From Leptolyngbyaceae cyanobacterium C42_A2020_001 (GTDB lineage Bacteria > Cyanobacteriota > Cyanobacteriia > Leptolyngbyales > Leptolyngbyaceae): DNA of 32,388 bases. The translations under genes were made by a program, and so were the position numbers. The stretch spans positions 1 to 32,388 of the forward strand of contig JACYLN010000084.1 of the NCBI GenBank assembly GCA_015272515.1, read 5' to 3'. Below are positions 1 to 32,388 of the stretch, piece by piece; within the stretch, counting starts at the first letter, position 1, and each line of letters opens with the position of its first letter. The notes beneath the pieces were generated by a model. That model was not told the DNA's origin. It saw nothing but the letters and a program-made list of their open reading frames with translations, and did not search any database.

Positions 1-1
1 A

Positions 2-631
2 AAATATACCCGCCTAATTAAAAATTACATCCGTCATTATCTAGGGCGATTCGCTCAACGAATTCATATTCCTGCTGATCAAACTAAACTACATGAACCG
101 CTAACTCCAGAGCTGCGAAAATTTCCGATAATTCATATCGATCGCCTGTGGGGTGCGAACATGAACTACCGAACTGAATTGATTTATAACTCAGGATTTG
201 ATGAGAATTTTCAGCGTTATGGACTGTTTGAAGATGTAGATTTCTCAGTTAGGGTTGGCAAAACCCATAAACTTGTGTGTCGATTGGATGCCTTGATTAC
301 TCATGACGATTCTCTTGGTCAAAGCACTCGTCCCAAAGATGCCCAATACTTTCTGGCTTCATGGGTAAATGCGGCTTACATTATTGAAAAATTGTTTCCT
401 TGCCAGGAAAGCCGAGATGCTTATCAACGCTTTTTCGATCTGGTTCGCTTATTCTCAGCGGCAAGCCCTCAGCAACTGCGTGAGCGAAAAATTAGAACCT
501 TAGGAAATTCACAATTATTTGATATGGCTCAGGAGTTTGTCACAGAACTTCAACGTTGTCAGAAACAAGAAGAATTGGGAGATAAGTTTCGACAGTTTCA
601 AAGTCAGATTTCGACTTTGAGTGCAATTTAG
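2..631 (+). CDS. Glycosyltransferase family 2, C-terminal part (5' end outside window)
   Basis: The frame is open from base 2, well before the first ATG at 161, so this is the end of a longer gene. The visible part has the usual GT2 acceptor-side signature: a DRLWGANMNYR segment, then a GFDENF segment, then FEDVDFSVRV. The ED pair belongs to the ED.D motif that supplies the catalytic base region in GT-A glycosyltransferases. The nucleotide-sugar DXD region would lie upstream and is not visible. The protein would transfer a sugar from an activated donor, probably in exopolysaccharide or glycan assembly on the cytoplasmic side. Two GT4 genes follow downstream on the same strand. The acceptor and sugar cannot be read from the sequence. 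The family is confident; the role is inferred. Confidence 0.85.
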   Translation, partial: KYTRLIKNYIRHYLGRFAQRIHIPADQTKLHEPLTPELRKFPIIHIDRLWGANMNYRTELIYNSGFDENFQRYGLFEDVDFSVRVGKTHKLVCRLDALITHDDSLGQSTRPKDAQYFLASWVNAAYIIEKLFPCQESRDAYQRFFDLVRLFSAASPQQLRERKIRTLGNSQLFDMAQEFVTELQRCQKQEELGDKFRQFQSQISTLSAI

Positions 632-669
632 GGCTGAATTGTCATCTAACAAAGGGAGCAGGCGAATTG

Positions 670-1455
670 TCATTCTCGCAGTCCTTGCTGCTTCAGCAAG
701 CCATCCACCCATTGGATATCTTCATCAGAAAGAGGGGGCATTGGGTCTTGCTGATAGTCAATCTCCAAATCATACGCTGCTCGGTCATAGACCTGATGTA
801 ACAAGTGTTGTAAATCGATGAGTAGTTCTGGGTCATCCGACTTTAGAGGGATGGGAACGGATGGAATTGAGTCGCGCAAGTTGAATGGATAGAGATCTGC
901 ACGAGGGCGTTGTTCAGATCGGCTAATTAGAATTCGATATAAAGAAGCAGGCAGATTGCCCCGCAACGCTAACGGGTTAAATGCTCGAATTAAATCAATT
1001 TCAATCAAATGAGTGTGGCTACCTAAAATGGCTAAACGCTTTTCTTCATATTGCAGTCTGCCTCTGCCTGAGCGTTTATTACTGGGTGAAATAAGCTCCA
1101 ATGTGGTGACGACTTCTCCTGTGATCACATCCCGAATTTCCAGATATCGTTCTCGAAACTCCTCAGGCATTGGCACCTCCACCCTGATAGGTTCAGCGCT
1201 TATAAGGTTGCTTTTGCTCGCTGTAATTCGCTCCATGTCGCGATTTGTCTGCAAAACAGCCGCATCTGGTCGTCCAACGAAGGTTAAATCGTTGCTGGCA
1301 TCCTCATAAATTCTCTTTTCAACTGCTGCACGATATTTAGGGCGAAGCCTGGGACCGAGTTCATCCGCGATGGCTACAATCAAACGGCTATGAAACTCTT
1401 GCCAGATTGCAGGATGTTCCAGATAGGGGTTCATTCCGGGAAAAGGAGACACCAT
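670..1455 (-). CDS. DUF4058 family protein
   Basis: This 261-residue protein opens with MVSPFPGMNPYLE and continues with a WQEFHSRLI segment, then RYLEIRD and VTTLELISPSNKR. These are hallmarks of the DUF4058 family, which is often present in many copies in filamentous cyanobacteria. The E-x(n)-E..SP..K pattern (LEIRD / LELISPSNKR) resembles a restriction-endonuclease-like core, but the biochemical function is unknown and I do not assign one. The ATG at 1455 gives the family's usual N-terminus. The gene lies on the strand opposite the flanking glycosyltransferases, so it probably moved into the cluster and is not part of its operon. There is no signal peptide or membrane segment, so it should be cytoplasmic. 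Confidence 0.85.
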   Translation of the reverse strand: MVSPFPGMNPYLEHPAIWQEFHSRLIVAIADELGPRLRPKYRAAVEKRIYEDASNDLTFVGRPDAAVLQTNRDMERITASKSNLISAEPIRVEVPMPEEFRERYLEIRDVITGEVVTTLELISPSNKRSGRGRLQYEEKRLAILGSHTHLIEIDLIRAFNPLALRGNLPASLYRILISRSEQRPRADLYPFNLRDSIPSVPIPLKSDDPELLIDLQHLLHQVYDRAAYDLEIDYQQDPMPPLSDEDIQWVDGLLKQQGLRE

Positions 1456-1569
1456 GATACGACGGCATTAAGCAACTCTATGTTCCTCATATTAAGCCTT
1501 CATCAAGACTCCGGGTGAGTCAGAAAGATCAACGAAACAAGTGGCAGTAGCATTGCAATTGCCATTCTT

Positions 1570-2715
1570 ATGATTGAAACGGCTGTCAAATCAGCGTCTA
1601 TTCTGTGTGTTGGAAATCGCTGGTTCCCGAAAGCACCTGGTGGTGCAGAACGCTATATTTATGAATTGGTTCATCAACTTACAACCAGGGGCGATCGCGT
1701 CGAACTGTGTGCTACCGATGTCCCCAATGATCACTCGTCGCTTTTACTGACGAATCTGGCATCCGCCGAGCGATCGCTACCACAACGATTATGGACGAGT
1801 CAAGCCCAATTTCAACGACGTAGTCTGACAACTCCTGATGCAATCAATTTGCACTTTGCCCTCTACAGTTTTCCAATTCTGCGGCAATTACCTGCGGATG
1901 TGCCAATCACCTTTAATTTTCATGGGCCCTGGGCGCTGGAAAGCCAGCAAGAAGGTGAATCGAAGGTGGCTGTACAACTGAAATATTGGTTAGAACAACA
2001 GGTATTTCGTTGCTGCGATCGCTTTATTGTGCTCAGCAAAGCCTTTGGCGAGATTCTGCATCGGCACTACAACATCTCCTGGGAGAAGATTCACATCATT
2101 CCGGGTGGAGTGAATACAACCTGGTTTCAACCGAATCTGTCTCGACTGGAAGCCCGCGAAAAACTGGGTTGGCATCCAGATCGACCGATTTTATTTACGC
2201 CGCGCCGATTGGTACATCGCATGGGCTTAGACAAGTTACTCATAGCCCTGGTTCAAGTGAAAAAACAGGTGCCCGATGTGTGGTTGGCGATCGCTGGAAA
2301 AGGTTCCATTAAAGAAGCCCTTGAGCAGCAAATCTGCGAGTTAGATTTGCAAGACAATGTGAAACTATTGGGATTTGTGCCAGATGAACTGCTGCCCGTT
2401 GCCTATCAAGCGGCTGATTTAACCGTGTTGCCCAGTCAAAGTCTGGAAGGGTTTGGGCTAGTTCTTGTAGAGTCGCTTGCTTGCGGCACGCCTGCTCTTT
2501 CTACTCCAGTTGGCGGAATGCCCGAAGTGTTAGCTCCTTTCCGCCCAGAACTGGTTACAACATCCCGTGAGTCGGATGCGATCGCATCTAGAATCGTTGA
2601 TCTACTAACTGGAGTGGTGCCATTACCCAGCCGAACTGCCTGCCGAGAATATGCTCTGTCACGATTTGACTGGCAACCGATTACACTGCAAGTACGACAG
2701 GTGCTTTTAAACTGA
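1570..2715 (+). CDS. GT4-type (GT-B fold) glycosyltransferase
   Basis: A 381-residue GT-B glycosyltransferase. The N-terminal acceptor domain starts after a short lead with the PGGAERYIYEL motif (residues 23-33). The C-terminal donor domain has PRRLVHRMGLDKL near 211-223 and the E-x7-E motif EGFGLVLVE, with Glu293 and Glu301 as the residues that contact the nucleotide sugar. GGMPEVL follows at about 315-321. It would be a retaining cytoplasmic enzyme that transfers a hexose or similar sugar to a lipid-linked or polysaccharide acceptor. The next GT4 gene begins 10 bp after its stop, so the two form a transcriptional unit. The ATG at 1570 puts the Rossmann strand ILCVGN about 10 residues in, slightly long for the family. 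The specific sugar is unknown. Confidence 0.9.
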   Translation: MIETAVKSASILCVGNRWFPKAPGGAERYIYELVHQLTTRGDRVELCATDVPNDHSSLLLTNLASAERSLPQRLWTSQAQFQRRSLTTPDAINLHFALYSFPILRQLPADVPITFNFHGPWALESQQEGESKVAVQLKYWLEQQVFRCCDRFIVLSKAFGEILHRHYNISWEKIHIIPGGVNTTWFQPNLSRLEAREKLGWHPDRPILFTPRRLVHRMGLDKLLIALVQVKKQVPDVWLAIAGKGSIKEALEQQICELDLQDNVKLLGFVPDELLPVAYQAADLTVLPSQSLEGFGLVLVESLACGTPALSTPVGGMPEVLAPFRPELVTTSRESDAIASRIVDLLTGVVPLPSRTACREYALSRFDWQPITLQVRQVLLN

Positions 2716-2725
2716 GTGTTTCGGT

Positions 2726-3871
2726 ATGAAAATTTTCTTTCTAGACCAAAGTGGTAAACCTGGTGGTGCAGAGCTTTGTCTGCTAGATGTGGCAATGCCT
2801 TACAAAAATCACGGTCTGGTAGGGTTGTTGGCAGATGGCCCGTTTAGAGAACTACTGGAGCAACATCAAATTCCGGTGCAAGTTTTAACGAATCAAGCCA
2901 TTCAGGTACAGAAAGCGAGCGGTTTGCTACAAAGTTTACGCAGCAGTGGCACTTTATTCACCCCATTAATGAAGGCGGTTCAACTCAGTCGTGACTATGA
3001 TCTGATTTATGCCAATACTCAAAAAGCTCTCGTCGTTGGCGCGATCGCCAGTCTGCTAACTCGTCTCCCTCTGGTTTATCATTTACACGATATTGTTTCG
3101 CCCGATCACTTTAGTCCAACAAATCAGAGAATTATTATCACATTGGCAAATCGCTTTGCCTCCCGTGTGATCGCAAATTCCCATGCCAGTCAAAAAGCGT
3201 TTGTTGATGCAGGGGGAGATGCCAACAAAACCACTGTTATCTATAACGGATTTAATCCTGCTGCTTATCAAGTTGCCAGCACTCAGCGAGAACACATGCG
3301 GCAGGAGTTAGGGATTCGCGATCGCTTCGTTATTGGGCACTTCAGCCGCCTATCTCCCTGGAAAGGGCAGCATATACTCATCGAAGCATTGGCTCAATGT
3401 TCAGCCAATGTCATTGCCTTATTCGTGGGTGATGCCCTGTTTGGTGAAGAAGCGTATGTGAAGCAACTTCATCATCAGGTCATTCAATTAGGCTTACAGG
3501 AGCGAGTTCATTTTTTAGGATTTCGCTCAACTATTCCAGAACTAATGTCAGCCTGCGACTTGGTTGCTCACACCTCCACCGCGCCAGAGCCGTTTGGTCG
3601 TGTAATTGTGGAAGCGATGTTGTGCGGTTGTCCCGTGGTGGCAGCAGCAGCCGGAGGAGCCGTTGAACTCGTCCAACCAGATAGAACGGGTTGGTTAGTG
3701 CCGCCTGGAGATTCTTTGAAACTGGCAGACGTGATCACTCAGATTCAGGCAAACTCAGAGCGATCGCACCAAATTGCCCAATATGCTCAGATCCGCGCAA
3801 CTCAGCAATTTAATCTTGCAACCACAAATCAACAGATTGCAGAGTTATTGCAAGTAATTGTAAAGCACTAA
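2726..3871 (+). CDS. GT4-type (GT-B fold) glycosyltransferase
   Basis: A second 381-residue GT-B glycosyltransferase, beginning 10 bp after the first. The N-terminus MKIFFLDQSGKPGGAELCL shows the first strand followed by the glycine-rich acceptor loop (GGAE at 13-16). The donor domain has HFSRLSPWKGQ (205-215, Lys213), VHFLGF (261-266) and the E-x7-E motif EPFGRVIVE with Glu288 and Glu296. It also contains NGFNP and GWLVPPGD, common in this family. The two proteins are only distantly similar, so they probably transfer different sugars in one pathway. Together with the GT2 at the left edge they suggest an exopolysaccharide or glycan assembly cluster. No terminator-like hairpin was seen immediately after the stop. 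Confidence 0.9.
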   Translation: MKIFFLDQSGKPGGAELCLLDVAMPYKNHGLVGLLADGPFRELLEQHQIPVQVLTNQAIQVQKASGLLQSLRSSGTLFTPLMKAVQLSRDYDLIYANTQKALVVGAIASLLTRLPLVYHLHDIVSPDHFSPTNQRIIITLANRFASRVIANSHASQKAFVDAGGDANKTTVIYNGFNPAAYQVASTQREHMRQELGIRDRFVIGHFSRLSPWKGQHILIEALAQCSANVIALFVGDALFGEEAYVKQLHHQVIQLGLQERVHFLGFRSTIPELMSACDLVAHTSTAPEPFGRVIVEAMLCGCPVVAAAAGGAVELVQPDRTGWLVPPGDSLKLADVITQIQANSERSHQIAQYAQIRATQQFNLATTNQQIAELLQVIVKH

Positions 3872-4406
3872 TTGATAAAGTCTTTTTCAAACTCGCCTCT
3901 GAGATAAAGAATCTGTGAAGTTAGGCACTCGTGTTTCGTGAACAAGGTCTGTAATTGTACGTAGGGACTAGGCGACGTTTTCCGGCATTCAACTTCATAT
4001 CTGGAAGCTTGATGCAGGGCCGCATTTATCCATAAAACCTCGGAGTCTAGTATGAATTGACCATGAATCTTTTAAGCGATCGTTGGCAGTTCTTCGGAAG
4101 ATACCTACGATCGCTAATACATGGTTCACTCTGAACGTAACCTAGCCCTTGTGCAACTTAACCCACTCGTCCATGAGTTATGGTTCATCTACCAACGGTG
4201 CGCTGCTAAGGCTACCTGAATTCTTCAGCTCCTGTTGAGCTAGGGCAGATAGGGCAGATCGATCAGTCTAGATGGATTGCTTGATCATCTTGTTCTCCAT
4301 CCAACTTTAGAATCTGCGGTAATCTGTAAACATCAGTAGCCTACTCAGTTTCAGTTAAAACGTTCTCTGAATTGAGCAACTATATACTGTTAGGTAGGTT
4401 CAAAAC
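3872..4406. other. 535-bp intergenic region without a recognisable gene
   Basis: I see no open frame with coding character here. The region separates the glycosyltransferase pair from the PTPA-CTERM gene. It holds an inverted repeat with CGATCG cores (4075-4115), a short direct repeat of AGGGCAGAT around 4243-4260, and a possible -10 element TATACT at 4383-4388 without a convincing -35. A long non-coding leader or promoter region for the sorting locus is the simplest reading. Confidence 0.5.
4075..4115. repeat. Inverted repeat with 9-bp arms built on CGATCG
   Basis: AGCGATCGT at 4075-4083 is the exact reverse complement of ACGATCGCT at 4107-4115, with a 23-nt loop. The arms contain HIP1-like CGATCG cores, so part of the symmetry is expected from HIP1 abundance. 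It could form a cruciform or RNA hairpin upstream of the PTPA-CTERM gene. A function is not shown. Confidence 0.5.
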
Positions 4407-5057
4407 ATGAATAAAGCAATTAGCTTCAGTGCAATAACTGCAACAGTAGTCATTGCGGGTACGACGTTAGGAAGCGCACCTGCTCAAGCTCTCAGTATCG
4501 AGCCGGGCAGCAGCTTTCAAATCAATAGTCTCTCTAACATCAAAATCACTACGACTGGTATTGATTTTGGTAATAATGGTGCAGCAGGAGCACCTGTCAC
4601 ACTGTCAGATGTTTTACTCGCCGATGGAGTGACTTCAGACCCTGGTTGGTCAACAAACCGAGGGGCTAGTGGAGTAGCAGCAGATATCCTGTTCAACATT
4701 CCCCAAACTAGTTTCTTAACATTTACCTTACTTGATCCAGCAGGTAGTCCCTTGACCTTTGATTTCCTTGCTCCGTTTGGCACTACTGTCTCTACAGCTC
4801 CGGGTAGCAATGATACATTTACTTTGTCATTTGCCACCAAAATCAGAAATGCCTTAACAGGCACAATTGTAGGAGATGGTTCGCTAACTGCTCAGGTGAA
4901 AGATGGCTTCGTCGTTGGCAACAATCAAGGCGTTTCTTCTTTCTCAGTTTCTGTCACAGCAGTGCCAACTCCAGCCCTTTTACCTGGCTTAATTGGTCTT
5001 GGTGTTGGGATGCTGCGGAAGCGGAAAGCTGAGGCAACGGCTAAGGCTCAGGCTTAA
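4407..5057 (+). CDS. Secreted PTPA-CTERM (exosortase-sorted) protein
   Basis: A 216-residue exported protein with a tripartite sorting tail. The N-terminus is a Sec signal peptide: Lys3, a hydrophobic stretch to about residue 20, and a likely cleavage after APAQA near residue 28. The middle is a low-charge, Ser/Thr/Gly-rich beta-type domain with no recognised enzyme motif. The C-terminus has PTPA at 187-190, a hydrophobic segment at about 191-203 and an RKRK cluster at 204-207. That is the cyanobacterial PTPA variant of PEP-CTERM. Such tails are thought to be recognised and cleaved by a membrane exosortase, and an exosortase gene lies about 1 kb downstream on the same strand. The protein is therefore a likely dedicated substrate that ends up at the surface or in the extracellular polysaccharide. 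The function of the middle domain is unknown. Confidence 0.88.
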   Translation: MNKAISFSAITATVVIAGTTLGSAPAQALSIEPGSSFQINSLSNIKITTTGIDFGNNGAAGAPVTLSDVLLADGVTSDPGWSTNRGASGVAADILFNIPQTSFLTFTLLDPAGSPLTFDFLAPFGTTVSTAPGSNDTFTLSFATKIRNALTGTIVGDGSLTAQVKDGFVVGNNQGVSSFSVSVTAVPTPALLPGLIGLGVGMLRKRKAEATAKAQA

Positions 5058-5100
5058 GGACTGTTAACACCAATCATCCGAGTTTGTCTGATCCATTTGG

Positions 5101-5142
5101 GCGGTTGTGTAGCGTTTTTACGGCTTACACGCCGCTCTTTTT
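5101..5142 (+). terminator. Probable Rho-independent terminator after the PTPA-CTERM gene
   Basis: GCGG..GTGTA.GC at 5101-5113 pairs with GC.TACAC.CCGC at 5123-5135, with small bulges and a loop of about 9 nt. The T-rich tail TCTTTTT follows directly. The hairpin sits 44 bp after the stop codon. This separates the substrate gene from the HpsJ-like and exosortase genes in expression. Confidence 0.55.
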
Positions 5143-5227
5143 ATGGCACTCCAAACAGTTAGCAGTCTTAAACGCTAACAAAATTCGATTTTTTGAATGT
5201 GAAAGTTTTGTCAGTATTGAGGGTTAA

Positions 5228-5401
5228 GCTTCATCAGAAGTTTATTCAAACCCTCCGGGAATGTTCGGAGAAAGTGGAAACAGAGATATAGCGGGTGGAT
5301 TTTCTGCTCAATGGGTGCAAGCCAGCATCAGCAGTTTCAGCCTTCCGCAATCTGTGAATGCCATTGAGTCGTTTATGAGATTTGACATTGTAAATCTCTA
5401 A
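5228..5401 (+). other. Open frame in the PTPA-CTERM/HpsJ gap, possibly a gene remnant
   Basis: Between the PTPA-CTERM stop and the HpsJ-like start (392 bp), the only non-random-looking stretch is a frame open from 5228 to the TAA at 5399-5401. Its first ATG is at 5261 and gives 46 residues, starting MFGESGNRDIAGG and ending FMRFDIVNL. There is no convincing ribosome binding site. The translation is soluble-looking and is not a signal peptide or membrane segment. It could be the 3' end of a lost gene or chance. I recognise no family. Confidence 0.2.
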
Positions 5402-5449
5402 CCTTCTCACACTGGTTTTTTGATGTTTAGCTGAGAGTTAATCAGTGAT

Positions 5450-6052
5450 ATGACTACTCTGTCTTCTCCCAATAGCTATGTTGGCTCTTACAATCCTAAG
5501 GGGCTTTGCCAGATTGTTGGATTGGCTTGTTTGGCTGGTTTTTTGGTGGATTTAGCGGTAATTACGTTTCCACCTAACCTGGGTAACTTACAGTGGCGCA
5601 TTGGCTTCATGCAGCAGGTGAGCGATCGCTCCATTATTCTGCTGTTTGGGCTGGCACTTGTGATGTTTGGGACATTAGATTTTCGCCGAATGCGGAGACG
5701 TTTGGCAATGTTTTGCCTGATCTTAGGGGCAACGTTTTGCCTCTCTTCTATCCTGGTAATTCGAGATGGCATTGCATTTCAACAAGAAGCTTTGAAGACT
5801 ATTAGCAGCCAAGCGACGCAAGTTCAATCTCAGATTCAAAAAGCCCAAAGTAATCCTGGCTCAGTTCCCAACGTCACACCTGAACAGTTAACTCAACTTT
5901 CGAGTCAGTTGAGCAATCAGGTAAGCGCGCTCAAGGAAACCGCTAAAACAACGACTCTAAGAACCGGGATTTCGAGTGTGGGAAATCTGATTGTGGTTGG
6001 ATTAGCCCTGATTGGTTTAGGGCAATACGGAGCACGCCCACCCAAGAATTGA
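5450..6052 (+). CDS. HpsJ-like exosortase-associated membrane protein
   Basis: A 200-residue integral membrane protein with likely helices at about 19-39, 62-78, 86-104 and 175-193. A polar Gln/Ser-rich coiled-coil-like segment lies at about 108-165 between the third and fourth helices. The arrangement, and the location 16 bp upstream of an exosortase, match the HpsJ-like proteins named for the hormogonium polysaccharide secretion locus. Some members are known as partners of cyanobacterial exosortases. The extracytoplasmic coiled coil may present substrates or contact the polysaccharide export machinery; that is inference. The ATG at 5450 follows a stop-rich region and no nearby alternative start fits better. 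I cannot say which exosortase subclass it pairs with. Confidence 0.75.
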   Translation: MTTLSSPNSYVGSYNPKGLCQIVGLACLAGFLVDLAVITFPPNLGNLQWRIGFMQQVSDRSIILLFGLALVMFGTLDFRRMRRRLAMFCLILGATFCLSSILVIRDGIAFQQEALKTISSQATQVQSQIQKAQSNPGSVPNVTPEQLTQLSSQLSNQVSALKETAKTTTLRTGISSVGNLIVVGLALIGLGQYGARPPKN

Positions 6053-6068
6053 GCAGAGAGGTTATGGA

Positions 6069-7028
6069 GTGGCACAGAGCAATTCAGAATCCCGTTTAGG
6101 AACCTTGAGACGAAAGCTGATGCGGCGATCGCTGGTGTTGCTTAAGCAAGCGACCAAAACAAATCACAACCGCATCATGGCGTGTGGCGTTCTAGCGTTG
6201 CTGGTTTTCTTACCAACCTGGGTGTTTTCAATCGGTTATTCCATCATCAAAGGACACTCTACCCCGTTATTGAATTTTGGTTTTCTCTATTTGGGGTTAG
6301 ATTCATTCTGGACCCAGCGCCAACGTTTGCAAGCGAACCCAGCATCTGATGAAGAACAAATTTTGGGCTATGTCTTAATTTTGGGCAGTGCTGCCTGCTA
6401 TCCCTTTTGCTTCGGTTCTATCTCGCTCCAAGCTCTGATTTGCATAGTCGTTTTGTTAGGAATCGCGATCGCAAACTGGGGTGTGGCGATCGTCCAAAAG
6501 CAACCGCTAGCCATCCTGCTGATTCTTACCAGTGTTTATCCTGGCTTGGGATTTTTAGGAAATACCGTAAGACAAACCTTAACTGGCGATCAACTAGAGT
6601 GTTTGATGGCTTGGTTGGGCGGATTATCGCTATCGGCAATAGGGCAACCTGTAACTGTTGATGGGGCAATTCTTTCGTTGTCAACCACGCTCGATCCAAA
6701 GAAAGCGGTGGAAGTGGCTTCTGGGTGTAGTGGGTTTGATATGGCATTTCCCATCGCAGGATTCGCTTTGATCATGGGTTTGTTTTTCAAGCAATCCTGG
6801 CAAAAGATTGTGGCGTTGATGGCGATCGGTATTGCGTTAGCGTTAGCGTTTAATGTGCCTCGAATTGTGCTGCTGGCGTTTTCAGTAGTGTATTGGGGGA
6901 AGGGCGCGTTTGAGTTTTGGCATGGTCCTATTGGAGGGCAAATTTTTGCTACCATCATGCTCACTGCCTACTATTACATTGCAATGGCAATGATTGACTC
7001 TTCAAGCAAGGAAGGGAAGAGGGGGTAG
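6069..7028 (+). CDS. Cyanobacterial exosortase (cyanoexosortase-type transpeptidase)
   Basis: A 319-residue multi-helix membrane protein of the exosortase/archaeosortase superfamily. The three conserved residues are present in order: Cys220 in VASGCSGF, Arg265 in FNVPRIVLL, and His285 in EFWHGPIGGQ. Each lies next to a predicted membrane helix, as expected for the thiol protease-like active site. Family members cleave PEP-CTERM-type tails and may ligate the product to an envelope acceptor. The start is GTG at 6069, with GAGAGG a few bases upstream; the ATG at 6064 is out of frame. The gene begins 16 bp after the HpsJ-like gene, which indicates co-transcription. The nearby PTPA-CTERM protein is the natural substrate candidate. 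The subclass (A, B or C) was not determined. Confidence 0.88.
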   Translation: MAQSNSESRLGTLRRKLMRRSLVLLKQATKTNHNRIMACGVLALLVFLPTWVFSIGYSIIKGHSTPLLNFGFLYLGLDSFWTQRQRLQANPASDEEQILGYVLILGSAACYPFCFGSISLQALICIVVLLGIAIANWGVAIVQKQPLAILLILTSVYPGLGFLGNTVRQTLTGDQLECLMAWLGGLSLSAIGQPVTVDGAILSLSTTLDPKKAVEVASGCSGFDMAFPIAGFALIMGLFFKQSWQKIVALMAIGIALALAFNVPRIVLLAFSVVYWGKGAFEFWHGPIGGQIFATIMLTAYYYIAMAMIDSSSKEGKRG

Positions 7029-7068
7029 GAGAAGAGGAAAGTGCAATCTCCAATCTCTAATCTTTAAC

Positions 7069-7533
7069 CTACTCTCCCATCGCCTGTAAAAATAGCGATC
7101 GCGTCCGGGGTCCATCCAGTTCAAACAACAGAACAGATTGATAGGTTCCTAATGCCAATTTGCCGTCTACGACTGGGATAACTTCACTGGTACTGAGGGT
7201 GATTGCCATCAGATGGGAGTGAGCATTCATCGGTTCATCGGGAGGAATGTTGGGGCGCAGGTGCAGGTCATTGTGATGATAGCGATGGCGCACTGTGCCC
7301 AGGGTTAGTCCTCCTTCAGGAGCCAATTGCTGCAAATAAGCTTTGACATCTTCAAACAATCTGGGTTCGTGCTCGTTGATGGCAAGAGCGGTAGTGGTAT
7401 GACGCGAGAACACTAACACTTGACCGTTTTGAATCGCTGTTGAGATGAGAAAGGTTTGAATCTGCGGCGTAATGTCGTAAATCTGAATGCCAGATTCGGT
7501 GGGAATTTGGATTACTTGGTGAATGATGGGCAT
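7069..7533 (-). CDS. yjbQ: YjbQ family (UPF0047) protein
   Basis: A 154-residue protein of the small conserved YjbQ family. Members have been linked to secondary thiamine phosphate synthase activity, though the physiological role is unsettled. Diagnostic segments are SRHTTTALAINE near the N-terminus, then HHNDLHLRPN, NAHSHLMA, and LGTYQSVLLFELDGPRTR near the C-terminus. The histidines form the conserved polar pocket. The frame stays open upstream to 7632, but the ATG at 7533 gives the family N-terminus (MPIIHQVIQIPT). The upstream extension would translate a heptanucleotide repeat, so the shorter start is chosen. The gene is tail-to-tail with the exosortase gene, 40 bp apart. Confidence 0.88.
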   Translation of the reverse strand: MPIIHQVIQIPTESGIQIYDITPQIQTFLISTAIQNGQVLVFSRHTTTALAINEHEPRLFEDVKAYLQQLAPEGGLTLGTVRHRYHHNDLHLRPNIPPDEPMNAHSHLMAITLSTSEVIPVVDGKLALGTYQSVLLFELDGPRTRSLFLQAMGE

Positions 7534-7540
7534 AACTGAA

Positions 7541-7570
7541 TGGGAAATCGGGAATGGAAATTGGGAATGG
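7541..7570. repeat. Degenerate heptanucleotide repeat (STRR-like) upstream of yjbQ
   Basis: Four consecutive 7-mers, TGGGAAA, TCGGGAA, TGGAAAT and TGGGAAT, run into a HIP1-like GGCGATCGC. They lie just upstream of the yjbQ start codon. The same consensus, on the opposite strand, occurs inside the STAND ATPase gene at 28103-28130, so a dispersed repeat family is present. Confidence 0.65.
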
Positions 7571-7698
7571 CGATCGCAAACAAATGATGAATCACAATAA
7601 CCCGTTACCATTGACGCAAAAAAATGGGACACCTGAACAGTGCCCCACCCATAACCACAATCAAAGGAAACTCAACTAAACCACGTCTAACTCGCAAA

Positions 7699-7842
7699 GG
7701 CGTTGCTGAATAGAAGTATGAAATTACAAAGTGAGTTTCTGCATTGCCCCCTAAATCCCCCAATTCTGGGGGACTTTGAAGACTGTTGCCCCCCAACTTT
7801 GGGGGGCTAGGGGGGCGAATCATAGTTGGATTCAGCAACGCC
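7699..7842. mobile_element. MITE-like non-autonomous element with 9-bp target duplication
   Basis: GGCGTTGCTGAAT at 7699-7711 is the exact reverse complement of ATTCAGCAACGCC at 7830-7842, giving 13-bp terminal inverted repeats. A perfect 9-bp direct repeat, ACTCGCAAA, flanks them at 7690-7698 and 7843-7851, as expected for a transposition target duplication. The 144-bp interior has no transposase. It contains C- and G-tract foldbacks (CCCCCTAAATCCCCC, CCCCCAATTCTGGGGG and a G-rich partner). It must have been mobilised in trans by an insertion sequence with the same ends. The parent family was not identified; a 9-bp duplication fits several DDE families. Confidence 0.85.
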
Positions 7843-7898
7843 ACTCGCAAACTGGGGGTTCCTTTAAAGAAACCTACGGGGTCAGAGGTGGATAAAGT

Positions 7899-8321
7899 TT
7901 ATTTGCGAATGTCTTTTGCCATATTGCGGAACACATCCAGGCTGGAATCTGCTTTGCGCCGTTCAGACACTTGAGCATTTGTCGGAACTGAACCGTTAGA
8001 TTCAGCCGCTGGAGTGGAGGTGACGACAGAACCGAGCGACAGTTTGGGAACTTGTGTCCCCAGTTTGCGATCGCTCATGTTCATGGAAGACACCTCTTTT
8101 TCCAGTTCAATTTCTTCGTTGTTGACCGTTTTTGGAAAAGTTCGCCGTACTTTCTTGGCGGTTCGCATGTATTCCACGTTACCCATCGTGCGAGCATCAT
8201 CCATATCTAGATAGTAGGCTTGCTCACGTTCACGAGCCGGCTTTGGTGGCTTCACTTCCGATTGAGCCGACGCTTCATCCTTTGGCTTCGAGCCAAAAAA
8301 TCCTCTTAAGAATCCAGTCAC
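7899..8321 (-). CDS. Conserved cyanobacterial-type hypothetical protein
   Basis: A 140-residue soluble protein with a GTG start at 8321; no better ATG lies nearby upstream. The N-terminus is MTGFLRGFFGSKP, short and positively charged and possibly amphipathic, followed by a Lys/Pro/Ala-rich linker. The core reads AYYLDMDDARTMGNVEYMR, then KKVRRTFPKT, then a low-complexity Ser/Val-rich stretch and a C-terminal SSLDVFRNMAKDIRK helix. I have the impression of a protein conserved among cyanobacteria but cannot name a family, and I assign no function. It has no signal peptide or transmembrane helix. Its 3' end lies about 50 bp from the MITE-like element, which did not interrupt it. Confidence 0.7.
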   Translation of the reverse strand: MTGFLRGFFGSKPKDEASAQSEVKPPKPAREREQAYYLDMDDARTMGNVEYMRTAKKVRRTFPKTVNNEEIELEKEVSSMNMSDRKLGTQVPKLSLGSVVTSTPAAESNGSVPTNAQVSERRKADSSLDVFRNMAKDIRK

Positions 8322-8416
8322 GATCCGTCCCTACCTCTGTTAATGTTGCAACACGTAAAAGATTATTAACGATTATAACGGTGTGGCGCACAGAAGTTAG
8401 GAGGGACAACGAGAAT

Positions 8417-9250
8417 TCAGGGTTTAGAACTCATCAAAAATGGCAAAATCTGTTCTGCAAGTTGGGGGGCGTAGTTTTGTGGAAGGGCATGGTCGGCGTT
8501 GGGAAGAATCACAAGCTTGGCATGGGGGATTGCTTGGGCGTAGGTTTGACTATGCCAGAGGGGGATGGTTTCGTCGCGATCGCCTGTGATCACTAGAGTT
8601 GGAGTCTGCAATTGATGAATGTGCTTTTCCACGGTGTCGATCGCGTCCTCTGGGCGTAACCGATCCATCAAGAACGATCGTGCGGCTGGTTGTGCCATCA
8701 ATTCTCGCCGCATCCATACAATTTGCTTCAGGGTTTCCTGCTGTCCTGCCAATGTTGCCAGCGGAGTGATCCCACGTAAAACCCAATCGACAACAGGCGT
8801 ATCCCACAAAATTGGGCGCAGATGATCATAGCGTCCACAAAAGCTGTCATCCCGAATACCCGCAGGAGCCGCCAGGATCAGCCCAGCAACTTGTTCTGGG
8901 TATGCCAACGCATAGGCTGCCGCCACCCACCCACCAAAGGAATGCCCCAACAGATAGCATTGTCCTAAATTACGAGCTTCTACAAAACGCCGAACAAACT
9001 CCACTTCTTTAGCAATGTCGTATTGCATCCGAGGCTTTGCAGAATCTCCAAACCCCATCAGATCCAACGCGACACAATGAATCTGCGACTGAAGTTGATC
9101 GATCAAGGGTAACCAACAAGCTGCGCTACCCATAAAGCCGTGCAACATCAGTAATGTTGGGCCTTCTCCACGTTCTACAAAAGCGGCTGGTTCAGCAGCG
9201 CCTGAATGAACAAAATTGAGATTAAGGGATACGGTTTGTTTTAAGGTCAC
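8417..9250 (-). CDS. Alpha/beta-fold hydrolase
   Basis: A 277-residue alpha/beta hydrolase with a complete catalytic set. The oxyanion-loop motif HGFMGS is at 37-42, the nucleophile elbow GHSFGG has Ser104, the acid is probably Asp226 in GDRDETIP, and the histidine is His254 in NADHALP. AAPAGIRDDSF and a helical cap at about 140-200 follow the usual layout of small ester or haloalkane-type hydrolases. Substrate cannot be inferred from sequence. It is cytoplasmic, with no signal peptide. The start is GTG at 9250. The gene is divergent from the small ORF and isochorismatase-fold gene to its right. Confidence 0.88.
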   Translation of the reverse strand: MTLKQTVSLNLNFVHSGAAEPAAFVERGEGPTLLMLHGFMGSAACWLPLIDQLQSQIHCVALDLMGFGDSAKPRMQYDIAKEVEFVRRFVEARNLGQCYLLGHSFGGWVAAAYALAYPEQVAGLILAAPAGIRDDSFCGRYDHLRPILWDTPVVDWVLRGITPLATLAGQQETLKQIVWMRRELMAQPAARSFLMDRLRPEDAIDTVEKHIHQLQTPTLVITGDRDETIPLWHSQTYAQAIPHAKLVILPNADHALPQNYAPQLAEQILPFLMSSKP

Positions 9251-9376
9251 AGGTCTGGGTGATAGCGTCCTTCGCTATTGTGACAAATGGTTGAGCTGAG
9301 AAACAAAGTTTTCAGGGATTGCTATTTATGGTGTTTTTCACCAAAAAGGATTACACTCAAGGAAGGAGGTGTCCAG

Positions 9377-9448
9377 ATGGCTACGGCTATAGCTTCTGTT
9401 TTGTGGGGTGTGACGCTGTCACTAACGGCACCTTACTCGGTTGATTGA
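9377..9448 (+). CDS. Possible 23-residue hydrophobic small protein or leader peptide
   Basis: An ATG at 9377 follows a near-perfect Shine-Dalgarno sequence, AAGGAGGTG, with a 5-nt spacer. The 23-residue product, [19 protein letters not shown] then YSVD, has a hydrophobic core that could be a short membrane helix. Its TGA (9446-9448) overlaps a TTG (9445-9447) that is in frame with the downstream isochorismatase-fold gene, a TTGA arrangement like coupled start/stop sites. An overlapping 38-codon ATG frame at 9328-9444 contains several cysteines but has a weak ribosome site, so it is considered less likely. No homologue is known to me. Confidence 0.4.
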
Positions 9449-9486
9449 GTCGCTACACCTATTTCTCACTTCAGCAAAAATCGCTT

Positions 9487-10566
9487 ATGGCTTTATTAAC
9501 TTCGCTTCCAATTCCTCCCCATTTTGATCCTGCGCGGGTAGGTGATGTTTGGAGAGTACCCTACCAGCAACGGGCTGAAGAAGCTGCAAATTGGGCAAAG
9601 CAGCACAACATTCAGCCTGCTTCCAGCGATCGCACTCGGATTTGTTTGCTAGCGATCGATGTGCAAAACACTTTCTGTATTCCAGAGTTTGAGCTGTTTG
9701 TGGGTGGTAGATCTGGAATGGGTGCTGTGGAAGACAATGGACGCTTGTGTGAGTTCATCTATCGCAATTTAGGAGTGATTACTGAAATTGCCCCTACAAT
9801 GGACACCCACACGGCGATGCAAATTTTCCATCCCATCTTTTGGATTAATCAAGCGGGGGAGCATCCGGCTCCAGTTGCAACCATGATCTCTCTACAAGAT
9901 GTGGAGCAGGGTGTTTGGCGAGTCAATCCAGCGATCGCTCATAGTTTGGGACAAAGTTATGAAGCCCTACAACAACATGCCTGGTATTACACCCATCAAC
10001 TCACCCAGGATGGCAAATATCCGCTAACGGTGTGGCCCTACCATTCCATGCTGGGCGGAATTGGACAAGCATTGGTGTCTGCGGTTGAAGAAGCGTTATT
10101 TTTTCACTGCATTGCCCGTAGCAGCCAAACTCGATTTGAACTGAAAGGTGGCAATCCCTTAACCGAAAATTACTCAGTTCTGCGTCCAGAGGTGTTAGCA
10201 GGGGTGGGTGGTGCGGCGATCGCGCAGAAAAATTCTTCATTACTACAAAAGCTACTTGCTTTTGATGCAGTAATCATTGCAGGTCAAGCAAAAAGTCATT
10301 GCGTTGCCTGGACAATTTCAGACTTCCTGAGCGAAATTCAAGCCATTGAGCCAAGCCTGGCGCAGAAAGTTTATCTATTAGAAGACTGCACATCTCCAGT
10401 TGTAGTACCAGGAGTGGTTGATTTTACAGAGCAAGCAGATGCAGTATTTCAACGGTTTGTTGATGCTGGAATGCATCTGGTGAAGTCTACTCAACCAATT
10501 TCGGAGTGGCAAGGAATGGGTTTGCAGGATACCAGTCCGGAAGGAGTTCTGGAGACGAGGAGATGA
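9487..10566 (+). CDS. Isochorismatase-fold cysteine hydrolase (large form)
   Basis: A 359-residue protein from the ATG at 9487. The cysteine-hydrolase core is spread through it: [11 protein letters not shown] with the catalytic Asp, then [14 protein letters not shown], then [15 protein letters not shown] with the nucleophilic Cys, and [11 protein letters not shown] near the end. It is much longer than the usual 200 residues, with an N-terminal extension and an insertion between the core motifs, typical of a less-studied long subgroup. Such enzymes hydrolyse amides (nicotinamidase-like) or vinyl ethers; the substrate here is unknown. The frame continues upstream to a TTG at 9445. That start would overlap the stop of the small ORF and add 14 residues. 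The ATG is preferred because the N-terminus [15 protein letters not shown] looks canonical. Confidence 0.85.
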
Positions 10567-10577
10567 GCTGTAGAGTC

Positions 10578-10642
10578 GTGCGATCGCCTGCTCAAAGTCA
10601 CCTTGTTGTAAGCTTGGTGATTGCCTGAGAAAGCGATCGCAC
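10578..10642. terminator. Large inverted repeat between convergent genes
   Basis: GTGCGATCGC at 10578-10587 is the exact reverse complement of GCGATCGCAC at 10633-10642. Inside it, CTCA/TGAG and TCACC/GGTGA pair again, which makes a long interrupted hairpin. It begins 11 bp after the isochorismatase-fold gene stop and lies downstream of the minus-strand small ORF. A bidirectional transcription barrier is plausible, but there is no T-tract next to it. HIP1 cores contribute to the symmetry. Confidence 0.4.
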
Positions 10643-10669
10643 ACTGCTTAGCACTTCATAAAGGAGTTA

Positions 10670-10747
10670 CTAAACAAGCCAATTTGCTAGTGCCCAAATT
10701 CCTACCAATGATAAGAACATGATTAGCCACAGTCTCCACGTTGCCAT
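10670..10747 (-). CDS. Probable 25-residue single-helix membrane protein
   Basis: On the minus strand an ATG at 10747 is preceded by AAGGAGGT with a 5-nt spacer (TATCA), a near-perfect Shine-Dalgarno site, which is uncommon in cyanobacteria. The product is MATWRLWLIMFLSLVGIWAL followed by ANWLV and a TAG stop. It has one Arg near the N-terminus and then about 18 hydrophobic residues with four Trp, a plausible single transmembrane helix. It resembles in style the tiny accessory subunits of photosynthetic and respiratory complexes, but I do not recognise it as any named one. It lies downstream of the DoxX gene on the same strand and may be co-transcribed or have its own promoter. Confidence 0.5.
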   Translation of the reverse strand: MATWRLWLIMFLSLVGIWALANWLV

Positions 10748-10814
10748 TGATAACCTCCTTGACGAAGCTTAGTCTTAGCAACTAACTACAGCATAGTCAT
10801 AAAGCAGCTAAACA

Positions 10815-10829
10815 ACCTCAGCCTGAGGT
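10815..10829 (-). terminator. Short palindrome just after the DoxX gene
   Basis: ACCTCAGCCTGAGGT is palindromic with 7-bp arms around a single central base. It begins 11 bp beyond the DoxX stop in the direction of transcription and is followed on that strand by TGTTT. It could be a weak intrinsic terminator or a protein-binding palindrome. Confidence 0.35.
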
Positions 10830-10839
10830 ACGAAAGTTA

Positions 10840-11385
10840 CTACTTAGTAACCATTTCAACTGGCTCTTTTTGGGCACTAGGGGCTTCGTATGCTTGTTCA
10901 AGCCGCATAAGTTGCTTTGCCTGAGCAGACAAAGAACTGGCATCAATCCAGTAAGTCATTAAAGCATCAGTGGAAAATAGTCCTGCCCCATTTACGACAA
11001 AGAAAAGGAAACATACAGCGTAAATTGCAGAGAGTTCCAGGTAAGGAATGTTGAAACCAGAGACAAGAATGTGATGATACATGGCAACGCACATGGTACT
11101 GAACAAACCAAGTGCAGCCGGACGGGTGAGAAATCCAATTGCCACTAAAGGCGCTCCAATCAGCTCAGTAAATGCAGCAAGATAGCTGAAGAAAATGGGG
11201 AAAGGTAACCCAATAACTTGAACATAGGCTTGTGCAAAGCTTTCGATATTTGATAGTTTGTCTAAGCCGTTGTGGATCATCATGATGCCGACAACCGCCC
11301 GCAAGATTGCCCAGGCAGTTTGCGACGAAAAATTAGGGGTAACGTTGGGCTTTAAAGCCTTGACGAACAGCGATGGGATAGACAT
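10840..11385 (-). CDS. DoxX family membrane protein
   Basis: A 181-residue protein with four predicted membrane helices: about 25-40 (AWAILRAVVGIMMIHNGLDK), 60-85, 88-110 and 118-137. The sequence HNGLDKL in the first helix, the GLPFPIFFSYLAAFTELIGA segment and GFLTRPAALGL match the DoxX/DoxD-like family. Members act in oxidative stress or thiol metabolism at the membrane, or as quinol-linked subunits; the role here is unknown. The polar C-terminal tail, rich in Gln and Glu, is cytoplasmic or periplasmic depending on topology. The ATG at 11385 precedes a 23-residue hydrophilic lead. It stands alone between the small ORF and the ComM gene. Confidence 0.85.
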   Translation of the reverse strand: MSIPSLFVKALKPNVTPNFSSQTAWAILRAVVGIMMIHNGLDKLSNIESFAQAYVQVIGLPFPIFFSYLAAFTELIGAPLVAIGFLTRPAALGLFSTMCVAMYHHILVSGFNIPYLELSAIYAVCFLFFVVNGAGLFSTDALMTYWIDASSLSAQAKQLMRLEQAYEAPSAQKEPVEMVTK

Positions 11386-11510
11386 AGTGGGATGAATGAT
11401 TGACGATATATTAAAAATTTTAACGCTTTCATTAAGAAAGGTAAATATTTATCATCAATGTTTAGTTCTTTCTTCCCCAAGTCGTAGAACTTGAATTGCC
11501 AACAGCCTAT

Positions 11511-13037
11511 CTATTGCATTCGATCAATGGTGCGATACTGAATGGCTTCAGCCACATGATGCGCTTGTAGCGAATCATCTTCAGCCAGGTCGGCAATGGT
11601 GCGGGCAACTTTAAGGATGCGATCGCTGGCACGCACAGATAATCCCAGCTTACGAATTGCGGTTTCTAGCAGATTTCGCCCACTATCATCCAACTTGCAC
11701 CACTGCCGTAGATGATTTGCTTGCATTTCTGCATTACATCTTAAAGTCGTGTCTTTGAAGCGAGCATGGGCGCGATCGCGGGCAACCTGCACCCGTTCTC
11801 GCACCGCCTGTGAATCTTCACCCCTCGGTTGCTGCGTAATTTCCTCTGGCTTCAATCGATTCACCGCGACCTGAAGATCAATTCTGTCGAGCAAAGGTCC
11901 CGACAATCGCGCCCAGTACTGCTCTCGTGCTCTGGGGGTACAAGTGCAGGGTTGAACTGTGTCACCATAAAAACCACAGGGGCAAGGATTGGTGCTGGCG
12001 ACTAGCGTGAATTGGGCTGGAAAGGAAACCGACTGACGAGTACGGGAGATACTGACGTATCCATCTTCTAAGGGCTGGCGCAAAAATTCCAGCACATCTC
12101 GCTTGAACTCAGTCAGTTCATCTAAGAACAAGACTCCTCGGTGTGCCAGTGAAATTTCACCAGGGCGGGGGAAACTGCCGCCTCCCACAAGGGATGGACC
12201 AGATGCGGAATGGTGTGGGCTGCGAAATGGGCGCGTAGTGACAAGCGCACCTTTGTCTTTTAGCAAGCCTGCGACTGAGTGAATTTGAGTGACTTCAAGT
12301 GCTTCTTCAAACACGAGTGGTGGCAGGATGGAGGGTAAGCGACGGGCAAGCATGGTTTTGCCTGAACCAGGGGGACCTACGAAAATCAAATTATGCCCGC
12401 CCGCAGCGGCGATTTCGAGGGCGCGACGAGCATGAGCCTGCCCTTTGACATCGCGCAGGTCAGGACCAGCAAAGCGCGATCGCTCCAGTTCTTCCAGCCC
12501 GTTTGCTGTTGCGGGTAGGGTATTGTTTGGAGCCGCCAAAAACTCACCAACTTCAGAAAGATGCTTGAAGCCAAATACCTTTAAACCTTTAACTACCGCC
12601 GCTTCACGCACATTATCTGCTGGAACGACGATTCCTGTAATCCCCAATCGTTTCGCTGCGGCCGCGATCGCTAACACCCCCGCAATTGGGCGCAAACTGC
12701 CATCCAGCGACAACTCACCCAGAAACAAAAACTCATCCAACAAATCGATATTGATTTGCTCTGAAGCTGCCAACACACCAATGCTGATGGGTAAATCAAA
12801 ACTAGGTCCTTCTTTTCTCAAATCCGCGGGCGTAAGATTGGTGACAACTTTCCGCATGGGAAAAGCGTATCCAGCATTTTTGATCGCAGCTCTCACCCGC
12901 TCTTTCGATTCCTGTACTTCCTGCGATGGTAAGCCGACGACAACAATGCCAGGAAGTCCTCCAGCAATGTCTACTTCAACTCCAACTTTCACAGCATCAA
13001 TTCCAACCAGTGATGCACTCCAAACTCTAGCCAACAT
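11511..13037 (-). CDS. comM: ComM/YifB family Mg-chelatase-like AAA+ ATPase
   Basis: A full-length 508-residue member of the YifB/ComM family. The N-terminal domain (about 1-170) has MLARVWSASLVGIDA, GLPGIVVVGLP and LRKEGPSFDLPI. The AAA+ core has Walker A GPPGSGKTM at 221-229, Walker B VLFLDE at 302-307, the cysteine-bearing STNPCPCGFYGD (348-359) with PCTCTP after it, and the arginine of LLDRID near 385. The C-terminal helical domain ends with ASDRILKVARTIADL and EAIQYR. In naturally competent bacteria ComM is a hexameric helicase that promotes branch migration during recombination of incoming DNA. That role is plausible in a cyanobacterium but not shown. The ATG at 13037 gives the canonical N-terminus. 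Confidence 0.93.
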   Translation of the reverse strand: MLARVWSASLVGIDAVKVGVEVDIAGGLPGIVVVGLPSQEVQESKERVRAAIKNAGYAFPMRKVVTNLTPADLRKEGPSFDLPISIGVLAASEQINIDLLDEFLFLGELSLDGSLRPIAGVLAIAAAAKRLGITGIVVPADNVREAAVVKGLKVFGFKHLSEVGEFLAAPNNTLPATANGLEELERSRFAGPDLRDVKGQAHARRALEIAAAGGHNLIFVGPPGSGKTMLARRLPSILPPLVFEEALEVTQIHSVAGLLKDKGALVTTRPFRSPHHSASGPSLVGGGSFPRPGEISLAHRGVLFLDELTEFKRDVLEFLRQPLEDGYVSISRTRQSVSFPAQFTLVASTNPCPCGFYGDTVQPCTCTPRAREQYWARLSGPLLDRIDLQVAVNRLKPEEITQQPRGEDSQAVRERVQVARDRAHARFKDTTLRCNAEMQANHLRQWCKLDDSGRNLLETAIRKLGLSVRASDRILKVARTIADLAEDDSLQAHHVAEAIQYRTIDRMQ

Positions 13038-13119
13038 AGCTGCGACCCAAGATTCTTCAGCTTTAGAGTGCCCGGATTACTTTATGAATTACCAGAGATT
13101 TCAGCTTAGGCAAAAGTCT

Positions 13120-13158
13120 ACCCGATCGTTTCCGACATTTGACCCGATCGTTTCTGAC
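13120..13158. repeat. Two direct repeats of 17 bp in the divergent promoter region
   Basis: ACCCGATCGTTTCCGAC at 13120-13136 is repeated as ACCCGATCGTTTCTGAC at 13142-13158, 16 of 17 bases identical, with a 22-bp period (two helical turns). The pair lies between the ComM gene (leftward) and the DUF3574 gene (rightward). The spacing would suit a dimeric regulator, but it may also be a dispersed repeat. Confidence 0.6.
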
Positions 13159-13244
13159 TGACGTGCGTGGTTCTACTTCTTATGGTGGAAAGGTGCCAGT
13201 AAACGAATCACGAATGCTTTAGAACACGCTAAGAGTTCGGGAGA

Positions 13245-14468
13245 ATGATGATGATCGCGATCGCAGAATCAGCGATTGCAAGTCCAGCTTTAGTTCAGCA
13301 GGATTTGTATTTCGGACTGAGCTTATCAAATAACAAAACTATCTCTCGTCCAGAATTTCAAGATTTTTTGGATGATGTGATTACGCCTCGTTTTGCATCG
13401 GGGTTGACCCAATTTGACGGCAAGGGGCAATTGCCAGAGCAATCGGGAGTGCAAGAGGCAACGAATGTCGTATCCCTTTACGCACCTGATACGCTCGAAA
13501 ATCAATTATCACTCAAGCAAATCGCTCGTGCCTATCAACAAGCATTTGATATCAGCGTCGTTCAAGTCACGAACAAAGATGATCTCAAGATTGGATTTGG
13601 ACCTGGCGAAAACCTGATTGATAATGATCCAATTCCTGAACTGATTCAAGTTGATCTATTTTTTGGGCGTAATATTGGTGGAACTGTAGGCGTGACTCAA
13701 GAGCAGTTTCAAGCGTTTGTCGATCAAACAATTACGCCTCGTTTCCCTTTAGGGTTAACCAACTTTGATGCCAATGGGCAATTTTTGTCCAGTGACGGTA
13801 CTCTCGTTCGAGAACCCGCTGAAGTGGTTAGCCTGATTATTGAAGACACGGAAGCTAACGAAGCCGCGATCGATGCCATTGTTTCAGAGTATAAGCAACA
13901 GTTTCAGCAAGAAAGCGTGCTGATTGCGGTGAATGAAGCTATCACTGTTGCCTTTGGTCCAACCGCTGATTTGATTGACAATGATCTGATTCCAGAACCG
14001 ATCCAGGTGGATTTGTTTTTTGGACGCAATATGGGCGGAGTTGAAGGGGTTTCTGAGGCAGAGTTTCAAACATTTTTGCAGGATGTAGTTGATCCTTACT
14101 TTGACCAGTTCACCGTGTTGGATGCTGATGGACAATTCCTCTCCAACACGGGTGACTTGATTCGAGAGCGATCAAAAACTGTAAGTTTGATCATCGAAGA
14201 TACTGTCGCTAATGAAGCTGCTATTAATCATGTAGTTTCGGAATATATTGCTCGATTCCAGCAAGAAAGTGTGTTGGTAGTCGTAGATGAAGAGATTCAG
14301 GTCAACTTCATCAATAATCTTCCCATCGGCTGCGGAGACGGGTTTCGGGAAATGGGTTATAACAATTTGCCCTATCCACCATTTGCTTCAGGTCAACCAT
14401 TTCGCGTTGAAGATTGCTTTGGTTCAGGAGACAGAAACTTTAACGCTTTGTGGTCTGGCTTGATGTAA
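13245..14468 (+). CDS. Triple-DUF3574 repeat protein
   Basis: A 407-residue protein made of three tandem copies of a DUF3574-like domain, at about 18-120, 134-238 and 252-356. Each begins with a strand ending in Y/FFG (DLYFGLS, DLFFGRNIGG, DLFFGRNMGG). Each continues with a helix and a P-RF or PYF motif, then FD..GQ(F/L), a VVSL(I/Y) strand, and an ANEAAI..IVSEY-type helix. Copies 2 and 3 are much closer to each other than to copy 1. The known family is a small, often exported single-domain protein. Here a C-terminal tail (357-407) carries two cysteines. No clear signal peptide follows the MMM start; the third Met (13251) has the best spacing from GGGAG. Function is unknown. Confidence 0.8.
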   Translation: MMMIAIAESAIASPALVQQDLYFGLSLSNNKTISRPEFQDFLDDVITPRFASGLTQFDGKGQLPEQSGVQEATNVVSLYAPDTLENQLSLKQIARAYQQAFDISVVQVTNKDDLKIGFGPGENLIDNDPIPELIQVDLFFGRNIGGTVGVTQEQFQAFVDQTITPRFPLGLTNFDANGQFLSSDGTLVREPAEVVSLIIEDTEANEAAIDAIVSEYKQQFQQESVLIAVNEAITVAFGPTADLIDNDLIPEPIQVDLFFGRNMGGVEGVSEAEFQTFLQDVVDPYFDQFTVLDADGQFLSNTGDLIRERSKTVSLIIEDTVANEAAINHVVSEYIARFQQESVLVVVDEEIQVNFINNLPIGCGDGFREMGYNNLPYPPFASGQPFRVEDCFGSGDRNFNALWSGLM

Positions 14469-14509
14469 CTTCCATCATCGAACCTGACAAAACTTGCATC
14501 AAGATAACC

Positions 14510-14743
14510 ATGTCACACAAATCTTTTCCACCGCAGATTCCTGTACTACAGAAGCCATCTGCAACAACCAGCGATCGCCCATCTTCAATGCAAGCTGAAC
14601 TCAGAAATGAGCGATTAGAAGCAGCCATAGGTGCGAGAACTGAGGTCATTCAGTCATTCATTATGTCGATTTTGAACGTTAGTAGGTTTTTCCCAACCGG
14701 ACAACCACTATGGCGCACGAGAACTCTCAATCAATTCAGGTGA
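14510..14743 (+). CDS. Hypothetical 77-residue protein, weak support
   Basis: An open frame from ATG 14510, 41 bp after the DUF3574 stop. The product starts MSHKSFPPQIPVLQ and contains AELRNERLEAAIGARTEVIQ, a helical charged stretch, then ILNVSRFFPTG. There is no good ribosome binding site, no signal peptide and no recognised domain. It could be real, the remnant of a larger gene, or a chance frame. It fills most of the 337-bp gap before the repeat protein gene; nothing else was seen in that gap. Confidence 0.25.
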   Translation: MSHKSFPPQIPVLQKPSATTSDRPSSMQAELRNERLEAAIGARTEVIQSFIMSILNVSRFFPTGQPLWRTRTLNQFR

Positions 14744-14805
14744 ATCACAGGGCTTCGTGATGCTTTGCCTGAACTCTATCAAATTTACAAGTAGGAGATT
14801 TACCA

Positions 14806-15066
14806 ATGCTACATCAACTGACCCAAAACAAGTTCGCTCGACTCATGCTCACAGCAGGACTCTGCTTGACTACCGTTTTCGCGAACCCGATCAATTGCAA
14901 CGCCGCCAAAAAGAGTGAGGCACCGTCTTTAGAAGGTGGTCAACTTGCGCTCAAGATCAAAAGATCTGATGTTTTAGAAGGTGATCAACCTGCGCTCAAG
15001 CTCAAAAGATCTGATGTTTTAGAAGATGGTCAGCCTGCGCTCAAGCTCAAAAGAGCCGATGTGTGA
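14806..15066 (+). CDS. Small secreted protein with three 15-residue Lys-Arg repeats
   Basis: An 86-residue protein preceded by TAGGAGAT about 6 nt before the ATG. Residues 1-33 look like a Sec signal peptide (KFARLMLTAGLCLTTVFA core), with cleavage near CNA/AKK. After an eight-residue linker the mature part consists of three tandem 15-residue units at 42-56, 57-71 and 72-86. The consensus is LE(G/D)(G/D)Q(L/P)ALK(I/L)KR(S/A)DV. The ORF stops exactly at the end of the third unit. Every unit carries a KxKR basic site. I recognise no family. A surface or structural repeat, or a precursor of repeated peptides, are both possible and neither is shown. Confidence 0.6.
   Translation: MLHQLTQNKFARLMLTAGLCLTTVFANPINCNAAKKSEAPSLEGGQLALKIKRSDVLEGDQPALKLKRSDVLEDGQPALKLKRADV
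14929..15063 (+). repeat. 45-bp tandem coding repeat, three copies
   Basis: Three in-frame 45-bp units at 14929-14973, 14974-15018 and 15019-15063 encode the 15-residue repeats. Copies 2 and 3 are nearly identical in DNA (for example GCGCTCAAGCTCAAAAGA in both), so the array expanded recently and could still change in number. Confidence 0.85.
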
Positions 15067-15349
15067 TGGGGTTTAACTCGACCATTGCTTCATAACAGTC
15101 TGAAATCATTTGTGGAAGGCTTCTCTCCTCAACCTTGAGAGGAAGGAGGGTGCGGGGGTGGCGGTGTTCATCACTTATCGAGGACTGCCATCTCTCACAG
15201 TAATTTGATCGCTCGGCACCAGCTCGCCGATCGCCATAGATCAGGGTCAACTTTGATCGAATCTCCTCAGAAGCACATCAGATCACCAACCATGTTTCTC
15301 GTGATCTAATCTCCTGCCCTGTAAAGGCACACTTGTAAGGAATTCTGAA

Positions 15350-15547
15350 ATGTTAAAGTCAAATCGTTTTTCAATGTTTGCAGTCCTCGGTGCAACATCC
15401 GCTATTAGTTTAGTGAGCGCGATCGCGGCAGCATCTCCAAATTTCGTGATGTCTGATCGCATTCAACCACCTAATTCTAAAGTTGCTCAATTGAATGAGC
15501 CTCAAGTTTCAGCTGGGTGTTCAACCCCCGCCTGCGAGAAACCTTAG
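15350..15547 (+). CDS. Small exported protein, probably C-terminally truncated
   Basis: A 65-residue ORF with GTAAGGAA about 8 nt before the ATG. Residues 1-28 form a signal peptide (MLKSNRFSMFAVLGATSAIS core, likely cut after IAAAS). Only about 37 residues remain, ending AGCSTPACEKP. The stop lies within a 65-bp tandem duplication. A familiar-looking domain start, GQWKGNDGGTYYL, appears just downstream beyond several stop codons in the same frame. The simplest view is that this is the secretion-signal end of a formerly longer secreted protein. The alternative is a genuine short exported peptide with two cysteines. The 283-bp gap upstream (15067-15349) holds a TCTCCTCAA/TTGAGAGGA foldback and no gene. 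Confidence 0.45.
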   Translation: MLKSNRFSMFAVLGATSAISLVSAIAAASPNFVMSDRIQPPNSKVAQLNEPQVSAGCSTPACEKP

Positions 15548-15610
15548 TTACTCAATTGAATGAGCCTTAAGTTTTAGCTAGGTGTTCAACTTCCGCCTGC
15601 GAGAAACCTT
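15481..15610 (+). repeat. 65-bp tandem duplication with transition-only divergence
   Basis: Copy 1 (15481-15545) and copy 2 (15546-15610) are contiguous and differ at six or so positions. Every difference is C to T or G to A in copy 2. Because 65 is not a multiple of three, the duplication shifts frame and brings stop codons into the exported-protein gene. Confidence 0.85.
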
Positions 15611-15751
15611 ACCGGCCAGTGGAAAGGCAACGATGGTGGAACCTATTACCTACCCAAAATTGCTAATAAGGTTTTCCCTAACTACTGCCGGGTTAATAGG
15701 CGGCATATCTTCCGTGTACTACCAGGACAACGAGTTTGCAAGAGCTTCTGA
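15586..15751 (+). pseudogene. Remnant of a secreted-protein domain gene
   Basis: Downstream of the duplication one frame reads GVQLPPARN then LTGQWKGNDGGTYYL then PKIANKVF, ending at the TGA at 15749-15751. The G-W-NDGGTYYLRQ(I/V)GN pattern is one I associate from memory with a small secreted domain found in bacteria. Here the expected continuation after GN is lost and no start codon or signal peptide is in frame without stops. I read it as a decayed piece of the gene whose 5' end survives at 15350-15547. This rests on one short motif and is tentative. Confidence 0.4.
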
Positions 15752-15865
15752 TTTTGTAATTGCACAGCGATTGCAATCAGTTGTACAGCGATCGCCCCCA
15801 ACGAGTCGAGCCGTAAGCAATCAGACCCAAACTCAATTTCTACAACCCAAAAAAGGAGTATTCCA

Positions 15866-16942
15866 ATGGCTAGCGACATTAAATTGAACGGTAATGGAGT
15901 TTTAGTAGAAGGAACGGATGTCACGTTTGATCGAGGTGCTGAACAAAGTTCGATCGCTCTCAATTTGAAGAATCCCAAAGGTTTCTGGCACATTTCGGGA
16001 CCTCGCTCCTACGAACCGAATAACCCGCTTTCTATTTTTTGGCACAATAACACTCAGTTTAGCGGTCCCTTTCTGTCGGTGACTACGAATGGAAATGTGG
16101 GCATCGGCACCAACAACCCAGTACGATCGCTGCACGTGGAAGGCAACGAAATTCACAGTAGCGGCGGTGGAGCAGGATTTTCTTTCAGCGATCGTGCCAA
16201 GCCCGGATTTGTAGACAACCCTACAAAGGGTGAACGCTGGGTTTGGTACGCACAGGATGGAGATGCTCGTCTCTGGTCAGGTGAAGATGTGCTGACAGTC
16301 AAGGAGGAAGGTGACACTTGGCGAACGGTATTCAAAGGCAGGCTTCTGGTTGAACAGGGTATTGACGTTCACGGTAGTTTGAGTGCAAAGCGTCTGAGCG
16401 GCAAAGTCGGTTTATTTTCAGGGCAGGAGATGTCGGAACTCGGAGAAACCGAAAAAGTCGTAGGCATTCAGCTCTATACACAGGCTCTCCAAATGCATGC
16501 TGCGCTGACACACGCCCCAAAACATCTTGCACTCTTTCATGACTTCGACAAGTCCACAACAAAGGATGTGTTAGTCATCAACCGTAAAAACGGTTACACA
16601 CAAGGCATTCGCATCGAAAGCGATGTTCAGGTTACAGGAAAATTAACCCAAGCTTCCTCGATCGCGCTGAAGGAAAATGTTGCCGAGCTTTCAGGTCAAG
16701 AAGCAATAGCGACATTACAAGGGTTGAATGCAGTCAAATACAACTACAAAGCCGATGAACAGAAACAGCAGCATATTGGATTTATTGCCGAAGATGTGCC
16801 TGATTTAGTCGCTAGTGCAGAGCGCGATCGCCTTAGCCCGATGGATATTGTGGCAGTGTTAGCCAAAGCCATGCAAGAACAGCAGAAGATGCTTGCAGAA
16901 TTGGCAGCAGAAGTGAGCGCCTTAAGAGGGCAAGGCAGTTAG
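15866..16942 (+). CDS. Tail-fibre-like protein with C-terminal S74-type chaperone domain
   Basis: A 358-residue protein with AAGGAG 8 nt before the ATG. The motif NGNVGIGTNNP (75-85) followed by LHVEG is the glycine-rich signature of fibre or spike stems. A beta-rich middle follows. The C-terminus (about 262-345) resembles the intramolecular chaperone/peptidase S74 domain: SSIALKENV, then ALQGLNAVKYNYK-like strands, then HIGFIAEDVPDLV and a terminal helix with MDIVAVLAKAMQEQQ. The usual catalytic Ser is Ser264 and Lys is Lys269, but the Asp after Ser is replaced by Ser265, so self-cleavage may be altered. Such domains trimerise the fibre and then cut themselves off. No phage genes or signal peptide are nearby, so the role is unknown; stand-alone homologues are common. 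Confidence 0.75.
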   Translation: MASDIKLNGNGVLVEGTDVTFDRGAEQSSIALNLKNPKGFWHISGPRSYEPNNPLSIFWHNNTQFSGPFLSVTTNGNVGIGTNNPVRSLHVEGNEIHSSGGGAGFSFSDRAKPGFVDNPTKGERWVWYAQDGDARLWSGEDVLTVKEEGDTWRTVFKGRLLVEQGIDVHGSLSAKRLSGKVGLFSGQEMSELGETEKVVGIQLYTQALQMHAALTHAPKHLALFHDFDKSTTKDVLVINRKNGYTQGIRIESDVQVTGKLTQASSIALKENVAELSGQEAIATLQGLNAVKYNYKADEQKQQHIGFIAEDVPDLVASAERDRLSPMDIVAVLAKAMQEQQKMLAELAAEVSALRGQGS

Positions 16943-16958
16943 CGCTCACGCTGTCAGT

Positions 16959-17001
16959 GCCAAGATTCAACTGGATTGAGATCAACAGCTTGAATCTTGG
17001 C
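16959..17001. repeat. Perfect 12-bp inverted repeat between two accessory genes
   Basis: GCCAAGATTCAA (16959-16970) is the exact reverse complement of TTGAATCTTGGC (16990-17001), with a 19-nt loop. It lies 16 bp after the tail-fibre-like gene and 61 bp before the LGFP-like gene. The plus strand lacks a T-tract (an A-tract follows), so an RNA-processing or stabilising hairpin is more likely than an intrinsic terminator. Confidence 0.65.
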
Positions 17002-17062
17002 AAAAAATCCAAATCTCGACTTTTGCCTAAAATCACCCTTCCAATATCAACCGGAGAAGATA

Positions 17063-17995
17063 ATGGCTAGCGTTCAATTAGCAAAAACCTTGAGCGATCT
17101 TGGGACAAATTCGGTACGAGAGTTGTTCAACCGCACAGGTTCCTCTGAACAATCCGTGTTTAAGCAAGCCCAAATTGCGGCAATTGGTTCCTTTTACCTG
17201 AAAACAGGCGGCATCAAAGGTCCACTGGGATTACCTGTGAGCAATGTTAAATTTACTGGACAGACAGCCGTTCGTCGCTTTGCGGGAGGGCAAATTGCCT
17301 ATCAAGCCAGCGACCCGAAAGGAGAAAAGCAGCTAGCTGTTCGGATCAATTACCTGGGATTCCGCTGCTTGAAAGAATCCAACTGGGATCAAAGTACGGG
17401 TTCCGATGAGCCATACTTCTTGATTGGAGCTGTGGCTACAAACGGCTCGAAAGTTGTGCGTCGTGCCTATAGCAGTATCAACACAAACAGCGTTCGAACT
17501 GAAGTTACAGACATCGCAACGGTAGGAATCAGCGGCAACAGAGACAATTTCACGCCACCTATTGTCCTGGGTGTCGCTGCAATGGAACACGATCTGGGCA
17601 GTAAAGATGAGGCGGAGAAGAAAGTCAGAAAGGTGCTAGAAGAGGCTGAAGAGAAGGTTGATAAATTAGCTCAAGCAGTTGGACCTTTTTTGGGTATTCC
17701 CGTAGGTAACCATGTGATGCCAGATTGGATGCGCGACATTTACATTGGGTGGTTGCCCGAATGGGGAGTGGCATTGCTGGGGTTGGGTGACGATGAAATT
17801 GGTCAAAATTCTAAGTTGTTGTTTGACTACAACCCAGAAATCACTCAATGGCAAGCACCAGCCATCATCGGCAAGCATGGAGACAATGATTACAATTTTG
17901 TTCTTCCGGTTGATGGAGGCAAAGAGGGAAAATATGAGCTTTTCTTTCTGATTGATCTCTTTACGCTGAGCCAAGAGATTCAGCCACGCGCTTAG
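17063..17995 (+). CDS. LGFP-repeat-like protein of unknown function
   Basis: A 310-residue protein from ATG 17063, which has CCGGAGAA about 5 nt upstream. An upstream TTG at 16997 lies inside the hairpin and is rejected. Residues about 46-80 (YLKTGGIKGPLGLPVSN then RRFAGGQIAYQ) resemble an LGFP repeat, a module in cell-wall-associated proteins. Next comes FRCLKES with GSDEPYFLIGAV (113-124), a C-x(n)-GSDEPY pattern I have seen in uncharacterised bacterial proteins. A charged coiled-coil (about 178-205) precedes a C-terminal domain with MPDWMRDIYIGWLPEWG. There is no signal peptide. Its N-terminus and leader (GGAG..ATGGCTAGCG) resemble those of the tail-fibre-like gene upstream, so the two may be expressed together. 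Confidence 0.6.
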   Translation: MASVQLAKTLSDLGTNSVRELFNRTGSSEQSVFKQAQIAAIGSFYLKTGGIKGPLGLPVSNVKFTGQTAVRRFAGGQIAYQASDPKGEKQLAVRINYLGFRCLKESNWDQSTGSDEPYFLIGAVATNGSKVVRRAYSSINTNSVRTEVTDIATVGISGNRDNFTPPIVLGVAAMEHDLGSKDEAEKKVRKVLEEAEEKVDKLAQAVGPFLGIPVGNHVMPDWMRDIYIGWLPEWGVALLGLGDDEIGQNSKLLFDYNPEITQWQAPAIIGKHGDNDYNFVLPVDGGKEGKYELFFLIDLFTLSQEIQPRA

Positions 17996-18106
17996 TTTGT
18001 TAGAAATCAATCCATGCATAAACAGCAGACCTGACACGTGGAAGAGTTTGAGACGAAAGCGTAATCCAATAAGAAACATTGGAAAACGATGAATAGGAGT
18101 TTGACC

Positions 18107-18793
18107 ATGACTGAGATCGAGATTTATAGTGCTGCATTGTGCCCCTTTGCCCATCGATCGCGCTTAACGTTACTCGAAAAAGGCGTTCCCTTTCAACTGA
18201 TCGAAATTGATTTGCAAAATAAACCTGCAAACTTCAGAGATATTTCTCCCTATGGCAAAGTGCCTGTGCTTAAGCATGGCGACCAGCGAGTCTGGGAATC
18301 TGCCCTGATTAATGAATACCTGGAGGAAGTATTCCCCAATCCTTCGCTGTTACCCAAATCACCAATTCAGCGTGCCCACGCGCGAATCTGGATTAATTTT
18401 GCCGATACCCGACTATTTGCCGCATCCGGTAAACTGCTCTACGGTAGCCCAGATCCGCAACAACAAACAGCAGCAGCCAAGGAACTGATTGAGCATTTGC
18501 AATTTATTGAACAGGAAGGACTACGAAAACTATCTGACAATGGTCCCTATTGGTTAGGAACAGAGATTAGTCTGGTTGATTTCACTTACTATCCCCTGTT
18601 TGAGCAATGGGCAGTGCTAGAGCATTTCCGAGGTGTGAAATTCCCAACGCAACTCGATCGCCTCAAACAGTGGTGCGACACAATGGCAAACCATGAATCG
18701 GTGCGGGTGATCGCTCACTCTCCAGAGTTTTATATCGAGCATTATGCACGGTTGGCTCAACGACTAGCTACACCTGCCACAAACAAAATATAA
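18107..18793 (+). CDS. Glutathione S-transferase family protein (cysteine type)
   Basis: A 228-residue two-domain GST-fold protein. The thioredoxin-like N-terminal domain has LCPFAHRSRL with Cys12, the omega/glutaredoxin-like catalytic cysteine, then SPYGKVPVLKHGDQRVWES (cis-Pro and the Glu-Ser glutathione gamma-glutamyl site). The helical C-terminal domain ends near residue 215. Cysteine GSTs act in thiol transfer, dehydroascorbate reduction or deglutathionylation; which one is not evident. The start at 18107 is preferred over the ATG at 18089 because ATAGGAGT lies about 8 nt upstream. It is cytoplasmic. Confidence 0.87.
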   Translation: MTEIEIYSAALCPFAHRSRLTLLEKGVPFQLIEIDLQNKPANFRDISPYGKVPVLKHGDQRVWESALINEYLEEVFPNPSLLPKSPIQRAHARIWINFADTRLFAASGKLLYGSPDPQQQTAAAKELIEHLQFIEQEGLRKLSDNGPYWLGTEISLVDFTYYPLFEQWAVLEHFRGVKFPTQLDRLKQWCDTMANHESVRVIAHSPEFYIEHYARLAQRLATPATNKI

Positions 18794-18915
18794 ATGAAGC
18801 CAGCGTTTAACCCGGTTGGTGCTAGCGTTGCTGGAGGGGCGGGACTAGAATTGCTAAGTTTCATAATTCAATCTAGTCAACGAGGTGACTGGATTGCACA
18901 AGAAGGAGAGTGGCG

Positions 18916-19461
18916 ATGAAAAAAGTAGCGGTATTTGGTAATACTGGAGGCGGTAAATCCACTCTAAGCAGAAAGTTATCGGAAATCACTGGTTTGCCAC
19001 TTTACATTCTGGACAAGATTCAATACCAAGCAGGGGGCACGGAGGTTTCATCCGAAGACTATAAGCGCGCCCATCAGCAAATTTTAGATGCTGATCGATG
19101 GATTATTGATGGGTTCGGTTGTATGGAAACTCTCTGGCTACGGCTTGACGAAGCGGATACTTTAGTTTTTGTGGATCTACCGCTATATGTGCACTTCTGG
19201 TGGGTGACCAAGCGATTCATCACAGGTTACTTTAACCCGCCAGCAGGCTGGCCTGAAAAAAGCCCCATCTTAAAGAGTTCGCTGACGAGCTACCGCGTGC
19301 TTTGGTTATGCCACAAACGCTTAACCCCAAAATATCGGGAGTATATTGAGCAGGCGGAAAAGCACAAACGGGTTTATCACATCAGATCAACTCAACAGAT
19401 TGGACAATTTTTTGACTTGATTGAAAAAGAGTCTTACTTCAAAGATGATGCGTCTGGTTAG
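18916..19461 (+). CDS. P-loop kinase-like ATPase (adenylate kinase/topology-modulation type)
   Basis: A 181-residue P-loop protein with GNTGGGKST (Walker A) at 8-16, followed by LPLYILDKIQY and WIIDGFGCMETLW, an arrangement of small nucleotide kinase-like proteins sometimes annotated FlaR or adenylate kinase. The FVDLP segment near 89-93 gives a Walker B-like strand. A basic, aromatic-rich middle (HFWWVTKRFITGYFNPP) and a C-terminal helical region complete it. The substrate is unknown. The ATG at 18916 is preceded by AAGGAG at 9 nt. It is neither in an obvious operon nor membrane bound. Confidence 0.8.
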   Translation: MKKVAVFGNTGGGKSTLSRKLSEITGLPLYILDKIQYQAGGTEVSSEDYKRAHQQILDADRWIIDGFGCMETLWLRLDEADTLVFVDLPLYVHFWWVTKRFITGYFNPPAGWPEKSPILKSSLTSYRVLWLCHKRLTPKYREYIEQAEKHKRVYHIRSTQQIGQFFDLIEKESYFKDDASG

Positions 19462-19471
19462 GACAATGAAT

Positions 19472-19561
19472 AATTAAAAATGTAAAATTCAAAATGTCAA
19501 ATTAAAGGCGGCAAAGTCTGATTGGAAACCATTTTGAACTTTTAATTTTTCATTTTTAATT
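19472..19561. repeat. AT-rich foldback repeat between two genes
   Basis: The left arm (AATTAAAAATGTAAAATTC then AAAATG, 19472-19496) is an imperfect reverse complement of the right arm (CATTTTGAAC..TTTTTCATTTTTAATT, 19530-19561). The loop is about 33 nt. AT-rich foldbacks of this type are scattered in filamentous cyanobacterial genomes. It could act as a terminator for the P-loop gene. Confidence 0.55.
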
Positions 19562-19615
19562 TGTTCTCATTCCTAGCTATCAGGTTTGTTCTGCTTGATA
19601 ATCTCTGGGTTGGTA

Positions 19616-20110
19616 ATGAATTTACACACGAACCATTTGAATCTACGTCCCTGCCAGATGAGCGATCTCAATGTTGTACATCAGCTATGGACTGAGGTTC
19701 ATGTCAGACGCTTTCTTTTCGACGATCGCCCAATCACTTTGGCAGAAGCGCGATCGTTCCTGGAAACAAGCATAGATAACTTCGCAAATCACGGCTATGG
19801 AATTTGGCTCTTTTTTGAACATCACAATGACCGAATTGCAGGATTTACAGGGTTACTACATGCCTCACCAGAGGCACTAAGTCTGATCTTTGGTACCCAG
19901 CCTCATCTTTGGGGACGGGGCTATGCCAGGGAAGCTGCCGCTGCCGTTCTGGATTATGCATTCAACGTACTGGAATTGAAGACAGTTGTGGCAGATGTGG
20001 ATGAACCCAATCAAGCCTCGATCCGAGTGCTTGAGGCTTTGGGAATGACTCAAACTGGAAGCGCGATCGCCAACGAACGTCCACTACTTTACTACAAAAT
20101 CCAGATTTAA
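19616..20110 (+). CDS. GNAT family N-acetyltransferase (RimJ/RimL type)
   Basis: A 164-residue acetyltransferase starting MNLHTNHLNLRPCQMSDL, the classical N-terminal strand and helix of RimJ/RimL-like GNATs. WGRGYAREAAAAV carries the acetyl-CoA pyrophosphate loop, followed by VVADVDEPNQASIRVLEALGM, the conserved NxxSxxxxxxxGM element. It probably acetylates a small amine or a protein N-terminus; the substrate is unknown. The ATG at 19616 was chosen over the non-ATG start at 19586 because it places the first strand correctly. Confidence 0.87.
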   Translation: MNLHTNHLNLRPCQMSDLNVVHQLWTEVHVRRFLFDDRPITLAEARSFLETSIDNFANHGYGIWLFFEHHNDRIAGFTGLLHASPEALSLIFGTQPHLWGRGYAREAAAAVLDYAFNVLELKTVVADVDEPNQASIRVLEALGMTQTGSAIANERPLLYYKIQI

Positions 20111-20172
20111 TGACGACCGCATTCTGTCTTTGCTCTGCCTCTAATCTCATTTGAATAAGAAGAATCTTGATT

Positions 20173-20622
20173 ATGAAAGAATTAACTTCTAATCATTTCA
20201 ACACCGCTGAAAAATCTAATCAGCCACTCACCGAAGTGGTTGTAATACGTCCAGAAGCGGAAATCTTAACTCGACAAAACTTACCCTATTTTGTTGGTGT
20301 CTCTGCCAACACAGCGGGTGCCAAGAAAATCTCCATGAGTATTGCTGTGATTCCTCCTGGGGCATCTGCCGAGCCGCATTTTCACCCCAATCATGAGACG
20401 GCGATATATCTGATTCAGGGGCAGGTTGAAACTCGTTATGGTAAGGGACTCAAACAAAGTGTGGTTATGGAAGCAGGCGATTTTATGTTTGTCCCACCGG
20501 GGGTGCTCCACCAACCCCGCAACTTGAGTGCAACTGAACCCGTGTATGCCCTGGTTGCTCGTAATGATGCTAACGAGCAAGAGACTACCGTACTCTACGA
20601 TCCAACATCGGAGGAACTATGA
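20173..20622 (+). CDS. Cupin-domain protein
   Basis: A 149-residue cupin. Motif 1 is PHFHPNHETAIYLIQG (His, His, Glu metal ligands) and motif 2 is GDFMFVPPGVLHQPRN with the last His ligand. The four metal ligands are present, so metal binding is expected. The enzyme or sensor role is not evident. The ATG at 20173 is taken in preference to a TTG at 20167. Its stop overlaps the next gene's start by 4 bp (ATGA), so expression is coupled with the DUF924 gene. Confidence 0.87.
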   Translation: MKELTSNHFNTAEKSNQPLTEVVVIRPEAEILTRQNLPYFVGVSANTAGAKKISMSIAVIPPGASAEPHFHPNHETAIYLIQGQVETRYGKGLKQSVVMEAGDFMFVPPGVLHQPRNLSATEPVYALVARNDANEQETTVLYDPTSEEL

Positions 20623-21290
20623 CATCTCACACAAATTACACCTTCCCGACCTCCGCTCAAGAGGTGCTTCAGTTCTGGTTTCCCATTCCGCCAGATTGTG
20701 ATCAGGCGACGTTAGTCCGGCAGTGGCGGCGGTGGTTTCAGGGGGCTGCTAATGAGGAAATCAGCGATCGCTTTGCCCCCCTGCTGGAACAGGCAATCCG
20801 AGGGGAATTAGATGATTGGGCAAGTGAACCGCGATCGCGCTTGGCATTGATCATTGTGCTGGATCAGTTTCCTCGATCAATCTATCGTGGCACCGTTCAA
20901 GCATTTGCTCAAGACTCAAAAGCTTGCCAGTTAGCATTAGAAGGAATTGCAGTGGGACACTATGCCGCCCTGGCAACACCGTGGGAAAAAACCTTCTTCG
21001 CTCTACCACTGGGGCATTCTGAGGATCTCCAAAATCTAGAGCGAGCGGTGAAACTGACGGCTGACTTGTTATTGGAAACGATACCAGAACATCATGAACT
21101 GCTGGAGTTTTCCGCAGAGCAAGCCCGTCGCCATCAAGATATCATTGCTCGGTTTGGTCGTCATCCCCATCGCAACGAGGTATTGGGACGTAAATCGACT
21201 CCTGAAGAAGTGGAATATCTAACCCATGGAGAACTGGTACATCAACGTCCTTTTCCACCTCACCTACTGCGACTGCTCTCCAATGTTTGA
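20619..21290 (+). CDS. DUF924 family protein
   Basis: A 223-residue all-helical protein with the family landmarks VLQFWF at the start, LALIIVLDQFPRSIYRG in the middle, and DIIARFGRHPHRNEVLGR near the end. The family is widespread and has a tetratricopeptide-like helical fold, but no activity is established. It overlaps the cupin stop codon by 4 bp, which suggests translational coupling, so a shared pathway with the cupin is a reasonable inference. It is cytoplasmic. Confidence 0.9.
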   Translation: MTSHTNYTFPTSAQEVLQFWFPIPPDCDQATLVRQWRRWFQGAANEEISDRFAPLLEQAIRGELDDWASEPRSRLALIIVLDQFPRSIYRGTVQAFAQDSKACQLALEGIAVGHYAALATPWEKTFFALPLGHSEDLQNLERAVKLTADLLLETIPEHHELLEFSAEQARRHQDIIARFGRHPHRNEVLGRKSTPEEVEYLTHGELVHQRPFPPHLLRLLSNV

Positions 21291-21320
21291 GATCGCTTAA
21301 TCAATTTTGAGAAAAATTTG

Positions 21321-21893
21321 ATGCTATTAAACAGCAAGAAGTCATCAATGATAACCACTGAAGAAGCAATTACGATACACCGGGCAACGGCAACCGATGC
21401 AGCAGTTCTGGCTGAATTAGGGAGGCGTACCATGCGACAGACATATGGCGCTAGCTTTGCCATCAAAGAAATTGATCACGTCGCCGAGCAGAGATTTAAC
21501 TTGAAACGGCTAACTGCTGAACTTTCAAACCCGCAAGTTCTATACCTTATGGCTACAGTAAACCAGCAGCCTTGCGGTTATGCAAAGCTTGAGCCAACCT
21601 CTACTCCGGACGCAATCCCTGGGTTGCACCCACTTGAACTAGTGCATTTGTACGTGGATTCCCAGTGGATTGGTAGAGGCGCTGGAGCAAAGCTGATGCA
21701 AACGGCACTAGAATTTGCCACAAGTAATGGGTTTGCGACATGCTGGTTGCGGGTTTTGGAAAGTAATAACCGTGCGATCGCATTCTACCGCCGCTGGGGG
21801 TTTGTAGAGGTTGGGAGCGATCGTTATCCAGCAGGTGAAACTTCTGTAACTGTTCTGCTGATGATGCGATCCTCTGTTGACACAACTACCTGA
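21321..21893 (+). CDS. GNAT family N-acetyltransferase
   Basis: A 190-residue acetyltransferase. YGASFAIKEID and YLMATVNQQPCGYAKLEP lead to LVHLYVDSQWIGRGAGAKLM, the acetyl-CoA loop (R/Q-x-x-G-x-G/A type), then CWLRVLESNNRAIAFYRRWG, the conserved N-x(n)-A-x-x-F/Y-Y element, and ending MMRSS. The ATG at 21348 is a possible alternative start that removes nine residues. The substrate is unknown. It is 30 bp after the DUF924 gene and on the same strand, so co-transcription is likely. Confidence 0.85.
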   Translation: MLLNSKKSSMITTEEAITIHRATATDAAVLAELGRRTMRQTYGASFAIKEIDHVAEQRFNLKRLTAELSNPQVLYLMATVNQQPCGYAKLEPTSTPDAIPGLHPLELVHLYVDSQWIGRGAGAKLMQTALEFATSNGFATCWLRVLESNNRAIAFYRRWGFVEVGSDRYPAGETSVTVLLMMRSSVDTTT

Positions 21894-21940
21894 ATATGTG
21901 ACCCCATCTATTGCAATACCTTTAGTCATTGGAGAATGTT

Positions 21941-23281
21941 ATGACTCGTTTTCTTCTGGGAACTATTCCCATCATTGGTCATGTTAGCCCAGCCGTGCCG
22001 ATTGTGCGGGAACTAATTAACCGTGGGCATGAAGTGGGCTGGTACACGGGACAGGCGTTTCAAGCCAAAGTGGAAGCAACAGGAGCGCGATTTTTCCCGA
22101 TTCGTCGCTGGATGGATTACTCTGACATGAACAATGTTCCATCTGAGCTGATGGATCAACGGGCAGTGTCTGAGGGCGTACAACGGCTGAAGTTTGATTT
22201 GAAGACCTTTTTTATTGATCCAGCCGTGGGACAGGTACAAGATTTGTCCGATATCCTCTATGAGTTTCCAGTCGATATTTTGCTAGCAGACTCGATGTTT
22301 TTGGGCATGTCGTGGCTGGCAGAGCAAAAACAGCTTCCCTGGGCAGAATTTGATTCGTCTGCGATCGCCATCAGCAGTCCAGATACGGCTCCATTTGGCT
22401 TGGGCTTACAACCCAGCAACACCCTATTTCGGTGTTTGCGAAATCGAGGGTTAAGCTGGTTTTTTGAGCGAACGGTGCTGCGAGAGTTGCGAGAGTACAC
22501 CAACGAGGTGCGATCGCAGGTTGGATTACCACCCAGCCCGGTGTATTTCTTTGACCGGGTATCTCCCTTTCTGCATCTGGCTGCTACAGTTCCAGAGTTT
22601 GAATATCCCCGTCGCAATTTGCCACCGCAGATTCATTTCATTGGACCGTTGCTGTCTGCTCCCACTGCCGAATTTGCTCCTCCTGCCTGGTGGGATGAAC
22701 TGAACGGTCATCAGCCAGTTGTGCATGTGACGCAGGGAACGATTGCCACAAATCCCACTGAGTTGTTGATGCCCACTATACAGGCATTGGCACAGGAAGA
22801 TGTGTTAGTGGTGGCAACCACTGGAGGGGTACCACTGGAGGCTTTGAAACTGGATGATTTACCCGCCAATGTCCGGCTGGAACCCTTTATTCCCCATGCT
22901 CATTTATTGCCACACGTAGATGTGATGGTGTCCAATGGTGGCTATAACGGCGTGCAAATGGCTCTGGCAAATGGGGTACCTTTGGTGGTTGCTGGACAAA
23001 CAGAAGAGAAACCAGAGATTGCCGCGCGGGTTGAATGGGCAAAAGTGGGAATCAATTTAAGGACTGGAAAACCAACTCCTGCACAAATTAAACGAGCTGT
23101 GAAAACTCTGCTAACAGACTCAAGTTATCGTACTCGCATCAAGCAGTTTCAAACCAAGATTCAACAGTATGATGCACCCACGATCGCAGCAGAACTACTG
23201 GAACAATTAGCAGAGACAAAACAACCTATCTCACGAGTCAACCCAATCAGCAATGCGATCGTCAACAGTTTAGTACCTTAA
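21941..23281 (+). CDS. GT1 (MGT/UGT-like) glycosyltransferase
   Basis: A 446-residue GT-B enzyme of the macrolide/UGT-like group. The N-terminal domain begins FLLGTIPIIGHVSPAVPIV, with the acceptor-side GHV.P motif. The C-terminal donor region is HVTQGTIA, then LEPFIPHAHLLPHVDVMVSN followed by GGYNGVQMALANGVPL and AGQTEEKPEIAARV. The usual HGG is replaced by NGG and the usual donor D/E-Q by a TEEK context, as in one known bacterial subgroup. It would glycosylate a small lipophilic acceptor such as a carotenoid or macrolide; the acceptor is not known. GGAGA lies 6 nt before the chosen ATG. Confidence 0.85.
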   Translation: MTRFLLGTIPIIGHVSPAVPIVRELINRGHEVGWYTGQAFQAKVEATGARFFPIRRWMDYSDMNNVPSELMDQRAVSEGVQRLKFDLKTFFIDPAVGQVQDLSDILYEFPVDILLADSMFLGMSWLAEQKQLPWAEFDSSAIAISSPDTAPFGLGLQPSNTLFRCLRNRGLSWFFERTVLRELREYTNEVRSQVGLPPSPVYFFDRVSPFLHLAATVPEFEYPRRNLPPQIHFIGPLLSAPTAEFAPPAWWDELNGHQPVVHVTQGTIATNPTELLMPTIQALAQEDVLVVATTGGVPLEALKLDDLPANVRLEPFIPHAHLLPHVDVMVSNGGYNGVQMALANGVPLVVAGQTEEKPEIAARVEWAKVGINLRTGKPTPAQIKRAVKTLLTDSSYRTRIKQFQTKIQQYDAPTIAAELLEQLAETKQPISRVNPISNAIVNSLVP

Positions 23282-23306
23282 GGATCGTGGATTAAATAAC
23301 TCCAGA

Positions 23307-23369
23307 AACCTCACCCCGCCTGCGGCACCTCTCTCCGAGTCAGAGAGGGGCAGGGGGAGAGGTGAGTTT
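23307..23369. terminator. C/G-rich foldback after the GT1 gene
   Basis: AAACCTCACC at 23307-23316 pairs with GGTGAGTTT at 23361-23369, and CCTCTCTCC with AGAGAGGGG inside it, making a strong hairpin about 26 bp after the glycosyltransferase stop. The right end reads GTTTAACTG, with a weak T-tract. A dispersed cyanobacterial repeat used as a terminator is likely. Confidence 0.5.
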
Positions 23370-23484
23370 AACTGAAAAACTCGATGTTATTAAATTCATA
23401 TTCCTAAGCGTTGCATTCACCAGACTGAGATAACTTTGCATCCAATTCACTGAAAAAGAACAGTATGACAAAGGAGAAAAATAA

Positions 23485-24114
23485 ATGAACGTCATTATTT
23501 TTGGAGCAAGTAGAGGCGTGGGTCGTTGCCTGCTTGAGCAGTCTCTCGCGCAGAACTATCATGTTACAGCGGCAGTTCGAAATCCCGCGACAATACAGAT
23601 TAATCACGAACGACTGCGCGTTCTGCCCTGCGATGTACTCAACGCAGCTTCGGTGAATCAAGCACTTGCGGGGCAAGATGTGGTGTTCTGCACCTTAGGA
23701 ACCGATGCCAAAGGTCCAATAACATTGTATTCAGCAGGTGCCCGTAACATTGTGCAAGGGATGCAAGCAAATCACGCACGTCGACTTATTTTTCTATCAA
23801 ACTTTGGCATACTCAATGAAACCGCGCAAGATTTTCAAGGAGCAGCACTTCTATTTCTTGTCAGACGGTTTATTCATCATACGCTAGCTGATCATCGCCG
23901 TGCGTTGGAGGAGATTCGGAGATATGCCCCAGAGTGGATCGTCGTGCGTCCTCTGGCATTAAACAATGGACCGTTGACTGGTCACTATCGCGTAGCTGTT
24001 GACGACCTTCCAGCCAAAGGTACACACATTGCACGGGCGGATGTTGCTGATTTCATGATACGACAGGCAACCAGTGATGATTATCTGTACAGAGTTCCAG
24101 CGATCGCCTATTAA
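23485..24114 (+). CDS. NAD(P)-binding oxidoreductase-like protein (atypical SDR)
   Basis: A 209-residue Rossmann-fold protein. The N-terminus MNVIIFGASRGVGR carries the GASRGVG dinucleotide motif, and VTAAVRNP, DVLNAASVNQAL and VVFCTLGTD follow as in NAD(P)-binding atypical SDRs that bind NADP. The LIFLSNFG and IVVRPLALNNG segments agree. No complete Ser-Tyr-Lys triad is visible, so it may be a reductase of the NmrA/flavin-reductase group or a binding protein without classical SDR chemistry. The ATG is preceded by AAAGGAGA at 8 nt. It stands alone between a foldback and the YARHG gene. Confidence 0.85.
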   Translation: MNVIIFGASRGVGRCLLEQSLAQNYHVTAAVRNPATIQINHERLRVLPCDVLNAASVNQALAGQDVVFCTLGTDAKGPITLYSAGARNIVQGMQANHARRLIFLSNFGILNETAQDFQGAALLFLVRRFIHHTLADHRRALEEIRRYAPEWIVVRPLALNNGPLTGHYRVAVDDLPAKGTHIARADVADFMIRQATSDDYLYRVPAIAY

Positions 24115-24195
24115 CAGATGTAGCATTCACGAGGTATCACGATTGTTCAAAAATAGCCACTCTAAAACAACCTTTGAATCATTAGGGATTTAGCA

Positions 24196-24936
24196 ATGGG
24201 ACGTTACATCTTCAACCAAAACTTAGCCAAAATGGCAACCCATTTTGGGATGCCAAATCCTGTGGGCGAGGAACCGATTACGCTTGACTTCCCCATTGAT
24301 GCGCTAAGAAAGTCAATTCCTGAGTTTCCGCAGGATGGCAAATTACAAATTACATTTGTGCGAAGCATTGTCAAAAGTGTTACTTTTCGTCCAGATTTTT
24401 CAGCCAAAAAACTGTTTCAATTTTTGTTTGGCTACCAGGCTCCTACTCAAATAATTGTTGGTGCTAGCCAAATTACAGGAGGCTATAACGATATTTGCTG
24501 TTTGGGTGACGGTGTGGGTGCAGATACCCAAATGACGGGTAGTGGCGATAACTCCATTCGCTTCTACTACAATGGAGATTTTATTGCACCCTATGATTTG
24601 CTAGAAGCCCAAAAATTTAAGCTCGACCCGCAAGGGATCGATCGCACCACAGAAACCCAAAACCATGAATACCCCTGGCTGTCTGAGCGGCAAATCAGCG
24701 AAACCGACATTCAAGGGATGAATACAACCCTTCTGTATGTGATGCATCATTCCATCTATGCCCGCAAAGGTTTGATCTTTTACAACGGATTTTTAAAGCG
24801 AGTGTTTGAAAAGCAGGCATGGTATCGTCCGCTTTACCCAATTCATCGATTCAAAAAAGAAGTAATTCCCAAATTGAGCACCATTGAACAAGCAAATCTC
24901 AAGTTTCTCCGCGATCGCTTCTGGGACAAGTTGTAA
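24196..24936 (+). CDS. YARHG-domain protein of unknown function
   Basis: A 246-residue protein. The C-terminal part (about 165-245) matches the YARHG domain: SERQIS then NTTLLYVMHHSIYARKGLIF (178-197), then FEKQAWYRPLYP and LRDRFW. The canonical RNEIYARHG is HHSIYARKG here, with His to Lys at the last His. The domain is usually exported and membrane- or wall-associated in bacteria, but no signal peptide or membrane segment is present, so this protein may be intracellular. The N-terminal 160 residues form a soluble domain without a family I recognise (ICCLGDGVGADTQM, TGSGDNSIRFYYNG). The 3' end is 9 bp from the 3' end of the STAND gene, tail to tail. Confidence 0.65.
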   Translation: MGRYIFNQNLAKMATHFGMPNPVGEEPITLDFPIDALRKSIPEFPQDGKLQITFVRSIVKSVTFRPDFSAKKLFQFLFGYQAPTQIIVGASQITGGYNDICCLGDGVGADTQMTGSGDNSIRFYYNGDFIAPYDLLEAQKFKLDPQGIDRTTETQNHEYPWLSERQISETDIQGMNTTLLYVMHHSIYARKGLIFYNGFLKRVFEKQAWYRPLYPIHRFKKEVIPKLSTIEQANLKFLRDRFWDKL

Positions 24937-24945
24937 ATTGAACCT

Positions 24946-27900
24946 TTAATTTTCCACGGCTCCCAATGCTCTCAGAGAAACTTTTTGAGCGTCTGACAAG
25001 CCGATCGCGCCAGTAATGTTCATCCCTTCGTAGGGGCGATCGGTTTTCAACGTCATCAGGCATTCACCGGTGCCAATACTCCAACGCTTGATTGTCTCAT
25101 CCTGGCTGCTGCTGGTTAGAGTGCCGTCTGGATTAAACGCAACCGATGTAACGACATTTGTATGTCCATAAAATACCTGCAAACAGTCTCCCGTAGCGAC
25201 CTGCCACAGCCGCACGGTTTGGTCGGTACTGGTGCTGGCTAACCATTGTCCATCGGCACTAAACGCGATCGCCCAAATGCGGCTGGTGTGTCCCTCCAGT
25301 GTCCGATGGCAGTTTCCTGTCTTAACATCCCAGAGCTTAATCGTGTGGTCACCGCTACCGCTAGCAAGGGTACATCCATCGGGGCTAAAGGCAACCGTCC
25401 AAACCCAATTTGTATGCCCTTCTAACGTTTGCAAGCATTCTCCAGTCCCACCATCCCAAAGTTTCACGGTTTGGTCATAGCTGCCGCTGGCAAGCAGTAA
25501 CTCAGTTTTAGAGGGTTGCACAGGGCTGAAGGCAACCGAACAGACCCAACTGGTATGCCCTCGCAGCGTTTGAGTACAGCGCCGAGTGCTGACCTGCCAC
25601 AATTTCACGGTTTGATCATCACTGCTGCTGGCAAGCCATTGTCCATCGGCACTGAACGCCACGGACCAGACGCGACTGGTGTGTTCCCGTAATGTCGCCA
25701 GACATTGTCCCTCTCCATGCCAAAGTTTGATCGTGCAATCGGTGCTACCACTGGCGAAAAGGGATTCAGTTGGGCTGGTGGCGATCGCGCAAACAGAATT
25801 CGTGTGCCCTCGTAACGTCTGCTCACACTGTCCAGTTGCTAGATTCCACATTCGCACACAATGATCATCATGACTGCTCACAAGCTGGTGAGTTAGAGGC
25901 AGATGAGCGATCGCCCAAACCCGATTGGTAAAACCCTTCAATGTACGATAACATCGACCATTCTCACCCTCCCACAGCTTAATTGTATGATCACCACTGC
26001 CGCTGGCAACTAGCGAGGTTTGGGGATGAGCCGCCACAGAACGCACCCAACTGGTATGCCCCGATAACACTTGCCGACAGGTGCCCGTTTGCCGATCCCA
26101 CAGGCGAATGGTGTGATCTTCACTGCCACTAATAATCGTTTGCCCATCCGCACTAAACGCAATGGCTCGGACCCAACTTGCGTGTCCCTGCATCACATGC
26201 AAACAATCCCCCGTCTTCACATCCCATAGCCTGACCGTGCGATCGCTGCTGCCGCTGGCAAGAAACCGCCCATTGGGACTAAAAGCAATTGTCCAGACGC
26301 GATCGCTGTGACCACTCAAGGTTCGGTAACACCGCCCCGTTCTTAAATCCCAAAACTTGATCAGATGGTCATCTCCGGCACTGGCAAGTAGCGATCGCGA
26401 TTCTGGATTACCCGAAGTTGGGCTAAACGCAACTGAGCGCACCCAATTTTGATGACCTTTCAGCGTTGTCAAACAGCGCCCAGTATGGACATTCCACAGT
26501 TTCACTGTCCAATCTTCGCTGCTGCTTGCTAGCAATTGCCCATCCGGACTGAACGCCACGCACCAGATCGGGCTGGAGTGCCCTTCCAGCGTTTTGTAAC
26601 AGTGTCCAGTTTCCACCTCCCATAATTTGATAGTCCGGTCTTCACTGCCGCTTGCCAGTAGCCTGCCATCTGGGCTAAACGCGATCGACCAGACCCAGCC
26701 GCCATGCTTTCGCCCAATCCATACGGCTTCCCCATCTGCCACTCGCCACAATCGCACTTCACTATTTAAATCACCGCTTGCCAGATAATTTCCGGTTGGG
26801 CTGAACGCGATCGCCAACGGCATTGCCAGGGTTTCTGTAAACGTTGATGCGGCAAACTGTGACTGGGTAAAATTCGTTTGGTGCAGGGTCGCAGCCTGGA
26901 GACAGGCTTGCCAAATTGGCAGGTAGGAAAAGTCGTAGCCCTGCAATTGCACACCCAATTGGTGCAATAAGTTAATTAGATTGCCTCCAGCATAACCAGC
27001 CGACTGCGGACACTGACGCAAATCAGAAAGAATCTCTTTAAGTTGCCGTTCTACGACCTCAATCGATTGAAAATAACTCAATAGCCGCTTTGCTAAAGGT
27101 GATAATAAAACTCGAATCTGACTCTCTTGCACATAATCTTCAGCCTGAGCTTGAATTAATGCATGGGTACAGAAAAGAGTAGAGGAGTAATGTGAATTTT
27201 TCGATTCTTCATTCTCCATTTTCCACTTCGTAATTTCCTCAAAGGCGAGATCGAGGAACTGTTCTGTGACATACTCCATTACAACGGGTTGTAAGGTAAA
27301 CCGTCCGTCTCGCTTTTCGATCAGCGATCGCTGATCGAGTGAGAGTAAGGCTTCCAGGAGTGCCACCTGAGACGGAGTAGGCGTTAATGCGGTACGTAAC
27401 TGATTGACTGAAATCCACTCGCGTCCAATGGCTAGCCAGTAGATAATGTGTTGCTCCAGAGTAGTCAAGCGTTGAAATTGCTCATCCAGTAGGGTGCGGA
27501 TATCACCAAACGCGATCGCACCTTGTTGTAAAAAGTGGGTCAGTTGCCCGCCGAATAAATCACGCACAACGGTGGAAACAATCTTGATTGCCAGTGGGTT
27601 ACCAGAGTATTGCGCTGCCAAAGTGTGCCAATCATCCTGTGCATCTGTATAGCAACCATTCGTTTCACAAATTTTTCTCACTTCTGCCACATTCAGCCCC
27701 GACAATCGCAGCGTCCGAATTGGTGATGTTTCCCCTTCTAGCATCACCAGGTTTTTTGGCTGTTCTCGACTGGTTAACAACATGTGGCTAATGTGCTGCT
27801 CTATTCCAATTCGGCGCAATAGTTCTCCATACGCCTCATATCCGTCGCGGTATTGCCCTGCGCGATCGCTCAAAACCGCATCAAAATTATCCAACACTAA

Positions 27901-28701
27901 TAAACAGCGGTAGTTCCGCAAATGGTGCATCAATTGGTCAATCTGGTCATTCAAATGGGTTATATGAGGAGTCTGCTGTTGCCCCGAAAGGATTTGAATC
28001 CAGTGATTTAAAACTGTTGCGATCTCAGGTGCGTTACGAAGGGACTGCCAAATAACAAATTTAAAAGACTGAGAACTGAAGACTGAGGACTGAGCTTCTG
28101 TTCCATTCCCCATTTCCCATTCCCCATTCCCAAACCTCTGATCCCTAACCCCAATTTCCTGCGCCAGCTTAGTCACGAGTGTGGTTTTACCCATGCCACC
28201 CATGCCCAATACTGTGATCAGGCGACATCCATCTTGCAAAATCCACTGTTTTAGCAGCGTTAATTCTTGCGTCCGACCATAAAACACCGAAACATCGATC
28301 GCTTCTCCCCAATGCTGTTTGGGCTGTTTCACAGCAGGTTGAGAACTGACCTGGGAAGTAGGAGCGATCGCGACAACAGATTTAGCTTCAGTTTGTTGGG
28401 CAACCTCAGAAACGCACCCCTCTAATGTCAAAGTGTGAGATTTCAAAGTGTGAGACGATTGACGACGCAGGACGGATTGTAAATTCTTCTTGCTAACCTG
28501 TTCTCCAACCGCTTGGCTAATTTGTTGCCAGAGTTGAGATCCAACATCACGAGTGTGTCCCGTGTCGTAACCGATTTGCTCGGCAATTTCTGGGTACGTC
28601 CATCCACACCAGGAGTAACGAAAAACCTGCTCCTGAATGTCTTTAAGCTTTTGCCCTTCAAGTAAGGCATCTACTAAAGCTAGGGCTTGCTCAGCATCCA
28701 T
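24946..28701 (-). CDS. STAND ATPase: N-terminal HTH-like, NB-ARC, 14 WD40 repeats
   Basis: A 1251-residue STAND protein, numbered from ATG 28701. That start fits the family N-terminus and has GAGAG about 8 nt upstream; the ATG at 28716 adds five residues. About 1-80 is a helical DNA-binding-like module (QALALVDALL, GWTYPEIAEQIGYDTGHTRD). NB-ARC has Walker A GMGGMGKTT (166-174), Walker B LLVLDNFD (267-274) and LLTSREQPKNL, then a winged-helix region. A linker with weak pentapeptide-like repeats leads to 14 WD40 repeats, enough for two seven-bladed propellers. The tail GMNITGAIGLSDAQKV is a conserved ending. The family assembles on recognising a ligand, often in defence or signalling. Heptanucleotide arrays have been absorbed in frame near residues 186-211 and 497-506. 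Confidence 0.85.
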   Translation of the reverse strand: MDAEQALALVDALLEGQKLKDIQEQVFRYSWCGWTYPEIAEQIGYDTGHTRDVGSQLWQQISQAVGEQVSKKNLQSVLRRQSSHTLKSHTLTLEGCVSEVAQQTEAKSVVAIAPTSQVSSQPAVKQPKQHWGEAIDVSVFYGRTQELTLLKQWILQDGCRLITVLGMGGMGKTTLVTKLAQEIGVRDQRFGNGEWEMGNGTEAQSSVFSSQSFKFVIWQSLRNAPEIATVLNHWIQILSGQQQTPHITHLNDQIDQLMHHLRNYRCLLVLDNFDAVLSDRAGQYRDGYEAYGELLRRIGIEQHISHMLLTSREQPKNLVMLEGETSPIRTLRLSGLNVAEVRKICETNGCYTDAQDDWHTLAAQYSGNPLAIKIVSTVVRDLFGGQLTHFLQQGAIAFGDIRTLLDEQFQRLTTLEQHIIYWLAIGREWISVNQLRTALTPTPSQVALLEALLSLDQRSLIEKRDGRFTLQPVVMEYVTEQFLDLAFEEITKWKMENEESKNSHYSSTLFCTHALIQAQAEDYVQESQIRVLLSPLAKRLLSYFQSIEVVERQLKEILSDLRQCPQSAGYAGGNLINLLHQLGVQLQGYDFSYLPIWQACLQAATLHQTNFTQSQFAASTFTETLAMPLAIAFSPTGNYLASGDLNSEVRLWRVADGEAVWIGRKHGGWVWSIAFSPDGRLLASGSEDRTIKLWEVETGHCYKTLEGHSSPIWCVAFSPDGQLLASSSEDWTVKLWNVHTGRCLTTLKGHQNWVRSVAFSPTSGNPESRSLLASAGDDHLIKFWDLRTGRCYRTLSGHSDRVWTIAFSPNGRFLASGSSDRTVRLWDVKTGDCLHVMQGHASWVRAIAFSADGQTIISGSEDHTIRLWDRQTGTCRQVLSGHTSWVRSVAAHPQTSLVASGSGDHTIKLWEGENGRCYRTLKGFTNRVWAIAHLPLTHQLVSSHDDHCVRMWNLATGQCEQTLRGHTNSVCAIATSPTESLFASGSTDCTIKLWHGEGQCLATLREHTSRVWSVAFSADGQWLASSSDDQTVKLWQVSTRRCTQTLRGHTSWVCSVAFSPVQPSKTELLLASGSYDQTVKLWDGGTGECLQTLEGHTNWVWTVAFSPDGCTLASGSGDHTIKLWDVKTGNCHRTLEGHTSRIWAIAFSADGQWLASTSTDQTVRLWQVATGDCLQVFYGHTNVVTSVAFNPDGTLTSSSQDETIKRWSIGTGECLMTLKTDRPYEGMNITGAIGLSDAQKVSLRALGAVEN
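27200..27227. repeat. Degenerate heptanucleotide array inside the STAND gene (linker region)
   Basis: Four consecutive 7-mers, TTCGATT, CTTCATT, CTCCATT and TTCCACT, lie inside the STAND gene. They encode part of a lysine/glutamate/asparagine-rich stretch (KWKMENEESKN) where related proteins, as I recall them, have a shorter acidic loop. Likely a decayed STRR insertion. Confidence 0.5.
28067..28130. repeat. Two heptanucleotide arrays inside the STAND gene
   Basis: Positions 28067-28094 are four 7-mers (GACTGAG, AACTGAA, GACTGAG, GACTGAG). Positions 28103-28130 are another four (CCATTCC, CCATTTC, CCATTCC, CCATTCC). They are read through in frame and give the low-complexity stretch FGNGEWEMGNGTEAQSSVFS between the Walker A helix and KFVIWQSL. 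The second array has the same consensus as the repeat at 7541-7570. Confidence 0.8.
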
Positions 28702-28998
28702 CGTGAAGACTCTCATGGTTGGTTGTTGTCATTCACTTTCCACGTTTAGAAGGCTGATTTTATGCTTCTAAAACGCTGCCCTTTATGGTCGTTGCCATTT
28801 TTGAGACACTAGTTGCCAGTATCCTTCTCGGAAGAATAGATTACCTGGCTAGTCATGTTCTCAGTTGACTGACCATCGGCATATTCTATGGAGTCTGAGC
28901 CAACTCGTACCGCGCCCAATCGGGTGAAAATCTCCCAGGTTCATATGAAGAATCTTATCCTACGTGATTTTACACCCATGCTTTTTACATCTGCATCG

Positions 28999-30330
28999 TT
29001 ACCGTACTGAAAATGCCCGATCCATACTGGCAGTAATGGGTTCCAACAAGAAACTTAATACTGTTTTTTGGCGAGTTACAATTTCTGTGGTTGAAGTCAT
29101 CCCAGGACTCAGAGGCACTTCTCGTCCTTTGACTCTCACAGCTTGCTGCTGTAACTTGACGGCGACCGGAAAGACCATTCCTAAGTCTTTATCAGGAACT
29201 GCGTTGGGGCTGATTTGGTCAACTGTTCCTTCTACCATGCCAAATTCTTGGTACGGAAAGGTTTCTAGTTTAACTTTCGTGTGCATTCCGCGTTTGATAA
29301 ATCCAATATCCCGATTTTGCACTTTGGCTTCTACGATCAGTGTTTCACCTTGCGGAACAATCGATAATAGCTCATCGCCTGCCTGCACGGTTGCTCCTGT
29401 TTTTGCTACTTTGATATCGTAAACAGTGCCTGTAACTGATGCGCGAATGATGCTTTGCTTGTGCTGTTCTTTTGCCTGAGAGAGTTTACCTTCTAGGTCT
29501 GTGAGTTCTTGCTGTTGTTTATCAATATGGGTCAGAATCTCCGTTTGTCGTTCAGATTCCAAACGAGTTGTATTTTTCTGAGCTGCTTGATGCGCTTGTT
29601 GTGCTTGCTCAATTTCTTGAACCTGAATTGCAATTTGTTTCTGTAAGGAATCAACTTTGTTTTGCAAATCCAGGTAGTCAAACCGGGGAACGGCTCCAGC
29701 AGAGGCTAATGTACCCATTGCCTGTAACTTGTGACTGGTGTGGGCAAGTTCTGATTCTAGCTGGGTTTTCTTCACTTGCGATGCTTTGATGATTCCCAAC
29801 TGACGGTTAGCATCGGCGATCGCAGCGGACTGGCGATCGCGAAATTCTTTCAACCGCGCTTCTAATAGATCATTCTGCAACACCGAGCCTGCCTGCACCT
29901 TACCATTACGTTCAGCTTCTAGTCGCGCCAATGCTGCTCGATTTTGCTGCGCGAGTTTTTCTAAACGTGCCACTTCTGATTGAGAAACGGTTGGATCAAG
30001 CTCCAGTAAAATATCCCCTTTCTTGACTAGCATTCCTTCTTTCACTTTGATTTCGCGCAGCATTCCCGTAGCCAGCGATCGCATCGGCTTGATTTGCGAT
30101 GCCGGAACCACCTGCCCGTTTGCTGTCGCCACTTCATCCACTTTGCTGAGAGCTGCCCACGCGATCGTGCTCACCACCAGTGTGCAAATGCCAAAGCCCA
30201 GCAACCGCATATAAATGGGTGGCAATCTGCGGACTGCATTACCCAGTTCATAATTGAGATAGGCTTGTGGATTCGCAAACTGATATTTGGTTTGTTCTCG
30301 TTGAACTGAAGTAGTCGTTACAGATTTCAT
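28999..30330 (-). CDS. HlyD family membrane-fusion (adaptor) protein
   Basis: A 443-residue type I secretion or efflux adaptor. A short cytoplasmic lead precedes one membrane helix (about 41-61, MRLLGFGICTLVVSTIAWAA). The first lipoyl-like half follows (SLATGMLREIKVKEGMLVKK, 85-104), then a long alpha-hairpin coiled coil (about 115-295) and the second lipoyl half (VTGTVYDIKVAKTGATVQAG). The C-terminal beta-barrel includes RRG-like FIKRGMHTKVKLETFPYQ. It would bridge an inner-membrane ABC transporter and a TolC-type outer-membrane channel. No ABC transporter lies in the window. GGGAG sits 6 nt before the ATG. The gene follows a lysozyme-type gene on the same strand with a 129-bp gap, which suggests an operon. 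Confidence 0.87.
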   Translation of the reverse strand: MKSVTTTSVQREQTKYQFANPQAYLNYELGNAVRRLPPIYMRLLGFGICTLVVSTIAWAALSKVDEVATANGQVVPASQIKPMRSLATGMLREIKVKEGMLVKKGDILLELDPTVSQSEVARLEKLAQQNRAALARLEAERNGKVQAGSVLQNDLLEARLKEFRDRQSAAIADANRQLGIIKASQVKKTQLESELAHTSHKLQAMGTLASAGAVPRFDYLDLQNKVDSLQKQIAIQVQEIEQAQQAHQAAQKNTTRLESERQTEILTHIDKQQQELTDLEGKLSQAKEQHKQSIIRASVTGTVYDIKVAKTGATVQAGDELLSIVPQGETLIVEAKVQNRDIGFIKRGMHTKVKLETFPYQEFGMVEGTVDQISPNAVPDKDLGMVFPVAVKLQQQAVRVKGREVPLSPGMTSTTEIVTRQKTVLSFLLEPITASMDRAFSVR

Positions 30331-30407
30331 AAAAAACTCCCAGATTGAATTTTAGATCAGTGATTTTTGATTGAAAACTGCTTGCAATCCCAACCTTTAT
30401 TAGGTCA

Positions 30408-30448
30408 GATAGGTTAGATATTTGGTTTGAGATAACACCTAACCTATC
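30408..30448. repeat. Inverted repeat between the wall hydrolase and HlyD genes
   Basis: GATAGGTTAG (30408-30417) is the exact reverse complement of CTAACCTATC (30439-30448), with a 21-nt loop. Related AGGTTAG pieces occur beside it. It lies after the hydrolase stop and before the HlyD start, so it may shape the transcript between the two genes or be an operator. Confidence 0.55.
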
Positions 30449-30459
30449 CATGACAAAGG

Positions 30460-32382
30460 TTAGAACGGCTTGAGAAAACCAACGACACGCATGGAACCAG
30501 CGCCATTCATATCGCGCTTTCTACGGTAAACGCCATCACCTTCACGGTTGATGCCAGAACCGCTGCTGGTGTTCCCTTCAATGGTTGTAAAGGTACCATC
30601 TGCATTGACTTTTTCAACAATCCCGACATGACCGCTACTGGAATTGCCATGTCGCCAAATTACCAGCGAACCGGGTTCAGGTTTTGAGAGTCGTTGAGCT
30701 TTTGGTGAGTTATTCCACACGGTTAAACAATGCTCTGACCGAAATACTTTTGGATCGACTTTACTTTCTGCTCCTGCTTTTTGGATGCAGAATTGGGCAA
30801 AGCTCATGCACCAGGGTTCACCGTCAGCACCGCCGATTGTGCGTTGAAACATTTCAACTTCGCGCCCTCGATTGGTTCCCTGCTCCCGTACTCCAATGTA
30901 AGAGCGGGCAACGTCAAGTAGTTTGTTAGTGGGGCTGCTAGCAGGCGGAACGTTGCGGGTCGGTGGTTTGGTTGGCTGCTGATCGGTTGGCTTGCTACCA
31001 GGAAAATAGACGCGATCGCCAACTCGAAGATTTTTGGCTTCTTGCTCTGTAAAGGTGCTGCCATCTGCTCCTCGCAGTTCGCGCCAACGGTTGGCATCTC
31101 CAAGTTGATTTTGAGCGATTTCTGAGAGCGTCTCACCCTTTTTCACAGTGTAGGATTGCGATTGAGCAGCACCTGGCGATCGCTTATTTGCCTCTGGTGT
31201 GCTCTTCTCTGACGCATCCGGTTTCAAAAACAGGGCGCGTTCGTTGGCTCGGCGAGTTACCAGTCCTGGCAGCACTCTGCCATTGGGACCACCGACATGC
31301 ACAATTTTGTTAAAGCTATCAGCGGCAGCCTGGTAGTTACCAGCGTTCAGGTGTTTCGCCACATCTGACTTTTTCAGTCTGCCTTCACCGATGTTGTACG
31401 CCAGCGAGGTCAATGCTGAAAACTGATTGGAGTTGAGTGGCACCTGGATTTGGCGACGCACAGCATTTTCAGCCGATCGCAGATCCGTCTTCAGCAAGGA
31501 TTCCGCTTGAGCGCGGGTCACGGTTTCACCCGGATCAGCCGTAGCAGTGTGACCGTAGCCGATTGTCCATTTGCCGCCTGCATCCCGGTAGGCATTGGAA
31601 CGAAATCCTTCTGATTGTTTGACAATATCCAATCCTTGTTGATTGATGTGTCCGGTTGATTTGTCGAACGTGGGTTGCGATTTTACTTGTTGTGGCTTTG
31701 TGGATAACTGGGAATTCGGGCGTTGCAGAATCTGAGCAACATCATTTTTGCTCAGAACAGGTCGAGAGAGTTGGGGGCGATCCGTTTGGGGTAGATTGGC
31801 AACAATGTCTTGCATCCCCGCGATCGCGCCCGATAACTTCGCTAAATCCCGTGTTCCAACTCCTTGCAGGTCGAGATCGAGATCAACGGGTTGACGACCT
31901 CCCCGTTTTGGTGCTTCTATATCCAGTTCCATCGAATTGGGTTTAGCCGTGAATTCAATCGTCGATCCGCCCAGCTTCGATAAATCTCTGGTGCCAATGC
32001 CGCCAATGTTGAGGTCGATATCCAGCGATCGCCCTCCGGATTGTTTCGGTGTGTCCACATCAATTTGAACAGAGTTGGGTTTTGCAGAGAATTCGATCGT
32101 GGAATTCTTCAAGTTAATTCCATGTTTTTGCAATGTCTGAGGAATCGCTTGAATATCTGGCGTTCCTTGAGCGCCCACCCAGGATTTAACTGTATCCAAC
32201 ACTCCCGCGGCCACATTATTTGCCGCATTCATCCAGCCAGCATTCTTTGATTCAAGTTGATTGGATGAACGACTATGATTCGGTTGCTGAAGCTGGCTCT
32301 GTTCTAGCACTGATTGACGACTTGCTGATTGAGGCTGAAAGTTTGACTGATTTTGCTGTTGCAAATACTGTTCCCGCTTCAT
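30460..32382 (-). CDS. Lysozyme (GH24)-LysM-CHAP cell-wall hydrolase, possible start at window edge
   Basis: A 640-residue modular enzyme. Residues 1-90 are Gln/Ser-rich. About 94-182 holds two 46-residue direct repeats (STIEFSAKPNS / STIEFTAKPNS .. GTRDLSKL / GTRDLAKL). About 245-385 is a T4-type lysozyme with Glu258, Asp267 and Thr273 spaced as the T4 catalytic triad (EGFRSNAYRD, KWTIGYGH). About 410-461 is a LysM (YTVKKGETLSEIA). About 485-640 is a CHAP amidase with Cys525 (EPWCMSFAQ) and His585 (SSGHVGIVE). Two lytic domains plus a wall-binding module suggest a peptidoglycan hydrolase. There is no Sec signal peptide; the adjacent HlyD gene suggests type I secretion, which is inference. 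The ATG at 32382 is 6 bases from the window edge, so a longer N-terminus cannot be excluded. Confidence 0.85.
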   Translation of the reverse strand: MKREQYLQQQNQSNFQPQSASRQSVLEQSQLQQPNHSRSSNQLESKNAGWMNAANNVAAGVLDTVKSWVGAQGTPDIQAIPQTLQKHGINLKNSTIEFSAKPNSVQIDVDTPKQSGGRSLDIDLNIGGIGTRDLSKLGGSTIEFTAKPNSMELDIEAPKRGGRQPVDLDLDLQGVGTRDLAKLSGAIAGMQDIVANLPQTDRPQLSRPVLSKNDVAQILQRPNSQLSTKPQQVKSQPTFDKSTGHINQQGLDIVKQSEGFRSNAYRDAGGKWTIGYGHTATADPGETVTRAQAESLLKTDLRSAENAVRRQIQVPLNSNQFSALTSLAYNIGEGRLKKSDVAKHLNAGNYQAAADSFNKIVHVGGPNGRVLPGLVTRRANERALFLKPDASEKSTPEANKRSPGAAQSQSYTVKKGETLSEIAQNQLGDANRWRELRGADGSTFTEQEAKNLRVGDRVYFPGSKPTDQQPTKPPTRNVPPASSPTNKLLDVARSYIGVREQGTNRGREVEMFQRTIGGADGEPWCMSFAQFCIQKAGAESKVDPKVFRSEHCLTVWNNSPKAQRLSKPEPGSLVIWRHGNSSSGHVGIVEKVNADGTFTTIEGNTSSGSGINREGDGVYRRKRDMNGAGSMRVVGFLKPF

Positions 32383-32388
32383 GAAAAA

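Follow-up and report, generated by a model that had tools for sequence, protein, structure and literature searches.

Comparison of homologues shows that arrays of unrelated 7-bp units have landed more than once in the same few places of homologous proteins, and it is this recurrence at fixed protein sites, not any single case, that is of interest. The window, by which we mean the whole 32,388-nucleotide stretch of DNA that was analysed, holds three such arrays within the gene for a STAND-type ATPase. Very probably these are ordinary STRR-type heptads that entered the gene and survived there because the sense strand of each unit lacks stops, the frame stays intact and they lie in a length-tolerant loop.

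STRR heptanucleotide repeats of cyanobacteria were reportedly described by Mazel et al. in 1990. STRR are 7-bp tandem units, dispersed over the genome in several unit families, as is also the case in the window genome. In the accessible text of PMC2670836 STRR heptads are discussed for intergenic places, whereas the arrays in the window are translated inside a domain. The available portion of Rehm et al. 2015 (PMC4692102) deals with GGGAATC and GGGGA(C/T)T repeats of Xanthomonas and Nostoc PCC 7120, whose G-rich unit is nearly equal to GGGAATG and of which four units are commonest; the intragenic share is put at 11% and 7% in two Xanthomonas, and in Nostoc 7120 68% are intergenic. That portion gives shares and says nothing of peptides, protein sites or recurrence. 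The TAACTGA arrays of MacGregor 2015 are likewise heptad arrays but, unlike those of the window, are according to the accessible text (PMC4679880) mainly intergenic and upstream of start codons; the text argues that stops in one orientation govern where the repeat may sit in coding sequence. Rickettsia palindromic elements, in the part of PMC10969869 available, share with the window arrays the placement of repeat DNA in frame within genes, there unrelated conserved ones, in a manner compatible with function; those elements are ~150 bp long, palindromic and encode a conserved peptide, whereas the window arrays are 7-bp tandem repeats of many unit sequences. The sole inverted repeat in 27980-28240 is 18 nt long and 78% complementary, its arms lying almost wholly outside the arrays. 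Heptad repeats in cyanobacteria and their partly intragenic location are therefore published knowledge; a search of the literature, in which few subscription journals were covered, found no description of arrays landing repeatedly at homologous sites in proteins.

Three heptad arrays are translated within a STAND gene

The gene (Table 1; ORFs and genes were called with a simple codon model) encodes an N-terminal region of ~100 aa with no Pfam match, then a linker, an NB-ARC/AAA_16 NTPase, a helical part and WD40 repeats (14 Pfam stretches), such that NB-ARC and AAA_16 make up the first half of the protein and WD40 the second. An NB-ARC domain (PF00931, 29.5 bits against a cut-off of 23.5) joined to a WD40 repeat sensor places the product among STAND proteins. 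Its P-loop-to-Walker B region aligns with plant NLRs (PDB 6j5t, 9fyc) and AfsR (8k60), from which it differs in having WD40 instead of LRR and an enlarged loop after the P-loop helix. Every residue of the P-loop and Walker B that does not vary among 25 aligned homologues is kept, and the strand after the insert begins FKFVIW. PADLOC matched the WD40 region to HEAT-ARM_XIII and gave a weak match to IetA, which is no basis for a defence role. Rfam and tRNA scans of the whole window were empty; viral contigs yielded no relative and one pattern match, and none was found in the phages searched. Synechocystis PCC 6803 carries an NB-ARC-WD40 homologue on a plasmid.

Table 1. Features of the STAND gene (window positions; residues are those of its product)
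Feature	Position	Strand	Basis
CDS, 1256 aa, STAND-type ATPase	24946..28716	-	ORF, translation, Pfam, NLR chains matched in PDB
Walker A segment and helix start, GMGGMGKTTLVTK, residues 171-183	28168..28206	-	codon-level translation
Array 1, (GGGAATG)x4 on sense strand, residues 196-205 GNGEWEMGNG	28103..28131	-	TRF 4.1 copies; lag-7 score 16
Array 2, (CTCAGTC)x4 degenerate, residues 208-217 AQSSVFSSQS	28068..28094	-	TRF 4.0 copies at 28067-28094
Strand and motif behind insert, FKFVIWQSLRNAP, residues 218-230	28027..28065	-	codon-level translation; aligned with plant NLR chains
Array 3, degenerate heptads, residues 498-505	27204..27225	-	TRF 3.1 copies, score 30 (lowest that TRF reported; weak array)

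The initial annotation had placed two in-frame 7-mer arrays side by side, behind the Walker A helix and ahead of the next strand, and TRF and the translation agree; TRF also recovers, weakly, the third, degenerate array that the annotation had noted further along. The annotated residue ranges need adjusting, with the insert ending at about 217 and not at 211 and array 3 corrected to the range in Table 1. On the sense strand the three arrays read GGGAATGGGGAATGGGAAATGGGGAATGG, CTCAGTCCTCAGTCTTCAGTTCTCAGT and TGGAAAATGGAGAATGAAGAAT, all inside the ORF and all with the period of 7 (TRF) that characterises STRR.

We compared lag-7 self-match scores with those of randomised sequences. Array 1 exceeds chance in both controls: its score stands against a best of 12 among 100 copies of the window generated by a first-order Markov model and a best of 10 in 1000 codon shuffles of the gene. 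Caution is due because its peptide is itself repetitive, so that 42 of 1000 synonymous-codon shuffles that hold the protein fixed attain 16 in the loop. Arrays 2 and 3 score 11 and 9 on the same scale and thus, taken alone, are not beyond the Markov control. Support for both comes from the orthologue L051, whose gene has arrays at the two matching places (scores 11 and 13).

The loop insertion was gained on the branch to the window gene and its closest orthologue

The stretch from GK[TS] to WxSL measures 44 residues in the window protein, 70 in L051 and 18 in the next orthologue, L052; therefore, the arrays and their flanks add 26 residues. Among 77 distinct homologue loops the length was 17-18 in 52, 20-23 in 4 and at least 24 in 21, counted over best matches to the window protein, which are not a random sample, and after leaving out three of 82 loci that lacked a motif match (L023, L225, L231). 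A Lysobacter match (L053) consisted of the repeat peptide alone and was excluded from every count. The loop insertion is thus absent from most homologues, and L052 has neither this insertion nor array 3. The counterexample envisaged in the annotation, a homologue with the inserted residues and no heptad DNA, did not appear in 78 homologue loops; the residues are shared solely by L051, and there in part (GNxEW, QSS[VI][FL]SSQS). Of note, the record of L052 contains a frameshift (4770-4848), an error or real, that splits this orthologue between NB-ARC and WD40.

In L051, the closest orthologue (84% identical), the insertion is kept in diverged form. The CTCAGTC array can still be seen in its loop (score 11), and the loop end SSQSFKF is unchanged, yet this loop exceeds that of the window protein by 26 residues, and its middle part differs from the window's. 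We considered whether the extra part is a dispersed element and rejected this, as it has a single copy in the L051 genome (G018) and none in G000.

A tree of 79 homologues, built with the loop removed by a quick method with SH-aLRT support, joins the window protein and L051 as sisters (99*) and places the short-loop L052 next (99*). Three further members of the same group outside these (L219, L054, L055) all have short loops. With sisters that carry the insertion and short loops in the rows around them, the tree places the gain of the insertion on the branch to the window protein and L051.

Comparison of these two insertion-bearing sequences gave dN 0.070, dS 0.703 and dN/dS 0.10 over 1191 codons, with dN/dS 0.103 over the 349 codons of the NB-ARC part and 0.30 in the insert, where the value comes from 32 codons only. 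On these codon alignments the gene is shown to have been under purifying selection since the insertion was gained. Together with the kept motifs, the ratios give what looks like a working gene with a tolerated loop, in agreement with one of the two outcomes the annotation had offered, tolerance of the repeats in a loop. A structure model of the NB-ARC part, built with three sequences, had helix, loop and strand in the expected order, at a pLDDT of 38, too poor for placing the loop on the surface.

Arrays of unrelated units recur at the same protein sites

Among the 21 loops of at least 24 residues, 10 have lag-7 arrays (score 9-39) and 2 have lag-8 arrays (score 15 and 24), while the 56 shorter loops reach a lag-7 score of at most 4. 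The other 9 long loops have no clear array; length may therefore also grow otherwise, or arrays may decay beyond recognition. The units at this loop vary (GGGAATG, CTCAGTC, GAAGGCA, ATTCAAC, AATCCAA, CCCAGTC, CCCCACT and others). Labelling the 13 array-bearing rows of the tree (11 lag-7 and 2 lag-8, with L023, array score 27, added by hand) requires 8 changes, of which at least 7 are forced by starred branches; four of the array-bearing loops belong to one array-rich genome, G007. As read from the tree, this shows that arrays of unrelated units entered this loop behind the Walker A helix in several lineages. The peptides of unrelated arrays have no residues in common, and thus the common factor is the DNA and not the peptide.

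We mapped 31 lag-7 arrays of score at least 11 in the 77 homologues onto the window protein. Eleven fall at residues 72-136, 11 at 188-212 and 7 at 494-508, so that three zones hold 29 of 31, the other two lying at residues 573 and 840; the zones were drawn after the data had been inspected, and residues 640-1250 (the WD40 part) are covered by ~27 of the 77 homologues. The two places named in the initial annotation are two of these zones. At 494-508, other arrays are found in L198, L203, L212 and L237. By the same mapping, the region before NB-ARC and the region at ~494-508 are likewise shown to have taken up unrelated arrays in several lineages. Period-8 arrays were also seen at heptad sites, in L212, L028, L200 and L202.

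Relatives of three enzymes that have arrays in the window genome bear other arrays, at or near matching places. Among 30 ChlD loci, L241, L242, L265 and L269 have arrays near residue 463, and L255 has one near 97, adjoining the array at 92-101 of the window genome; the lag-7 score of the latter is below 11, so that this case rests on a pattern match. In MenD (30 loci), arrays lie at 218-246 in the window genome, L272, L293 and L298. Among 28 loci for homogentisate phytyltransferase (HPT), the window genome, L301 and L315 have arrays at 83-101, and G015 has one at 222. A change of repeat copy number by three heptads in HPT between the window genome and the same-genus genome G002 was considered and is not upheld by the sequences. 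The ChlD array near 463 in L269 (genome G005) is an in-frame array of ~165 bp that mixes several heptad units.

Heptad arrays inside ORFs are ordinary in the window genome

To place the single case, we sampled 800 kb of the window genome, taking two fixed stretches per contig from 20 contigs, irrespective of repeats. The sample holds 12 lag-7 arrays at score at least 13, against 0, 1, 5, 6, 1 and 0 arrays at lags 5, 6, 8, 9, 10 and 11. Ten of the 12 are in called ORFs, two of them sharing one ORF, and the coding share of the sample is 0.87; the view of the initial annotation that repeats of this type are as a rule intergenic does not hold here, and a single in-gene case is ordinary for this genome. 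The in-ORF share is higher than in the accessible text of Rehm et al., a comparison of a small sample obtained with another method and threshold.

The unit of array 1 is dispersed in many copies: three GGRAATG units with up to 3 mismatches gave 125 matches in the window genome, where the reversed pattern gave 2. The same control fails with CTCAGTC (11 matches against 72). Among 100 listed of the 125 matches there are 64 GGGAATG-unit clusters, of which 29 are in ORFs, 8 at an ORF edge and 27 outside; 18 of the 29, again among those listed, lie well inside ORFs of at least 200 residues. Proteins with arrays include ChlD, MenD, HPT, a KAS-type beta-ketoacyl synthase and PBP1C, all above NCBIfam cut-offs. 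The host is cyanobacterial, as expected for STRR, with ChlD, MenD and HPT present and a closest orthologue from Leptolyngbyaceae. In a CobN-type protein of the same genome (L137:6921-11000), three heptad-like, C-rich stretches are read in frame; the match is weak for each of them.

The in-ORF share differs much among relatives, in small samples. In G002, 8 of 10 real heptad clusters are in ORFs (an eleventh cluster, a run of N, was not counted), and in the array-rich G007 the figure is 18 of 83. In G007 lag 7 is prominent, with 91 arrays, and none of lags 5, 6 and 8-11 exceeds 4. Its sampled loci (L349-L368) contain the 83 clusters in 400 kb, mostly outside ORFs, compared with 12 in 800 kb of the window genome.

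A probable reason why the arrays are kept

A heptad array passes through all three frames and can thus be read through only where the sense strand of its unit is stop-free. GGGAATG has no stops on either strand; CTCAGTC is stop-free only in the orientation found here, its reverse strand holding TGA. In G007, an antisense stop is present in 14 of the 18 clusters inside ORFs, a count that follows from their being inside an ORF, and 32 of 65 clusters outside ORFs have stops on both strands, which shows how many arrays could never be absorbed. We propose that heptad arrays would arise widely over the genome and that frame and stops would filter them, with tolerant loops passively retaining the rest. 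Selection would remove arrays that break the protein, so that survivors would mark tolerant sites and could serve as raw material for linkers.

A stronger version of the last step is that heptads are a standing source of linkers in filamentous cyanobacteria, delivering ever-new units into a few fixed places in proteins of several domains (for NB-ARC-WD40 proteins, two linkers and the loop that follows the P-loop helix), with loop length tuning STAND assembly; we regard this version as improbable. That the insert was retained because it changed oligomerisation or partner binding is more doubtful still. Its persistence while dS rose to 0.70, the identical loop end in L051 and the repeated enlargement of the loop across the family are what such retention would produce, but the absence of residues common to unrelated arrays, the still longer loop of L051 and the higher dN/dS of the insert relative to the gene (0.30 over its few codons against 0.10) speak against it.

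Since 7 is not divisible by 3, slippage by one heptad would shift the frame behind the P-loop and could toggle the gene as a phase switch, and some homologues do have long pure loop arrays (L198 has ~seven CCCAGTC units). We think this very unlikely: among 73 Walker A/WxSL pairs from 72 loci, 11 of them array-bearing, none had the two motifs in different frames, the window arrays are short and impure, and arrays also occur in metabolic enzymes, the counter-argument of Rehm et al. in the accessible part of PMC4692102. A function of the nucleic acid, in which a quadruplex formed by the G-rich sense array would retard transcription or translation, merits hardly any credence. Array 1 has, as a sequence pattern, the at least four G-tracts on one strand of the Rehm-type quadruplex heptads (G4), and according to the same partial source quadruplexes form in vitro from oligonucleotides with related heptads; however, the sense strand of L051 lacks the G4 pattern, 11 of 18 interior arrays of the GGGAATG unit are C-rich on the sense strand, and other arrays in that loop are not G-rich. 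Finally, inactivation of the protein by a large insertion adjoining the P-loop, the disabled ATPase of the initial annotation, is scarcely credible with an open 1256-aa frame, conserved P-loop and Walker B residues and low dN/dS, in the gene and in NB-ARC, although both lineages carry the insertion.

If the arrays are indeed ordinary heptads that tolerant places retained, the survivors amount to a natural insertion scan that reveals where proteins accept length, and the refilling of identical places with unrelated units opens the process to study by comparison alone. They would also be a concrete DNA source from which bacterial STAND proteins, and enzymes including ChlD and MenD, obtain loops and linkers of low complexity, and a warning that such loops are not to be taken for conserved functional parts. 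Were loop length also to tune assembly, genome repeats would be linked to the evolution of bacterial NLR-like sensors.

Other repeats in the window

A GGGAATG-like array at 7536-7570 lies at the 5' end of a 187-aa UPF0047 ORF (7069-7632, minus strand), ahead of the domain and probably upstream of the true start of the ORF. A small ORF at 14806-15066 (plus strand) has a signal-peptide-like start and three tandem 15-residue units of the LEGGQPALKLKRSDV type, encoded by a 45-bp repeat in three copies at 14928-15062; its product looks like a precursor of repeated-unit peptides. At 15481-15611, a 65-bp tandem duplication (90%) lies in a small frame that begins at ~15350; at the duplication this frame is interrupted.
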